Under the pieces are notes generated by a model. That model did no database searches and was not told the origin of the DNA. It saw nothing but the letters and a program-made list of their open reading frames with translations. Of a DNA stretch of 64,000 bases, positions 1-64,000 are shown piece after piece. Positions within the stretch are counted from its first letter, which is position 1. Each line of letters opens with the position of its first letter. The stretch is taken from the NCBI GenBank assembly GCA_003021085.1, contig PXRE01000026.1:199338-263337 (forward strand). Reading direction: 5' to 3'. This DNA comes from Halobacteriales archaeon QS_1_68_20. GTDB lineage: Archaea > Halobacteriota > Halobacteria > Halobacteriales > PXRE01. A program made the position numbers and the translations under genes.

Positions 1-1
1 C

Positions 2-268
2 GAGGTCGAGGTCACCGAAGACGAAGCGGGCATCACCAAATACCAGTGTGACCCCCACTCCAGCCTCGGGATGCTCGGCGCCGTCGCCGTCGGCGAGGAC
101 GTCCCCACCGTCAGTCCGGGACAGGGCGGCGGCGGTGCCGTCGGGCCGCAACTGCCCGACAGCGCCAAGGCGCTCGGCGTCGCCAGCGCCGGGGCGCTGG
201 CCTCGACGCTCGCGCTCGCGTACCTGTTCGTCAAGTACGGCGGGTCCGGCCGGACCGTCGAGCAGTAA
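2..268 (+). CDS. Halocyanin-like type 1 copper protein, C-terminal part (5' end outside window)
   Basis: The window opens inside a frame that reads EVEVTEDEAG, then a C-x2-H-x4-M motif (YQCDPHSSLGM) followed by GAVAVG. This is the C-terminal copper-ligand loop of the plastocyanin/halocyanin family, giving the Cys, His and Met ligands. After it come a Gly-rich linker and one hydrophobic helix (about ALGVASAGALASTLALAYLFV) with a short basic tail, so the protein is probably a membrane-anchored electron carrier on the outer face of the cell. The ATG listed by the ORF track at 71 lies inside the copper loop and is not the real start. The first His ligand and the signal peptide lie upstream of the window. 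Confidence 0.8.
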   Translation, partial: EVEVTEDEAGITKYQCDPHSSLGMLGAVAVGEDVPTVSPGQGGGGAVGPQLPDSAKALGVASAGALASTLALAYLFVKYGGSGRTVEQ

Positions 269-307
269 TCCGGACGTTCTTTACCGTTTTCCGCCCTGGT
301 CGTAACC

Positions 308-1225
308 ATGGGCCGAGCCGTTCGCATCATCGGCGCGCCGACCGACTTCGGATCGAACCGTAGGGGCGTGGACATGGGGCCGTCTGCCATCCGGTACGCG
401 GGGTTGATCGAGGGGATCGAGTCCACCGGGGCGGACTGCACCGACGTCGGGGACGTCCGGGTACCGCACGTCCGCCGGCACGGCGGCGACCGCGAGGATC
501 CCGTCCCCAACGCCAAACACCTCGACCAGATCGCCGAGGTGAGCACCCGCATCGCGGACGAGGTCGCCGACGCCCGGGAGGAGGGTGCGCTCCCGATCGT
601 GGTCGGCGGGGACCACTCGCTGGCCATCGGGACGGTGGCCGGTGCCGCCCGCGATGCGGACCTCGGCCTCCTGTGGTTCGACGCCCACGGCGACTACAAC
701 ACCCCCGAGACCTCTCCGAGCGGCAACGTCCACGGGATGCCGCTGGCCGCCTCCTTGGGCAGGGGGGCGTTCGCGGACATGGACTGGGCCCGTGCGGACG
801 GCCTGCGCGAGAAGAACGTCGTCTGGGTCGGCCTCCGCTCGTTGGACGACGCCGAGCGGGAGGCCATCCGCGAGGGCGACGCGACCGCGTACACCATGGC
901 CGACATCGACGAGCGCGGGATCAACGACCTGGTCGAGGAGGCGCTGGAGGTCGCCACCAGCGGCGTCGACGGCCTCCACGTCAGCCTGGACCTGGACTGG
1001 CTCGACCCCCGCATCGCGCCGGGCGTGGGCACGCCCGTCCGTGGCGGCGTCACCTATCGGGAGGCTCACTCCGCCATGGAGACCGTCGCTGACTGGGACC
1101 GCGCGACGGGCGACCTCCACTCCTTCGAGGTCGTCGAGGTCAACCCGATCCTGGACTCCCACAACGAGACCGCGGAACTGGCCACCGAACTCACGGCCAG
1201 CGCGGTCGGCAAGCGAGTGCTGTAA
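308..1225 (+). CDS. Arginase/agmatinase family ureohydrolase, most like arginase
   Basis: 305 residues, the usual length of the family. The binuclear manganese ligands are all visible: GGDHSLAIG near residue 100, WFDAHGDYN near 122, and SLDLDWLDP near 225. The sequence NVHGMPLA after the second motif and PGVGTPV near the C-terminus are typical of arginase (arginine to ornithine plus urea) rather than agmatinase, but the two are hard to separate by eye. The ATG at 308 directly precedes the conserved RIIGAPTDFGSNRRGVDMGP N-terminus. It is transcribed alone and converges with the beta-helix gene across an AT-rich terminator region. It probably acts in cytoplasmic arginine breakdown. Confidence 0.85.
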   Translation: MGRAVRIIGAPTDFGSNRRGVDMGPSAIRYAGLIEGIESTGADCTDVGDVRVPHVRRHGGDREDPVPNAKHLDQIAEVSTRIADEVADAREEGALPIVVGGDHSLAIGTVAGAARDADLGLLWFDAHGDYNTPETSPSGNVHGMPLAASLGRGAFADMDWARADGLREKNVVWVGLRSLDDAEREAIREGDATAYTMADIDERGINDLVEEALEVATSGVDGLHVSLDLDWLDPRIAPGVGTPVRGGVTYREAHSAMETVADWDRATGDLHSFEVVEVNPILDSHNETAELATELTASAVGKRVL

Positions 1226-1292
1226 CCATAAGAACATTCACCCTACTAATATTCAAATATAAGGTTATGTATTACATCTTAGGGGGCATCTA

Positions 1293-1311
1293 TTTATAAT
1301 ATTATTATAAA
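1293..1311. terminator. AT-only hairpin in the convergent spacer 1226-1351
   Basis: A perfect 8-bp inverted repeat (TTTATAAT, 3-nt loop, ATTATAAA) lies in a 126-bp spacer that is far richer in A+T than the rest of the window. It separates the arginase gene from the convergent beta-helix gene. T-runs on both strands would fit archaeal intrinsic termination, so a shared bidirectional terminator is the simplest reading. The same spacer holds AATATTCAAATAT at 1248-1260, a 13-mer also present upstream of the second Cys-rich gene at 57039. Confidence 0.5.
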
Positions 1312-1351
1312 TAAAAATAAAATAACTTAATAAATCAAAACGATAGGGCAC

Positions 1352-3448
1352 TTATAGCGACTCTCTGGTCACGTAGTCGTAGTACCCGGGGGACCCGCCG
1401 CCGGTGTAGAACCCGAAGGTCCCACCGTCGTAGGTCGCGTCGGAGACGGCCGCGGTCTCAGCGACCACGCTTCCAGCGTCGTCGTACAGGACCGCCTTCA
1501 CCGTATCAGCCCCGAGTTCGACCGTGACCTCGTAGGTGGTGTCCTCCTGCGGGGTGAAGGCCACCGAGTCCAGCAGCACCGACGACCCGCCGTCCCGGCG
1601 GTAGAGGTTGAAATCGCCAGCGCTGGCGTCGGGATGCACCCAGTAGCAGTCGTCCAGCGGATTGTACGGGTCCTGCACGCAGACCAGCGGACTCGGTTCC
1701 GCGCCGCTGCCGCCGGCCGCTCTGGTCCGGAAGCGGTACTCGTACCCCCGCGGCGTCGACTCGTCGGCGTGGGCGATCTTGTAGTAGGTGTTCGTCGCTT
1801 CCAGGGAGTAGGACCCCTCTAGCACCGTCGATCCCTGGACCTGGTAGCCCGAGGTCCCGCCGACGTACTCCGAGATGTCGCCGTCCTCGAAGTCGTCGAG
1901 CACGGTGGTCGACCCACCGTCGTCGCTCGCCTGGAACCAAGCGTCAGCGAACCAGTCCGAGGTGGCGTGGTAGTTGTACCAGCCCACGGTCCCGCCGTCG
2001 TAGGTGGTGTCGGCCAGCGAGACGCTGGCGACCTCCGCGCCGCTGGCGTCGAAGACGGTCATGGTGATCGTGCTGTCGTCGGCGTCGCGGTAGTCCAGTT
2101 CGACCGTCAGCCACTCGTCCAGCGGCCAGGTCGTGGCGGTGGCCGAGGCCGCGACCTGGCTCCCGTCCTCCCAGCGGTCGACGCGAATCTCGTCGTCGTC
2201 GGACTCGAAGAAGCCGAAGTAGCCCGTGTAGTCGTTCCACCCGGTCGCGCCGTCCTGGGCGCCGAACAGGAACCCAACGTCCGCACCGCTGGCCGACTGG
2301 TGGTAGACGTCGAGTTCGTACTTGTTACCCGCCGTTACACCCATGTCGTCGCGGACGATGAGCGTCCCGCCGTCGGAGTCGTCGTCGACCTGCAGGGAGT
2401 AGGAGTCGGTGGTCGACCGGGCCGAGGTCGTCGTGAACGCCCCCGTGTCGATGGAGTACCTCCCCGGGACGTCGTCGTGACTGAAGTCCTCGGCGACCTC
2501 GTCGAAGTCGCCGTCGCCGCCACCGCCGTCGTCGCAATCGCTACCGTCGGCGGCGTCCTCCGCGGTGGAGGGGACGCAGGCGGGCGGCGTCACGTCGGCG
2601 TCGCTGCCCGTGCGAACGTCGTTGGTCGTGAAGTACCCGCCGTCCTTGGTGGCGAACGTGTTGCCGTCGATCACCCGCACGTCCACGTTCTCCAGGTAGG
2701 TCTCGCCGTACCACGACCAGAAGCCGCGGGTGTGGTTCGACCCGGGACTCGAACACCCCTCGCCGCAGTCGGGGTTGTCGCCGTCGACGTGGACGACCGT
2801 GTCGTAGACCTCACAGCGCCGGCACTTCGCGTTCGTGCGGTTGTTGGAGATGGTGTTGTTGTAGAAGTACGACTCCTCGACGTGGTGGTTGCCACAGTAG
2901 CCCTGGGCGCCGACGCCGGACCCGTAGAGGCCGTTGTCCACCATCCCGGCGACGTGGACGTTCCGGAAGGTGATGGTGCCGCGGTGGGGGAGGTTGGCGT
3001 TGATCCAGATGCCGCCGGACCCGCTGCCCTCTACCTGGCCGTCGCCCAGGTAGACGTTCTCGATCAGGCCGGTGCCGCTGGAACTCTCGACGCCCGGGGT
3101 CAGCAGGTAGTGGCCGCCGGGGTGGATGCCCTCGAACCCGACGTCGCGGACGGTCCAGTTCGACCCGGTGGTGATGATCTGGGCGGACGCCCCGCTGGCG
3201 GTCATGTCGATCAGGACGTTCTCGTAGGTCTCCCCCCCGCCGACGTAGATGGTCTCCTTGGCGTCCGCGGGGACCGTGATGGTGTCGTAACTCTCGCCGG
3301 AGACCGCCGTGGCACCGGCGGCGGCGAGCGCAGCCGTCGAACCGGTCATCTTCAGGACCGACCGGCGACTGATGGGCGAATCGCCGTCGTCGGCCGCGTT
3401 CCGTGTGTATTCCGTTCCCGAATCCGGGAACCGTGGGTTGTCGTACAT
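1352..3448 (-). CDS. Tat-exported right-handed beta-helix protein with LamG-like C-terminal domains
   Basis: 698 residues. A twin-arginine signal (SRRSVLKMTG followed by an Ala/Gly-rich stretch) lies at residues 28-50. Residues 60-300 look like a pectate-lyase-type parallel beta-helix, with repeated N-V and G-V turns (FRNVHVAGM, ENVYLGDGQ, ENVDVRVIDGNTF). Two jelly-roll domains follow, each ending in TYDGGT-GWYNY or TYDGGTFGFYTGG, which resembles LamG-type sugar-binding modules. Several Cys pairs occur (CRRC, CGEGC). Likely a secreted polysaccharide-binding or -degrading protein; the substrate cannot be read from the sequence. A TATA-like TATTATTTACG lies upstream near 3512. The gene stands alone and converges with arginase. 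Confidence 0.7.
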   Translation of the reverse strand: MYDNPRFPDSGTEYTRNAADDGDSPISRRSVLKMTGSTAALAAAGATAVSGESYDTITVPADAKETIYVGGGETYENVLIDMTASGASAQIITTGSNWTVRDVGFEGIHPGGHYLLTPGVESSSGTGLIENVYLGDGQVEGSGSGGIWINANLPHRGTITFRNVHVAGMVDNGLYGSGVGAQGYCGNHHVEESYFYNNTISNNRTNAKCRRCEVYDTVVHVDGDNPDCGEGCSSPGSNHTRGFWSWYGETYLENVDVRVIDGNTFATKDGGYFTTNDVRTGSDADVTPPACVPSTAEDAADGSDCDDGGGGDGDFDEVAEDFSHDDVPGRYSIDTGAFTTTSARSTTDSYSLQVDDDSDGGTLIVRDDMGVTAGNKYELDVYHQSASGADVGFLFGAQDGATGWNDYTGYFGFFESDDDEIRVDRWEDGSQVAASATATTWPLDEWLTVELDYRDADDSTITMTVFDASGAEVASVSLADTTYDGGTVGWYNYHATSDWFADAWFQASDDGGSTTVLDDFEDGDISEYVGGTSGYQVQGSTVLEGSYSLEATNTYYKIAHADESTPRGYEYRFRTRAAGGSGAEPSPLVCVQDPYNPLDDCYWVHPDASAGDFNLYRRDGGSSVLLDSVAFTPQEDTTYEVTVELGADTVKAVLYDDAGSVVAETAAVSDATYDGGTFGFYTGGGSPGYYDYVTRESL

Positions 3449-3583
3449 CGTTGACTCCGAGGCCCGGGCGACCGTCCGGTCGCGCTCGCCTCGTTCATTC
3501 GAATATCGGAATAACGTAAATAATACCCCTCCCGGCGAAAGTAAAGCGGTTGAGAAGACTTGCCGACTCCAGGGCGCGCGACC

Positions 3584-4237
3584 TCAAGGCGTTTCGTGTC
3601 GTTCGAGCGACAGCGTCTCCGGATCCAGCAGGTAGTACGACTCCCAGACCGGGGCCAGGCCGACGAGTCTGGTCCCGTCCCGTCCGCGCTCGGCGTGGCG
3701 GTGGTGGTGGCCCACCAGGCAGAGGTCCGGGGCCAGCGCGTCCAGCAGTTCGTCGACGTGTTCGCTCCCGCTCCCCATGAATCCCCGCGGCGGTTCGTGG
3801 GTCAGCAAGACGTCCACGTTCGCCAGGGATTTCGCGGCCGCCACGTCCTCGCGGACGAAGTGCCGTCTGCGGCCACCGGACAGGTCCGCCCGCGGTTTCT
3901 CGAACTGCGTGGGCGCGAAGTTGCCCGACAGTCCCGCCACGCGCAGGCCCGCCACGTCCGCGGCGGTGCTGGCCAGCAGGTGGGCGTTTCCGGCCGCGTC
4001 ACCGCCGGTCGTCGCCTCGGCCAGCGTCTCGTTGCTACGCATCGAATCGATCACGTCGTGGTCCTCGTTGTTGCCGGCGACGAACCACGTGGGGACGGGC
4101 AGGTCGTACCGTTCGAGGTCGCCGACCTGGATGGCGGCGTCGGCGTCTGCGGCCTCGAAGGCGGCCAGCAAGGCCTCCCAGTTGTCGGGGTCGCTGGCGT
4201 GGACGTCGCCGAGGACGAGAATCCCGTCTGCGGACAT
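3584..4237 (-). CDS. Calcineurin-like metallophosphoesterase
   Basis: 217 residues from the ATG at 4237. The longer frame in the track adds 26 residues without family similarity. The metallophosphoesterase signature is complete: GDVHA near residue 10, GDLE near 42, GNNED near 58, THEPPRG near 142, and GHHHRH near 178. These residues bind two divalent metals and cleave phosphomono- or diesters. Small archaeal members of this YfcE/MJ0936-like group act on cyclic or model phosphodiesters, but the physiological substrate is unknown. The protein is cytoplasmic with no signal peptide, and the gene is divergent from the small membrane protein at 4345. Confidence 0.8.
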   Translation of the reverse strand: MSADGILVLGDVHASDPDNWEALLAAFEAADADAAIQVGDLERYDLPVPTWFVAGNNEDHDVIDSMRSNETLAEATTGGDAAGNAHLLASTAADVAGLRVAGLSGNFAPTQFEKPRADLSGGRRRHFVREDVAAAKSLANVDVLLTHEPPRGFMGSGSEHVDELLDALAPDLCLVGHHHRHAERGRDGTRLVGLAPVWESYYLLDPETLSLERHETP

Positions 4238-4344
4238 GGGACGAATACGTCTCGGTCGGAGGTAAGTCACTCGCCGCAGTGGCTCCCCCGGCCGTTCACG
4301 TCGGTCGAAAATCACTTCCCGGTCGGCCGCTCACCCTGGACCCG

Positions 4345-4830
4345 ATGGGGGAGCACGTCCACTACGAGGAGACGTTGCGGATGCAGCGGTCCACGGGCAC
4401 CACGCTCGCGGTCGTCTTCGCCCTCTCGTTCCTGCCGCTCGCCGTGTTGTCGTGGCGGTACTGGGGGCGTCTCGCCGCAGGACTCGGCGTCCTCGGGTAC
4501 GCCGTCGTCCTCGGCGTGTTCCTGCTGGCCCGCTGGGAGTTCGAGGTCAGGGACGAGGGCATCTACTACCGGGTCGTGCCTTTCCTCCCGGTCTGGCGTC
4601 GACTGGTCGCGGTGACGGCCGTGACGGGGGTCGAACCGACCGACGAGAACGCATCCTCCCTGATGGGTCGGTCGGGGGTGTTCCGCGGACCGGACGGCGA
4701 GCGGGTCGTCGGATCGGACTTCGACGGCGGCGTCCGGATCATCAGGGCCGACGCCCCCGACGTCTTCCTGAGTTCGCGCCGACCGGAGGCGCTAGCCGGG
4801 GCGCTCGGGGACGTGGTCGAACGAGAATAG
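4345..4830 (+). CDS. Small membrane protein of unknown function, two transmembrane helices
   Basis: 161 residues from the ATG at 4345 (MGEHVHYEETLRMQRST); the track start at 4279 adds an unlikely basic leader. Two adjacent hydrophobic helices (TLAVVFALSFLPLAVLSWRYW and LAAGLGVLGYAVVLGVFLLA) are followed by a cytoplasmic beta-rich domain that starts FEVRDEGIYYRVVPFLPVWRRL and has VRIIRADAPDVFLSSRRPEALAGAL near the end. This layout resembles PH-like bacterial membrane proteins of the DUF3093/YdbS kind (inference only). It converges with gyrA, with 46 bp between the stops. No function can be assigned. Confidence 0.7.
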   Translation: MGEHVHYEETLRMQRSTGTTLAVVFALSFLPLAVLSWRYWGRLAAGLGVLGYAVVLGVFLLARWEFEVRDEGIYYRVVPFLPVWRRLVAVTAVTGVEPTDENASSLMGRSGVFRGPDGERVVGSDFDGGVRIIRADAPDVFLSSRRPEALAGALGDVVERE

Positions 4831-4876
4831 CGAGTCGAGGGCACCACCTTCACCCGGGGTGGTCGGGCTGGAGGCG

Positions 4877-7393
4877 CTACTCTTCGGCGGGTGCCGCGGA
4901 CGCTTCCGCCTCTTCGGCGGCGGCGTCTGCACCTGGCAACACGTCGACGCTGGCGACGCGGTCGCCCTCGGCCGGGCGCATGACGATGACGCCCATCGTG
5001 TTGCGGCCCTGTTCGGAGATCTCGGCCACGCGCGTCCGCATGATCTGGCCGTCGTCGCTCATCACGACGAGGTGATCGTCGGCGTCGACCGCCTTGACGG
5101 AGGTGACCTGGCCGTTGCGTTCCTCGGTCTTGATGTCGACCAGGCCCTTGCCGTATCGCGACTGGGTCCGGTACTCCGAGAGGGGCGTCCGCTTGCCGTA
5201 TCCCCCTTCGGTGACCGTCAGGAGGTCGCCCCCGTCCTCGGCGTCGGTCGCGACGAGGCCGACCACGTGGTCGTCACCTTCGAGTTTGATGCCGCCGACG
5301 CCGCGGGCGTTGCGACCCATCGACCGGACCTCGTTCTCGTCGAACCGGATGGTCATCCCTTCGGCGGTGGCGATGACGATGTCCTCGCTCCCGTCGGTGA
5401 CCTCCACGTCGACCAGTTCGTCGCCCTCTTCGAGGTCCGCGGCGATGATCCCCGTCGAGAGGATGTTCTCGAACTCCGTGGCCGCGGTCCGCTTGACGTA
5501 TCCGTCGCGGGTGACCACCGTGATCACCTCGCTCTCCTCGAACTCGTCGGTCGTGACGACGGCGGTGATCTCCTCGCCGTCGTCCAGGTCGATCACGTTG
5601 ACCGCGGACTTCCCGCGGGCGGTGCGACCCATCTCGGGAATCTCGTAGGTCTTCAGGCGGTAGACCTGCCCGTGGTTGGTGAAACACAGACAGTAGTCGT
5701 GGGTGTTCGCGCGGAACACCTTCGAGACGCGGTCGCCCTCCTTGGGGTCCGCGCCGATGATCCCCTTGCCGCCACGGCCCTGGGGATCGAAGTTCTCGAC
5801 GGGCATCCGCTTGATATAGTCGTCCTCGGTGACGACCACGAACACGTCCTCCTCGGGGATCAGGTCCTCGTGTGTGACGGTGCCCTGGTCCTCGACGATG
5901 GTGGTCCGGCGCTCGTCGTCGTACTCCGCGTTGATCTCGCGCAGTTCGTCTTTGACCACTTCGTCCAGTTTCTCTTTGCTCTCGAGGATGGCATCGAGGC
6001 GCTCGATCTCGGCCTGGACGGACTCGTACTCCTGCTCGATCTCCGTCCGCTCCATCGACGTGAGACTGCCGAGTTGCATCCGGACGATGTGCTCGGCCTG
6101 CCGCTCGGAGAAGTCGAACTGCTCCTGCAGTCCCTCGCGGGCCTCGTCGCGGTTCTCGCTGTTCCGCACGAGGTCGACCACGGCGTCGACGTTCTCCAGG
6201 GCACGCAGTCGGCCTTCGAGGATGTGCGCCCGGTCCTCGGCCTCCGCGAGGTCGTATTCGGAGCGCCGGCGGACGACCTCCCGGCGGTGGTCGACGTAGT
6301 GCTGGATGGTCTCCTTCAGCGTCAGCACCTCGGGCTTGCCGTCGACCAGCGCCAGGTTGATGACGCCGAACGTGCGTTCGAGGTGGTGCTCGATCAACTG
6401 GTTCTCGACGACGTCGGTGTTGGCGCCGCGCCTGACCTCGATCACGATGCGGACGCCGTTGCGGTCGGACTCGTCCCGGAGGTCCGCGATGCCCTCGATC
6501 CGGCCGTCGTTGACGTCCTCGGCGATGCGCTCGACCAGCGTCGCCTTGTTCTGCTGGTAGGGAATCTCGGTGACGATGATGCGGTCACGGCCGCTGTCGG
6601 CCCGCTCGATCTCGTAGTCGGCACGGACGCGGATGCGCCCCCGGCCGGTCGCGTAGGCCTTCTGGATGCCCTGCCGGCCGACGATGCTCGCGCCGGTCGG
6701 GAAGTCCGGGCCCTTGATCGGACCGTCGCCGTCACCGAGGTCGACGAGGTCCTCGACGCCCACCTCGGGGTTCTCGATCACTTCGATCGTCGCGTCGATC
6801 ACCTCCCCGAGGTTGTGCGGCGGAATCTTCGTCGACATGCCGACGGCGATGCCGGTCGACCCGTTGACCAGCAGGTTGGGGAACGCGGCGGGCAGGACCT
6901 CGGGTTCCTCCAGGCGGTCGTCGTAGTTGGGCTGGAAGTCGACGGTGTCCTGGTCGATGTCGGCCAACAGTTCCTCGGCGATGGGGCCCATCCGGGCCTC
7001 CGTGTACCGCATCGCCGCCGGTGGGTCCCCGTCCATCGACCCGAAGTTACCCTGGCCGTCCACCAGGGGGTACCGCATCGTGAACTCCTGGGCCATCTTG
7101 ACCAGCGTGTCGTAGATGGCCGAGTCACCGTGGGGGTGGTAGTCACCCATCACCTCGCCCACGATGGACGAGGACTTGCGGTGGGACGAGCCGCTCGTGA
7201 CGCCCATCTCGTTCATCGCGTAGAGGATGCGCCGGTGGACGGGTTTGAGGCCGTCCCGCACGTCCGGCAGGGCGCGGCCGGCGATGACGCTCATCGCGTA
7301 GTCGATGTAGCTCTGCTCCATCTCGTCCTCGACGCGGACGTTCTCGACGTGCGCGGCGTCCACGTCCGTCGGGTCGGGTACGTCCGAACTCAT
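4877..7393 (-). CDS. gyrA: DNA gyrase subunit A
   Basis: 838 residues, normal for GyrA. The N-terminal breakage-reunion domain runs from [33 protein letters not shown]. The catalytic tyrosine is Y130 in [10 protein letters not shown]. The C-terminal beta-pinwheel carries the GyrA box variant GRGGKG near residue 540 and repeated VVTxDx blades. With GyrB it forms the A2B2 enzyme that introduces negative supercoils using ATP, and it is the target of quinolones. The ATG at 7393 lies 1 nt before the gyrB stop codon, so gyrB-gyrA form one transcript. The C-terminus ends in an Ala/Glu-rich tail typical of haloarchaeal acidic proteins. Confidence 0.97.
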
Positions 7394-7394
7394 G

Positions 7395-11132
<3,738 letters not shown>

Positions 11133-11210
11133 TTACTTGCCCGGGATTGCCGGTCGTTACCCGCCTGCGATCACCGGCAGATCGGCGCTCGACGACCGCG
11201 AAAGAGCGTC

Positions 11211-11564
11211 CTACCCCGCCAGCGCGACGTCGAGAAACAGCATCACGACGACGCCCGCCATGGTGCCGACGGTGGCTATCCGCTCGTGGCCACGGGCGTG
11301 GGTCTCCGGCACGATCTCGTCGCTGATCACGAACAGCATCCCGCCGGCCGCGAAGCCCATCGAGTACGGTAGTATCGCGCCCGCGGCGAACCCGAGGGCC
11401 CCGTCCAGCCGCCGCTCCTTGGGGTTGCGCCAGACGAACACCAGCACGGCCCCGAGGGTGTTCATCCCGGCGATGATCAGGCCGCCGCCGAGCGCCTGGA
11501 CCAGCGGGTCGGTCCCCGCGACCCCGACGAACAGGTCCTGCGCGTCCATCTTGCTTCGGTCCAC
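11211..11564 (-). pseudogene. Internally deleted ZIP-family metal transporter
   Basis: 117 residues, while ZIP transporters have about 250-300. The first part ([45 protein letters not shown]) matches the N-terminal two helices of haloarchaeal ZIP proteins. The last part (LPYSMGFAAGGMLFVISDEIVPETHARGHERIATVGTMAGVVVMLFLDVAL) matches their final two helices. The middle, holding the metal-binding HNxPEG helix, is absent. The join lies between two copies of GFAAG, so recombination between these direct repeats would explain the in-frame loss. The reading frame stays open, so a short membrane protein may still be made, but metal transport is very unlikely. Start is 11564 or the next ATG at 11549. 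Confidence 0.7.
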
Positions 11565-11726
11565 GCAACCTGGGACTTTGAAACGTCACCTTCGTCCCGG
11601 GACGGTACCGCCGGACAGCCGTCACCCCGGGGTTCACGATATCGGCCAGCCGACTGTCCGAATCGATTTCACTTCCACCACGCTACCGGTTACGTTTTAA
11701 CCCAGCCACGGATACGTGTCCTCACG

Positions 11727-14126
11727 ATGACCTCGCTCCAGTCGACGCTCGGCGAGGAAGAGGGGATCGCCGAGGAGCTGGCCGAGAGCCAGCGGCAGAT
11801 CTCCATCGCCGAGTTCTTCGAGAAGAACAAGCAGATGCTCGGGTTCGACAGCGAGGCCCGCACCGAGGAGGCGGGTATCCCGCCCGACATCTACGTCGAA
11901 ATTTCGGAGTCCGGCGACTACTACAAACTGGTGGTGGAGGACAACGGGCCGGGGATCACCAGGGAGCAGATCCCGAACGTCTTCGGGAAACTGCTCTACG
12001 GCTCGCGGTTCCACAAGCGGGAGCAGAACCGGGGCCAGCAGGGGATCGGCATCTCCGCGGCGGTGATGTACTCCCAGTTGACCTCCGGCAAGCCCGCGAA
12101 GATCACCAGTCGGCCGAAAGGTGCCGCCGAAGCCAACTACTTCGAACTCGTGATCGACACCGAGGAGAACGAACCCGAGATCCGCGAGGAGGAGTCGGTC
12201 TCCTGGGACCGGACCCACGGCACCCGCATCGAACTGGAGATGGAGGCGAACATGCGGGCCCGCCAGCAACTCGAACGGTACATCAAGCACACCGCGGTCG
12301 TCAACCCGCACGCCCGCATCACGTTCGACGAACCGGGCCTGGACGAACCCTGGCAGTTCGAGCGGGCCGACGACTACGAGATGCCGGCCGAGACCGAGGA
12401 GATCCGACCCCACCCCCACGGCGTCGAACTGGGGACCCTGCTGAACATGCTGGAGGTGACCGGGTCCCACTCGGTGTCGGGGTTCCTCCAGTCGGAGTTC
12501 ACCAGGGTCGGCAAGAAGACCGCCGACTCCATCGTGGACGCCTTCCGCGACCACTACTTCGGCCGCGAGATGGCCTGGTCGGTACCCGGCTCGCACGAAG
12601 ACGCCGACGTCGCCGGGGCGGTCGAGGAGGCGACCGCGAACAAGACCGCGGCGGCCACCGAGGCGTTCGGGGATGGCGTCGCTGAGCGCCTGGCCGAGTC
12701 CGACCGGGTCACCTTCCACGAACTCGAGGTGGCCGTCACGGAGGCGGCCGAGGCCGTCGAGGACGAGTACGCCGAGGTGTTCGGCACGACGGTCCGTGAG
12801 AACGCCGTCGAGGCGGCCTGGGCGGCGGTCACCGGCGACCCCTTCAACGGCGAAGCCGACGAGGGTGGCCGCGACGCCGGCCGCCGGACCGCCGACCTCT
12901 ATCGCGTGGTCGACGACGTGACGAGCAAGCGCAAGGACGACGCCACCGTCCAGGGCATCGCCGAGCGGGTGGCGACGAAGTTCGCCGACGAGTCCGGGCC
13001 GCGCGAGCGCGCCACGCGCTCCGAGGTACGCGGATTCGTCGACAGCGCCGCCGAGCGCCTGATCGAGTACGAGGACGCCACCTTCGGGGAGACCGCCCGC
13101 GAGAACGTCGTCGAGGCGCTCTGGGACCGGATGGCCACGGTCCCCGACGATCCACCGAACGTGAGTTCCCTGGCGACCGACCGCGACGCTGCATCGGACC
13201 TGCTGGAGGCGATGCGCGCGGTCGACATCATGGCGCCGCCGACGAACTGCCTGTCGCCCATCTCTTCGAGCCTCGTTGAGGCCGGTCTCCGGAAGGAGTT
13301 CGACGCTGACTTCTACGCCGCGGCGACCCGCGACGCCGAGGTCCACGCCGGCGACCCGTTCATCGTCGAAGCCGGCATCGCCTACGGCGGCGAACTGGCC
13401 GAGGAAGGAGCGGTCGACCTGATGCGGTTCGCCAACCGCGTCCCGCTGGTCTACCAGCGCGGTGCGTGTGCGACGACCGACGTGGTGAAGTCCATCGGCT
13501 GGCGCAACTACAACCTCGACCAGCCGGGCGGGAGCGGCCTGCCGAACGGCCCCGCGGTGATCATGGTCCACGTCGCGTCGACGAACGTCCCGTTCACCAG
13601 CGAGTCCAAGGACGCCGTCGCCAACGTCCCGGAAATAGAGGACGAGGTCGAACTGGCGATCAGGGAGGCCGCCCGCGACCTGAAGGCCTACCTGAAGGAG
13701 CGGCGCTCACTGGCGAAACGCCGCAAGAAGCAGGACGTGGTCGCGACCATCCTGCCGCGGATGGCCGAGAAACTGGGGGAGGTCGTCGGCGAGGACCCGC
13801 CGGACGTCGACGACGCCCTCGCACGGATCATGAACAACGTGCTCGTCGAGCGGGAGGTCGACGACGGCGAGGTGCTGATCACCGTCGAGAACCACACCGA
13901 CCGCAAGGAGACGGTCGAGTTGACCGACATCGTCACCGACGAACCGACGAACCTCTCGGACGGCGCCAACGTCGTCGAGATGGACGGCGAGTACTTCGTC
14001 AAGTGGGAGACGGAGGTATCGAGCGGCGAGGAGGCCGAACTGACCTACCGGACCGACGGTGACGCCGCGTTCGACCTGACGGTCGACGGCGTCGAGGACG
14101 CGAAACTCACGGTGACCGACGAATGA
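11727..14126 (+). CDS. top6B: DNA topoisomerase VI subunit B, with long helical insertion
   Basis: 799 residues, longer than methanogen or crenarchaeal homologues (about 530-620) but similar to other haloarchaea. The Bergerat ATPase fold shows VVEDNGPGI near residue 72 and [32 protein letters not shown] near 91-122. A 200-residue helical insertion (about 285-480) contains two related units, [35 protein letters not shown] near 329 and [38 protein letters not shown] near 430. The transducer domain and an Ig-like C-terminus ([24 protein letters not shown]) follow. TATA-like CGTTTTAACC at 11693 is about 30 bp before the ATG, indicating a leaderless mRNA. The stop overlaps the top6A start by 4 nt. 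Confidence 0.95.
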
Positions 14127-15220
14127 GCACGAAGACACCCGACGACGAGGAGGCCCGCGAGCAGTTGATCGACCTCGCGGCGGAGTTCTACGACCAGTTC
14201 GAGGACGGGGAGATTCCCCGGATGACCCTGCCGACGCGCTCGAAGAGCAACATCGAGTACGACGAGGACGAGGACGTGTGGGTCTACGGCGACCGCACCT
14301 CGACGCGGAGCGCCAACTCCGTCCGCGGGGCGCGCAAACTGCTGAAGGCCGTCTACACCATCGAGTTCCTCGCCCAGCAACTGGACGAGGACCGCTCGTC
14401 GACGCTCCGGGAACTGTACTACCTCTCGGAGTCCTGGGACCTGGACGAGGCACAGTTCAGCGGGCAGGACGAGTCAGACAAACTGGTCGAGGACCTCGAG
14501 ATCGTTTCCGGCGTCAAGCGCGAGGACTTCCACATGCGGCCCGAGGAGTCCGGCGCGACGATCATGGGGCCGCTGGAACTGCGCGAGCAGACCCGCCGCG
14601 GCGAGCGCGTCATCCACTGCCAGGAGGACGTCGGCGAGGGCGGCTACCAGATCCCGAACAACCCCGACACCATCGAGTTCCTCGACAATGACGCCGAGTT
14701 CGTCCTCTGCGTGGAGACCGGCGGTATGCGGGACCGACTGGTCGAGAACGGCTTCGACGAGGAACACGGTGCGCTGGTCGTCCACCTGAAGGGCCAGCCC
14801 GCACGCGCGACCCGCCGGATCACCAAGCGCCTGCAAGACGAACTGGACCTGCCGGTCACGGTGTTCACAGACGGTGACCCGTGGTCGTACCGCATCTACG
14901 GCTCGGTGGCCTACGGATCGATCAAGTCCGCGCACCTCTCGGAGTACCTCGCCACGCCGCAAGCCCGGTTCATCGGGGTCCAGCCGGCGGACATCGTGGA
15001 GTACGACCTCCCGACGGACCCGCTCAGCGACTCCGATACCAACGCCCTGGAGAGCGAACTCGAGGACCCGCGGTTCCAGACCGACTACTGGGAGGAGCAG
15101 ATCGAACTGCAACTGGACCTCGGGAAGAAGTCCGAACAGCAGGCACTGGCGAGCCACGGCCTGGACTTCGTGACAGAGACCTATCTTCCCGAACGCCTCA
15201 GTGAGATGGGCATCCTGTAG
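14123..15220 (+). CDS. top6A: DNA topoisomerase VI subunit A (Spo11-like)
   Basis: 365 residues, the usual length. The winged-helix domain carries the catalytic tyrosine in [13 protein letters not shown] (Y99 or Y100). The TOPRIM domain follows with [15 protein letters not shown] and [17 protein letters not shown], giving the Glu and the DxD metal ligands. With Top6B it makes the A2B2 type IIB topoisomerase that relaxes and decatenates DNA using ATP. The start codon overlaps the top6B stop (ATGA), so the subunits are translationally coupled. A degenerate second copy of the last 11 codons and the stop lies 63 bp downstream in the same frame. Confidence 0.96.
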
Positions 15221-15247
15221 CGCATCGAACCGGGGTTCGGGGAGATG

Positions 15248-15283
15248 ATACCGGAACGACCCACCGAGATGGGAATCCTGTAA
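15248..15283 (+). repeat. Degenerate in-frame copy of the top6A 3' end
   Basis: The last 12 codons of top6A ([11 protein letters not shown]-stop, 15185-15220) recur at 15248-15283 as IPERPTEMGIL-stop: 27 of 36 bases match, and all the EMGIL codons match or differ only at the third base. The offset is 63 bp, exactly 21 codons, so both copies lie in one frame separated by the first stop codon. The second stop is 3 bp from the stop of the convergent gene. Confidence 0.8.
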
Positions 15284-15286
15284 TCC

Positions 15287-16132
15287 TCACTCCGTCTCGG
15301 GTTCGACGGATTCCGTCTCCGTTTCCGCGTCCTTCGACTCCTCACCCACGCCCGGAACTTCACCCATGGCACAGTCCCGGCAGTAGTAGTTGCTCCCGGA
15401 GTCGACGGTGTACAGCGGAACGCCGGCGAACACCTTCTCGCGCCTGTAGGTCCGTTCGACGCCCTGGTCGATGGGCCCCATGCAGGCCGAGCAGGGGGCG
15501 TCGACGTCGTGGACGACCGACTCCTCGGTCGACCGGACGGTCCCGAACGACGTCACCGAGTGGCGGTCAGCGAACCGTTCGCGCACCTGCGGGAGCAGGT
15601 ACGCCCCGATCACGATCAGGTACCACCCGAACAGAAGCGATCCGAGGTCGAAGTCGCCGCCGAACGCGAACAGCGCGCCGAGCAACACCAGCCCGAGGCC
15701 GCCGGCGGTCCGCTTGAACGACGGACCGTCGTCGTCCGTCGGGCGTTCGGGCGCCCCGAGTTCGCCGCGGCGGAGGATTTGCTTCTCGGTGTCCGAGAAG
15801 TACTTGTAGCCGGCGTAGACGGCGTTGCCGACCCCGCCGGTCAGGAAGAACAGCAGGATGTGAACCCCCGGCCGGCCGAGCGACCGGTCGATCAGCACGA
15901 CGCTGTCGTCGCCCTCGTGCTCGATTTCCCATCCTTTGGCGACCTTCCGGTGGACCCGCCGGCGAAACGCGGCCCGGGACTCGCCGCGGTCGTCATCGTC
16001 GTCCGTCTCGGGGTCGGCCCGGTCGCCGGACTCCGTGATCCGGCACTGCGCGCCACACTCCGAGCAGTAGACGTCGGTCGGGTCGATGTCGGCTCCGCAG
16101 TCCGGACACTGCGGCGAGTCCCCGTCGCTCAT
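15287..16132 (-). CDS. Membrane protein with N- and C-terminal zinc ribbons
   Basis: 281 residues. The N-terminus is a zinc ribbon (CPDCGADIDPTDVYCSECGAQC, residues 9-30), followed by an acidic linker. A basic amphipathic part with KGWEIEHEGDDSVVLIDRSLGRPG follows, then hydrophobic helices (HILLFFLTGGVGNAVYAGYKYF; TAGGLGLVLLGALFAF; LLFGWYLIVIGAYLLP). A second Cys cluster (CSACMG and YYCRDCAMG) lies near the C-terminus. The KGW-x-L/I-DR pattern and helices recall haloarchaeal zinc-ribbon proteins with a DUF8108-like core. Function unknown. It converges with top6A. Confidence 0.7.
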   Translation of the reverse strand: MSDGDSPQCPDCGADIDPTDVYCSECGAQCRITESGDRADPETDDDDDRGESRAAFRRRVHRKVAKGWEIEHEGDDSVVLIDRSLGRPGVHILLFFLTGGVGNAVYAGYKYFSDTEKQILRRGELGAPERPTDDDGPSFKRTAGGLGLVLLGALFAFGGDFDLGSLLFGWYLIVIGAYLLPQVRERFADRHSVTSFGTVRSTEESVVHDVDAPCSACMGPIDQGVERTYRREKVFAGVPLYTVDSGSNYYCRDCAMGEVPGVGEESKDAETETESVEPETE

Positions 16133-16178
16133 ACTACGGAATTCAGATGTTCGACAGTAAAGCGTTGCGTCTGTGCGA

Positions 16179-16922
16179 TTACTGCTCGTCCAGCGCCACC
16201 GGGATGCCCCGCCCGGCCACGTCCGCGGCGAAGGCCCCGGAGTCGGTGGCCAGGCGCTCGAACGTGTTGTAGTGGATCGGAACGACGAGGCCCGGGTCCA
16301 TCGCTTCGCCGAGGTCGGCCGCCTCCTCGGGGGCCATTGTGATCCGGCGGTCCAGCGGCGGCAGGAAGACGTCCACGTCCAGTTCGGCGTGGCCCTCCAG
16401 CACGTCGGTGTCGCCCGGCCAGAAGACCGTCGTGTCGCCGACCGTCAGCAGGCACCCGCAGCCGAACCCCTCGGGATGGGAAGGTTCCGCGCCGGGTTCG
16501 TCCGGCCGGGTGTACGCGGCGACCGAGCGGACGATCAGGTCGTCGAACATCAGGTCCGCCTCGTCGTCCACCCGGACGACCTCGTAGGGCAGGTCGTCGA
16601 GCGGCCCGACGTCCCGGCCGATGCCGGGCGGGTAGACGGCGTCGTAGACGACGACGGTGGCGTCCTCGCTGGCTACCCGGCGGATGCAGTCGGAGTCGTA
16701 GTGGTGGTCGTGGGTGACGACCACCACGTCGCCGTCCTGCGCGCGGTAGTCGGTCGGCGCAGGGTGGCCGTCGGTGAGGTCCGGATCGTTCGGTTCCCAC
16801 TCCCCGGTGAGGACGCCGTACCGCCCGGGGTCCGTGTAGGCGACGGTGCCGTCGGGCCACTCGATGCGGGTCGTGGCGTACCCCAGCCAGTCTATCGTCA
16901 CCCCGCCGTATCGCACTGTCAT
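16179..16922 (-). CDS. Metallo-beta-lactamase fold hydrolase, UlaG-like
   Basis: 247 residues. The metal site reads VVVTHDHHYDSD near residue 89, matching the HxHxDH signature in the shorter UlaG/L-ascorbate-6-phosphate lactonase style. FWPGDTDV near 168 supplies the bridging Asp, and VVPIHYNTF near 222 supplies the last His. Members of this group in archaea are often annotated as UPF0173 metal-dependent hydrolases; the substrate is unknown. The ATG at 16922 precedes TVRYGGVTIDWLGYATTRIEW, a typical UlaG-like N-terminus. The protein is cytoplasmic, and the gene is separated by 46 bp from the zinc-ribbon gene in the same direction. Confidence 0.8.
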   Translation of the reverse strand: MTVRYGGVTIDWLGYATTRIEWPDGTVAYTDPGRYGVLTGEWEPNDPDLTDGHPAPTDYRAQDGDVVVVTHDHHYDSDCIRRVASEDATVVVYDAVYPPGIGRDVGPLDDLPYEVVRVDDEADLMFDDLIVRSVAAYTRPDEPGAEPSHPEGFGCGCLLTVGDTTVFWPGDTDVLEGHAELDVDVFLPPLDRRITMAPEEAADLGEAMDPGLVVPIHYNTFERLATDSGAFAADVAGRGIPVALDEQ

Positions 16923-17035
16923 CGGCCGAACTACTCCCCAGGTCGGAGAAAAAGGTTCGGCTCTCGGACGACGATAGTTCGGCCGACAACAGCCGGAAAA
17001 CTCCCTGCCCCTCCGACTGACACATCGGCACCACC

Positions 17036-17215
17036 GCCCAGAAAGCCCCCGGGCGCTCGACTTCCGTCAGAGGCAAGCGCTGAGGACTTCCCGCTCGCTG
17101 CACTCGCGGGAACCGCCGGGGCTGGCGAGAGGCAAGCTCTCGCTGCGTCCCGCTCGCACGCTCCCGTGACCCTCGTTGCGCGCTTCCCTCAGTCACTCGC
17201 TTCGCTCGCTCGCTC
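17036..17215 (+). repeat. Dispersed intergenic repeat, copy A
   Basis: In the 500-bp gene-free stretch 16923-17422 the sequence from CCAGAAAGCCCCCG to the CTCGCTTCGCTCGCTCGCT run resembles, block by block, the reverse complement of 49070-49245. Shared blocks include AGAAAGCCCCCG-GCGCT, GGCTGGCGAGAG, CTCTCGCTG and GCGTCCCGCTCGCAC. The rest of the gap (17216-17422) shows no coding frame with a convincing start and nothing further I can name. Confidence 0.55.
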
Positions 17216-17422
17216 AGTCCAGTGCTTACGTCGTCCGGGCGGGGTCGAGCGCCCGGCCCCTTTCAGTCCCGCCCGCGGTGGTTTTGCTGGCCACCTTCGA
17301 CGCAGTGATCGTGCCGGTCACCTCTCGGCCGGAAGTGCCGGCTACCTCCGACGCGCCAGCGGTGCCGGCCCCCTTCGCCACGTGAATACGGACGGCGTCG
17401 GTTGATTGCGTTCCGGTGGCGG

Positions 17423-18226
17423 CTACGCCCCGTCGACGGCGTCACCGTCGAGAACCCGCTCCACCTCGGCCAGCGATTCCAGCACGTAGTCGGGCCGGAC
17501 GTCGGTCTGCTCCAGGTCGGACCCCGTGGCCGCCCCCGTCAGCACCAGCGCGGTCGTCGCGCCCGCTCGCTCGCCCATCGCTATGTCGGTGTCCAGGCGG
17601 TCACCGACGAGCAGGCAATCCCCGGGAGCAGCCCCGACCCGGTCCATCGCCAGGTCGACCGTCTCCTGCGACGGCTTGCCAAGCACCGCTTCGGGGTCGA
17701 CCTCCGCGGCCCCGGCGACGGCGTTGATCACTGCGCCGGACCCCGGAATCGGCCCGGCGTCGGTCGGCACCCAGCGGTCCCGGTTGGTCCCGACGAGGGT
17801 CGCCCCGTCCAGCAACGCCCGCAGGCCCCTCGTCATCTCCTCGTCGTCGAAGCCCGCGTGGTAGCCCGCGACGACCACCTCGGCGGCCGTGGGGTCCTCG
17901 ACGAAGGTGACGTCCGCGGTCTCTAGCTGTTCGACCACCGCCGGACCGGCGACGGGGAGCGCCCTGGCTCCGGCGTGGTGGGCGTCGAGGTACCTGACGG
18001 TGGCCTCCGCGGAGGTCAGGACTTCGTCTGCGTCGCCCGGCAGGCCCAACTCCGAGAGGTGGTCGGCCCACCCGGCGGGCGACCGCGTCGGGTTGTTGGT
18101 GAGAAAGAGGACCTCCAGACCCGCTTCCCGCAGGGCCTCGACGCCCGCCCCCGCGCCTGCCAGCAGCGACCCGCCGTGGACGACCGTGCCGTCCAGGTCG
18201 ATCAGTGCGGCGTCGAACCCGGTCAT
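17423..18226 (-). CDS. HAD-superfamily IIA hydrolase (NagD/phosphoglycolate-phosphatase-like)
   Basis: 267 residues from the ATG at 18226. The 381-residue frame in the track reads through the ligase gene on another phase and is wrong upstream. HAD motif I is IDLDGTVVHGG near residue 8, motif II is FLTNNPTRS near 44, and motif III/IV is LLVGDRLDTDIAMGERAGATTALVLTGA near 205-232. The large C2 cap between motifs II and III marks class IIA (NagD, phosphoglycolate or p-nitrophenyl phosphatase). Its start codon overlaps the DNA ligase stop (ATGA), so it is co-transcribed as the downstream gene. The exact phosphate ester is not determined. Confidence 0.85.
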   Translation of the reverse strand: MTGFDAALIDLDGTVVHGGSLLAGAGAGVEALREAGLEVLFLTNNPTRSPAGWADHLSELGLPGDADEVLTSAEATVRYLDAHHAGARALPVAGPAVVEQLETADVTFVEDPTAAEVVVAGYHAGFDDEEMTRGLRALLDGATLVGTNRDRWVPTDAGPIPGSGAVINAVAGAAEVDPEAVLGKPSQETVDLAMDRVGAAPGDCLLVGDRLDTDIAMGERAGATTALVLTGAATGSDLEQTDVRPDYVLESLAEVERVLDGDAVDGA

Positions 18227-19917
18227 CGTCCGTCGGCCAGGCGCTCGACCCGTTCCAGGGTGTCCGCGTCTCCGGGTTCCTTGTCGTCCCTGACGGCGAC
18301 GAACCGCGGGAACCGGAGCGCGTATCCGGAGGAGTAAGTGGGCGACTCCTGTATCTCCTCGTACCCGACCTCGAAGACGACGGCCGGTTCGAGGTCCACC
18401 TCCTTGCCGCGCTCGGCCTCGACGTACGGTTCCAGCAACCCGGTCAGGTCCGCGAGTTTCTCGTCGGTGATGCCGGTCGCCACCTTGCCGATGGTCTCGA
18501 ACTCTCCCTCGGCCCGCGCGGACAGCAGGAACGTCCCCAGGAACTGCGCCCGGCGACCCTCGCCCCACTCCGCGCCGGTCACAACCAGGTCCAGCGTCTC
18601 GACGTCGGGCTTGCGCTTCAGCCAGTTCTTGCCCCGCCGACCCGGGGTGTACGCCGACCGGGGATTCTTGAGCATGATCCCCTCGTGGCCCGCCTCCAGG
18701 GCGTCGGCGTCCATCTCCTCCACCTCCTCGGCGTCGTCGCTCACGAGGAACTCCGAGGTCGCCTCCGGGAGTACGTCTTCGAGGTGCTCGCGGCGGTCGA
18801 CCAGGGCCGCGTCAAGCAGGTCCGTCCCGTCGGCGTGCAGGCAGTCGAAGGCGTGCAACTCTACGGCCACCTCCTCGCGGGCGCGTTCGACCTCGTGCTT
18901 GCGGCGGAACCGCCGCAGGACCTCCTGGAACGGCAGCGGTTCGCCGTCGCGGACCGCGACGACCTCGCCGTCGAGTATTGCTGGGCCGTCGCAGTCGTCC
19001 TCGACGAACTCGACGACCTCCGGCAGCGCGTCGGTCACGTCCTCCATGTTCCGGGAGTAGACGCCGACGGTCCGGGCGTCGTCCGCAGTCCCGACGGCCG
19101 ACTTCTGCGCGTTCAGGCCCTCGGGATCGTAGTGGACCTGTACCCGCGCGCCGTCGTACTTGACCTCACAGGCCACCTCGTCCCATTCCGCCAGCGCCTC
19201 GGTGACGGTCCCGGTCTGGGCCAGCATGGCGCGAACCGGCCGGCCGAGTTCCAGTTCCATGGCGTCCAGGCCGGCCTCGCCCTCGTCGCGGGCCGTCCGG
19301 GCCCCCTCGCCGTAGTCGTTGGAGACCTGTAGCGCCCGCTCGACGGTCTCGACCGGCACGTCGAACGCCGCGGCGACGGCGTCCCGCACCGACCCGCCGC
19401 CGACGCCGATGCGCATCTCCGAGAGGACGAGTCGCGCCAGGTAGCGTGCCTCCCCGGGGTCACAGCGGTTGAACAGGCCGAACAGCACGTCCAGTTTCGT
19501 CCCCTCGCTACCCTCTCCCTCCGAGGCCGCGAGTCGCCCGAGTTCGTCGTACACTTCCGCGACGGTCAGGCCGTCCCGGCCGCCGCCGCCGAACGCTGAC
19601 AGTCCCTGCTGGCCGCCGAACTCGTAGCCGGCGGCCACTTCACCGATCTCGCCGACCTCCGCGACCCTGGCCTCCACGTCGTCTGCGGAGACGTTCTGGC
19701 CGGCCGCGCGGGCGATGGCCTCGTAACAGAGGTTCGGCCCAACGTCGAGTTTCGTCGAGGACCACGCCGGGAACACCCGGCCCTGGACGAACCGCGCGAT
19801 CACCGGCAGGTCCTCGCCGGCCGCCGCCAGGAGGTCGGTCACCAGGTCGACGATCTCGGTGTCGGCGCTGGCGGCCTCGATCTCGGCGGCGCGTGCGGCG
19901 AACTCCTCGAACTCCAT
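18223..19917 (-). CDS. lig: ATP-dependent DNA ligase
   Basis: 564 residues from the ATG at 19917 (MEFEEFAARAAEIEAASADTEIV). The 928-residue frame in the track runs on through a shadow. The N-terminal DNA-binding domain is followed by the adenylation site EVKYDGARVQVHY with K253 as the AMP-accepting lysine. Nucleotidyltransferase motifs YSRNMEDVT, AILDGEVVA, FDCLHADG, EGIMLKN and NWLKRKP follow in order, then an OB-fold. It seals nicks in replication and Okazaki fragment joining. Haloarchaea also carry NAD-dependent ligases; this one is clearly the ATP type. It is translationally coupled to the HAD phosphatase. Confidence 0.95.
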   Translation of the reverse strand: MEFEEFAARAAEIEAASADTEIVDLVTDLLAAAGEDLPVIARFVQGRVFPAWSSTKLDVGPNLCYEAIARAAGQNVSADDVEARVAEVGEIGEVAAGYEFGGQQGLSAFGGGGRDGLTVAEVYDELGRLAASEGEGSEGTKLDVLFGLFNRCDPGEARYLARLVLSEMRIGVGGGSVRDAVAAAFDVPVETVERALQVSNDYGEGARTARDEGEAGLDAMELELGRPVRAMLAQTGTVTEALAEWDEVACEVKYDGARVQVHYDPEGLNAQKSAVGTADDARTVGVYSRNMEDVTDALPEVVEFVEDDCDGPAILDGEVVAVRDGEPLPFQEVLRRFRRKHEVERAREEVAVELHAFDCLHADGTDLLDAALVDRREHLEDVLPEATSEFLVSDDAEEVEEMDADALEAGHEGIMLKNPRSAYTPGRRGKNWLKRKPDVETLDLVVTGAEWGEGRRAQFLGTFLLSARAEGEFETIGKVATGITDEKLADLTGLLEPYVEAERGKEVDLEPAVVFEVGYEEIQESPTYSSGYALRFPRFVAVRDDKEPGDADTLERVERLADGR

Positions 19918-20001
19918 GGCCCGGGGTAGCCATGCGTGGCGGATAAATCGCCCGAAGCGGCCCGACCCTGGATTGAAGGGCGCGGGCGACCTCGCCCCGG
20001 T

Positions 20002-21585
20002 ATGGCGGACGCCGACCTCACTGCGCAGGTACAGGAGGCGCTGGCGGTCGACAGGGAGGAGTTCCAGCGACGCGCCCGGGAAGACGCCGACGTCATCCTG
20101 GACGCGGTCGGCGACGGCGTCTTCGACAACCCACAGGCCATCGTGGGCCTGGAGTACGAGTTCTACGCCGTCGCCGAACCGCGTTCGGCTGCCCGTCGGA
20201 CTGCGTCCGACGACGTCGACGCCGAGACCGTCGCGCTGACGCGGGTCCCCCGCCGACTGCTGGAGTTCATCGGCTTCGAGAAGGAACTGGGCCTGCACAA
20301 CGCCGAACTGTCGACGAGTCCGCTGCCGCTGAACGCCGACGGCATCCGCGCCCAGGAGCGGGAGGTCCGCGCGCAGTTGCGGACCGCGCTGGACTACGTG
20401 GGCACCGAAGGCATTCGCCTGGTCAGCGACGGGATCTGGACCGTCCCGCCGGCCGGCGAGTCCGCCCGGGAGTACCTCACCGACAGCGTCGTCGACGACG
20501 GCGTCCGCATCGCCTCGAACATGAGCGCGGTCCCGCGGTACCACGCGATGGCCAACGCCGACGCGGCCGTCCGACCCGGCATGGAGATCGACGCCCCGCA
20601 CGTCCACCTGGAGGCGGACACGGTGATGCCCGAGAGCCTGATCACCTCGATCCAGCCGCACTACCAGGTTCCCCAGGCCAGGGACCTCCCGGAGTACTTC
20701 AGGTACGCCGTCCGGATCGCGGGCGCACTGCTCGCGCTGGGCGTCAACTCCCCGCTGTTCCCACCGGACCTCTACGACGACGTCCCGGCCGAGGAGGTCC
20801 TCGCGGACGCCTGGATGGAGAACCGCGTGAACGTCTTCGAGTCCGTCCTGAACCCGGCGGACGGCCCCGGGAAGGTCCGGTTCCCGGAGGACGTCGATTC
20901 CGTCGAGGAAGCCGTCGGACAGGTCGCCGACGACCAGGTACTCGTTCCGCTCGCGCCGGCGGACGGGTCCCGGTTCGACGACGAGTTCGCCACGTTCCGG
21001 GTGAAACACGGCACCTTCTGGCGGTGGGTCCGCCCGGTGTTCGGTGGCGCCTCGCGGTCGGGAGCCAACGCCAGGATCGAGTTCCGGCCGCTACCCGCCC
21101 AGCCGACGGTCCGGGACACGGTCGCTTTCCTCGCGGCGTTCGCCGGCCTGATGGAGAGTCTGCCGCGGGTCGAACACCCCGTGGCCGACCTCGACTGGGA
21201 GACCGCCAGGGAGAACTTCTACGCGGCGGCCCGGGACGGTCTGGAAGCGGACCTTTGCTGGATCGCAAACGACGGCGCCGAGACCGTCGACGCCGAGACC
21301 ATCTACGCCGACCTGCTGGCCCACGCGGCCGACGGCTTGCGGGTAACCGGTCTCTCGGAGGAGGAGATCGGCCGATACCTCGGTCCCTTGCGGCGTCGTG
21401 TCCGCTACGGCATCACCCCCGCCCGGTGGAAAGTCACCCGGGTCCGCGAACAACTGGACGGCGACACCGACCTCGCCGGCGCGAGCAGGGCCATGCAGCG
21501 CCGCTACGTCGAACGGCAGGCGGAGACGCTGTTCGATTCCGACTTCGGTGCCTGGATCGAGGAAGAGCGCTACCGCGCTGGCTAA
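20002..21585 (+). CDS. GCS2-like carboxylate-amine ligase family protein
   Basis: 527 residues from the ATG at 20002; the track start at 19936 adds 22 unlikely residues and would leave the ligase gene no promoter. IVGLEYEFYAV near residue 50 matches the GxExE start of glutamate-cysteine ligase type 2. HNAELSTSP near 97, APHVHLEADTVMPES near 195 (His and acidic residues) and SGANARIEFRPLPAQPTV near 355 match the later catalytic strands. The family joins an amine to a carboxylate using ATP. A role in gamma-glutamylcysteine formation, which haloarchaea use as a thiol, is possible but not shown. It is divergent from DNA ligase. Confidence 0.6.
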   Translation: MADADLTAQVQEALAVDREEFQRRAREDADVILDAVGDGVFDNPQAIVGLEYEFYAVAEPRSAARRTASDDVDAETVALTRVPRRLLEFIGFEKELGLHNAELSTSPLPLNADGIRAQEREVRAQLRTALDYVGTEGIRLVSDGIWTVPPAGESAREYLTDSVVDDGVRIASNMSAVPRYHAMANADAAVRPGMEIDAPHVHLEADTVMPESLITSIQPHYQVPQARDLPEYFRYAVRIAGALLALGVNSPLFPPDLYDDVPAEEVLADAWMENRVNVFESVLNPADGPGKVRFPEDVDSVEEAVGQVADDQVLVPLAPADGSRFDDEFATFRVKHGTFWRWVRPVFGGASRSGANARIEFRPLPAQPTVRDTVAFLAAFAGLMESLPRVEHPVADLDWETARENFYAAARDGLEADLCWIANDGAETVDAETIYADLLAHAADGLRVTGLSEEEIGRYLGPLRRRVRYGITPARWKVTRVREQLDGDTDLAGASRAMQRRYVERQAETLFDSDFGAWIEEERYRAG

Positions 21586-21633
21586 TCGCTCGGGCGGAGT
21601 CGGAACGTAACCACCGCCGACGAACCCCGCGGG

Positions 21634-21743
21634 GACGGAACAGGGCGGCGGTTCGACGGCCGGTTACAGGTTGATTCCCTGGAACAAGTGGGAACCGGAG
21701 CAGTTCGACGGAACAGGGCGGCGGTTCGACGGCCGGTTACAGG
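21634..21743. repeat. Two 37-bp direct repeats spanning the psmB stop codon
   Basis: The 37 bp starting GACGGAACAGGGCGGCGG and ending GGCCGGTTACAGG occurs identically at 21634-21670 and 21707-21743 (period 73 bp). Copy two contains the last psmB codon and stop (CTG TAA on the minus strand) plus 30 bp of its 3' flank. Copy one sits downstream with its own CTG TAA. Because copies are identical the duplication is probably recent. Confidence 0.85.
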
Positions 21744-22468
21744 ACCTCGTCGAACTCCTTGTGGCCCTCGATGTCGACGCCTTCCTCGGTGATCTCGGCG
21801 AGGAAGATGCCGTCGCCGGAGGCAGCGTCGCGCTCGACGGCGGATTTGACCGCACGCGCGACGACCTGCATGCCTTCCTCGTTCGAGAGATCCTCCTCGT
21901 ACTCCCGTTCGAGGACGCCGTAGGCCAGTTGCATTCCCGACCCGGTGACCGTGTAGTCGTCACGCATCACGCCGCCGGCGGGGTCGATAGAGTAGACGTG
22001 ATGGCCCTCGTCGTCGACGCCGCCCAGGAGGGGGTTGACGGCGAAGAAAGGGCCGCCGCGGATGAAGTTGCCCGCGAGCGTCGACAGCGCTTCCATGCTC
22101 ATGTGTTCGCCGCGGCGGGCCTCGTAGAGGTTGGCCTCGACGCGTAGCGACCGGATGAACGACTGGGCGCCACCGACGGAGCCGGCCATCGTCAGGGCGC
22201 CGGTCGGGTGGATCTGCTCGACCTTCTGGACGTTCTTGTTGGCGACGAACCGGCCGCCGAGCGACGCCCGCATGTCGGTGGCGACGATGACGCCGTCGGC
22301 GGTCGTGACGCCGACGGTGGTCGTCCCGGTCTTGGTGACGTTCTTCATCTCCTCGTCGGAGAACCCGGTGTCGGGGAGCGAGCCGAGTTCGGGTTCGAGC
22401 GGGTCTGCGGCGTCTCTCGTCCTGTCCAGCGACCGGGAGAATCCGGGCCTCTCTGTCGGATCGATCAT
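21737..22468 (-). CDS. psmB: Proteasome subunit beta
   Basis: 243 residues. A 48-residue propeptide ends at Gly48, and autocleavage before Thr49 (TGTTTVGVTTADGVIVATDMRASLG) exposes the catalytic N-terminal threonine. The conserved Asp and Lys are present (TADGVIVATD; NKNVQKVEQI), as are TMAGSVGGAQ and PLLGGVDDEGHHVYSIDPAGG. It forms the two inner rings of the 20S proteasome. TATA-like CTTTAAGG lies about 28 bp before the ATG, as expected for a leaderless mRNA. No alpha subunit or PAN gene lies nearby. Its 3' end is part of a 37-bp direct duplication. Confidence 0.96.
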   Translation of the reverse strand: MIDPTERPGFSRSLDRTRDAADPLEPELGSLPDTGFSDEEMKNVTKTGTTTVGVTTADGVIVATDMRASLGGRFVANKNVQKVEQIHPTGALTMAGSVGGAQSFIRSLRVEANLYEARRGEHMSMEALSTLAGNFIRGGPFFAVNPLLGGVDDEGHHVYSIDPAGGVMRDDYTVTGSGMQLAYGVLEREYEEDLSNEEGMQVVARAVKSAVERDAASGDGIFLAEITEEGVDIEGHKEFDEVL

Positions 22469-22491
22469 CGGTGTCCTGTATTTGCCCGACG

Positions 22492-22500
22492 CCCTTAAAG
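22492..22500 (-). promoter_or_regulatory. psmB TATA box
   Basis: On the minus strand CTTTAAGGG is centred about 28 bp upstream of the psmB ATG, which puts the transcription start at or next to the start codon. Confidence 0.55.
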
Positions 22501-22638
22501 CCTCGACGTTCGCCCCGGTCGTCGGCCCGTCCCTGCGGGTCGCGCCTCGACCGTCAGGCGCTGGCGAGCGACGTCGCCGGCCGGAGCAGCGGCTCGCCGG
22601 TGGTCAGTCAGCGGCGAGAAGTTCGGATCCTCCTTCGG

Positions 22639-22818
22639 TCAGTGCCCCGTCTGCGCTGTTCCTTCGTACGCCGACTCCAGGGACTTTACGACCCTGTGGG
22701 CGGGGATCGAGACCCCCAACCGGCGGACGGTGAGCGCCAGCGGCAGCAGCAGGATGCCGGCCGCGATGCTCAACTGGTACAGCGCGAACACGGTTGCACG
22801 GTATGCCCGGGTGATCAT
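22639..22818 (-). CDS. 59-residue haloarchaeal membrane protein (absent from the ORF track)
   Basis: The frame ATG 22818 to TGA 22639 reads MITRAYRATVFALYQLSIAA then GILLLPLALTVRRLGVSIPA and ends HRVVKSLESAYEGTAQTGH. It has one long hydrophobic helix (FALYQLSIAAGILLLPLALTV) followed by a basic amphipathic stretch, and I recognise the pattern YRATVFALYQ-x-GILLLP-A as a common small haloarchaeal protein found in many genomes. Function is unknown. It was below the length cut-off of the supplied track. It lies on the same strand as psmB, 171 bp upstream of its start. Confidence 0.7.
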   Translation of the reverse strand: MITRAYRATVFALYQLSIAAGILLLPLALTVRRLGVSIPAHRVVKSLESAYEGTAQTGH

Positions 22819-23136
22819 CGGACGGTTCCCTCCTCGGCCGTCACCCTATGTAAAGGTTGTTGCAAAGAACAGAATATAATGATCTTTATTGTGCTATCTA
22901 TCGTACTTCAGTCTTGCGATTCAACTGCGGTTGAACTCACGTCAACCGACGGTGCGGTCGGGGGCGCCGGGGCCGTCAACCAGCGTTGGCTTACGCGCCA
23001 AATTCTCGTAACTTATGCGAATAACGAGCGTTTCCTGCGTCTACCTGCCCTCGCTATAGTCCGGGGTCGAGCAGTTCCGTTCGCCCGCGGGTCCGGAACC
23101 GCAAAGCACGAAACCCTCCGGAACGCAACGGAAAGC
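22819..23136. other. 318-bp intergenic region with 6-bp inverted repeat
   Basis: This stretch upstream of UPF0212 starts with an AT-rich part (AGAATATAATGATCTTTATTG, 22871-22891) that could hold divergent promoters. At 22920-22935 a perfect TTCAAC-TGCG-GTTGAA inverted repeat looks like an operator half-site pair or a short hairpin. I see no convincing gene in it; the 347-residue frame in the track merely extends the downstream gene. Confidence 0.4.
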
Positions 23137-23514
23137 ATGAGCAACTACCTCGTTGCCATGGAGGCGGCCTGGTTGGTACGCGACGTCGAGGATATCGACG
23201 ACGCCATCGGTGTCGCGGTCAGCGAGGCCGGCAAGCGGTTGAACCAGCGGGACATGGACTACGTGGAGGTCGAGGTGGGGGCGACGCCGTGCCCGGCCTG
23301 TGGGGAGCCGTTCGACTCCGCGTTCATCGCCGCCGGCACCGCGCTGGTGGGACTCCTCCTGGAGATGAAGGTGTTCAACGCCGAGAGCGAGGAACACGCC
23401 GCCCGTATCGCGAAGAGCGAGGTCGGCGGCGCTCTCCAGGACGTCCCGCTGTCGGTCGTCGAGACGATGGCGTTCGAGGGGGAGGAAGCCCCGGATCCCG
23501 AGGAGAGCGTCTGA
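23137..23514 (+). CDS. UPF0212 (DUF555) family protein
   Basis: 125 residues from the ATG at 23137 (MSNYLVAMEAAWLVRDVEDIDDAIGVAVSEAGKRLN). The longer track frame adds 222 residues of non-coding sequence. It has the family's CPACG pair and the conserved KVFNAESEEHAARIAKSEVGGALQDVPL core. UPF0212/DUF555 proteins are confined to archaea and have no known function. The two Cys might bind a metal together with residues elsewhere. The gene precedes the HTH-CBS regulator by 55 bp on the same strand and may form an operon with it. Confidence 0.85.
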   Translation: MSNYLVAMEAAWLVRDVEDIDDAIGVAVSEAGKRLNQRDMDYVEVEVGATPCPACGEPFDSAFIAAGTALVGLLLEMKVFNAESEEHAARIAKSEVGGALQDVPLSVVETMAFEGEEAPDPEESV

Positions 23515-23569
23515 CGCGGCGCGAGTGCGGTTCCGAACTTTTTTGTGATAACTATCGGTTATTCCAGGT

Positions 23570-24121
23570 ATGGAGCTGCCGACGCCGCAGGACCTCAAGG
23601 AGCGCCGGACCGAGCTCGACCTCACCCAGAGCGAGCTCGCCGAGCGGGCGGACGTCTCCCAGCCCCTGATCGCCCGCGTCGAGGGGGGTGACGTCGACCC
23701 GCGGCTCTCGACGCTACGGCGCATCGTCAACGCGCTGGAGGAGGCCCGCGGGGACGTCGTCCGTGCCGAGGACCTGATGCACCAGAACGTCGTCAGCGTC
23801 GCACCCGACGACGCCGTGGAGTCGGCCCGCGACGTGATGCTCACCGAGGGGTACTCGCAACTGCCCGTCGTCCGCGACGGGAGCCCCCAGGGCATCATCA
23901 GCAACACCGACATCCGGCAGGCCAGCGAGCGCCGCGACGAACCGGTCGGGCAGTTACCGGTAGCCGAGGTGATGCACGAGAGCGTCAGCACCGTCGAGCC
24001 GGACACGCCGCTGGAGGAGGTCGACGCCCTGCTGAATCACCACCGGACCGTGCTCGTGGTCTCGGGCGGCGAAGTCGTCGGCATCGTCACCGAGGCCGAC
24101 ATCGCCGCCCAGGTGTCCTAG
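23570..24121 (+). CDS. HTH-CBS transcription regulator
   Basis: 183 residues. An XRE-type helix-turn-helix occupies residues 8-60 (LKERRTELDLTQSELAERADVSQPLIARVEGGDVDPRLSTLRRIVNAL). Two CBS domains follow: AEDLMHQNVVSVAPDDAVESARDVMLTEGYSQLPVVRDGSPQGIISNTDI and VAEVMHESVSTVEPDTPLEEVDALLNHHRTVLVVSGGEVVGIVTEADI. CBS pairs usually bind adenosyl ligands (AMP, ATP, SAM), so DNA binding may respond to energy state. This fusion is widespread in archaea. AT-rich TTTTTTGTGATAACTATCGGTTATTCC just upstream probably contains the promoter. The next gene starts 2 nt after the stop. Confidence 0.9.
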   Translation: MELPTPQDLKERRTELDLTQSELAERADVSQPLIARVEGGDVDPRLSTLRRIVNALEEARGDVVRAEDLMHQNVVSVAPDDAVESARDVMLTEGYSQLPVVRDGSPQGIISNTDIRQASERRDEPVGQLPVAEVMHESVSTVEPDTPLEEVDALLNHHRTVLVVSGGEVVGIVTEADIAAQVS

Positions 24122-24122
24122 C

Positions 24123-24359
24123 GTGTCGTACCCTCTCCGTCCACGACCCCCGAGTCACGAACCCGCCGAGTACCAGTTCACGGAAAGCGGCGACGTCGTG
24201 GACGGGTCGACCGCGACCGGACGCGTCTGGGGCGTGATGGACAGTTACCGCTTCAGCGGCGAGATAACGGACTTCCGAGCCAGTCGGGACGTCACGGTCG
24301 TCGTCGACGGCCGGACGGTCGACCCCGAGGACATCCCCGGCGGGACGGGCGACGAGTAA
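24123..24359 (+). CDS. Small haloarchaeal protein of unknown function
   Basis: 78 residues starting at a GTG 1 nt after the HTH-CBS stop, so the two are probably co-translated. The core VDGSTATGRVWGVMDSYRFSGEITDFRASRDVTVVVDGRTVDPEDI is beta-rich and acidic. I recall similar short haloarchaeal proteins with YRFSG-x-DF-x-V-VDG, but no function is known. No membrane segment or Cys. It converges with purM, whose stop lies 44 bp away. Confidence 0.6.
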   Translation: MSYPLRPRPPSHEPAEYQFTESGDVVDGSTATGRVWGVMDSYRFSGEITDFRASRDVTVVVDGRTVDPEDIPGGTGDE

Positions 24360-24402
24360 CAGTCGCGGGGGCGTTCGTTCTCGGTCCCGACGACCGCGTT
24401 CG

Positions 24403-25383
24403 TTACAGTTCCAGTCCTCGGACCGAGACGCCGTCGCCGTCTCCGACGCGACCGACGATCCGACCGTCGCCCGCGCCGGCCAGGTCGACCGCTCGCTCCG
24501 GGGGGACCGCGGCGACGAACCCCATCCCCATGTTGAAGGTGCGGTACATCTCCTCGTCGGCGACGTCGCCGGCGTCCTGCACGAACTCGAACACCGGCTG
24601 GGCCGGGAAGGGGTCGGTCACCTCGTAGCGGTGCTCGCCCATCCGCTCGAGGTTCGTCCACCCGCCCCCGGTAACGTGGGCCGCCGCGCGGACGCCGTGT
24701 TCCCGTAACGGCCCGAGCAAGTCGGCGTAGATGCGGGTCGGCTCCAGCAGGACCTCGCCGATAGTTCGCTCTGGGTCCGGCGGGAACGGGTCGCCGTAGT
24801 CGTGTTCGCGGGTGACGGCCTCGCGCGCGAGGGTGAGGCCGTTGGAGTGGATGCCGCTGGCGGGCCAGGCGACCAGCGAGTCGCCGGGTTCGGCCTCGCC
24901 GGGAAACGGCGCGTCCTTCGACGCCAGGCCAGCGCAGGCGCCGGCGAGGTCGAACCCCTCGATCACCTCGGGCATCACGGCCGTCTCGCCGGCGACCAGT
25001 TCGACGCCGGCCTGCTCGCACCCGCGGGCCAGGCCTTCCCCGACGGCCTCCGCGAACCCCTCGGCGGGTTCGTCGACCGCCAGGTAATCGACGAAGGCGA
25101 CGGGTTCGACGCCCGCGGCGACGAGGTCGTTGACGTTCATCGCCACGCAGTCGACGCCGACCGTCGAGAACTCCTCCATTGCCTCGGCGACGAGCAGTTT
25201 CGTCCCGACGCCGTCGGTCGTCAGCGCCAGGTACCGGTCGCCGATGTCCAGCAGGCCCGCGTAGTCGCCCGCCACCCCCTCGACGGCCGACACCAGCGCG
25301 GCCGTGGCCGTCTCGCTGGCTTCCACGTCCACCCCTGCGTCGGCGTAGGTTAGTCCATCCTCTGGATCCTCGTCCTTCCCCAT
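24403..25383 (-). CDS. purM: Phosphoribosylformylglycinamidine cyclo-ligase
   Basis: 326 residues from the ATG at 25383. The track frame (469 residues) runs far upstream and is not supported. Family signatures are intact: LTYADAGVDVEA at the N-terminus, LALTTDGVGTKLLVAEAM near 48, VGVDCVAMNVNDLVAAGVEPVAFVDYLA near 75, ELVAGETAVMPEVI near 128, and ASGIHSNGLTLAREA near 170. AIR synthetase closes the imidazole ring (FGAM plus ATP to AIR) in purine synthesis and acts as a homodimer in the cytoplasm. It has no purine neighbours here, as is common in haloarchaea. Confidence 0.95.
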   Translation of the reverse strand: MGKDEDPEDGLTYADAGVDVEASETATAALVSAVEGVAGDYAGLLDIGDRYLALTTDGVGTKLLVAEAMEEFSTVGVDCVAMNVNDLVAAGVEPVAFVDYLAVDEPAEGFAEAVGEGLARGCEQAGVELVAGETAVMPEVIEGFDLAGACAGLASKDAPFPGEAEPGDSLVAWPASGIHSNGLTLAREAVTREHDYGDPFPPDPERTIGEVLLEPTRIYADLLGPLREHGVRAAAHVTGGGWTNLERMGEHRYEVTDPFPAQPVFEFVQDAGDVADEEMYRTFNMGMGFVAAVPPERAVDLAGAGDGRIVGRVGDGDGVSVRGLEL

Positions 25384-25496
25384 ACCGGAACTCCGACTCG
25401 CTGCGAGCAAAAGGGTGCTGTTTTCCACCCCGGTCGACAGGCCGCTACCCCGGTGACGACCGCCCGCCCAGAAACGGAGATCGGCTTCGATGCCCG

Positions 25497-26087
25497 TCAG
25501 GACTCCGAGATAGTCAGTGCGAACAGGTCGGTCGTGAACGAACAGTAGTCGTATTCGCGAGCGGCCGCCCGAACCTCCTCCGGCACTTGATCGAGGGGGA
25601 CCGGGTTGCTCGTCGGCGCCATCCGGTCGAACCAATCTTCGGCGTCGGCCCGAAGTGATTCCAGTTCGAGGTGGAACCGCCGGTCGCTCTCGGACGGGGA
25701 AACTGGCTGGAGTTCGAGTATCGGCGGGTCCTGCCGGTCGGCGTGGCTCAGTAACCTCGCGTAGACGGTCCCCTGGTACTCGATGTACTCGACGTCCGAA
25801 ACCTCCTTGCACGCCTCCGAACGAGATTCGTCCCAGTCGACGTAGTACTCGTCATCGATGGCCGCTTTCGCGATTTCACGCTGTTCGGGCCGGAGGTCCT
25901 CGAACGGCACGACGGTGTCGTCTTCCCCGGGCGGCTCCTTGCCTACAATCTCGATCGCATCGGCCCTGGCGATTGCAGGTGGTCCGGACTCGAACCCCGC
26001 CGAGAGTTCGGTACTCCCTTCAACCATCGCTTCGTTCAGGGCGTCCACCGTTTCCCAGTGCAACACGGCGATCGTCACGTCCGTCAC
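25497..26087 (-). CDS. Hypothetical acidic protein
   Basis: 196 residues, very rich in D and E, without signal peptide, membrane helix or known motif. It begins MTDVTIAVLHWETVDALNEAM and has YVDWDESRSEACKEVSDVEYIEYQGTVYARLL and a C-terminal EVRAAAREYDYCSFTTDLFALTISES. The codon use resembles its neighbours. It is next to an AT-richer patch holding a decayed gene on the other strand, so it may belong to an accessory segment. I do not recognise the family. Confidence 0.55.
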   Translation of the reverse strand: MTDVTIAVLHWETVDALNEAMVEGSTELSAGFESGPPAIARADAIEIVGKEPPGEDDTVVPFEDLRPEQREIAKAAIDDEYYVDWDESRSEACKEVSDVEYIEYQGTVYARLLSHADRQDPPILELQPVSPSESDRRFHLELESLRADAEDWFDRMAPTSNPVPLDQVPEEVRAAAREYDYCSFTTDLFALTISES

Positions 26088-26165
26088 GTCCCCCGAACGG
26101 ACCTCCTCTACGTGTAGTCGGCGGTGCTTGTTTTTCCGCTATCTGATTCGTCCTACGATAACCAG

Positions 26166-26655
26166 ATGGGATGGCAGTATCGAGCAGAACCATTAGAAGA
26201 ACCGGCCGGAGCTGAGCGACTTCCCGAACGTTACAAGAATCCAGTGTTCACGGTTGGTATTCCTCTCCCGTCGAAAATTGAACAACAGGACTTGCGAATC
26301 GGGATCGTCAACGAGGACAAATCGATTGGGGTCAGTTGGAAATCACCTCAGGAGGTGCAGCGTGACCTAGCTACTGATGTAGATCTCTCGGTCAAATCAT
26401 TAGAACTCCCAGAAACGATTGAATATGGTCAGACATTCCAAGTGAATATGAGGGTAACCAACAAGTATAGCAGTCTGGTGTGTTCCGATTTAATCTCGGA
26501 GAAAGGCGAGACAATCACAAGGGCGCGTTCTCGATTGATGTTGCTGGTGGTTCGGACGCCATTTGGAACGGTAAATCGAGATATCCCCGATACCAATGCC
26601 GGAATTAGAAATGGATAAAGCAGTATTTGAGGTAAAGGTCACGATCTCGGCATAG
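26166..26655 (+). pseudogene. Decayed gene with CARDB/Ig-like domain, several frameshifts
   Basis: The frame from the ATG at 26166 reads sensibly to VDLSVKSLELPETIEYGQTFQVNMRVTNK, an Ig-like CARDB-type strand pair. It then leaves the expected pattern. In the next phase FRFNLGE and GAFSIDVAGGSDAIWNGKSRYP continue it, and in the third phase MDKAVFEVKVTISA-stop gives a typical C-terminal beta strand (to 26655). Thus at least two indels break one gene. GC content is clearly lower than in neighbouring genes, a sign of transfer. The signal peptide expected for such haloarchaeal surface proteins is missing, so the 5' end may also be lost. Confidence 0.6.
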
Positions 26656-26777
26656 GTCACGACGACGGTCTTCGATATGATGATACTGGAACGACGTATG
26701 CGACCCCAATGGGTTGCGGTGCAGGGGAGTCAAACAACTGTAACGAAACGTGTTCTTCAAACTCTACAGAAGAGTAG
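26631..26777 (+). other. AT-richer remnant with Cys-rich open frame
   Basis: After the decayed gene an open stretch reads GKGHDLGIGHDDGLRYDDTGTT and ends YATPMGCGAGESNNCNETCSSNSTEE-stop at 26777. It lacks a good start codon. An internal ATG would give a 22-residue peptide with three Cys. It may be the tail of another lost gene. The remaining sequence to 26881 is AT-rich and shows nothing I can name. Confidence 0.3.
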
Positions 26778-26881
26778 GATCACTGGTATGGTGACTGTGA
26801 GGTATATAAATAACTGTATTTGATAGCAGGTTCATTTCCATATATGGCTTGTATCCCTCATCGGGACTCCTCTGTACGGCT

Positions 26882-27514
26882 CTAGATCGGAACGGACCCA
26901 GGGAACAGGATCCCCAGCGCCAGCAACAGGCTGGGGACGAACACGACTGTGAACGCCACGACGCTCCAGTCCAGCACTTTCCGGCCGTCCAGCGGGCCGA
27001 ACGGGAGCATGTTGAACGCGCCCAGGAGCAGGTTGATGAACACGCCGTAGACGCCCACCAGCCCCACGAAGGGGCCGCCCCACAGCGCGAACGGCAGGAA
27101 CACCGCCGCGAGCGCGAGGTTCGTCACCGGCCCGGCGAGCGCGATCAGCCCACGCTGGCGGGGGGTCAGGCGGCCGCGGTGGTGGACTGCGCCGGGCGCC
27201 GCGAAGATGAACCCGGCGAACGCGGACATCAACGCGAGAAACAGCATGCCGTAGTCCGCGCGGAACGCCGCGACCTGGCCGAACCGGACCGCGACCACCT
27301 TGTGGGCGAGTTCGTGCAACAGGAACGCCACCCCGGCCGACAGGAGACTCGCGCCGAACAGGCCCAGCGGGTCCGACAGCAGGAACCGCCTGCCGCCGCC
27401 GGCGAAGAAGACGGCGAACGCCAGGCTCAACACCACCCACGCGATCAGCAGGTCCCGGAGTTCCTCCGTGCCGAACTCCAGTCCCCGTCCGGAGTGGGTA
27501 CCCCGCCGGCTCAT
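26882..27514 (-). CDS. Site-2-protease-like M50 membrane metalloprotease
   Basis: 210 residues with about six hydrophobic segments. The zinc motif HELAH (within VAFLLHELAHKVVAVRFG, near residue 66) and the second site FNMLPFGPLDGRKVL (near 167, NxxPxxxLDG type) are both present. These are the catalytic features of intramembrane M50 peptidases, which cut transmembrane regulators or maintain membrane protein quality. It lacks PDZ or CBS domains. It lies on the same strand just downstream of the TraB-family gene with a 25-bp gap, so the two are probably co-transcribed. Confidence 0.85.
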   Translation of the reverse strand: MSRRGTHSGRGLEFGTEELRDLLIAWVVLSLAFAVFFAGGGRRFLLSDPLGLFGASLLSAGVAFLLHELAHKVVAVRFGQVAAFRADYGMLFLALMSAFAGFIFAAPGAVHHRGRLTPRQRGLIALAGPVTNLALAAVFLPFALWGGPFVGLVGVYGVFINLLLGAFNMLPFGPLDGRKVLDWSVVAFTVVFVPSLLLALGILFPGSVPI

Positions 27515-27539
27515 GGTCGCTCCGCGAATGGTCGCGTCG

Positions 27540-28856
27540 TCACGTTACCACGTCCACGATCAGGCGGGCGCTCTCGCGGGCGCCGTCGAGCATCAGGTCC
27601 GGAATCTGCCCGACGCCGCCGATTTCCGCGCCCAGCCACGGGAGCACGACGAACCCGAACAGGACGCTGGCGACGAAACTGCCGATGTTCGTCATGGCGA
27701 CGATCATGATCAACCGGAACAGCGGGACGTCGAACATCTGCGAGAGCAGTTCCCGGATGGGCGTCTCCTCGTCGGACATGATCTCGTTGAGCGTGGCGAT
27801 GTCGCCGACGTTGACGGAGGTGTACCGCAGTTCGACGTACCCTGCGAACCACCCGGGCGCCAGCAGCGGGTTGACGCTGGTCAGCCACGCCACCGCGCCG
27901 CCGACGCCCGCGCTCGTCCACCGGGCGCCCGCTAGCTTCGCCAGCGTGAACGCGAACAGCGCGTTGACGACGAACCACGCGCCGAACAGCTGCAGGAGGA
28001 AGGCGTTGCGGACCCCGGCCATCGCAAGCAGGACGAAAAACAGCAGGAACCCCACGGAGAACAGGTACCCGAAGAGCTTGAACCACGGGATGCCCCGTTT
28101 GGAGGCCGACCCGACCAGCGAGTCCATCGGCGGCAACTCCCCGGGGTGTTCGAGGTAGTGCTCGATGCCGGCCTTGTGGCCCGCACCGACGACGGCGACG
28201 ACGTCCTTGCCCTGTGCCCGGAGCGAGACGAGGTTGTGGGCGATGTAGGCGTCACGTTCGTCGATCAGCGCCTCGGCCCCACCCGGGGAGAACCGCCTGA
28301 ACTCCTCCAGCATCGCCGTCACCACGTCGCCGTCCGTGAGGTCCTCCATGTCGATTTCCTCTTCCTCTTCGTCGACGCCGAACCCGAACATGGCGCCGAA
28401 CAGCGCGGCGACCATCTTCAGTTTCTGGAGGAACGACAGCCTGGCCCAGAACCGCTGGATGGTCATCTGGATGTCGCGGTCGACCAGGGCAACGTCGATG
28501 TCCAGTTCCTCGGCAGTCTCGACAGCCGCGAGCATGTCCGCACCGGGCTTGATGTCGAACCGTTCGCCGAGTCGCGTCTGCACGTAGGAGAGTAGCCAGT
28601 AGGCCAGCAACTGGAAGACCGTGTTGCCACGTAGCAGGTCCGACGGGTCGAGGTCGTCGGGCGTCTCGCCCTGCAACTGTCGGTAGCGTCCCTCGTCGAG
28701 TTCGACGGCGACGACGTCCGGTCGCTCGGACTCGATGGTCCGCTCCACCTCCTCGACGCTGTCGTGGGAGACGTGTGCCGTCCCGACGACGCGTATCTCG
28801 CCGTCCCCGCTGGACCCCGCCGGGGGGTCCGTGGCCGACTCCGGTCGCTCGGTCAT
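27540..28856 (-). CDS. TraB/PrgY-family membrane protein
   Basis: 438 residues. The N-terminal domain has the TraB signature GTAHVSHDSVEEVERTIESERPDVVAVELDEGRYRQL (residues 27-64), with a later VVAVVGAGHKAGIEHYL near 219. The C-terminal half holds four to five hydrophobic helices, including LFSVGFLLFFVLLAMAG and FVASVLFGFVVLPWLG. The family was named after enterococcal pheromone shutdown proteins, and the N-domain resembles erythromycin-esterase/ChaN-like or TIKI folds; its function in archaea is unknown. The 5' side is divergent from the M48 peptidase. Probably in operon with the M50 peptidase. Confidence 0.85.
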   Translation of the reverse strand: MTERPESATDPPAGSSGDGEIRVVGTAHVSHDSVEEVERTIESERPDVVAVELDEGRYRQLQGETPDDLDPSDLLRGNTVFQLLAYWLLSYVQTRLGERFDIKPGADMLAAVETAEELDIDVALVDRDIQMTIQRFWARLSFLQKLKMVAALFGAMFGFGVDEEEEEIDMEDLTDGDVVTAMLEEFRRFSPGGAEALIDERDAYIAHNLVSLRAQGKDVVAVVGAGHKAGIEHYLEHPGELPPMDSLVGSASKRGIPWFKLFGYLFSVGFLLFFVLLAMAGVRNAFLLQLFGAWFVVNALFAFTLAKLAGARWTSAGVGGAVAWLTSVNPLLAPGWFAGYVELRYTSVNVGDIATLNEIMSDEETPIRELLSQMFDVPLFRLIMIVAMTNIGSFVASVLFGFVVLPWLGAEIGGVGQIPDLMLDGARESARLIVDVVT

Positions 28857-29062
28857 CGTCCTCGCTATACGCGCACGGCTTTTACCGTTTCCGGAGCGAC
28901 CAGCGGCGGTCCAGACGGCCGGTATCCGTTAAATCGTCGACGCTTTCGCCGCGAGTAACGACCCGATACCCGGCGGTAGTTACCACGTAGTTCGAGGAAT
29001 GAGACACTTACTCGACCGCAGGCGAGCGTTTATGACCCGCGAGGACCGGGGTTGGACTGCTG

Positions 29063-29737
29063 ATGGGGCTACACACCGGTCGGGTCTTCGACGGCGGCGA
29101 TCCGCTGGTTCCGCTCGGAATCGCGGCCGCGGTCGTCGCCGGATTCGCAGTCGCGCCGTGGGTCGTCTCCCTGTTCGCGCCCACGAGACGCCCGGGAACC
29201 GAACTTCGCGAGCAACTGGAATCACTCCCGGGATCGCCCGCGCCCGCTCGCGTCCGGGTCGTGACGGGCGGGCGTGGCGAGGCGGTGGACGCGTTCGCCG
29301 TCGGTGTCTTCCCTGGCGCGGAGTACGTCTACGTTACCGAGGGGTTGCTGGCGTCGTTCGACGCCGAGGAGAGCGCTGCGGTGCTGGCCCACGAGGCCGG
29401 CCACCTCCGCCTGGGCCACCTCCGGCGGCGCTGCGCGGCGGCGGGACTGGCCGGCGTGACCTGGGCCGTCGTCGCCGGGAGCGTCTCGGCCGTCGGACCC
29501 CTCGTGGCGACGGTCGGGTTCGCGGGGTGTCTGCTGGCGGTCGTGCTCGCGCTCGGCGTCCGCCACGAGTACGCGGCCGACCGGTTCGCTGCCGAGCGGA
29601 CGGGCCGGGACGCGACGTTGCGGGCGCTCAGGTCACTCGAACGGTCGACGACCGCGTCCCGGGCACCCGCGCCGCTGGACCGGTTGAGCGCCCGCGCCTG
29701 GTTGCGCCGCCGGATCGCACGGTTGCGGGTCGAGTGA
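29063..29737 (+). CDS. M48-like membrane-bound zinc metalloprotease
   Basis: 224 residues. A first hydrophobic helix (LVPLGIAAAVVAGFAVAPWVVSLFA) is followed by a domain with HEAGH (VLAHEAGHLRLGHLRRRCAAAG, near residue 109) and, 65 residues on, RHEYAADRFAAERTG, supplying the third zinc ligand Glu. Two hydrophobic segments lie between them. The set matches HtpX/Ste24-type M48 peptidases, which degrade damaged membrane proteins. It is shorter than HtpX (about 290). The first ATG giving a good N-terminus is at 29063; the gene is divergent from the TraB gene. Confidence 0.8.
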   Translation: MGLHTGRVFDGGDPLVPLGIAAAVVAGFAVAPWVVSLFAPTRRPGTELREQLESLPGSPAPARVRVVTGGRGEAVDAFAVGVFPGAEYVYVTEGLLASFDAEESAAVLAHEAGHLRLGHLRRRCAAAGLAGVTWAVVAGSVSAVGPLVATVGFAGCLLAVVLALGVRHEYAADRFAAERTGRDATLRALRSLERSTTASRAPAPLDRLSARAWLRRRIARLRVE

Positions 29738-29807
29738 GGATTACGGCAGGAGCGCCACGGCAGACGGACATCGTCACCTTTCAGTCCGGACGCCGGCAAC
29801 TCCCGCC

Positions 29808-30278
29808 ATGGGCGAGAGGGCGACGCTGATGGACTCCTTCACCGAGATGACCGAGATCCTGTTGCCCAACGACACCAACGACCTCGGGCGTGCGCTCGGC
29901 GGGGTGGTACTGCACTGGATGGACCTCTGCGGGGCGGTCGCGGCGATGCGGTTCTCGACCCGGCACTGCGTCACCGCCGCCATGGACAACGCCGACTTCG
30001 TCGGCCCGACCGAACCGGCTGAAATCGCGGTGATCGAGTGGTACGTCTTCGACGTGGGGTCCTCCAGCATGGAGGTCCGGGCCGGGGACCCCCGGGAGGA
30101 AGAGCGTCGCACTACCACGACGTCGTTTTTCACCTACGTCGCCCTGGACGAGGACGGCACCCCGACGACGGTCCCGCGGCTGGAGTGTCCCACCGAGAGC
30201 GAAGCGGAACTCAGGGACGCGGCGCGAGAGCAACGGCTGGAGCAGTTGCGGCAGGTCCAGCAAAAGATCGGCGCGTGA
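29808..30278 (+). CDS. Acyl-CoA thioesterase, hot-dog fold (YciA/BFIT type)
   Basis: 156 residues. LPNDTNDLGRALGGVVLHWMDLCGAVAAMRFSTRHCVTAAMDNADFVGPTEPAEIAVIEWYVFDVGSSSMEV matches cytosolic acyl-CoA hydrolases: the N-D-x-G-x-GG-x-L-x-WMD helix and the FVGP strand are diagnostic of the hot-dog family. It hydrolyses acyl-CoA to free acid and CoA; chain length preference is unknown. The C-terminal helix is rich in E, R and Q. It stands alone between two divergent or convergent genes. Confidence 0.85.
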   Translation: MGERATLMDSFTEMTEILLPNDTNDLGRALGGVVLHWMDLCGAVAAMRFSTRHCVTAAMDNADFVGPTEPAEIAVIEWYVFDVGSSSMEVRAGDPREEERRTTTTSFFTYVALDEDGTPTTVPRLECPTESEAELRDAAREQRLEQLRQVQQKIGA

Positions 30279-30299
30279 TCGGTCGGCGACCGTGGAACG

Positions 30300-30932
30300 T
30301 CAGCGGCCGTCGACCCAGCGGACGACGTAGGTCGCCAGCAGGCCGGTCAGGCCGACGCCGATGGCGAACCCGATGACCGGTGCCAGCAGGTCGCCGAAGC
30401 CGGTCCCGCCGCCACCGCTACCGCTGACCTGTGACCACACGAAGACGAACAGCACGAAGAACATCACTACGAACCCGGCCGCCGAGCCGACGAAGCTGTT
30501 GGCCAGGGTCAGGTTCCGTCCCTCGCGGAACTCGTTGCCGATCCTGACCCCCATGAACGTCGCCAGGACTGGCGCGACGAAGAACCCGCCGAAGAACGCG
30601 AGCACGGCCAGTAGTCCGGAGAACGTCTGCCCTCCTCCCGACATGAGCGCGTCGAACAGGAAGAACGCGATGGAGTAGCCGACCCCGAAGACGGCGAACA
30701 GGGCGACGTTGAACTTGATCCAGTGCATCGACGCCGGCTTCTGGAGTTCGTCTACCAGCGACGGTCCCTGTCTCGCTGGTTGCTGTGGTTGCTCCGGAGG
30801 TCCCTGTCCCGCCGGTTGCCTCCCGGCCTGTCCCGCCGGTTGCGTCCCGCCTTGTCCCGACGGCTGACCTTGCGGCTGGTCAGCCGGCGGGGTCCGTTCT
30901 TCTTCGTTTGAACCGTTTTCCTCACCCGACAT
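30300..30932 (-). CDS. Membrane protein with Pro/Gln/Gly-rich N-terminal tail
   Basis: 210 residues from the ATG at 30932 (MSGEENGSNEEERTPP); the track start is 41 codons earlier and unsupported. Residues 15-57 are a low-complexity tail of imperfect repeats of the GQPxGQGGxQPAGQ kind. Three to four hydrophobic helices follow (WIKFNVALFAVFGVGYSIAFFLF, FSGLLAVLAFFGGFFVAPVLATFMG, SAAGFVVMFFVLFVFVWSQV, LLAPVIGFAIGVGLTGLLATYVV). It resembles the haloarchaeal YIP1-like or DUF7847 membrane proteins in layout only. Function unknown. The AT-rich 200 bp to phoU holds the divergent promoters. Confidence 0.65.
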   Translation of the reverse strand: MSGEENGSNEEERTPPADQPQGQPSGQGGTQPAGQAGRQPAGQGPPEQPQQPARQGPSLVDELQKPASMHWIKFNVALFAVFGVGYSIAFFLFDALMSGGGQTFSGLLAVLAFFGGFFVAPVLATFMGVRIGNEFREGRNLTLANSFVGSAAGFVVMFFVLFVFVWSQVSGSGGGGTGFGDLLAPVIGFAIGVGLTGLLATYVVRWVDGR

Positions 30933-31132
30933 ACCATCACGATACCACAATCTTCCGCTATTTAAAAATGAGGTAATCGGAACCACCACACTGCGGCCGT
31001 TCGACGGCGTCTCGTGCCGGTCGACCCGCCCAAGGTCAGTCGTCGTATCCGTCACCTGATACCTCAGGACGTATTATCATCGCGGCAAATGTATAGGGAA
31101 GGTTAAGGTGCTACGAAGCCGACGGGGCAGAC

Positions 31133-32164
31133 ATGGACACGCGAAAGGTGCAACGACTCGGGCCGTCGACGCTCGCCATGACGCTTCCGGCGGACTGGGC
31201 GAGCGAGCACAGCGTCGAGAAGGGCGACGAGGTGTCGCTCCGGCGTGGTGGAAAGGGCACGTTGACGGTGCTGGCGGAGTCCGCGACCGGCGAGGAGACC
31301 GAGGTGACCGTCCACGCGGACGGCCTGGACGCGACGGCGCTCGAACGCGCCATCCTGGCGCAGTACGTCCTCGGCCGGCGGGTCATCCACGTCGAGCAGG
31401 ACGACGGCGTGCTCGCCAGCGAGCAGATCAACGCGGTCTACAGCGCCGAGACGCAGTTGATGGGCCTGGGCGTCGTCGAGGAGACCCCCGACAGCATCTC
31501 CATCCGCTGTTCGGTCGACCCCGAGGACTTCACGCTGGACAACCTGCTGATGCGCCTGGAGAACACCGGGTCGACCATGCGCGGCGAGGCGATCAAGGCC
31601 CTGGCCCGCGGCAACCCGGACCTCGCCCAGCGGGCGCTGAACCGCGAGCGACAGGCGAACAAGATCTTCGTCCTGCTGTTGCGCCTGACGTTCACCGCCT
31701 ACCAGAACCCCAACCTCGCCCGCGCGGTCGGCCTGGAGGACGGCTTCCCGCTGATCGGCTACCGCTCCATCGCCAAGAATCTGGAACTGACCGCCGACAA
31801 CGCCGAGGACATCGCCGAGATCGTGCTGGACGCGCCGGACAACACGCTCAACGTCGACGGGTCGACGATGCGGCGCATCCGGGAGTTCACCGAGCAGGTC
31901 GACCAGGTCACGGAACTGGCGGTCCAGGCGGCCGTCGAGCGCGACTACGACCTGACGGTGGAGGTGCGGACGCTGTTCAACGAGATCGGCGACCGCGAGA
32001 GCGAGATCCTCGCGGACCTGCCGGAGATGGAAAACGAGGACCTCCTGCGCGTGCGGGAGGTCCTCGTGAGCCTCCAGCAGACCGCCCAGTACGGGATGCG
32101 AAACGCGGAGATCGCCGCCAACCTCGCGCTGGACCGGGAGTCCGAGCACGTTACCATGGAGTGA
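31133..32164 (+). CDS. PhoU domain protein with N-terminal AbrB-type DNA-binding domain
   Basis: 343 residues. Residues 1-45 (MDTRKVQRLGPSTLAMTLPADWASEHSVEKGDEVSL) form a SpoVT-AbrB swapped-hairpin domain. Two PhoU helical-bundle units follow (about 120-225 and 235-335) with characteristic acidic helices such as LTADNAEDIAEIVLDAPDN and MRRIREFTEQVDQVTELAVQAAVERDYDL. Archaeal PhoU-AbrB fusions are thought to regulate phosphate uptake genes. No pst transporter lies next to it. An AT-rich upstream stretch (TATTATCATCGCGGCAAATGTATAGGG) probably contains its promoter. Confidence 0.9.
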   Translation: MDTRKVQRLGPSTLAMTLPADWASEHSVEKGDEVSLRRGGKGTLTVLAESATGEETEVTVHADGLDATALERAILAQYVLGRRVIHVEQDDGVLASEQINAVYSAETQLMGLGVVEETPDSISIRCSVDPEDFTLDNLLMRLENTGSTMRGEAIKALARGNPDLAQRALNRERQANKIFVLLLRLTFTAYQNPNLARAVGLEDGFPLIGYRSIAKNLELTADNAEDIAEIVLDAPDNTLNVDGSTMRRIREFTEQVDQVTELAVQAAVERDYDLTVEVRTLFNEIGDRESEILADLPEMENEDLLRVREVLVSLQQTAQYGMRNAEIAANLALDRESEHVTME

Positions 32165-32187
32165 ACGAATCTCCTCAAGCAAATAGA

Positions 32188-32233
32188 TTTATTCCAGCCG
32201 GACCGAAATATTCGTCTCGATCCGAAGAGGTGG
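32188..32233 (+). promoter_or_regulatory. Promoter and ribosome binding site of the dual P-loop gene
   Basis: GATTTATTCC at 32186-32195 is a TATA-like box about 45 bp before the ATG at 32238. GAGGTGG at 32227-32233, 4 nt before that ATG, is a good Shine-Dalgarno match, unusual in this largely leaderless setting, and supports the chosen start. Confidence 0.5.
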
Positions 32234-32237
32234 AACG

Positions 32238-35200
32238 ATGGAGGTCATAGAACGACGTCCCGAAACGCTACAGCGGGACGATATCTGCAGGGGGACTACG
32301 CTCGTGCTCGGAGCCCCGTACGTCGGGAAATCCGAGCAGCTTTCCTCACTCGATGACGTTGACTACTACCGACGTGAGCTTCCTGCTCCCGACGAGACGG
32401 ACGGATCGCCCGTCGTGATCGATAACTTCTACCGGTTTTCCAGGGTGCGCGTGGAAATGCACCCGAATTACTCCGCGATCTATTCCGATCAGCGGACCGC
32501 GTGTCTCGTGACGCGACCGTGGTGCATCGACTGGTTGGTGACGGAACCGGACACAGGTCTCGATGAGGGATTCGTCGACCGCTTCGACCGGGTCGTTTTC
32601 GTCCGGTACGATCCGGAGGACGAGGATCACGAGACGTCGGCAGTCGAAACCTGCGCCGAACTGGCGGCGTGCGAGGAAGGCGAGGCCGAGGACTTGATCG
32701 AGGAACTCCGCTACGACGGTTACGACTTCCGGAGTGACGAACTGGCCGACGAGTGCGGGGAGTACGGAGCGACCTACGTGCCGCAGCTGGTGACGTACCT
32801 CTCCGACCGAATCGGTGAGGGCGGGAGCGTGATTGCCCCGGACGACGGGTGGGACGTGGGCGGCGGCATCAGAAATTGCGAGCGGGTTCACGATGTCCGG
32901 GGTCGTCAACAGCGCCAAAGAGACCGGTGCGGAACTCGTCGAAGCGGCCGGAATCGGCGGAGTCGCCGCAGCTGGGGGGCTGGGACCGGCCGGCGCTGCT
33001 GGTGCAACCGCGGCCTGGCTGGCCGGGTGGGCCTTGCTCCGGGACGACGACCAGGCTCCCGAGGAGATACTGAACGCGTTTGGCGAGGGCAGACTGCTCC
33101 CGACGACGAAAGAACACCTCGAACGGGGACTGGGCCTGCCCCCGCTGACTTTCGAAAACCTCGACGCGCTGGGACGGGAGGGCGTCCTCCAGCGACTCCG
33201 CGAGGTGGAACCCCGCCGGGTCGACGACCTCGAAACCGACATGGAGGCGGTACGACGAGGAGTTACGGGAGTTCGAAGGAGTCCTGGCAGAACTGGACGA
33301 GGCGGTCGAACCCATCGGGGACGTCGCGCCCGTTCTCTCAGCGAGCGTCGAGAACGCGACGCAGGGACTGGACCGGCTCGCGGCCAAGCTCCGGGACGAC
33401 GAAGCGGTGCTGCTCGGCGAGGATGTCGCGCTGGACGAAATCGAGTACCTCGGGGAGAAAGACGAGGAGGTCGAGCGAAAACTCGACGAAGCGAACGTCG
33501 TCTTCCTGACGGGGTCCCACGGGACCGGGAAGACGACGACGGCCTACCGCGTCTGTCAGCGGTTGGAAGCCCGCGGCTACGAGGTTCGTATCCCGACGTT
33601 CGGCAGGAACAAGGACGTCGATTACATAGAGCACGCCCTGAACACGACGGCCGGGCGGAACGTCGCGTACGCGAGTTACAACACCGATCCGGGGTCGTTC
33701 CACTCGCCGGAAGCACTCGAACATCTCTTCGAATGGGCTGATGACGGGACCGTCGAGATGGCGCTGGTCGAGATTCGCACGGAGCAGTTCGACCAGCTCA
33801 AGGCGCAACTGAATAACACTCGCGTCGGTGGGGGTTCACGGTCGAACCTGCTCAGTCGGTGTCCGAAAGTCGAATTCGACCGATGGAGCGACGGCGACCG
33901 ATCCCTGGTGGAGGTCATCGAATGGACGCTGGCGGCGATAGGGGCGGAGCTAGACGAGGACGTGATCGACGACGTCAGGGAGTGGGCCGATGGGAACCCG
34001 GAGATAGCGAAGCTCACCACCAGGATGATGGCCGAGGAGGACCTGACGATAGCGGATAAAGAGTCACCGATCCAAATCGTCTGGGAGGACGTTCGGTCGC
34101 TGGTCGGCGAGGACGAGGAAGTCAGGCATCTGGTCAGCGTCCTCAGCGCGACCGGGACGACGACGACGAGCGAACTCGCGGACGTTCTGGACTCTCCGGA
34201 ACCGAGTTTGTTCAAAAAGGCAAAACGGATTCGGGGGTACCTGGGCGCCGAGGTCCGTCGGGTCCTCGAAGGAGACGGGAAGTTCAACCCCGAGACCACC
34301 TGGACGATCTCGCCGAGTATCTACCGGCGTGCGATTTTCGAGTACGAAGCGCTAGGTCGCGGAGCGTCGGGACAAAGCCATACCACCGTCAAATCCACCG
34401 TCCAGAAGCTCGACTGGTTCGACCCCGACCACCGGTACGAGGGCGTCGCCAGGGCGCTCGGGGGCGCCTACGAGGACGGCGACCGGTGGGACGTCCCGGA
34501 CCTCAGGGAAACCGCACGGGAGCGGAGCAACTGGTTCCTGGAATTCGTCGACGACGCGGAGCCGGAACCGCTGATCGAGTCGATCCTATTCCTCGTCTTG
34601 GCCAGCGGCGTCCCCGTCGAAACGACGGTTCTCAAAGCGGAACGGGAGAAGGTCATCGAAGGGGCGCAAGCGTTCGCTGGAGAGTTAGAGATGGAAGCGG
34701 ATGCGGCGTTGTTGACGCAGGACCTGCTCGGCGCCCTGCTCGCCAACAACGTGCGAACCGGGGACAGTAGCGCGGCCAGCGTCAGTTTCGAGTACGCGAC
34801 GACGCCCCACGCCGATCCGGCGGAGTTTCTCGAAAACGTCTACAGCATGGCCGTCAAGAAGCTCGCCGCGGACTTCCATCCGGGGGACGAGCGGATCGAG
34901 GCCTGGGTCGACCGCATCGACCAACTAGCTCGGAATACTGCCACCAAAAGAGGGAAACTACCCGATGTCGACGGATTCCTCGGGAGCTACCGGGCATATA
35001 CCGCCGCGAGAGTCTCCGAGGACGACACTCCGACTCGACGTGGTCACTGGCACGAATACGTGATGGAGCGGGCAACGGCTGACTCGCCCGGCACCGTCCG
35101 CGAATTCTACCTCGCCTATCCGGACTGGCTCAAGCGGGGTCCACACGAAACGGTCGAATGGTGCCTTTGGCTCCTCTCGGACCTCCTGAACCGAACGGTC

Positions 35201-35467
35201 TACGCCGACGACCACCTCCTCGAATCGGACCAAGATGACGACGACCTGATCGTTGGGATCACTGCGACGGTCGTCTCCCTGGTCTGGCGTAAGGCGGGTC
35301 CACAGAGCGAATCGTTCGAGGCGGCCGTTTCGCTGCTGGAAGACGCACGCGGCGTCGACCGGGAACGAGCGGATCGACTCGCCGACGAAGTGGCCGAGAA
35401 GCTCGAAGCCGAACACGACGACTTCGTCGTCGCGCTCGACTGGCGGCGGGCGCTCGGACTGGATTGA
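32238..35467 (+). pseudogene. Large NTPase with two P-loops, broken by two frameshifts
   Basis: Three consecutive frames together encode one protein of about 1,075 residues. Part one (MEVIERRPETLQRDDICRGT) has Walker A GAPYVGKS and a Walker-B-like SPVVIDNF. Part two, in the next phase from about 32850, has AETGAELVEAAGIGGVAAAGG-like hydrophobic sequence and GLGLPPLTFENL. Part three, from about 33265 (YDEELREFEGVLAELDEAVE), has a second Walker A GSHGTGKTTT, a candidate Walker B EMALVEI, a winged-helix-like ELADVLDSPEPSLFKKAKRIR, then about 400 residues of helical repeats. Coding quality is good in all parts, so either two +1 frameshifts are real or the assembly has indels. The order sensor-like N-part, NTPase, helical repeats resembles STAND/AP-ATPases (inference). 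It is flanked by housekeeping genes. Confidence 0.65.
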
Positions 35468-35496
35468 AGGGGTGATTCGTTAGGACCGGCGGATAC

Positions 35497-35970
35497 TCAG
35501 CCGGCGGGCACCTCCGGGGCGTCAGTAAGATCGGGCTCGGTAGTCTCGTCTGCTCGTTCTTCGTCCACCTGCCGATCACCGGTCTTCTCGGCGGTCAGGG
35601 GGTTGCGCCGCGAGATGGTGCAGTCGAACGCCGGGTGCTCGGCGAAGTGCCGGACCAGCATGTGCCGGCGGGAGCCGGTGATTCCGGTGCTCCCGACGTC
35701 GTCGGCGGTGAACTCCTCGGGCAGCCGCCGGAACAGGCGTCGGCAGGCGTCGAAGCGCTCGAACACCTTCTCGTTGCCCGCCGAGTCGGCGCCGCGGCGC
35801 GCGACGACGTAGGCGCCGTCCTCGCGGTGCTGGCCGACGGTCCGGAAGAACTCGCGTCGTTCGGTCAGGGCGTCGCCGACGGACTCCTGCAGCTGTCGGG
35901 CCTCCGAACGGGACAGCGTGCAGGAGTACCCGTCGACGGTCAGGACGATCGATTCCCCGTCGCTCGTCAC
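35497..35970 (-). CDS. Conserved haloarchaeal protein of unknown function
   Basis: 157 residues. IVLTVDGYSCTLSRSEARQLQESVGDALTERREFFRTVGQHREDGAYVVARRGADSAGNEKVFERFDACRRLFRRLPEEFTADDVG begins with a short beta hairpin and then helical sequence. HMLVRHFAEHPAFDCTISRRNPLTAEK follows, and an acidic low-complexity tail ends the protein. The SRRNPL element recalls a small haloarchaeal family, but I cannot assign a function. No membrane helix or metal-binding Cys. It converges with the large NTPase gene, 29 bp apart. Confidence 0.6.
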   Translation of the reverse strand: MTSDGESIVLTVDGYSCTLSRSEARQLQESVGDALTERREFFRTVGQHREDGAYVVARRGADSAGNEKVFERFDACRRLFRRLPEEFTADDVGSTGITGSRRHMLVRHFAEHPAFDCTISRRNPLTAEKTGDRQVDEERADETTEPDLTDAPEVPAG

Positions 35971-36167
35971 GTCGACGTCGGTCTCGTCACCGTGGAAGAA
36001 CGCGATCAGGAGACTGGGTACTCCGCGTCATGCGACCGCACCTCACTTCTCCAGTAGTATAACGTTACCGCCCGCGTCGAATCTGACAGTCGCGCCTGTC
36101 GGATCCGGACGTGGACGGTTCGACCGGGATGGGCACAACTAAGTTCCCGCCCCCGGAAGCGGTGAAC

Positions 36168-36350
36168 ATGGCGAACGACGCGGTGGAGTCGGACAAGGGC
36201 ATCGGGATCGCGGTCGTGCTGGGGGCGCTCGCGGTTGCGAGCGCCGGTGCGTCGCTGGCGACGGCCGGGACCGTGACCTCGGCCTGGGGGTTCGCGGCGG
36301 CGACCCTGTTCGGCATCCTGCTCGTGGCGGCGATCCACGTGTACTGGTAG
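36168..36350 (+). CDS. 60-residue membrane protein, two helices
   Basis: The ATG at 36168 (MANDAVESDKGIGIAVVLGA) gives 60 residues with two transmembrane helices (IGIAVVLGALAVASAGASLA and SAWGFAAATLFGILLVAAIHVYW). I recognise the ESDKGIGIAVVLGALAVA and AIHVYW pattern as a widespread short haloarchaeal family of unknown role. The track start at 36111 adds 19 residues without similarity. It is on the same strand as, and 49 bp before, the DUF7123-like gene. Confidence 0.7.
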   Translation: MANDAVESDKGIGIAVVLGALAVASAGASLATAGTVTSAWGFAAATLFGILLVAAIHVYW

Positions 36351-36399
36351 CGCAACGACGGACAATCGTTAAGGTCTCGCCCGCACTAGGGTAGGCCTG

Positions 36400-36624
36400 A
36401 TGAGCGAGTACACCGAAGAGGAGCGGCGCATCCTCGCGTACCTGCGCGAGAGCGTGTCCCGAGGTGAGCGGTACTTCCGGGCGAAGAACATCGCCGAGTC
36501 CATCGGCCTCTCCTCGAAGCAGGTCGGCGTCCGCCTGCCGGAACTCGCCGACAAGAGCGAGGAGGTCGAGATCGAGAAATGGGGCCGGGCGAAGTCGACC
36601 ACCTGGAAGGTCACGCCTAGTTGA
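36400..36624 (+). CDS. Small winged helix-turn-helix protein (DUF7123-like)
   Basis: 74 residues: MSEYTEEERRILAYLRESVSRGERYFRAKNIAESIGLSSKQVGVRLPELADKSEEVEIEKWGRAKSTTWKV. This is a compact winged HTH with three helices and a wing ending WGRAKSTTWKV, as in the haloarchaeal DUF7123 group. It probably binds DNA or RNA; targets are unknown. TATA-like TCGTTAAGG lies about 30 bp upstream. Being so short it could act as a dimer. Confidence 0.75.
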   Translation: MSEYTEEERRILAYLRESVSRGERYFRAKNIAESIGLSSKQVGVRLPELADKSEEVEIEKWGRAKSTTWKVTPS

Positions 36625-36768
36625 TCGCCGCCGACGGACGCGCAGACTGCCGCCGACGGAGTTCTCCGTTTCCAGCGTCGTCCGCCAGCGACGCCTCGAA
36701 GCTAAGAGGGGCGGGCCCGAACCGGCACTCATGAGCCACGACGCAATCGACCCGGGGAGGGGTACCCC

Positions 36769-37581
36769 GTGAACCTCACGCTCGCACAGATCCGGATCGA
36801 GGCCGGCGACGTCGACGGTAACGTCGACCGGGCGGTCGAGGCCATCGAGACGGCGGCGGCCGACGGCGCGGACCTCGTCGCCCTGCCGGAGATCTTCAAC
36901 GTCGGCTACTTCGCGTTCGACGTCTACGAGCGCAACGCCGAACCGGTCGGCGGCCAGACCCACCGACGCATCGCGGACGCCGCCGCGACCCACGGCGTCG
37001 GCGTCCTCGCGGGGAGCATCGTCGAGGACCTCGCGGCGACGGCCGCCGAGACCGACGTCGCGGTCCCGGCCGACGAGGGGCTGGCCAACACCAGCGCCTT
37101 CTTCGACCGCGACGGCACCCGGCGGGCGGTCTACCGCAAGCACCACCTGTTCGGCTACGAGTCCGCCGAGGCCCAGATGCTGGTCCCCGGCGAGTCGCTG
37201 GGCCTCGCGGAGTTCGAGGGGTTCACCGTCGCCACGACGACCTGTTACGACCTCCGCTTCCCGGAACTGTACCGCGACCTGGCGGAGGCGGGCGCCACGC
37301 TGGTCCTGGTCCCAAGCGCGTGGCCGTACCCACGGGTCGAACACTGGCAACTGCTCCCCAGAGCCAGGGCCGTCGAGAACCAGCTGTACGTCGCCACGAT
37401 CAACGGTTTCGGCGAGTTCGACGACGCCACCCTGCTGGGCCGGTCGACGGCATACGACCCCTGGGGGACGTTGCTCGCCAGTTCGGACGACGACCCCGCG
37501 CTGGTCACCGCCTCGGTCGATCCCGACCGGGTCGCGGCGGTCCGCGAGGAGTTCCCCGCCTGGCACGACCGGCGGCGGTGA
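36769..37581 (+). CDS. Carbon-nitrogen hydrolase (nitrilase superfamily)
   Basis: 270 residues starting at GTG 36769 after GGGGAGGGG. The Glu-Lys-Cys triad is visible: Glu in LVALPEIF near residue 43, Lys in AVYRKHHLFGY near 124, and Cys in VATTTCYDLRFPELYR near 158. RARAVENQLYVATINGFGEFDDATLLGRSTAYDPWG near 200-230 completes the fold. Members hydrolyse amides such as omega-amides or N-carbamoyl compounds. The substrate is unknown, although C-Y-D-L-R-F-P is the omega-amidase/NIT2-like signature. A second family member lies at 42334 on the other strand. Confidence 0.85.
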   Translation: MNLTLAQIRIEAGDVDGNVDRAVEAIETAAADGADLVALPEIFNVGYFAFDVYERNAEPVGGQTHRRIADAAATHGVGVLAGSIVEDLAATAAETDVAVPADEGLANTSAFFDRDGTRRAVYRKHHLFGYESAEAQMLVPGESLGLAEFEGFTVATTTCYDLRFPELYRDLAEAGATLVLVPSAWPYPRVEHWQLLPRARAVENQLYVATINGFGEFDDATLLGRSTAYDPWGTLLASSDDDPALVTASVDPDRVAAVREEFPAWHDRRR

Positions 37582-37876
37582 CGGCTCCCGGTATGCGATT
37601 CTCACGGTCGACTCTCGTCGCCTGCCCAATACTTCACGTTCCAAAGCGGAATTGTTTCGAAGTCGAAGCATTGGACGGACCGGCGTGAGGGCCGTCCGTG
37701 GGCCGTCGGACGCGATTACGACCCCCGACTACCACGAAGTTTTTACGTGGTGGCGGACTAACCGCAGTCGCCGGCTACTGACGCTTTTCTCGTCAGGAGC
37801 CGGCAGGGAGCCTGCCGCGTCGCGAGGCGATCCGCCACTCCTCGGCCGACCGGGTCCCCCGTCCCGCCCCCTCCTC

Positions 37877-37986
37877 CCGCTTCCGATTCGAACGTCGACT
37901 AGCCGCTGGCTCTCTACTCCCGGGTTTCGGACTACGACGTCGTCCTCGCCCCGCTTCCGATTCGAACGTCGACTGGCCGCTGGCTC
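37877..37986. repeat. Two 36-bp direct repeats in a gene-free stretch
   Basis: CCGCTTCCGATTCGAACGTC... ending CCGCTGGCTC occurs at 37877-37912 and 37951-37986 with one mismatch and a period of 74 bp. Weaker similarity continues past each copy (GGGTTTCGGACTACGACGTC against CGCGTTTCGACGTCAACC), as in a degraded tandem duplication. The surrounding gap 37582-38046 (465 bp) has no believable gene. GTTTTTACGTGGTGG near 37739 is AT-rich and may be a promoter relic. Confidence 0.7.
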
Positions 37987-38046
37987 CCCTCGCGTTTCGA
38001 CGTCAACCGGATCGAGGTTTTGCGGTTGCACGGCGAACACACGGCC

Positions 38047-38463
38047 ATGACGGATGGGTCAGACGAGCGACCGAACGTCCCCGGGGAGGGCGAGGTCGTC
38101 ACCTCCGAACGGACCGTCACGACCGAACACGTCCGCGAGTTCGGCGAGATTACCGGCGACCAGCAGTCGATCCCCACCGATCCCGACGAAGACGGGCGGT
38201 TGATCGTCCAGGGGTTGCTCACCGGATCGCTCATGACGAAGATCGGCGGCGACCTGGGTTACGTCGCCCGGACGATGGACTACGAGTTTCGGGAACCGGT
38301 CTACACCGGCGAAACGGTCACCTGCGAGTGGACGGTCGAATCGAAGACGGAGCGGGACGACCGCTACCTCCTGGAGAACGACGTGGTCTACCGCGACGAC
38401 AGCGGCGACGTCGTCGTCGACGCGAGGACGACCGGTCTGATCTGGAAGACCGAACCCCGGTAA
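38047..38463 (+). CDS. MaoC-like hot-dog dehydratase
   Basis: 138 residues from the ATG at 38047. VTTEHVREFGEITGDQQSIPTDPDEDGRLIVQGLLTGSLMTKIGGDLGYVARTMDYEFREPVYTGETVTCEWTVESK matches the MaoC/R-specific enoyl-CoA hydratase layout: F-x-x-x-T-G-D, the G-L-L-T/S loop and F-x-P-V-x-x-G-D/E strand. The usual D-x-x-x-x-H pair (catalytic Asp and His) is replaced: the D is present (GDQQSIP) but His is Ser/Ile, so catalysis may be altered or the protein may bind rather than hydrate. Converges with the aldehyde dehydrogenase. Confidence 0.7.
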   Translation: MTDGSDERPNVPGEGEVVTSERTVTTEHVREFGEITGDQQSIPTDPDEDGRLIVQGLLTGSLMTKIGGDLGYVARTMDYEFREPVYTGETVTCEWTVESKTERDDRYLLENDVVYRDDSGDVVVDARTTGLIWKTEPR

Positions 38464-38491
38464 CTGGATCGCGGGCTCGCGGGACCGTCGA

Positions 38492-40078
38492 TCAGTCGTC
38501 GGATTCGGTCTTGATGTCCGCGGACAGGCCCTGGGCCATCTGGATGTCCTTCTGGTTGTTGAGCGTCCAGGCGGTGCGCTCGGTGACCGCCTCGATGGCC
38601 TCGCGGGCGCTGGGTGCACCCTTGCCGGACTTGCCGACGCCGCCGAACGGCAACTGGACCTCGGCACCGATGCACGGCAGGTTGGCGTACGCCAGCCCCG
38701 CCTTCCGGTGGTCGCGGTAGTAGTTGATCTGGCGGTAGTCCTCGGAGATGATCGCGCCGGCCAGGCCGTAGGGCACGTCGTTGTGGATCTCCATGGCGTC
38801 CTCGATGTCCCCGGAGTAGCTCATCAGCGCGACGTGTGGGCCGAACACCTCTTCGTGGATGCACCGGAGGTCCGGGTCGTAGTCGATCTCGTAGACGAAC
38901 GGCCCGACCCAGTGGCCGTTCGCGTAGCTGCCGCTACGCTCACCATCGGCGGCAGCGGCCGCCCCGTCCTCGTGGCCGTCGGGAATCTCCTCGTCGTCCA
39001 GTTCCGCGCGGTCGACCAGGACGTTCGCGCCCTCCTCGCGGGCCAGGTCGTTGTACTTGTGGAACTTCTCGACCTGGCTCTCGTCGATGACCGGCCCCAT
39101 GAACGTGTTCTCGTCCAGCGGGTCCCCCACGGACACCTCCTCGGCCAGTTCGACGAACCGCTCTTTGAACTCGTCGTAGACGTCCTCGTGGACGATCAGG
39201 CGCTCGGAGGAGACACAGCGCTGACCGGTCGTCTTGAACGAGGACATCACTGCGGAGTGCAGGGCGATGTCGAGGTCGGCCTCCTCGGTGACGACGATGG
39301 CGTTCTTGCCGCCCATCTCGAGGCTGAACTCCCGGCCCGGTTCGCCGCCGAGTTTGTCGCCGATCATGTGGCCGACCTCGGCGGACCCGGTGAACAGGAC
39401 GGTGTCGACGCGACCGTCCTCGACGATGGCGTTGCCCGCGTCGCCGAAGCCCTGGACCATGTTGAACACGCCGTCCGGGACGCCGGCGTCGACCATCATT
39501 TCGGCGACGATCTGGCCACACCACGGCGTCTGCTCGGCGGGCTTCCAGACCACCGTGTTCCCCTCGACCAGGGTGATCGCCATGTGCCAGAACGGGATGG
39601 CGACCGGGAAGTTCCAGGGCGTGATACACCCGACGACGCCCCGGGGCTGGCGTCGCATGTAGGCGTCTTTGCCGGCGATCTCGGAGGGAACCACGTCGCC
39701 TTTCGGGTGGCGGGCGTTGCCCGCGGCCCACTCGACCATGTGGTAGGCCTCGACGACGTCCGCCCGGCCCTCGCTGATCTCCTTGCCGCACTCCTTGGTG
39801 ACGATCTCGCCCAGTTCGTCGGTGCGCTCGCGCAGTTCGTGGTAGACGTCCCACAGCACCTCCGCCCGGTCAATGTAGGACATCGACTGCCACTCCTCCT
39901 GGGCCGCCTCCGCCTCGGTCACGGCCTGCTCGACGTCCGATTCGGTGGCCCGGTGGAAGCGAGCCAGGGTCTCGCCGGTCGCGGGATTGACGCTCTCGAA
40001 GGTCTCGTCGCCGCTGCTGTCGACCCATTCCCCGCCGATGTAGTGCCCGTGTACCTGCTCGGCCGTTTGTTCGCTCAT
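38492..40078 (-). CDS. NAD(P)-dependent aldehyde dehydrogenase
   Basis: 528 residues from the ATG at 40078 (MSEQTAEQVHGHYIGGEWVDSSGDETFESVNPATGE). The Rossmann and catalytic motifs are intact: GCITPWNFPVAIPFW, FTGSAEVGHMIG, the Glu in FSLEMGGKNAIVV and the nucleophile Cys in FKTTGQRCVSSERL. It oxidises an aldehyde to the acid. A Gly/Ala-rich acidic insertion (GHEDGAAAAADGERSGSYANG) in the region before the C-terminal EVFGPHVALM is unusual and lengthens the protein. Similarity is closest to semialdehyde dehydrogenases by pattern, but the substrate cannot be read off. Convergent with MaoC. Confidence 0.9.
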   Translation of the reverse strand: MSEQTAEQVHGHYIGGEWVDSSGDETFESVNPATGETLARFHRATESDVEQAVTEAEAAQEEWQSMSYIDRAEVLWDVYHELRERTDELGEIVTKECGKEISEGRADVVEAYHMVEWAAGNARHPKGDVVPSEIAGKDAYMRRQPRGVVGCITPWNFPVAIPFWHMAITLVEGNTVVWKPAEQTPWCGQIVAEMMVDAGVPDGVFNMVQGFGDAGNAIVEDGRVDTVLFTGSAEVGHMIGDKLGGEPGREFSLEMGGKNAIVVTEEADLDIALHSAVMSSFKTTGQRCVSSERLIVHEDVYDEFKERFVELAEEVSVGDPLDENTFMGPVIDESQVEKFHKYNDLAREEGANVLVDRAELDDEEIPDGHEDGAAAAADGERSGSYANGHWVGPFVYEIDYDPDLRCIHEEVFGPHVALMSYSGDIEDAMEIHNDVPYGLAGAIISEDYRQINYYRDHRKAGLAYANLPCIGAEVQLPFGGVGKSGKGAPSAREAIEAVTERTAWTLNNQKDIQMAQGLSADIKTESDD

Positions 40079-40202
40079 AGTCAGGACGAAGTTGGACGGG
40101 AGCAATGAAAAAGACTACTACTCTGCTGAGGCGTCGGCCAGGCCGGATTTCGTCGGGCCGTCCGGCGGTCCGGGTACGTCGACCGAACGGCTTCCCTTCC
40201 GG

Positions 40203-41009
40203 TCACGTCGCCCGGGCGGCCACCCGTTCGATCTCTCCCCGCAGGGCCGTCGTATCCACGTCGTGGTCTGGCCGCAACGAGACGACGTGCAGGAAGTCGC
40301 AGGCGCCGACTAGTTCCTCGCCGGAGTAGTGCTCGCTCGCGGCGGCGACGGCCGGCCGGGTGCCGATCCGCGGCGCGAGTGCCGACAGCGCCGAGGCCAG
40401 GTCGTACGACCGTGCGGCCTGCAGTCGGCCCTCCCGGACGTTGGTGGCGTCGATGAAGTACAGGTCCCCACCCTGGAGGAGGACGTTCTCGGCCCTGAGG
40501 TCGCCGTGGGCCAGTCCCACGCTGTGGACCCGCCGGAGCGCGCCGAACAGTTCCCCGGCCGTCTTGGCCACCTCCTCGTCGGCCAGTTCGTCCAGCGTCC
40601 GGAACTCCGGGAGGTACTCCATCACGACCACGGCCAGGCCGTCGACGTCGAAGGCGTCGACCGGTTCCGGAGCGTTCACCCCGAGTTCGCGCATCCGCTG
40701 GGTCGCCTCGAACTCGTGTTCGGCCATCGCCAGCGGCGTGTCGAAGGTCTCGAAGAACCACTCCGTGCCGGCACTGACCGCGCCCAGGTTCCGGGCGCCG
40801 GTGAACACCGCGTGGACCCAGGAGTTCTGGACGGAGACGACCTTGACGAACCACTCGTCGTCGACGACCAGTGGCGTCGACAGCCAGTTGTCGGCTTCCA
40901 GGAACTCTACCCGCAGTTCGTCCCGGCCGTACCGCCGGGCGATTTCGCGGGCGACCAGCTCCAGCCTGGGCCAGTCGATCGTGCCCCGTACGAGCCGGCG
41001 AATGCCCAT
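40203..41009 (-). CDS. RIO-like / lipopolysaccharide-kinase-fold protein kinase
   Basis: 268 residues. WFVKVVSVQNSW near residue 56 carries the ATP-binding Lys, the catalytic loop is GLAHGDLRAENVLL near 168, and the metal loop is LYFIDATNV near 184. The HGDLxxxN motif with a short sequence and no glycine-rich loop fits RIO-type or related atypical kinases. EYLPEFRTLDELADEEVAK is the hinge. Role and substrate are unknown; archaeal RIO kinases act in ribosome maturation, but this one differs from RIO1/RIO2. TATA-like CCTATAAGCC lies upstream of the ATG at 41009. Divergent from acyl-CoA dehydrogenase. Confidence 0.75.
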   Translation of the reverse strand: MGIRRLVRGTIDWPRLELVAREIARRYGRDELRVEFLEADNWLSTPLVVDDEWFVKVVSVQNSWVHAVFTGARNLGAVSAGTEWFFETFDTPLAMAEHEFEATQRMRELGVNAPEPVDAFDVDGLAVVVMEYLPEFRTLDELADEEVAKTAGELFGALRRVHSVGLAHGDLRAENVLLQGGDLYFIDATNVREGRLQAARSYDLASALSALAPRIGTRPAVAAASEHYSGEELVGACDFLHVVSLRPDHDVDTTALRGEIERVAARAT

Positions 41010-41109
41010 TCAGGTGCTACTCCGCTCCCCTGGCTTATAGGCGTGCGGGCCAACTGCGTCGGTCGGTCCCCTTCGCAGTCTTTATTCCGGCAGCAGGCAA
41101 CGTTCGCAC

Positions 41110-42252
41110 ATGGACTTCGAGTTGCCGGCCGAGCACCGGATGATGCGCGAGGAGGTCCGGCGCTTCTGCGAGGAGGAGATCGAGCCGCTCGCCCAGGAGA
41201 TCGAGGACGAACACCGCTTCCCCGCGGAGATATTCGAGCAACTCGGCGAACTCGACGTGATGGGCGTCCCCGTCGCCGAGGAGTACGGCGGCCTCGGCGG
41301 CGACCAGTTGATGTACGCGCTCGTCACCGAGGAGATCGGCCGCGTCTCGGGGTCGGTCGGCCTCTCGTACGCCGCCCACGTCTCGCTGGCGTCGAAACCC
41401 ATCGAACTGTTCGGCACCGACGAGCAGAAAGCGGAGTGGCTCCGCCCCCTGGCGGAGGGCGAGTACGTCGGCGGGTGGGCCCTGACCGAACCCGGTAGCG
41501 GCTCGGACGCCAGCGACATGGACACCATCGCGGAGCAAGACGGCGACGAGTGGGTGCTCAACGGCACCAAGCAGTTCATCACCAACGCCAGTGAGGCCGG
41601 GTCCGTTCTCGTGAAGGCCGTCACCGACCCCGAGGCGGGCTACGACGGCATCTCGACGTTCATCGTCGACCCCCGCAACGACGACGGCTTCGAGGTCACC
41701 ACCGTCTGGGACAAGATGGGCCTGAACGCCTCCCCGACCTGCGAGATTCAACTCGACGACGTCCGCATCCCCGAGGACCGCCTGCTCGGCGAGGAGGGCG
41801 AGGGCTGGAAGCAGACCATGAAAACCCTCCAGGGCGGTCGCATCTCCATCGCCGCCCTCTCGGTGGGACTGGCCCAGGGTGCCTACGAACACGCGAAGGA
41901 GTACGCCGTCGAGCGCGAGCAGTTCGGCAAGCCCATCTCGAAGTTCGACGCCATCCGGAACAAGATCGTCGAGATGCGCCGCAAGACCGAGCGCGCCCGC
42001 CTGCTCACCCACAAGGCGGCCTGGCAGTACGACCAGGGCGAGGAGGTCGTCGAGGAGTCCGCGCTGGCGAAGTGGGACGCGAGCGAGGCCGCCCGCGAGG
42101 TGGCCGAGGACGCCGTCCAGGTGCTCGGCGGCTACGGCTACACCGAGGACTTCGCCCCCCAGCGGTACTACCGCGACGCCAAACTCATGGAGATCGGCGA
42201 GGGGACCAGCGAGATCCAGCAGATGGTCATCGGCCGCGAACTCGGGCTCTGA
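41110..42252 (+). CDS. Acyl-CoA dehydrogenase
   Basis: 380 residues, full length. GWALTEPGSGSDASDMDT and EWVLNGTKQFITNASEAG form the FAD-binding middle domain. The C-terminal helical domain has EREQFGKPISKFDAIRNKI and the catalytic region DAVQVLGGYGYTEDFAPQRYYRDAKLMEIGEGTSEIQQMVIGREL, where the Glu of the final IGEGTSEI is the usual base for short-chain types. It introduces the alpha-beta double bond in fatty acyl or branched-chain acyl-CoA and passes electrons to ETF. TTTATTCC 24-29 bp before the ATG suggests a leaderless mRNA. No ETF gene lies nearby. Confidence 0.93.
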   Translation: MDFELPAEHRMMREEVRRFCEEEIEPLAQEIEDEHRFPAEIFEQLGELDVMGVPVAEEYGGLGGDQLMYALVTEEIGRVSGSVGLSYAAHVSLASKPIELFGTDEQKAEWLRPLAEGEYVGGWALTEPGSGSDASDMDTIAEQDGDEWVLNGTKQFITNASEAGSVLVKAVTDPEAGYDGISTFIVDPRNDDGFEVTTVWDKMGLNASPTCEIQLDDVRIPEDRLLGEEGEGWKQTMKTLQGGRISIAALSVGLAQGAYEHAKEYAVEREQFGKPISKFDAIRNKIVEMRRKTERARLLTHKAAWQYDQGEEVVEESALAKWDASEAAREVAEDAVQVLGGYGYTEDFAPQRYYRDAKLMEIGEGTSEIQQMVIGRELGL

Positions 42253-42333
42253 GGTAGCACTCTCTCTTCTGTCCGCCGGATCCCGGACGGACCGGCGTCC
42301 GCCTGCGCTTCGCTCGACTGACCGTCGCGTTCG

Positions 42334-43125
42334 TCACTGCCCCGCCCGGTCGAGCGCGTCCCGCGGGTACGTCGACTTCGCTCGCTCGGCGACGGCCGGA
42401 TCGACGTCGACAGTGGCGAAGGGGTGATCCTCGTCCGTCCGGGCCAGCACCGTCCCGTCGGGGCTGGTCACCCAGCCCGCACCGCCGAAGGTGACGCCCT
42501 CGGCCGACCCCGAGCGGTTCGAGGACGCGAGGTACGCGCCCGCCAGCACCCCCATCGTCCGGGCGCCGGCCAGCCACTTCTCGGTCGTCCGCCGCTCGGT
42601 CACGCGGGGGTTGACCAGCAGGTCCACGCCCGCGCGGCCGTACCGCCGGACCTCGTTGCTCGCCCACAGGTCCGTGCAGACCAGCGGCCCGACGTCGAGG
42701 CCAGCGGTAGTCACGCTGTCGAACGATCCGTCCCCGGCGTCGTACCACGACGCCTCCTCGAACCCGGGCTCGTCGGGGAGGTAGCTCTTGACGTGGACGC
42801 CGCGGGTCTCGCCGTCCGCGTGGACGAACCCCTCGTTGTACCGGGCGCCGTCCCGGAAGACGGGCCGGGACCCGACGACCGTCGCCGGGGCGAAGGCCTC
42901 CAGCCGCGATAGCCAGGACTCGTGGGCGTCGACTGCCCGCTTCCACTCGTCGTCGACGGCCGACGCCGCCGGGTCACGCGCCGACAGCCACGGGGAGAAC
43001 GGCATCTCGGGCAACACGACGAGGTCGGTGTCGTTCGCGTCGGCGTGGTCCACCAGCGCGTCGAACCGCGAATCGAAGGTCTCGTCCTCGAAGTCGGGGA
43101 GTTCACAGACGGTGACGCTGACCAT
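42334..43125 (-). CDS. Carbon-nitrogen hydrolase (nitrilase superfamily), second copy
   Basis: 263 residues. The catalytic Glu is in DLVVLPEMPFSPW near residue 40, the Lys in GVHVKSYLPDEPGF near 137, and the Cys in DVGPLVCTDLWASNEVRRYGRAGVDLL near 170. MVSVTVCELPDFEDETFDSRFDALVDHADANDTDL is the N-terminus. It is diverged from the nitrilase at 36769: C-T-D-L-W replaces C-Y-D-L-R, so it belongs to another branch (amidase or nitrilase). The gene stands upstream of no obvious partner and is on the opposite strand from acyl-CoA dehydrogenase, 81 bp from its stop. Confidence 0.85.
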   Translation of the reverse strand: MVSVTVCELPDFEDETFDSRFDALVDHADANDTDLVVLPEMPFSPWLSARDPAASAVDDEWKRAVDAHESWLSRLEAFAPATVVGSRPVFRDGARYNEGFVHADGETRGVHVKSYLPDEPGFEEASWYDAGDGSFDSVTTAGLDVGPLVCTDLWASNEVRRYGRAGVDLLVNPRVTERRTTEKWLAGARTMGVLAGAYLASSNRSGSAEGVTFGGAGWVTSPDGTVLARTDEDHPFATVDVDPAVAERAKSTYPRDALDRAGQ

Positions 43126-43214
43126 GTAGGTGCCCCCGCGAGCGTTGCAGAAAACCGTTCTGACGCCGGAGGGGTTGGCCGGATTCGGGTCGCGCTGGCG
43201 TCACCGGCGAGCGA

Positions 43215-44171
43215 TCAATCGTCGGCCGCCGCGGGCGCGTCGCCGTCGGCCTCGAACTCCTCGACCGGTTTCGGGAACTCCCGGAGGTCGTAGTGGATGG
43301 AGATGCCGGCCTTGGCGCCGTGGCCCATGGCGACCGGAATCTGGCTGTGGTCCGGCGTGAGGTCCCCGACGGCGTACAGGCCGTCGACGGAGGTACGGCC
43401 GTGGTCGTCCACGACGACGGCCCCGTCGTTCAACTCGGCGCCCACCGCGTCCGCGAGTTCGTTGTTGTACTCCGCGCCGTACATGGCGAACCCGCCGCGG
43501 TACTCCCGGACGGACCCGTCGGAGAACTCCATGCTCTCCAGCCACCCGTCCTCGTCGTTGGTGACGCCCACGACGTCCTCCGGGATCACCTCGATGGGGT
43601 GGGCGCGCAGCTGCCGTTCGGTGTCGCCGCTCCAGGTCGGTTCGTCGCCGTTCAACAGCAGGTCCACCTCGTCGGTGAAGTTCAGCATGATCATCGCCAC
43701 CATCGCGGCGCTGTCGCCGTGGCCCATCACGTACACTGACTCGTCCTCGAAGACTGCGGCGTCACAGTGGAGGCAGTAGTGCAGTCCCCGCGCTGTCCGC
43801 GGGAGCGGCGGGTCCGGGCGGACGTCGTTGAACCCGGTTGCGAGGACGACGCGTTCGGCGCGGTAGGACTCGTCGCTGGCCGTCCGGAGGGTGAAGCCGT
43901 CGTCGTCGCGTTCCAGTTCGGTCACGTACCCGCGGGCGACGTCCGCCCCGGAGTCCTCGATCTGTTCGCGGGCGGTCGAGAGGAACTCGTTGCCCGAGAC
44001 CGTCTCGGGGACGCCGATCACGTTGTGGGTGTCGGCCATCATCGCGGCCCGGCCGCCGCCGCGGTCGATCACGACGGTGTCGTGGCCCAGTCGAGCAGTG
44101 TAGAGTGCGGCGCTGAGGCCGCCGGGGCCGCCGCCGACGACGGCGACATCGTAGGAGTCGGTTCCGGTCAT
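43215..44171 (-). CDS. Thioredoxin-reductase-like flavoprotein
   Basis: 318 residues from the ATG at 44171 (MTGTDSYDVAVVGGGPGGLSAALYTARLGHDTVVID). The track frame of 514 residues runs beyond the start. The FAD GxGxxG site is at residues 11-17, the redox pair is HYCLHCDAAVF near 132 (CxxCD), a weakened NADPH site reads VYVMGHGDSAAM, and the second FAD motif is DGLYAVGDLTPDHSQIPVAMGHGAKAG. The group is annotated as NAD(P)/FAD-dependent oxidoreductase or thioredoxin reductase; its partner may be a thioredoxin such as that at 48686, but there is no direct evidence. A 5-bp inverted repeat lies just before the ATG. Confidence 0.85.
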   Translation of the reverse strand: MTGTDSYDVAVVGGGPGGLSAALYTARLGHDTVVIDRGGGRAAMMADTHNVIGVPETVSGNEFLSTAREQIEDSGADVARGYVTELERDDDGFTLRTASDESYRAERVVLATGFNDVRPDPPLPRTARGLHYCLHCDAAVFEDESVYVMGHGDSAAMVAMIMLNFTDEVDLLLNGDEPTWSGDTERQLRAHPIEVIPEDVVGVTNDEDGWLESMEFSDGSVREYRGGFAMYGAEYNNELADAVGAELNDGAVVVDDHGRTSVDGLYAVGDLTPDHSQIPVAMGHGAKAGISIHYDLREFPKPVEEFEADGDAPAAADD

Positions 44172-44172
44172 A

Positions 44173-44187
44173 GTTACGTTGTGTAAC
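44173..44187 (-). promoter_or_regulatory. Inverted repeat GTTAC-5-GTAAC at the thioredoxin-reductase-like start
   Basis: GTTACGTTGTGTAAC is a perfect 5-bp inverted repeat beginning 1 nt upstream of the ATG at 44171. It sits where bound protein would block translation or transcription start, as with Lrp- or PadR-type operators. TATA-like AGTTTTATTTG (minus strand) lies near 44206-44216. No known operator is claimed. Confidence 0.35.
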
Positions 44188-44309
44188 CTCGTAGCGGACA
44201 CCCACAAATAAAACTGTGCTAACCTCGAGGTAATTCCCCGACGGCACCACCGGAGCGACGCCCTGTGCTGAGTTTTATGTACGAGGCCGGGACCAACCCG
44301 CCCCGAACC

Positions 44310-45593
44310 ATGCGAGAGCGGACCGGACGACGCGCGTTCGTCGCGGCACTCGGAACGGCGGTCGGAATCGCTGGCTGTACCGGCGGATCCGACGATGAAG
44401 GGCCCGACGGCGACGGGCCAGCGGAGAACGAATCGACCACGCCAACTGCGACGCCGGAGTCGGCCACCACCGACGGCCCCGTCACCCTCGGCCTGGTCAC
44501 CGAGTCCGACACTTACCAGGGACGGGCAGAGCGGGACGCGGCCGACGCGGCGGTGGCCCACCTGAACGACGCCGGCGGCGTCCTCGGTCGGGAGGTCGAA
44601 CTCGTCGTGAGAGAGCACGACGGGAAACGGACGGGCGAACTCGTCGACGAACTCGGATCGCTGGCCGAGGCAGGTGCCGTGGGCGTCGTCCATCACGCGG
44701 CCAGCGGTGCCCACGACTGGGCGGCCGAAGCGGCAAGCCGGGAGGTGATGCACGTCCACAACGGGCTACTGCCGGACTTCCTGGTCGGTGCCGGCGACAC
44801 GGGCGGGCGGTCCTACGTCGCCGCGACCGGCCGCGACGGCCGCCAGGACGGGTTGGCGCTCGGCCTCGCGCTCGACCGGGCACTCCACGCGGACGACGCG
44901 GCACTCGTGTACCCGCGTGTCCACCGGTCGCTCGCGGACCTCGCCACCCGCGGCTTCTCCGGATCGATCGCGACGGAAGTCGAGTACGCGCCGTTCGGCG
45001 AACCCGTCGACGGCGAGGCAGTCCTCGACCAGCTGACCGACGCGGACCCGGAGGCGGCCGTCTTCCTCGGCCACCGGTGGGCCGCGACCGAGCGGGTGTT
45101 CCGGACCGCTGTCCGCCGGGGATTCGACGCCGACTGGGTCACGACGGGCGTCGACGGGGAGGGCGTCGCCGACATCGCCCGGGACCTGCCGGGGAGCGTC
45201 TACGGCGTCCACGCGAATTCCGACGTCACCCGGGGTACGTCCGCCCTCGACCCTTGGCCGGAGGAAGCTACCGGGCGCTGGTACCGGACCTACGACGCCG
45301 TGATGCTCCTCGCGCTGGCGGTGGAGCGCACCGGCACGGCCACCGGGCCCGCCGTCGCGGAGCACGTCCGGACGGTCTCGCGGCCCCCGGGCGACACGGT
45401 GGGCGTCGAGGAGTTCGGGACGGCCAGGTCACTGCTCGCGGAGGGGACCGACGTGGACTACCGCGGTGCCTCGGGCGCTGTGGACCTCGGGCCGGGAATG
45501 GCGGCGCTGGTCCCCTTCGACGTCGAACCCGTCGGCGGCGGGTCGACCGTTGCGGAACTCCCACGGGACGCCTTCGAGGACCGCCTGGGATAG
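44310..45593 (+). CDS. Leu/Ile/Val-type ABC transporter substrate-binding lipoprotein
   Basis: 427 residues from the ATG at 44310. The N-terminus MRERTGRRAFVAALGTAVGIAGCTGG is a Tat-type lipoprotein signal (RRAF, lipobox IAGC), followed by an acidic Pro/Thr linker. The core (VTLGLVTESDTYQGRAERDAADAAVAHLNDAGGVLGREVELVVREHDGK) is a periplasmic-binding-protein type 1 fold, as in LivJ/LivK. It would capture a branched-chain amino acid, amide or similar ligand outside the cell. No permease or ATPase gene lies beside it. The C-terminal half ends GGSTVAELPRDAFEDRLG. Divergent from the reductase gene. Confidence 0.85.
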   Translation: MRERTGRRAFVAALGTAVGIAGCTGGSDDEGPDGDGPAENESTTPTATPESATTDGPVTLGLVTESDTYQGRAERDAADAAVAHLNDAGGVLGREVELVVREHDGKRTGELVDELGSLAEAGAVGVVHHAASGAHDWAAEAASREVMHVHNGLLPDFLVGAGDTGGRSYVAATGRDGRQDGLALGLALDRALHADDAALVYPRVHRSLADLATRGFSGSIATEVEYAPFGEPVDGEAVLDQLTDADPEAAVFLGHRWAATERVFRTAVRRGFDADWVTTGVDGEGVADIARDLPGSVYGVHANSDVTRGTSALDPWPEEATGRWYRTYDAVMLLALAVERTGTATGPAVAEHVRTVSRPPGDTVGVEEFGTARSLLAEGTDVDYRGASGAVDLGPGMAALVPFDVEPVGGGSTVAELPRDAFEDRLG

Positions 45594-45709
45594 GGGGCCG
45601 CCCGGATCCCCGGCGACGGCGGCCGTCGCTGGTCAGAACGAGGACGTTCGGCCAGAAGGTGAGTCCCACCGAAACGATGCGATTCAGTCGAGTGATCGAC
45701 GCGGTCGTC

Positions 45710-45740
45710 TCAGGGCCAGTTGTTGCCCTACTCGTAGGCC
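45710..45740 (-). repeat. Remnant of the gdh 3' end next to the PIN toxin
   Basis: TCAGGGCCAGTTG.. at 45710-45740 matches the stop and last ten codons of glutamate dehydrogenase at 46405-46435 in 27 of 31 bases, same orientation. In the remnant the CAG codon before GG-N-W-P has become TAG (QAYE-stop-GNNWP). It lies downstream of the toxin gene, so the two gdh 3' ends flank the toxin module. Confidence 0.75.
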
Positions 45741-45774
45741 TGGACAGGCAATTGAGAAGGTTATCGAGGTAGTG

Positions 45775-46170
45775 TCAGGCCTCTTCACTCAGAATCGTTT
45801 CGGGTGTCGACGCCCCTGCGTCGATCAGCTCGGTATCGAACGTCACGAGTCGTGCGTTTTGGTCACGAGCGAGAATCAAACAATCCATCGGATAGAGAAG
45901 TTCGTCTTGCTGGATCCGATTCGCCGCGAGTAAATCTGACGTGTCGTGGAATACGGGATCGACTCGATCTTCGATGTCCTCGATCGTCGATCTAACCTCG
46001 TCCTTTTCGATTTGTTTCTTTTTCGTCAACACTGTTCGCAGCTCCATGAGGTTGGGCAGGGACGTCTGGACGTCGAAATCACGGTTCAGTAGCTCAGTCT
46101 CGACCTTACCGCGTTCCGGTTCGTCGGTGAGATTGGCGACGAAGACGTTCGTATCGACGAAAACGGTCAT
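45775..46170 (-). CDS. vapC: PIN-domain toxin, VapC family
   Basis: 131 residues from the ATG at 46170. The acidic PIN residues are present: Asp in FVDTNVFVA near residue 6, Glu in NLMELRTVL near 43, Asp in YPMDCLILA near 96 and Asp in VTFDTEL near 112. VapC toxins are RNases that cut tRNA or rRNA and stop translation until the antitoxin binds. The codon use is closer to AT-richer accessory DNA than the neighbours. The upstream frame overlaps its start (TGA/ATG) and looks like its antitoxin, but carries a frameshift at its own start. Confidence 0.8.
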   Translation of the reverse strand: MTVFVDTNVFVANLTDEPERGKVETELLNRDFDVQTSLPNLMELRTVLTKKKQIEKDEVRSTIEDIEDRVDPVFHDTSDLLAANRIQQDELLYPMDCLILARDQNARLVTFDTELIDAGASTPETILSEEA

Positions 46171-46321
46171 CGATCTTCTCGTAGACGACGGACGGCCGCC
46201 ACCGAGTCGACCTCGACGTCCGCAAACCGACCAGCGAGTAGATCGCCGAGACGGATCTGTCCGTTTTCTTCTTCGTCGTCGTCGGCCCAACCGCAGTGAA
46301 GTCCCGAGCTCTGTTCCCCAT
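46167..46321 (-). pseudogene. Antitoxin-like gene upstream of vapC, frameshifted at its start codon
   Basis: The frame ending TGA at 46167 reads EQSSGLHCGWADDDEEENGQIRLGDLLAGRFADVEVDSVAAVRRLREDR. Its stop overlaps the vapC ATG (ATGA), as in a typical antitoxin-toxin pair, and it is acidic. It has no start codon in phase. An ATG at 46321 is followed by GGGG where GGGGG would bring the whole frame in phase, so a one-base loss in a G run explains the break. The 71-residue frame in the track is the shifted reading. Confidence 0.5.
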
Positions 46322-46404
46322 AACGGATCGACCTACCGCCTAATCCTTCAACGTTGTTTGGAGAACCAGGGTTCGGGTCGACCGTCCGGTCGAGTCGTTA
46401 CGGT

Positions 46405-47661
46405 TCAGGGCCAGTTGCCGCCCTGCTCGTAGGCGTCGAGGACGCGCTCGATGGCGACGACGTAGGCCGCGGTGCGGAAGTTCGGGAGGTCGTGTTCCTC
46501 GTAGGCAGTCGTGAGGTCGTCGAAGGCGTCGACGATCAGCTCTTCGAGGCGCTCGTTGACGGTCTCCTCGTTCCAGTAGTAGCGCTGGCGGTTCTGGACC
46601 CACTCGAAGTACGAGACGGTGACGCCGCCGGAGTTGGCCAGGATGTCCGGGAAGACGTGGATGCCACGCTCGGTGAGCACGTCGTCGGCCTCCGGGGTGA
46701 GCGGGCCGTTGGCGGCCGAGACGATGACGTCGGCCTGGACGTCCTTCGCCAGGTCGCCGTCGATGGCGTTCTCCAGGGCGGCGGGGATCAGCAGGTCGAC
46801 GTCCAGGGTCAGCAGTTCGTCGTTGGTGATCTCACGGCCGGCGTTGTGGTAGTCGACGACGCTTCCCGTCTCGCGCTTGTGCTCCTTGACGGCGACGGGG
46901 TCGAAGCCGCCCTCGCGGTAGATGCCGCCGGAGGAGTCGCTGACGGCGACGACGTTCGCGCCGAGTTCGTCGACGAGTTTCGCCGCGATCCACCCGGCGT
47001 TGCCGTACCCCTGGACGGCGACGCTGGCGCCCTCGATGTCCGTGTCGAGGTAGTCGAACGCCTCGCGGGCCGTGAGGACCGTCGAGCGGCCTGTCGCCTC
47101 GACGCGGCCCGCGGACCCGCCGCTGTCGGGCGCTTTCCCGGTGATGACGCCCGGCGCGGTGGTGTTCTCGAGGGTCTCGTAGGTGTCCTTGATCCAGTTC
47201 ATCTCCCGCTGGCCGGTGTTGACGTCCGGCGCGGGGATGTCCTTGTCCTCGCCGATCAGCGGCCGGAGTTCCCTGGCGAACGAGCGGGTGATGCGCTCCA
47301 GTTCGCTCTCGGAGTAGTCGGCGGGGTCGATCTCGATGCCGCCCTTGCCGCCGCCGAACGGGATGCCGACGGTGGCGCACTTGAAGACCATCCACCCGGA
47401 GAGGGCCGTGACCTCGTCGCGGTCGACGCCGGGGTGGTACCGGATGCCGCCCTTGTAGGGGCCGCGGTCGCCGTTGAACTGCGACCTGTACCCCTTGATC
47501 GTCTCGACGGAGCCGTCGTCCATCTCCACCGAGAGGGTCGTCTCCAGCACCCGCTCGGGACGTTTCAGGCGTTCGATGACGTCGGGACGTACGTCGAGGT
47601 AGGCCGCCGCGTCGTCGATCTGCTCCTGTAACGTCTCGAAGGGGTTGGCTTCCTCGGCCAT
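46405..47661 (-). CDS. gdh: Glutamate dehydrogenase (Glu/Leu/Phe/Val dehydrogenase family)
   Basis: 418 residues from the ATG at 47661 ([24 protein letters not shown]); the track start is 24 codons too early. The dimerisation and catalytic region shows YKGGIRYHP and [12 protein letters not shown] (Lys in GGGKGG). [20 protein letters not shown] and a Rossmann GxGxxG ([15 protein letters not shown]) mark the NAD(P) domain, and [10 protein letters not shown] follows. It interconverts glutamate and 2-oxoglutarate. AT-rich CCTTAAATGGACATTAATTATTCC lies 50-80 bp upstream. Its 3' end is partly duplicated 695 bp downstream, beyond vapC. Confidence 0.95.
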
Positions 47662-47714
47662 CGTATCAATCGAATCGGCTAGCCCGGGGTTAAGCGTGGC
47701 GGAATACGTATCAC

Positions 47715-47740
47715 TGGAATAATTAATGTCCATTTAAGGT
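47715..47740 (-). promoter_or_regulatory. gdh promoter region
   Basis: The minus strand reads CCTTAAATGG and AATTATTCC within 26 bp, 50-80 bp before the gdh ATG. Either could be the TATA box, giving leaders of about 30-45 nt. Confidence 0.4.
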
Positions 47741-47775
47741 GGTTATATGACCCTGTCGACCGCCCCGCCTGCGGG

Positions 47776-48639
47776 TCATTCTTCGATGGCGCCGGCGGCC
47801 CGGGCCCGGTCGACGATGCGCTCGGCCTGGGCGATCAGCGGCGCATCGACCATCTCGCCGTCGACCTCGAAGACGCCCCGGTCTTGTTCGTCTGCCTTGC
47901 GTTCGGCCTCGAGGACCTTCTGGGCCCACTCGATCCGTTCGGCCTCCGGCGTGAACGCGCTGTTGATCGGGTCGACCTGCGTCGGGTGGATGGCGAGTTT
48001 GCCGTCGTACCCGAGTTGCACGGCGTAGGCGGCGTCCTGGCGGAGGCCCCGTTCGTCGCCGAAGTCGGTGTAGACGGTGTCGATGGCGTCGACGCCGGCG
48101 GCACTGGCCGCCAGGACGACGTGCTGGCGGGCGTACAGCACCTCGGTCCCCTGGTCGGTGCGGGTCGCGCCCACGTCCGCGGTGAGGTCCTCGGCCCCGA
48201 AGACGAGGGCGGCCGTCGGGGCCGCGGCTGCGATCTCCTCGGCGTGCAGGACGCCGGCGGCGGACTCCACGAGCGCGAACACGGGGACGCGGTAGTCGTG
48301 TTCGTCGAGCAACCGGCCGAGCGTCTCGACGGCGTCGGCCGACTCGACCTTCGGGAGCATGACCGCGTCGAGGTCCCCCTCGTCGAGGTCCGAAAGCACC
48401 GCGTGGAGGTCGTCGTCGCCCGCGATGCCCGTGGGGTTCACCCTGACGACCACTTCCGCGTCGGGGTCGAACCCGGGGTCGGCCAGCACCTCGTTGACCG
48501 CCTCCCGCGCCTCCTGTTTCCGGCCGGGGGCGACCGCGTCTTCGAGGTCGAACACGATCACGTCGGCGCCCGCGCGGGGTGCCTTCCGGAGCATGCCCGG
48601 CTTGTCACCGGGCGTGAACAGGACACTTCGCCTGACCAT
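47776..48639 (-). CDS. CitE-like HpcH/HpaI aldolase (malyl/citramalyl-CoA lyase family)
   Basis: 287 residues from the ATG at 48639 (MVRRSVLFTPGDKPGMLRKAPRAGADVIVFDLEDAVAPGRKQEAR). The metal-binding residues are the Glu in VFALVESAAGVL near residue 123 and the Asp in FGAEDLTADVG near 150, and DAVMLPKVESAD is the other core strand. GYDGKLAIHPTQVDPINSAF near 215 is the CoA-binding tail. CitE-like lyases cleave or form malyl-, citramalyl- or beta-methylmalyl-CoA. In haloarchaea with a methylaspartate cycle such a gene works with a hydratase, and a MaoC hydratase and a glutamate dehydrogenase lie close by (inference on pathway). Confidence 0.85.
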   Translation of the reverse strand: MVRRSVLFTPGDKPGMLRKAPRAGADVIVFDLEDAVAPGRKQEAREAVNEVLADPGFDPDAEVVVRVNPTGIAGDDDLHAVLSDLDEGDLDAVMLPKVESADAVETLGRLLDEHDYRVPVFALVESAAGVLHAEEIAAAAPTAALVFGAEDLTADVGATRTDQGTEVLYARQHVVLAASAAGVDAIDTVYTDFGDERGLRQDAAYAVQLGYDGKLAIHPTQVDPINSAFTPEAERIEWAQKVLEAERKADEQDRGVFEVDGEMVDAPLIAQAERIVDRARAAGAIEE

Positions 48640-48685
48640 GTTCGGCCCATCGAAGCCCCGGGCCGTAAGTGTCCCGCGTTCGGTC

Positions 48686-49015
48686 TCACTCGCCGCGGGC
48701 GAACGCCAGCAGGTCCTCGGCGCCCACGACGCCGTCTGCCAGCGTCGCCACCGCCTCGCCGTCCCTGAACGGCACGAACCCCGGCGTGCTGGCGACCCCG
48801 TAGTCCCGCAACAACGACAGGTCCTCGCCGGGGTCCACCATGGCGACGACGCCGTCGAACTCCCGGGCCACCAGTCCGAGGACCGGTTCCTGGGCGTCGC
48901 ACTTCGGGCACCCCCGGGAGTAGAACTCCGCGAGTACCGGGGAGTCGCGCTCGACCAGGTCCCGCAGTTCCTCGCCACCCCGCACCCGGACAGGTTTCGA
49001 TCCGTCCGCGTCCAT
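48686..49015 (-). CDS. Thioredoxin-fold protein
   Basis: 109 residues, thioredoxin-sized. The active site is FYSRGCPKCDAQEPVL (CPKC near residue 37), the middle has GVVAMVDPGEDLSLLRDYGVASTPGFVPFRDGEAVATLADGV, and the cis-Pro of STPGF follows. CPKC instead of CGPC is unusual and would change the redox potential. It is probably a cytoplasmic thiol reductant or thiol-disulfide exchanger. It lies upstream of the citE gene on the same strand, 46 bp away. The thioredoxin-reductase-like protein at 43215 could reduce it, but this is unproven. Confidence 0.85.
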   Translation of the reverse strand: MDADGSKPVRVRGGEELRDLVERDSPVLAEFYSRGCPKCDAQEPVLGLVAREFDGVVAMVDPGEDLSLLRDYGVASTPGFVPFRDGEAVATLADGVVGAEDLLAFARGE

Positions 49016-49069
49016 GGGTCGACTTCAGCACCCCGTGCCCTTCGGCCCGTCGCCTCAGAACCGCGAGCG

Positions 49070-49245
49070 GTGCGAGCGGGACGCGGCGAGTTCTTCGCGA
49101 GGTACCGAGCGAAGGCCAGCGAGAGCGACGCTCTCGCCAGGCGCAGCCCGCGCAGCGAAGCGAGCAGGACCGTCTCGCGCGGTAAGCACCGGAGGCCGAG
49201 GAGCGTAGCGAGTCCCCCGAGTCAAGCGCGCGGGGGCTTTCTGGC
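49070..49245 (-). repeat. Dispersed intergenic repeat, copy B
   Basis: This is the inverted counterpart of copy A at 17036-17215: read on the minus strand it runs AGAAAGCCCCCGCGCGCTTG, GCTCGCTTCGCTG, GGCGAGAG-CTCTCGCTGGC and CGTCCCGCTCGCAC. It fills the 366-bp gap 49016-49381 between thioredoxin and MaoC. I see no gene there; CAACCGTTTAGTCG at 49347-49360 is a plausible TATA for the MaoC gene. Confidence 0.55.
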
Positions 49246-49381
49246 CGTTGCTGACCGAGGAACCGTCCGCTGAGAGCGCGCGGGGGTTACGAGGTGTTCC
49301 AGATACGGATTCCCCCTTCTCTAGACACGGCTGCCGGCCGGACCAGCAACCGTTTAGTCGCCGGCGGGCGAGCGCCCGACC

Positions 49382-49867
49382 ATGACGGGTCTGTACTACG
49401 AGGAGTTCGAGGTCGGGGCGACCTACGAGCACGACAAGCGCCGGACGGTCAGCGAGCGCGACAACCAGGTGTTCTGTGACATGACCATGAACCAGCAGCC
49501 GTTGCACCTCGACGAGGAGTTCGCCGCCGACACCCAGTTCGGCGAGCGCATCGTCAACGGCCTGCTCACGATGTCGCTGGCCGTCGGGGTGACCATCCCG
49601 GACACCACCGACGGGACAATCGTCGCCAACCTCAGCTACGACGACGTCGAGCACCCCGCGCCCGTCTTCCACGGCGACACCATCCGCGCGCAGTCGACCG
49701 TGACCGACAAGCGGGAGACCAGCGATGGCGAGCGCGGCGTCGTGACGATGCACGTCGAGGCGTTCGTCGCCGACCGCGACGGGGAGGGCGGACGCGACGG
49801 CGAGACGCTGGTCTGTGAGTTCGACCGCACGGTGCTGTCGCTCAAGAAAGAACACGCCGGGGAGTGA
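49382..49867 (+). CDS. MaoC family hydratase
   Basis: 161 residues. YYEEFEVGATYEHDKRRTVSERDNQVFCDMTMNQQPLHLDEEFAADTQFGERIVNGLLTMSLAVGVTIPDTTDGTIVANLSYDDVEHPAPVFHGDTIRAQSTVTDKRETSD matches MaoC: the N-x-x-P-L-H-x-D motif supplies the catalytic Asn/His pair, and V-F-H-G-D-T-I the last strand. The family hydrates enoyl-CoA, mesaconyl-CoA or similar. It lies beside citE and a thioredoxin, divergent from them, and near gdh, which would fit beta-methylmalyl-CoA metabolism in a methylaspartate-type pathway. That mesaconyl-CoA is the substrate is inference. Confidence 0.8.
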   Translation: MTGLYYEEFEVGATYEHDKRRTVSERDNQVFCDMTMNQQPLHLDEEFAADTQFGERIVNGLLTMSLAVGVTIPDTTDGTIVANLSYDDVEHPAPVFHGDTIRAQSTVTDKRETSDGERGVVTMHVEAFVADRDGEGGRDGETLVCEFDRTVLSLKKEHAGE

Positions 49868-50073
49868 ACTGGGACCCACCACGGTTCCCAGGGCTCCGTC
49901 TGCTCGACCCCGAGCCGTGGCCTCTTCGATCCACGGCCGCTACGGGTTCCGACGAAGCTGGGATCGTGATGACAGCTCGATAAATTCATCTTCCAGGGAC
50001 GATCTCGCCCGTCGATCCGTCGATGGGCCTGGTAACGGATAATTAATCAAATGCAGGTACTCGCAATTCGGTC

Positions 50074-50097
50074 CCGAATATGTTGGCCAATATTCGG
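50074..50097. repeat. 8-bp inverted repeat at the 5' break of the propeller pseudogene
   Basis: CCGAATAT-GTTGGCCA-ATATTCGG is a perfect inverted repeat overlapping the first ATG of the LVIVD pseudogene. It follows an AT-rich stretch (GGATAATTAATCAAATG) and could be an operator or a scar at the edge of lost sequence. Confidence 0.4.
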
Positions 50098-51085
50098 CGG
50101 GTCTGGGGACAGACGAAGTCCGTGGGACGTACGGTTAGCATACCCGAGAACCCGGGGATCGAGGATCCGACCGTCGAGATCCTCGACGTGAAGGTCGACG
50201 GCGACGTGGCCGCACTGGCGAACGACGGCTCGGCGAATCCGGGGGTATCTCGCTGTACGACGTCAGCGATCCGGCGAACCCCACCAGCGCCGGTAGGTGG
50301 TTCCCGAAAGACGTCGCACCGGCGGAGGCGAAGGCGATCCGCGCCCCGTGTCACGACGTCTACGTCCAGGACGACGTCTGTTATGCGGCGCTGTGGGACG
50401 CCGGGACGGCCGCGCTGGACGTGAGCGATCCCACGGATCCGACCCTGATCTCCAGGTTCGGGTCGGTGCTCGACAAATCCGACGCCGTCCGGGGCTGGGA
50501 CGTCACGACCGGCTTCGGGGCCTACCTCGATCAGTACTGGGACATCTTCGAGTACCTCACGGCGCCAGGCAACGCCCACTACGTCCAGCCGTCGCCCGAC
50601 GGCGATCACGTCTACGTCGGCGCAGAGACCGTCCCCAAAGACGTCGGTGTCCCCGACCCCGGCGTGGACGATTACGGTGGTATCACCGTGTACGACACGT
50701 CCGACCTGGCGAACCCGACCGAGGTCACTCGCATCGACCCGCCGGTGATCGACGACGACACCGGGAAGCTGTTCACCTCACACAACTTCGACGTCTCGTC
50801 GAACCGGCTGTACACGTCCTGTACCACGGCGGCGTCCACGTCTACGACGTCACCGATCCCGCGAATCCGGTCCGGCGGGCCGGCCACGACCCGGACGGCT
50901 ACGCGTTCTGGACGGCCGTTCGCTCCCGGGCGTTCACGGTCGGCGGCGTCTACGGGAGCGAGTCCGACACCGCTGGCGGGATCACCGTCTTGCGCGACGA
51001 CCGGGGTGAGAAGCGCCCACCCGCCTTCGACGGAAGTGCCCCGCCGGACGACCCCGAGGTGATGCCCAGGGACGACCAGGAGTAG
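50080..51085 (+). pseudogene. LVIVD-repeat beta-propeller gene, 5'-truncated and frameshifted
   Basis: Joining three phases restores one protein: IEDPTVEILDVKVDGDVAALANDG, then ISLYDVSDPANPTSAGRW to DVSDPTDPTLISRFG and GGITVYDTSDLANPTEVTRID up to NRLYTS, then YHGGVHVYDVTDPANPVRRAGHDPDGYAFWTAVRSR. The repeated Y/L-D-V-S/T-D-P-A/T-N/D-P units are LVIVD propeller blades typical of haloarchaeal secreted proteins. Phase changes lie near 50243 and 50820. The signal peptide and first blades are missing upstream, so the gene is broken at its 5' end as well. Probably a former extracellular or surface protein. Confidence 0.75.
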
Positions 51086-51294
51086 CCGACCGACGATCCC
51101 GTCTCGGGTCCGGCGGTGGGGTACGACACGACGATAGTTCAGGTCCCTCCCCCGCATTCGCCGGGGGAGTGAATTACTCGACGGTTCCTGACCCGACCGG
51201 CGACGTCGGCGCGAGGGCGTCGTCGGCCGCCCACGTGCCAGGTACCAAAATTTTGAGCCCAACAGTTGAACTGGTTCGGTACATATTGACATAC

Positions 51295-51456
51295 ATGGTC
51301 CTCGAGAAAGTCAAATCACTGGTGGGCGGTGGGGAGGACGAGACGTACAGCTATCGGTGTGACGCCTGCAACGGGGAGTTCGAATCGACCGTCGCAAACC
51401 CGAACGACACGTTCTGCCCGGACTGCGGGAGCGACCGCGTCCACTCCTCGCTGTGA
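51295..51456 (+). CDS. 53-residue zinc-ribbon protein (FmdB-like)
   Basis: The ATG at 51295 gives MVLEKVKSLVGGGEDETYSYRCDACNGEFESTVANPNDTFCPDCGSDRVHSSL. CDAC and CPDCG form a four-Cys zinc ribbon; the pattern YSYRCDACNGEFES resembles FmdB-type short proteins. It may bind nucleic acid or serve as a subunit. AT-rich TACCAAAATTTTGAGC and TACATATTGACATAC lie upstream as promoter candidates. The track start at 51169 adds 42 unsupported residues. Confidence 0.75.
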   Translation: MVLEKVKSLVGGGEDETYSYRCDACNGEFESTVANPNDTFCPDCGSDRVHSSL

Positions 51457-51484
51457 CCGACCGAGGGTAGTGGACGACCGCGGG

Positions 51485-52693
51485 TTACTGGGGTGCGCCC
51501 GGTGCCGTCAGCGCCAGCGCGTCGTCGGGGTACCCCGCCCGCTGTAGCGCCCGTTCGCGCTCCTCGCGGGTGAGTCGGTACGCCGGCAACTCCTCCGCCA
51601 GCGGCCCCTCGCCGCTCAGCAACTCGCCCTCGCGGTACCGCCGGGCGAGTTCGCGGACCCGCTTGTCGTCGTCCTCGAAGAAGTAGTAGAGGTACTGGTA
51701 GGCGACGTCGAGCTCGGGGTCGCCGCCGTGCTCGCGGTGCTCGTCGACGCTCGTGCGCCCGCCTGAGTACGCGTGCGTGCGAACCGTCTCGAACACCTCC
51801 TCGCGGCTGGAATCGAGGTCCAGGCTCGGTTCTTCGCCGGCGGCGCTCATCTTGCCCGGCCCGGTGAGACTGGGCAGGAACTTCGAAAGCAACGCCCCGG
51901 GCTTGTCGACGGGGTAGCGCTCCTTCGCCGCGACGTCGCGGGTCACCCGGACGTGGGGGTCCTGGTCGACCGCGATGGGCACCAGCGTCGGGTGCCGCCC
52001 CTCGATCAACTGCGGGAGCAGGAGGTGGGTCGCCTGGACCGCCGGGTAGAACGAAACCCCGGCGTTGGGCGGGTCGCCGTAGACCGCCTCGATGGTCGAC
52101 TGCGTGAGGTCCTTGGCGAACGTCGCCGCGATCGGGTAGACCGCGTCGGCGTCGGCGGTGTCGATCACGACGTAGGTGTTCTCGGGATCGAAGCCGACCG
52201 CGAGGACGTCACGCAGGTTGTCCCGGGTCGCGTCGCCGATCTCTTCCAGCGAGCGGTCTTTGGTGATGTACTTCTCGTCGTCGGACAGCGGGATCAGCAC
52301 CGTCGCGCCGGTCTCGTCCTGGAGACGTTTGGCGAAGTAGAAGGGGAAGACGTGGCCGACGTGCATCGGCCCCGAGGGTCCTCGTCCGGTGACGATGGAG
52401 TGGGGTTCGCCCGCCTTCGCGGCCGCGAGGAACGGGTCGAGGTTCCGCTGGGCGTAGAACACGTCCCGGCGGACCAGCGGGTGGTCGGGGAGGCCCCCGC
52501 GCTGGTCGTCGGTGAGGCGGTCGGCCCCGAAGCGGTCGAGCAGTTCGTCGTAGTCGACCTCTCCCTCGACCGCGTAGGGGGTGACCGTGAAGTCCCCGGA
52601 CTGTTCGTCGGTCGGATTCTCTTCCGGTTCGTCTGTCGATTCGTCGGTTGCTCCGTCTGTCGGTTCGTCTTTCGCGTCGTCGGTCGCTGGCAT
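51485..52693 (-). CDS. trpS: Tryptophanyl-tRNA synthetase
   Basis: 402 residues. After an acidic tail of repeated D-E-x-T (residues 1-35, a haloarchaeal extension) the class Ic catalytic core appears. The HIGH motif is HVGH (GRGPSGPMHVGHVFPFYFAKRL near residue 100), the KMSKS loop is GPGKMSAAGEEPS near 272, and DDEKYITKD and VPIAVDQDPHVRVTRDVA surround the tryptophan site. It charges tRNA-Trp in the cytoplasm. The start at 52693 is the first ATG of the frame. A long structured leader (hairpin 52808-52853) precedes it. Confidence 0.93.
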   Translation of the reverse strand: MPATDDAKDEPTDGATDESTDEPEENPTDEQSGDFTVTPYAVEGEVDYDELLDRFGADRLTDDQRGGLPDHPLVRRDVFYAQRNLDPFLAAAKAGEPHSIVTGRGPSGPMHVGHVFPFYFAKRLQDETGATVLIPLSDDEKYITKDRSLEEIGDATRDNLRDVLAVGFDPENTYVVIDTADADAVYPIAATFAKDLTQSTIEAVYGDPPNAGVSFYPAVQATHLLLPQLIEGRHPTLVPIAVDQDPHVRVTRDVAAKERYPVDKPGALLSKFLPSLTGPGKMSAAGEEPSLDLDSSREEVFETVRTHAYSGGRTSVDEHREHGGDPELDVAYQYLYYFFEDDDKRVRELARRYREGELLSGEGPLAEELPAYRLTREERERALQRAGYPDDALALTAPGAPQ

Positions 52694-52807
52694 GGATGCG
52701 TGTCTGATCGCTGGCGTCGACGATCGGTCGGCTGTGCCCGGAGAAGCGAAGGGAGCGCCGCGGCCGCGCCCGGCGGGTTAGGCCCGGCCGGCGACGGCCG
52801 CGACACT

Positions 52808-52853
52808 GTCCGCTCCCCGTGACTGCCAGCGCCAGCGACCGGTGGGAGCGGAC
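52808..52853 (-). promoter_or_regulatory. 10-bp hairpin in the trpS leader
   Basis: GTCCGCTCCC (52808-52817) and GGGAGCGGAC (52844-52853) form a perfect 10-bp inverted repeat with a 26-nt loop. A TATA-like CCAATAAGC (minus strand) at 52882-52890 would start transcription near 52855, so the hairpin would be at the very 5' end of a roughly 165-nt leader. Whether it regulates trpS is unknown. Confidence 0.5.
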
Positions 52854-52939
52854 ATCTCGTCCCCGACTCGGCGCTCCGGCCGCTTATTGGTTGCGCTCCT
52901 CGACCACGCCCCAATGTGGGATCACCAGCGTTCGACCTC

Positions 52940-53119
52940 CTACGGCCCGGCGGCGGCCTCGAACCACCGCACTGCGACGACGGAATCCGAGAGTCGGTCC
53001 CGCGCCGTCTCCGCGTCGACTCTCCCGTCCGGCGGGACGTGGAAGGTGAGTTGTGTCTCCACGGTGACGCGCAACGATCCGTTCCCCGAGTCGACGTCGC
53101 CGACCCCCACGTCGTCCAC
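52940..53119 (-). CDS. Probable small protein, 59 residues
   Basis: The minus frame from GTG 53119 reads VDDVGVGDVDSGNGSLRVTVETQLTFHVPPDGRVDAETARDRLSDSVVAVRWFEAAAGP-stop. Composition is haloarchaeal, with a beta strand pair (SLRVTVETQLTFHVP) and a terminal helix. It looks coding, but it has no ATG and the upstream track frame is poor, so the start is doubtful (GTG 53119 or 53110). TTCAAGCCCC about 26 bp upstream may act as a TATA element. Family unknown; it could also be chance. Confidence 0.4.
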   Translation of the reverse strand: MDDVGVGDVDSGNGSLRVTVETQLTFHVPPDGRVDAETARDRLSDSVVAVRWFEAAAGP

Positions 53120-53479
53120 GTGCCGGACGAACGACCACCGGGGGCTTGAACGTCCTGCCTGTGAGAGGTTCACAGTGCCGGAAAACGCTTTTGTCGGTCG
53201 CCCGAGACGATTGAGACGAGATGGAGACCCTCTCCTCGTTCTGACCGGGGCCGCGCCGCCGGTCGGTCGGTGACTGCGGGACCGACCAGCCAGGCGACCC
53301 CCGGTCGTTCGCTCTCCGCCCACCCGTTACCGTCGACCGATCCGGTCGTCCGGCCGCTGTCGGTCGCTCCTGACGGTCGGTCGCCATCGATCGGTGCCGG
53401 CCGTCTCGTCGTCGTCGCACGGTCGACGTTCGCGGCTGGGCTCGCATCGTCTTCGGACCATCCGCAGTCCTCATCACCC
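53120..53479. other. Gene-free stretch before hflX
   Basis: 360 bp. It probably holds promoters: GGAAAACGCTTTTGTCGG at 53176-53193 is the only AT-leaning part. The track extends hflX upstream through it (53270), but the composition there (SLSAHPLPSTDPVVRPLSVAP) does not resemble coding sequence, so it is left out. Confidence 0.4.
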
Positions 53480-54730
53480 ATGTTACAGACGGCAATCGTA
53501 GCGAAGCGAACCGACGAGGGAACGCCCGACACCGAGGAGATCCGTGGCCTGGCGGAGGCCGCCGGCGCCCGCGTCGTCGGGGAGGTCACCCAGACCCGTC
53601 CGGCGGACCCTGGCCTGGAGTTCGGGGCCGGGAAAGTCGAGGAACTGGCCGACCTGGTCGCGGAAACCGGCGCGGACACGGTCGTCGTGGACGGCGAACT
53701 GACGCCACAGCAGTCGGTGAACCTCACCGACGCGACGGGCGCGACGGTGGTCGACCGCCACCGGGTCGTGCTGGAGATATTCGCCCAGCGGGCGCGGCCC
53801 CGCCGCGCGCAGTTGCAGGTCGAACTCGCCCGCCTGAAGTACCGGCTCCCGCGACTCCGGGAGGCCTCGGACGAGGGGCTGATGAACCGCTGGACCGAGA
53901 GCGGGACGCAACTGTACGACGTCCGGGACCGCATCGACGCGCTGGAGCGGAAACTGGACGACCTGCCCGCGGTCGACGAACACCAGCGGGAACGCCGCCG
54001 CGAGGAGGGGTTCGACCTCGTCGCCATCGCGGGCTACACGAACGCCGGGAAGTCGACGCTGTTGCGCCGTCTGGCGGACGAGATGGCGCTCGAGGACGAC
54101 CGGCATCCGGACCTCGGGGAGACGGTCGGCGTCGAGGACCGACTGTTCGAGACCCTGGAGACGACGACCCGCCGGGCGACCGTCGTGGGCCGGGACGTGC
54201 TGTTGACCGACACCGTCGGGTTCCTCGACGACCTGCCGCACTGGCTCGTGGAGTCTTTCCGGGGGACGCTCCGGGAAGTCCGGGAAGCCGACGCCGTCCT
54301 GCTGGTGGTCGACGCCGACCAATCCGTCCCGGAGATGCGCCGCAAACTGGAGACGTCCAGGGAGACGATTCCCGGGGAGGTGCCGGTCGTCACCGCGCTG
54401 AACAAGGTCGACCGCCTGGACGAGCGGAAACTGGCGAGAAAGCGGGAGGCGCTCGGTGATCTGGTCGACGACCCGGTCCCGGTCAGCGCGCTGGAGGGTG
54501 ACCTCGACGAACTGCGCCGCCGGATCGACGGGGCGCTCCCTGACCTCCGGCGCGAGCGGTTGCGACTGCCGCTGACCGACGACGCGATGTCGCTGGTCTC
54601 TTGGATCCACGACCGGGCCGTCCATGCGGACGTCGAGTACGGGACGGAGGACGCGACCGTCGACTTCACCGCGAGGCCGGCGACCGTCAGGAAGGCGAGA
54701 GCGAAGGCTGAGGAGGTCCACGGGGGGTGA
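53480..54730 (+). CDS. hflX: HflX-type ribosome-associated GTPase
   Basis: 416 residues from the ATG at 53480 (MLQTAIVAKRTDEGTPDTEEIRGLAEAAGARVVGEVTQ). The HflX N-terminal domain has DPGLEFGAGKVEELA and VVVDGELTPQQSVNL. A basic helical linker (RPRRAQLQVELARLKYRLPRL) is followed by the G domain: G1 AGYTNAGKSTLLRRL near residue 182, G3 LTDTVGFLDDLPH near 245, and G4 TALNKVDRLDE near 312. HflX splits stalled ribosomes in bacteria; the archaeal role is probably similar. It precedes the pantoate kinase gene, which starts 58 bp after its stop on the same strand. Confidence 0.92.
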   Translation: MLQTAIVAKRTDEGTPDTEEIRGLAEAAGARVVGEVTQTRPADPGLEFGAGKVEELADLVAETGADTVVVDGELTPQQSVNLTDATGATVVDRHRVVLEIFAQRARPRRAQLQVELARLKYRLPRLREASDEGLMNRWTESGTQLYDVRDRIDALERKLDDLPAVDEHQRERRREEGFDLVAIAGYTNAGKSTLLRRLADEMALEDDRHPDLGETVGVEDRLFETLETTTRRATVVGRDVLLTDTVGFLDDLPHWLVESFRGTLREVREADAVLLVVDADQSVPEMRRKLETSRETIPGEVPVVTALNKVDRLDERKLARKREALGDLVDDPVPVSALEGDLDELRRRIDGALPDLRRERLRLPLTDDAMSLVSWIHDRAVHADVEYGTEDATVDFTARPATVRKARAKAEEVHGG

Positions 54731-54788
54731 CCGGCCCCGTCGTTTCCCGACCAGAACGGTCTTGTCGCCTGGCGCCGACGACCCGTCG

Positions 54789-55562
54789 ATGCGAGCGTAC
54801 GCACCGGGGAGCGTCACGTCGATGTTCGCGCCCGCCGAGGACGGGTCCCACGGGGTGAGTTTCGCCACCGCCGACGGGGTCGTCGCGGACGTCCGGCGAG
54901 CGACGTCGACGACGGTCACCCTCGACGGCGATCCGACCTCCTTCGAACCGGTCGAACTCGCCTGCGAGGCGCTGGACGTCGACGCCCGCGTGGGCCTGAC
55001 CGCCGAGGTCCCCGTGGGCCGGGGATTCGGGGCCAGCGGTGCGGCCACGCTGGCGACGGTCCTCGCGGCCGACGCCGAGTGGGACCTCGGTCACGAGCGC
55101 GAGGAACTGGTCGAGGTCGCCGCCCGCGCGGATATCGAGGCCGGGACGGGCCTGGGTGACGTGTACGTCCAGGAGTCCGGCGGCCTCCTCTGGAACGTCG
55201 GCGAGGGTCGCCAGCGCCGCGAACGGACCGACGAACTGTCCTACATCTCCTACGGCGACGTCGCCACGGCGGAGGTACTGGCCGACGACGCGGCGCTCCA
55301 GCGGGCCGCTACGGCCGCCGACGAGGCGTTTCCCCGGTTCGACCCGGACGCCTCCCTGGCGGAGCTGTTCGACCTCTCCTGGGAGTTCGCTCGTGAGACC
55401 GACCTCGTCACCGACCGGGTTCGGGAGGCCGTCGAGCGCGTCCAGGACGCCGACGGTGCCGCGACGATGGCGATGGTCGGGGAGACGGTCGTCGCCTCTG
55501 CCCCCGACGCCCTGGACCGGCGGACGAGGATCACGCCGGATGGCGCCCGCCTGCTCGACTGA
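54789..55562 (+). CDS. Pantoate kinase (GHMP family)
   Basis: 257 residues from the ATG at 54789. MRAYAPGSVTSMFAPAEDGSHGVSFATADGV is the N-terminal strand, and the GHMP phosphate loop is EVPVGRGFGASGAATLATVLA near residue 75-92. GTGLGDVYVQESGGLLW near 120 and the C-terminal GAATMAMVGETVVA are also characteristic. Archaeal pantoate kinase makes 4-phosphopantoate, which phosphopantothenate synthetase turns into phosphopantothenate for CoA, replacing bacterial PanC/CoaA. Acidic D/E residues match the host. No phosphopantothenate synthetase gene is next to it. Confidence 0.85.
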   Translation: MRAYAPGSVTSMFAPAEDGSHGVSFATADGVVADVRRATSTTVTLDGDPTSFEPVELACEALDVDARVGLTAEVPVGRGFGASGAATLATVLAADAEWDLGHEREELVEVAARADIEAGTGLGDVYVQESGGLLWNVGEGRQRRERTDELSYISYGDVATAEVLADDAALQRAATAADEAFPRFDPDASLAELFDLSWEFARETDLVTDRVREAVERVQDADGAATMAMVGETVVASAPDALDRRTRITPDGARLLD

Positions 55563-55631
55563 TTCCGGGGCACTGAACGCCATTCGGCGGGGCCGGGGTC
55601 ACCGTAAAGGCGCCCGACGGCGTATCGGACG

Positions 55632-56513
55632 CTGGGACTCACGCTCGACGACCGCGACAGGGCGGTCCTCGAACGACTCCGTGCGGGGGACGCGGACGTC
55701 GAGACGCTGGCCGGGAGTACGGACTGCACCGTCGACTACCTCCGTGACCGCCTCCCGGAGCTGGCCGACGAGGGTCCGGTCCGGCCCGTGGAAGCGGACG
55801 CCTACACGATTACTGCCGACGGAGAGCGGGCCGTCGCCTCGTCCCCGGTCGGATCGCTCGACGACCGGATCGACACGCCATCCGACGTGGCGGGGCGAAT
55901 CGACTCGTTCGACTTGCGGCCGGACCGGGCGGACGCCGTCCGGGCCGCGTTCGCGTTCCTGAAGTTCTGGGGCGACGCCACCCGGGGCGAGGTCGTCGAC
56001 GGCGTCTACAGCGAACACCCCGCGGGCTACGAGTCCGGACGGGAGTGGTGGGCGAAACTGGTCCGTGACCGCCTGGCCGACCTCCCGTCGGTCGACTCGC
56101 CGTCGGCAGAGGGCAGTCCGTGGCGGGATACGGAGACGCCTGACGGGGACGACGAGGACGGGCGAACCGCACCGGACGATCCGACGCCCCCGGAGACCAG
56201 CGCCAGGTTCGCGCTCGACGGGTTGGACCTGGACGGTGACGAGCGGTCTGCCGTTCGTGCGGCGTTCGACCACCTCCTCGCGGCGGGGACAGCGAGCGAG
56301 TCGACGTTCCAGCGCGAGGTGTCCTCCGACTACCCTGCCGGGTACGAGTCCGAATCGGAGTGGTGGACCGACTGCGTGCGTCCGGCGTTCGAGCGTCTGC
56401 CGGGGGTCGAAGAGTCGAATGGAGCCGAGTGGGAGTACCGCCAGTCTGCGGCCGGGCCGGCGTCGACGGGTCCGGGTGCCGAGTCGTCCGGTGACTCCGG
56501 TCACGGTGAGTGA
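55632..56513 (+). CDS. wHTH protein with two PAGYES-WW repeat units
   Basis: The frame is open from near 55605 and gives LGLTLDDRDRAVLERLRAGDADVETLAGSTDCTVDYLRDRLPELADEGPVRPVEADAYTITADGERAV, a winged helix-turn-helix. Two copies of a helical unit follow: AVRAAFAFLKFWGDATRGEVVDGVYSEHPAGYESGREWWAKLVRDRL and AVRAAFDHLLAAGTASESTFQREVSSDYPAGYESESEWWTDCVRPAF. There is no ATG or GTG at the N-terminus. CTG at 55632 is used here as the likely start; a small frameshift with GTATCGGACGCTGGG is the alternative. Before the last unit is an acidic linker. Likely a DNA-binding regulator; family unknown. Confidence 0.6.
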   Translation: MGLTLDDRDRAVLERLRAGDADVETLAGSTDCTVDYLRDRLPELADEGPVRPVEADAYTITADGERAVASSPVGSLDDRIDTPSDVAGRIDSFDLRPDRADAVRAAFAFLKFWGDATRGEVVDGVYSEHPAGYESGREWWAKLVRDRLADLPSVDSPSAEGSPWRDTETPDGDDEDGRTAPDDPTPPETSARFALDGLDLDGDERSAVRAAFDHLLAAGTASESTFQREVSSDYPAGYESESEWWTDCVRPAFERLPGVEESNGAEWEYRQSAAGPASTGPGAESSGDSGHGE

Positions 56514-56579
56514 CGGCCCGAGACCCCTGACCGAAGCGGCCACCCGGTTGACGTATCTTTCCTCGTTTTATTTCTGGTC

Positions 56580-56593
56580 TAGAAATATTCAAA
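56580..56593 (+). promoter_or_regulatory. TAGAAATATTCAAA element upstream of Cys-rich gene 1
   Basis: The 14-mer TAGAAATATTCAAA at 56580-56593 lies 33 bp before the ATG. The same 14-mer occurs at 57035-57048, 39 bp before the paralogue. It is at the position of a BRE/TATA core, and is otherwise rare in such GC-rich DNA. Confidence 0.6.
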
Positions 56594-56625
56594 CAGGACT
56601 ATGATACGGGAGTACTGACCAAGGA

Positions 56626-56967
56626 ATGCGTATGCGTCGAAGACAGGTCCTCGCGAGCATCGCCACGTCGAGCGTCGCTGGAGTCGGCGTCGTCGCCGCC
56701 GACCGCCGCGTTCCGTCTGCGCACCTCTCGACGGCCGATCCGGACGAACTCCGGGTGGTGCGGGACGGAGGAGTTGTCGAGACGGTGACCGACCCGTCGA
56801 CCGACGAGATCAGGCAGTTGCTGTCCGAGACCGACGACGACGAGCGTCTGGTCTCGGCGTCCGGGTGCTGTTTCGAGTACTGCGCCAGCGACTGCGACCC
56901 CCGGTACAGTTGCGACTGTTGTTACTGGGACTGTAGCTGCAGTTTGGACTGTCCGGACTGCTGTTGA
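56626..56967 (+). CDS. Tat-exported cysteine-rich miniprotein, copy 1
   Basis: 113 residues. MRMRRRQVLASIATSSVAGVGVVAA is a twin-arginine signal (RRRQVL). A middle part (ELRVVRDGGVVETVTDPSTDEIRQLLSETDDDERLVSA) of beta-plus-helix type is shared with the paralogue. Residues 81-113 hold 12 Cys in 33 residues (CCFEYCASDCDPRYSCDCCY and so on). The Tat route exports folded proteins, so either disulfides form after export or a metal is carried in. The lack of a hydrophobic C-terminus suggests release or cell-surface binding. No maturation enzyme lies nearby. It may start at the ATG 6 bp later. Function unknown. Confidence 0.75.
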   Translation: MRMRRRQVLASIATSSVAGVGVVAADRRVPSAHLSTADPDELRVVRDGGVVETVTDPSTDEIRQLLSETDDDERLVSASGCCFEYCASDCDPRYSCDCCYWDCSCSLDCPDCC

Positions 56968-57034
56968 TCGGACGACCCGTCCGTCCCGGGAACGACACCG
57001 TAATTACATATCTACGTTCGATAAAACTGTTGTT

Positions 57035-57048
57035 TAGAAATATTCAAA
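57035..57048 (+). promoter_or_regulatory. TAGAAATATTCAAA element upstream of Cys-rich gene 2
   Basis: Identical 14-mer to that at 56580, here 39 bp upstream of the ATG at 57087 and followed by TATACATATTTCC. AT-rich GATAAAACTG lies 10 bp before it. Confidence 0.6.
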
Positions 57049-57086
57049 TATACATATTTCCGGTGAATCACACTGTCGGAACGCGC

Positions 57087-57422
57087 ATGAAGCGCAGACG
57101 CGTCATCCGTGGTATCGCAGCGACCGGTGCGATTGGATCGACGGCGGGGCTTGCCGCCGGGAACCAGATCGGCCAGCCGACCGACATCTCGGCGTACGAC
57201 CACCTGAAGGTCGTCCGGGGCGACGAGACCGTCCGGACCATCGATGACCCGAGTTGGGAGACGGTCCGCGAGGTGGAACTCGAACTGGACGAGGACGAGG
57301 AACTCGTCGGTCCGGAGTGCCACTGTGTCACCTACTGTTGCAACGAGTGCTCCTGTTCGGACGGGTGTTGCGCGTGCAACTGCTGGTGTGAGTGCCCCGG
57401 CGAGAACGAGTGCACCTGCTGA
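57087..57422 (+). CDS. Tat-exported cysteine-rich miniprotein, copy 2
   Basis: 111 residues from the ATG at 57087. MKRRRVIRGIAATGAIGSTAGLAAG is a Tat signal. The middle (AYDHLKVVRGDETVRTIDDPSWETVREVELELDEDEELVGPE) aligns with copy 1 (ELRVVRDGGVVETVTDPS). The tail has 14 Cys in 34 residues (ECHCVTYCCNECSCSDGCC, then ACNCWCECPGENECTC). Cys spacing differs between copies while the middle is conserved, so the tail is diverging. Start by ATG at 57087; the track start 56964 is in non-coding sequence. Cys runs of this density suggest metal binding (metallothionein-like) or a knotted toxin-like or adhesive role; none is shown. Confidence 0.75.
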   Translation: MKRRRVIRGIAATGAIGSTAGLAAGNQIGQPTDISAYDHLKVVRGDETVRTIDDPSWETVREVELELDEDEELVGPECHCVTYCCNECSCSDGCCACNCWCECPGENECTC

Positions 57423-57482
57423 ACCGGGGTGAGTAGTTCGACGGCCACGGGACCGGTCGAACGTCGACCGTCTACCGGCCGT

Positions 57483-59170
57483 CTACAGGATGGTCCCGTG
57501 TTTCTTGTCGGGGAGGTCCTTCTCGACGGTCTCGTAGAACTCGAAGCGACGCTCTAGCTCCTCCCGGAGCGTGCTCGGCGGCACGATCTCGTCGATGACG
57601 ACCTCGCTGGCCATCCGGTGGACGTCGATGTCCTCGCGGTACTCCTGGCGGAGTTCCTGCTCGACCTCGGCGCGCTCCTCGGGGTCGTCGATGTCCGCGA
57701 GTTTGTTGGCGTAGACGGCGTTGATCGCCGCCTCCGGCCCCATGATGGCGATCTCGCCGGACGGCAGGGCGATGGTGCTCTCGGGGTCGTAGGCGGGACC
57801 GGACATCGCGTAGACGCCGGCGCCGTAGGCCTTCCGGACGATCACCGACTGTTTGGGCACCGTCGCCGAGGAGGTGGCGTAGATGAACTTCTTGCCCTTC
57901 TCGAGGATGCCCTCCTTCTCGACGCTGGATCCGGCCATGAAGCCGGGGGTGTCACAGAGGTACAGAAGCGGGATGTTGAACGCGTCGGACTTCCAGATGA
58001 ACTCCGCCGCCTTCTCGGCGGCGTCCGGGAAGATGGCGCCCGCGCGCTGCCGTGGCTGGTTGGCGACGATGCCGACCGGCCGACCGTCGATGTGAGCGTA
58101 GCCGGTGACGATCTCCTTGCCGAACCCAGGGCGCAACTCGAAGAACGAGTCGGCGTCCACGACGCGCTCGATCACGTCCATCATGTCGTACCCGCGGTTG
58201 GGGTCCTGGGGGACGATGGAGTCGATTCCCGCCGGTGACTTCGCGGGCGCTTTCGGTTCGGCCCGTGGCGGGTCCTCGGAGACTAGTTCCGTCTCGTGTT
58301 GTGGACGTCCGGGCCGCCCAGATCCTGCATGTCGATCTCCTCGCCGGTGACCATCTCGACCATCCGCGGGGAGGCGATGGCCATCGCGGACATCTCCCGG
58401 ACCATGATGGTGAAGTCCGCGAAGACGGGGGTGTAGGCCGCCCCGGCGATACAGGGCCCGTAGAGGACGCAGATCTGCGGCACCGCCCCGGACAGCATCG
58501 AGTGGTTGTAGTAGTACTTGCCGATCCCCTCGCGGTTGGCGAAGAAGCCGGTCTGCTGGTCAATGCGGCCGCCGGAGGAGTCCATCAGGTAGAGGACGGG
58601 GCGGCCGGTCTTCAGCGCCCGCTGTTGCATCCGGAGGAACTTCTCGACGCCCTTCTCGGCCATCGACCCCGCCTTGACGGTGAAGTCGTTGGCCATGAAG
58701 TGGACCTTCCGGCCCTCGAAGTCGGCGGCGCCGGTGATGAGGCCGTCCGCCGGCAGTTGATCGTCGGCGTCGAACTCCGCGAACTTGCCGTCCTCGAACA
58801 GTATCCCGTCGTCGCCGTCGCCGGACTCCGTCCGGCTGCTCGCCGAGCTCTGCTCGGCGTTGAACCACAGGTCGATGCGGTCGCGGACGAACCGCTTGCC
58901 CTGCTCTGGGAGTCGCTCCTTGTACTTCTCGGGACCGCCACCCAGGATGTCCTCGATCTCCTTCCAGAGTTGTAGTTCCCGGTCGGTCGGTCCCAGGCCG
59001 TCGTCGCCGGGCAGCGGTGCCGCCGCCTGGCCAGTCGGTGCCCTGGAGACCGCCGGCTCGTCGCCGTCGCCGACGTACACCTCGACGTCGTCTTTGAACC
59101 GGCGGGCCATCGCGGTCGCGATGGCCGACGCCTCCTCCTCGGTGGCCCCGTCACCGATCCGAACTTTCAT
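57483..59170 (-). pseudogene. Acyl-CoA carboxylase carboxyltransferase subunit, frameshifted and partly deleted
   Basis: The N-part from the ATG at 59170 reads MKVRIGDGATEEEASAIATAM.. then a carboxyltransferase domain with GLITGAADFEGRKVHFMANDFTVKAGSMAEKG, LMDSSGGRIDQQTG, YGPCIAGAAYTP and EEIDMQDLGGPDVHN. There it leaves phase. The C-part in another phase runs from about 58300 (ETELVSEDPPRAEPKAPAKSPAGIDSIVPQDPNRGYDMMDVIERVVDADSFFELRPGFGKEIVTG) to DKKHGTIL. About 25-30 residues usually found between GGPDVH and the linker are missing, so deletion and frameshift are combined. The first 40 residues look like the small acyl-CoA carboxylase subunit (AccE/PccX) fused on (inference). No biotin carboxylase gene is next to it. 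Confidence 0.75.
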
Positions 59171-59219
59171 GCGTTCGAGTCCGACCAGAACGCCCAAATG
59201 GATTTCCCTTCGCCCCGCG

Positions 59220-60113
59220 TCAGGCGAGCAGTCGAACGAGCACGTACAGCGTCCCTGCCGAGAGGACGGTCGTCGTCGGGACGTTCACCGGGGCCAGGCG
59301 CTCGTCGTCGCCGTGTTCGGTCGCGTAGACGAACGTCGAGACGGCCGTGGGCATCCCGAGCATCAAGACTCCTGCACGGAGGGTAGCCTGGTCGGCCCCC
59401 ATGCCCGCGAACGCCACCAACGCCAGCGCCGGCATGACCAGCAGTTTCAGCGCGGCGACCGACGGCGTCCCCTCGCTCCGGATGGAGGCCCGCCGGGGAT
59501 CCAGCGAGGCACCGACGCAGACGAGCGCGACCGGTAGCGCGAGTTCCGAGACCAGACCGGTCGCCGCGGTCACCGAACCGGGGACGGGCACGCCGAACCC
59601 GGCGACGGCCAGGCCGACCGGTAGCGACAGGACGATCGGGTTCCCGATGAACGCCCGGACCTCGACGGCCGCGTCGTTCGGCGTCACCAGCAGGAAGATG
59701 GTCAGTGGGATCTGGGTCAGCGCGCCGACGCCGAGCAGGAGGCTCCCCCGTGCGGCCGCGAGGCCGCCGAACGTCGCCGCGACCATGGGTAGACCCAGGT
59801 ACCCCAGGTTGCAGTGGTACGACTGGATCGTGGCCACGCTCCAGGTCGCGCCGGAGGAGGCGTCGCGGTGGACGACGAGGCTCAGGCCGACCATCGCCAG
59901 CAAGACCGCCCACAGGCCGACGATCAGCGTCGGCGTGAACACCTCCCCGAGCGGCCGGTGGTGGGTCGAGTGGAACACCAGCGCCGGGAGCGCGACGTAG
60001 TAGGCGAGGGCGTTCAACCGGTCGCGGCGCTCGGCTGCGAGGACGCCAGCGCTCCTCGCGGCCCCGCCGACGGCCAGCAACGCGAGCATGTACGCGAACC
60101 GCGCGGCGAGCAA
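59220..60113 (-). CDS. AEC-family (auxin efflux carrier-like) permease
   Basis: About 298 residues with nine to ten hydrophobic helices. ALPALVFHST near the N-terminus, then a helix bundle break NLGYLGLPMVAATFG, IGNPIVLSLPVGLAVAGFG in the middle and MLGMPTAVSTFVYATEHGDDE near the C-terminus are the half-repeat signatures of AEC/MdcF-type transporters, which export organic anions. The start is uncertain: TTG at 60113 gives a complete first helix, and ATG at 60089 is the alternative. The track start 60287 lies in the divergent gene. Location is the cytoplasmic membrane. Divergent from the SDR gene. Confidence 0.8.
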   Translation of the reverse strand: MLAARFAYMLALLAVGGAARSAGVLAAERRDRLNALAYYVALPALVFHSTHHRPLGEVFTPTLIVGLWAVLLAMVGLSLVVHRDASSGATWSVATIQSYHCNLGYLGLPMVAATFGGLAAARGSLLLGVGALTQIPLTIFLLVTPNDAAVEVRAFIGNPIVLSLPVGLAVAGFGVPVPGSVTAATGLVSELALPVALVCVGASLDPRRASIRSEGTPSVAALKLLVMPALALVAFAGMGADQATLRAGVLMLGMPTAVSTFVYATEHGDDERLAPVNVPTTTVLSAGTLYVLVRLLA

Positions 60114-60213
60114 GCGGGACCGGAAGCCACGGTGACTGACAGTCCTTTCGGTCCCCGCAGACCACACCGCGGGCAGGGCAAAACCCAACTCGCGTCGGCC
60201 CCCACGGAAACGC

Positions 60214-61014
60214 ATGGACGTCCTGCTCACCGGCGCACTGGGAACCGTCGGGACGGCCGTCACGGACCACCTCGACCACGAGTTCACCCTGCTGGACCGC
60301 CGGGAGGGCGGCCACGTCGTCGCGGACGTGGCGGATTACCCGGCCATCCGCCCGGCGTTCGACGGACAGGACGCCGTCGTCCACCTCGCGGGCTATCCGG
60401 CGACCGACGCCTCCTGGTCGGAGGCGCTGACGCACAACGTCGTCGGCACGCACAACGTGCTGGAGGCGGCCGCGGACGCCGGCGTCGAGTCGGTCGTGTT
60501 CGCATCCTCGAACCACGTCGTCGGGGGGTACGAGCAGGAGTTCGCCCCCGACCTGTACTACGGCGACGTGGACCTGACGGTCGATCACACCGACCCGATC
60601 CGGCCGGACTCGCACTACGGCGCGTCGAAAGCCTGCGGGGAGGCGTTCGGTCGTCAGTACGTCGAGCGCGAGGCATCGCCCGACCGGTTCTACGCGCTCC
60701 GCATCGGGTCCGTGCGGGACCCCGAGTACGACCACCCCTACGGCGACGCCGAACGACTGGTCGACGACGGCGAGGCCGACTCGGACTCGCGGGCGTACGA
60801 GGAGGTGGCCGCCCGGATGCACGCGCTCTGGCAGTCCCGGCGGGACCTCGCACACCTCGTCGACTGTTGTCTCCGGGACGACTCGGCCGCCTTCGAGGTG
60901 TTCTACGGCGTCAGCGCCAACGAGCACCGCTGGCTGGACATCGAGCACGCACGCGAGGTCGTCGGGTACGACCCTCGTGACGGTGCCGAGTGGAGCGACC
61001 GGGGGGCATCGTGA
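60214..61014 (+). CDS. Extended short-chain dehydrogenase, uronate/glucose-6-phosphate dehydrogenase-like
   Basis: 266 residues. The NAD site is LLTGALGTVGTAVTDHL near residue 5, VADVADYPAIRPAFDGQDAVVHLAGYPATDASWSEALTHNVVGTHNVLEAAADAGV follows, and the active site is SSN-x and HYGASKACGEAFG with Tyr/Lys (Y-x3-K) near 143. The ADVADYxAxRPAFxGQDAVVHLA pattern is like haloarchaeal NAD-dependent glucose-6-phosphate dehydrogenase (Azf) and uronate dehydrogenases, but the specific sugar is not certain. Its stop overlaps the GTG of the next gene (GTGA), so translation may be coupled. Confidence 0.8.
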   Translation: MDVLLTGALGTVGTAVTDHLDHEFTLLDRREGGHVVADVADYPAIRPAFDGQDAVVHLAGYPATDASWSEALTHNVVGTHNVLEAAADAGVESVVFASSNHVVGGYEQEFAPDLYYGDVDLTVDHTDPIRPDSHYGASKACGEAFGRQYVEREASPDRFYALRIGSVRDPEYDHPYGDAERLVDDGEADSDSRAYEEVAARMHALWQSRRDLAHLVDCCLRDDSAAFEVFYGVSANEHRWLDIEHAREVVGYDPRDGAEWSDRGAS

Positions 61015-62084
61015 CGCTGTCCGAGCGCTTCCAGGGGTTCGCCACCTGGTGCGAGGGGACCTCGCCGCTGTACGAACGACTGGCCCGTGGCGTCGCCGAC
61101 GATCCCGACCTGCTGGACCTGGCGGCGGCGGTCCCCGAGGGGCGGTCACCGCCGCACGTCCTGCTCGCGGGCGTCCACTACCTGTTGCTGGACGGGTGCG
61201 AGCACCCCCTCGCTGACTACTACGCCAGCGTGACGGGGGATCCCGCCGACCCGACGGTGGACGACCCCGTGGCGGCCTTCAGGGAGTTCTGCCTGGAACA
61301 CGAGTCGGCCCTGCGGGAACTCCTGACGACGTGGCGGACCCAGACGAACTCCGTCCGGCGGTGTGCCGCCCTGTACCCCGCGTTCGCTCGCGTCTCGGCG
61401 GCGGTCGACGGGCAACCGCTCTCGCTGATCGAGGTCGGGTCCAGCGCCGGCCTGAACCTGCTGTGGGACCGGTACGCCTACGAGTACGCCGACGAACGGG
61501 CGGCCACCGACGGAGACGAGGGCCCCGGCGACCCGATCAGGGTCGGTCCCGACGACGCCACAGTCGTCGTGGAGTCGTCGCTCCGCGACGGCGACCCGCC
61601 GCTCCCCGTGAATCCGCCGGAGGTCGCTTCGCGCCAGGGAATCGACCTGAACCCGCTGGACGTGACCGACGAGTCGGACGCGCGGTGGTTGCGCGCGCTG
61701 ACGTGGCCGGAACACGAGTCGCGACGGCGACTGCTGGACGCCGCCCTGGAACGGGCACGGGCGAACCCGCCGGAGATTCGCGCTGGCGACGCCCTGGCGG
61801 TGCTCCCGGACCTCCTCGACGCGACGGCCGATCCGGTGGTCGTGTTCAACACCCAGACGCTGTACCAGTTTACCGAGGACGAGCGCGAGCAGTTCCGCAC
61901 GCTACTGGCCGAGAACGGGACCGGGCGGGAACTCCACTGGCTGTCGGGCGAACACGGCGTCGAGTCCGACGAGCCGGAAATCCGGTTGCAGTGGGCGACG
62001 GCGACGGACGGTCGCCTGGTGCCCGAGCAGTTGCTGGCGTACGAACAGCACGGCCGCTGGATCAGGTGGGTCGAGGACGCCTAG
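61011..62084 (+). CDS. DUF2332 family protein
   Basis: 357 residues from GTG 61011, overlapping the SDR stop by 4 nt. TLSERFQGFATWCEGTSPLYERLARGVADDPDLLDLAAAVPEGRSPPHVLLAGVHYLLLDGCEHPLADYY at the N-terminus, then RTQTNSVRRCAALYPAF and SLIEVGSSAGLNLLWDRYAYEY, are the DUF2332 hallmarks. The E-V-G-S-S-A-G-L-N-L piece resembles a SAM-dependent methyltransferase motif I, and the later VVVFNTQTLYQF fits. Function is unknown. ATG at 60990 is a shadow within the SDR frame. It converges with the HhH gene, the stop codons overlapping. Confidence 0.85.
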   Translation: MTLSERFQGFATWCEGTSPLYERLARGVADDPDLLDLAAAVPEGRSPPHVLLAGVHYLLLDGCEHPLADYYASVTGDPADPTVDDPVAAFREFCLEHESALRELLTTWRTQTNSVRRCAALYPAFARVSAAVDGQPLSLIEVGSSAGLNLLWDRYAYEYADERAATDGDEGPGDPIRVGPDDATVVVESSLRDGDPPLPVNPPEVASRQGIDLNPLDVTDESDARWLRALTWPEHESRRRLLDAALERARANPPEIRAGDALAVLPDLLDATADPVVVFNTQTLYQFTEDEREQFRTLLAENGTGRELHWLSGEHGVESDEPEIRLQWATATDGRLVPEQLLAYEQHGRWIRWVEDA

Positions 62085-62743
62085 GCCAGCCGTTTGGCCG
62101 CGTCGACCCACTCGGCGACCTGCTCCTGGTCGAACCCGAGGACGTCGCCGACGCTCTCCGGGTCCGCGGTCGCCAGGCTCCGGACCGAGTTGATGCCGGC
62201 GCTGGCCAGGCGGTCGGCCACGTCTTCGGTGATCCCTTCGACGTCCGTGACCGGGTCCGGCTTGCTCCGCTCGCGCCAGGCGGCCTCGGCGGCTTCGAGT
62301 TCGCCGCTCCCGTCGGCCTCGGCGTCCTCGGGCCCGTCACCGAGGTCGGCCGAGAGGTCCGGCGAACTCGACAGCGACGGCCGCCCGCCGTCGTCACTCG
62401 AATCGGAGTCGGAGGACTCCTCGCCCTCGCCGGACTTCCAGTCGCCGGTGCTGGCCGCGACCCAGGCCCGCTCGTCGTCCTGCAGTCCCCGGACCTGGTC
62501 GGAGCGCTTGTCGAGGTCTTCGTTGTTGGACCCCGTAATCGACCACGGCAGGGAGTGCTCCCTGCGGATCTTCGTGGCCACTCCCGGGTTCACGCCGGCG
62601 TCGACGAGCATCCGGTAGGAGACCCGCTTGTTGCGGAAGTCCTCGGCGTCGACGTCGGACTCGGTGAGGTCCTCCTCCGTCGCCGGTCCGACGTACTTGA
62701 GGTCGGTCAGGTCGTCGCCTCGGTCCGGATTGTGGCCCGTCAT
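62081..62743 (-). CDS. Helix-hairpin-helix DNA-binding protein
   Basis: 220 residues. Two HhH units stand at the ends: LTDLKYVGPATEEDLTESDVDAEDF and VTDVEGITEDVADRLASAGINSVRSLATADPESVGDVLGFDQEQVAEWVDAA. Between them is a Ser/Asp/Glu-rich acidic linker (SGEGEESSDSDSSDDGGRPS) of about 70 residues, probably disordered. A middle part NKRVSYRMLVDAGVNPGVATKIRREHSLPWSITGSNNEDLDKRSDQVRGLQDDERAWVAAS resembles the DUF7409 group of haloarchaea. It may bind DNA non-specifically, like helicase or nuclease cofactors. TATA-like TTAAATTTTCG near 62785-62795 on the + strand (RC of CGAAAATTTAA) lies upstream. Confidence 0.75.
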   Translation of the reverse strand: MTGHNPDRGDDLTDLKYVGPATEEDLTESDVDAEDFRNKRVSYRMLVDAGVNPGVATKIRREHSLPWSITGSNNEDLDKRSDQVRGLQDDERAWVAASTGDWKSGEGEESSDSDSSDDGGRPSLSSSPDLSADLGDGPEDAEADGSGELEAAEAAWRERSKPDPVTDVEGITEDVADRLASAGINSVRSLATADPESVGDVLGFDQEQVAEWVDAAKRLA

Positions 62744-62898
62744 GTCCCGACTCCACTGTTCGTACCAAAGCTACCCGCCCGTCTTAAATTTTCGGCCGCG
62801 AACAGGACGGTCCTCGAAGCCCGGGAACGGTGGTGTCGAGACGGATCGACTACCCGGCGATCGGTCGCGGCACATCGCGGTCCGGGCGCCGCTCGTCG

Positions 62899-64000
62899 TC
62901 AGTTCGGAATGTCGTATCCCCTGATTCCGTCGCCGTCGCCCCAGCCGTACTCCTCGACCGACGTCGAGAGCGTCCTGGATCCGGAGAACTCGGGCTCGTA
63001 CCGCTTGATCAGGACCTTCAGCGCCGGGATGTCGTAATCCCCGTCGTGGTAGACCGTCAGTCGCTTGTTGTACATGTAGTGAGAGACCTTCTTGTCGTAG
63101 TCGGAGGTCGTCGGCGTCCGTCCATCCTTGGTCGCGTACAACTCGATGCCGTCACCGTTCTCGACCTCGAAGGTGATGTGACACGGCTTGTCGGTCCCGG
63201 GGTAGTGGGTGTACTCGATGCTGTCGCGGTAATACGGGAAGTCGACGCTGCCATACCTGAAGCTGCTCGTGGCCCCACACTCGTCGTCGTCCCACTCGGC
63301 GGTCATCAGTCCGTAGATCGTGTCGAACTGGAGTCCGGTGACGTCGTGTTGCTGGATGTTCTCGGGCACGTCGTCGGTGTCGTCGTACCCGTGGGCACCG
63401 AGCTGGACGCTCGACCCGAACACGCCGTCACCGTCGTCCTGGTCTGTCCGGTAATAGACGTCGCTCTCGAAGCACCCGCCCTCGATGGCGTTTCCGTAGG
63501 TGTCTTTGCTCTCGCCGTAGGGGAAATCGAGCATCGGGATGTCACGGTTCCACGGGTCCGGTTTCTCGACGTAGCCCCGGTGGATGACCGAGGCGAGGAA
63601 GTCGAGGCTCTCGACCGAGTAGCCGTTCTGGTAGAGTTTTCGCACGGCGTTGGCCCCGACGTGGTCGGCCGTCCCGAGGGACACGACCCGGACGGGGACG
63701 CCACCGTTGGACGCCTTGTAGTCCATGATGAACTGCGCCAGTTTGAAGCCGTTCATCGTCGCCAGGTCGCGTTCGTCGGACGGGCTCGGTCCACCCGCGT
63801 CCCAGGTGTAGACGACCAGGTCGTGGGGTCCCGACGCCGACCGCCCTGGGTAGGTGTCACCCTGGGCGTGCTCGTCGAGGGCGTCCCGGAAGTACTGCAC
63901 CTGGTCGGCCGCGTCCTCGGGGATGACTCCGTCGGAGACGAACACGATCAGTTCGTTGCCGGTGCACGGCACGTCCGACGCGTTGTACTCCCACTTTCCG
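62899..64000 (-). CDS. Secreted alpha/beta-hydrolase-like protein without GxSxG (5' end outside window)
   Basis: At least 366 residues, the frame continuing past 64000 (GKWEYNASDVPCTGNELIVFVSDG). The alpha/beta-hydrolase shell is recognisable: LIVFVSDG, then PHDLVVYTWDAGG (as in VVGYSWDS), NGFKLAQFIMDYKA, VRVVSLGTADHVGANAVRKLYQNGY and SVESLDFLASVIHRGY. In related haloarchaeal enzymes the last part has GHSLG with the Ser nucleophile. Here it is VSLGTADHVG, so the catalytic Ser motif is lost. A beta-rich C-terminal region with Cys (CFESDV, CGATSSF, KPCHITF) follows. Probably exported, given the Cys and layout, but the signal lies outside the window. Confidence 0.6.
   Translation of the reverse strand, partial: GKWEYNASDVPCTGNELIVFVSDGVIPEDAADQVQYFRDALDEHAQGDTYPGRSASGPHDLVVYTWDAGGPSPSDERDLATMNGFKLAQFIMDYKASNGGVPVRVVSLGTADHVGANAVRKLYQNGYSVESLDFLASVIHRGYVEKPDPWNRDIPMLDFPYGESKDTYGNAIEGGCFESDVYYRTDQDDGDGVFGSSVQLGAHGYDDTDDVPENIQQHDVTGLQFDTIYGLMTAEWDDDECGATSSFRYGSVDFPYYRDSIEYTHYPGTDKPCHITFEVENGDGIELYATKDGRTPTTSDYDKKVSHYMYNKRLTVYHDGDYDIPALKVLIKRYEPEFSGSRTLSTSVEEYGWGDGDGIRGYDIPN

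Follow-up and report, generated by a model that had tools for sequence, protein, structure and literature searches.

A two-P-loop STAND-like NTPase of Halobacteria, a candidate switch in defence or conflict

Introduction

A gene of 3.2 kb in the genome of Halobacteriales archaeon QS_1_68_20 changes reading frame twice along its length. Does it encode one intact protein, and what could such a protein do? The initial annotation joined the three phases into a large uncharacterised NTPase and pointed to its resemblance to STAND ATPases, among them those of defence systems. To follow up this reading, we analysed the 64,000-nucleotide stretch that contains the gene (hereafter the window), together with homologous loci in other genomes. 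The gene belongs to an unnamed haloarchaeal family whose members combine two ATP-binding engines with a long helical sensor arm. We found no description of this family in the literature searched, a search whose reach mostly ended short of subscription journals.

Results

Three reading phases form one gene

The gene runs through phase 0 (32238-32852, 205 aa), phase 1 (32854-33249, 132 aa) and phase 2 (33251-35464, 738 aa), and ends with a stop codon at 35465-35467. The GC content by codon position switches phase near each of the two junctions. Joined as originally proposed, the three phases give exactly 1,075 residues (Table 1). This read-through was used for searches and alignments only; structures were modelled from unaltered pieces of the window and of homologous loci.

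Table 1. Features of the gene in the window.
Feature	Position	Strand	Basis or remark
Whole gene, three phases, read-through of 1,075 residues	32238..35467	+	Single-ORF homologues
N-terminal P-loop domain, residues 1-205, AAA+-like fold	32238..32852	+	AlphaFold2, Foldseek
Walker A of the N-domain, GAPYVGKS	32310..32333	+	
Walker B-like strand of the N-domain, VVIDNFY	32412..32432	+	Model strand 59-62
Sensor-1-like motif of the N-domain, CLVTRP	32502..32519	+	Model strand 88-92
First frame-change region, probably an assembly error	32840..32871	+	Codon-position GC, homologue alignment, frame model
Hydrophobic Gly/Ala-rich segment, borderline transmembrane	32935..33039	+	In most family members
LxLPPxT motif, between hydrophobic segment and coiled-coil-like stretch	33130..33150	+	Two invariant prolines
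Second frame-change region, probably an assembly error	33237..33262	+	Codon-position GC, homologue alignment, frame model
Second (STAND-like) NTPase domain	33458..34060	+	Pfam match, model, fold search
Walker A of the second NTPase, GSHGTGKTT	33512..33538	+	
Strand 3, NVAYASYN, without Walker B acid	33659..33682	+	Model, alignment
Strand 4, ALVEIR, with the conserved Glu of Clades A and C	33761..33778	+	
GNP motif, DGNPEIAK, GxP-like as in STAND ATPases	33989..34012	+	
wHTH-like part	34067..34309	+	Model secondary structure
Helical-repeat region, putative sensor	34388..35452	+	Model, fold search

A search with the protein across the order (394 genomes) gave matches in 12 genomes at E <= 1e-8, including the window's own. 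At 11 homologous loci, the family member is a single frame of 1,057-1,898 aa, about 23-33% identical to the window protein, and its alignment is unbroken across both junctions. Because these homologues in other Halobacteria are single ORFs through both junctions, the window gene is not a chance arrangement. Programmed frameshifting and a split into separate functional genes were both rejected, since the homologues stay in a single frame at both sites. At a twelfth locus (L042, G372 contig C39) the family member is broken; the translated stretch at the break (LIHISE...VYKRQ) resembles adapter sequence and may be sequencing contamination.

Using a profile of 12 core sequences, we detected the family in 32 of the 394 sampled Halobacteria. 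In a sample of the phylum (295 genomes), matches occurred in Halobacteriales genomes only, and the family is therefore confined to this order within that sample. The profile made from all 12 homologues was too diverse for a scan of contigs; a four-way alignment used in its place retrieved two named loci only. A viral origin was rejected: two peptide patterns matched none of the viral contigs that were scanned, and phages gave no match either. In the family tree, whose long branches leave the details unsure, the window protein groups with seven others in Clade A, 19 members form Clade B, and four members with a differing residue make-up form Clade C; one member, from genome G424, was not placed.

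One Halorussus homologue, WP_254270582.1 (NZ_CP100402.1, L047:10786-15942), bears the RefSeq name 'MSCRAMM family adhesin SdrC'. We rejected a role as surface adhesin, since the scanned family members contain no domain supporting it, and nothing pointed to a surface or transport function of the window protein. Neither of the two outcomes that the initial annotation had named as refuting its reading, homologues split at these sites or a known function of this kind, was thus observed.

Frame changes and the quality of the assembly

The initial annotation had raised the possibility of sequencing errors at the two junctions. We counted frame changes with a Viterbi frame model based on codon statistics and trained separately for each genome, on 458 kb of the host (G000 contigs C26 and C11, window included) and on 200 kb from each of two complete relatives. 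A change was counted only where the frame stayed open for more than 35 bases on each of its two sides, and the candidates come from the frame model alone. The host assembly displays 30 candidate frameshifts (6.5 per 100 kb), as against 1 (0.5 per 100 kb) and 0 (0.0) in the two control genomes. Both frame changes of the window gene are recovered by the model. This load of 6.5 per 100 kb against 0-0.5 in the relatives is strong, though indirect, evidence: the frame changes are best regarded as a property of the assembly, and the two in our gene are very probably assembly errors. The organism therefore most likely makes the intact protein.

A LVIVD-repeat-type gene of the window (50125-51085, + strand) also has two frame changes in the frame model, at about 50,227 and 50,814, likely with the same assembly cause. 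With so many spurious frame changes, any further split or shifted gene reported from this assembly calls for caution.

The copy could also be a decaying pseudogene, dead and with real frame changes. Two changes in one accessory gene, and truncated family members elsewhere (L092, L083), would fit such decay. We nevertheless consider it very unlikely, since frame changes are common across the host assembly and nearly absent from the two complete relatives, and the third part of the gene contains 738 codons without an internal stop.

An N-terminal P-loop domain followed by a hydrophobic segment

The N-terminal part has its own P-loop, as first noticed from the sequence. Its AlphaFold2 model (205 aa, alignment of 28 sequences) reached a pLDDT of 87.4 and a pTM of 0.85. 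In Foldseek its best PDB matches were AAA+ proteins, among them FtsH, MCM, CbbQ and spastin, with low TM-scores and a best E of 6e-4. A Walker A motif, a Walker B-like strand and a sensor-1-like strand follow one another in this order on an AAA+-like fold, and we predict the N-domain to be an AAA+-like P-loop domain.

A hydrophobic segment about 30 residues long, also noticed at the outset, comes after the N-domain in most members. Its best 21-residue hydropathy is 0.8-2.1, which is borderline for a transmembrane helix. After the LxLPPxT motif come a coiled-coil-like stretch and then the second NTPase.

A STAND-like NTPase with a helical arm

In the model of the second half (from 33254; pLDDT 80.8), an alpha/beta NTPase is followed by a wHTH-like part and then by helices over about 350 residues, in agreement with the wHTH-like part and helical region expected from the sequence. 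Its best PDB matches were EfAvs5 (E 2e-6), Avs4 in complex with a phage portal protein, Orc1/Cdc6, the AVAST5 filament and PABY2304; NOD2 ranked lower (E 6e-3). Avs proteins took ranks 1-3 and 5-6 of this fold search with low TM-scores; TM-scores of about 0.2-0.45, as found for the fold matches, indicate likeness at the superfamily level. The STAND-like domain order proposed initially is supported. For the half made up of NTPase and helices, the structures that match best are Avs proteins.

Several hallmarks of STAND proteins are present. The motif, the model and the fold search agree on a Walker A motif on a P-loop NTPase core, a GxP-like motif precedes wHTH-like helices, and the model places a helical region at the C terminus, where STAND proteins have their repeat sensor. 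Self-BLAST resolved no repeat units in that region. The Walker B acid is absent from its usual place on strand 3 in the 15 members inspected (NVAYASYN and its equivalents). In Clades A and C, the conserved Glu of strand 4 may stand in its place, with a putative Walker B role. The GNP motif is kept in most members of these two clades and was not aligned in Clade B. On these features, we consider the window protein best called STAND-like, and it probably works like a STAND protein. An internal duplication giving rise to the two NTPases was rejected, having no profile support past the P-loop (probability 5%).

The two P-loops vary separately across the family, and several members are without one or both of them. 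All eight Clade A members keep an intact second P-loop, and three of them (L034, L035, L091) have lost the first. The four Clade C members all have an intact first P-loop; in two of them the second is degenerate. Many Clade B members have a degenerate first P-loop, and their clade's second P-loop reads GPKxxGKR or is altered further. On this pattern, each engine seems to be partly independent of the other.

An accessory gene in a mobile family

The neighbours in the window are housekeeping genes, among which the gene stands alone, as the initial annotation had observed. In several relatives, the upstream PhoU-type gene lies close to the DUF7528 gene, the small gene found at 36400 in the window or the nitrilase-type gene, too close for a 3.2 kb gene to fit in between. 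Since these relatives have the flanking genes without it, the window gene is an accessory insertion at a conserved site. Its GC3 is 0.79-0.82, compared with about 0.9 for most genes of the window.

Plasmids carry family members in Halorussus aquaticus, Haloferax mediterranei and Natrinema species, among them WP_004061051.1 (Clade B) on pHME505 of Haloferax mediterranei and WP_138247147.1 (Clade C) on pNVE500 of Natrinema versiforme. In Halorussus aquaticus, a type I-B cas operon is located about 5 kb away from the family member. Tyrosine recombinases were found near some members, in one case 61 bp away (L043). Clade B members from different taxonomic families are up to 92.5% identical, compared with about 66-82% identity to the window's copy in most relatives for the core PhoU-type protein. 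This difference points to transfer of family members between taxonomic families. The distribution is patchy.

These observations also bear on a MalT-kind STAND regulator, which would sense a metabolite or protein and control gene expression with no part in defence. A wHTH-like part is indeed predicted, and the copies in the window and at L034 and L035 stand alone among housekeeping genes. However, like its counterparts in other STAND proteins, this part lies inside the chain instead of forming a DNA-binding domain at one end. The family is also patchily distributed and often found on plasmids, and the best fold matches are Avs proteins. We therefore regard such a regulator as unlikely.

Genes beside the family members

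We screened the family and its neighbours with PADLOC 2.0.0 (2023 copy). The profiles, those of Avs included, did not match the family past the P-loop. For 146 neighbouring proteins, the plainly defence-related ones among the PADLOC matches listed were one Cas3 and one DUF1156-type methyltransferase, a count made without a control set. The proposed likeness to defence STAND proteins holds for the fold, through the Avs matches, but not for sequence profiles past the P-loop, and defence genes lie beside few members.

As to linked accessory genes in other genomes, which the initial annotation had proposed to look for, a gene for a HEAT-repeat protein follows the family member, within 88-170 bp, at seven Clade B loci (L040:13307-15277, L077, L081, L082, L084, L086, L087), and its product may be a partner of Clade B members. 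Also beside Clade B members is a pair of small genes of 105 aa and, on the opposite strand, 85 aa, without a Pfam family (L044:6501-7088, L075, L076, L080, L088, L081, L090); the 105-aa gene is mostly directly downstream.

SUKH-1 and ankyrin-SUFU are families known as immunity proteins, and genes for both lie near the Clade B member at L077. Directly upstream of the Haloglomus member (Clade A) are a PAAR protein gene and a 142-aa gene (L045:7281-8554). The family might accordingly take part in cell-cell antagonism, as an immunity or recognition component tied to polymorphic toxins or to the contractile injection systems of haloarchaea. The PAAR gene, about 400 bp from the Haloglomus member, would fit, as would the L077 neighbours, and PAAR and the family co-occur above expectation (9 of 32 genomes, p = 0.0065, uncorrected for kinship). 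Type VI-like secretion systems with toxin-immunity pairs have been described in haloarchaea (PMC11566945). However, an adjacent PAAR gene was present at only one of the examined loci, of the nine genomes with both, eight have Clade B members (the other, G424, is the one unplaced in the tree) and none is a known Clade A genome, and the window genome has no PAAR. The link to injection systems is weak, and we judge this role to be improbable.

Discussion

We favour, with slightly better than even confidence, the reading that the gene product is a stand-alone signalling NTPase of the STAND type, equipped with an additional N-terminal AAA+-like P-loop domain and acting as a switch in defence or conflict, and that the frameshifts in the gene are assembly errors. 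For the role itself, a trigger-sensing switch in defence or conflict, our confidence is about evenly balanced; it is the most likely role in view of the architecture, the accessory nature and the fold matches.

In such a switch, the helical repeats would bind a trigger, for example a viral or other foreign protein, and binding would lead to nucleotide exchange at the second NTPase. The protein would then oligomerise through its NTPase and coiled-coil parts, gathering the N-terminal P-loop domains and hydrophobic segments, which would be the output, perhaps at the membrane. The window protein contains no recognisable effector enzyme, which counts against this reading, as do the missing acid on strand 3, the P-loop losses in several members, the low TM-scores, the absence of PADLOC matches past the P-loop and the small number of defence genes nearby. 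A more specific version, to which we give a low probability, is an immune switch particular to Halobacteria, with an AAA+-like NTPase output and a membrane-inserting segment gated by the sensor NTPase, either engine having been lost repeatedly.

Most of the known antiviral STAND proteins are bacterial. An unnamed and diverse family of STAND-like layout in haloarchaea would carry this theme into archaea and add a two-NTPase arrangement to it. Its members are annotated as 'hypothetical protein' or, wrongly, as adhesin, and some have culturable hosts, e.g. Haloferax mediterranei.

Among known systems, Avs/AVAST proteins (Avs4, Avs5) are the best structural matches in the PDB and share with the window protein a STAND-type NTPase ahead of a long helical sensor. 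The window protein differs from them in having no match to an Avs sequence profile (PADLOC 2.0.0) and no Walker B acid on strand 3. At the N-terminal effector position of Avs-type proteins, it has a second P-loop domain and then the borderline hydrophobic segment, instead of a nuclease, protease or SIR2 domain. Because the fold is similar but the sequence profile is unmatched, we did not file it as an Avs protein. With nSTAND3 (PF20720), the only Pfam family above its cut-off in the window protein (27.9 vs. 27.2 bits), the match spans only about 42 residues around the P-loop, and intact homologues fall below the cut-off. Archaeal ATPases of the Orc1/Cdc6 and PABY2304 types show no sequence similarity to the window protein past the P-loop; they share a related AAA+/STAND core with helices after it, whereas the window protein has a much longer helical part and a second P-loop domain. 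Finally, although its repeats are alpha-helical and not leucine-rich and it has no CARD, the window protein shares with NLR proteins such as NOD2 the layout of output, NTPase, wHTH and repeats.
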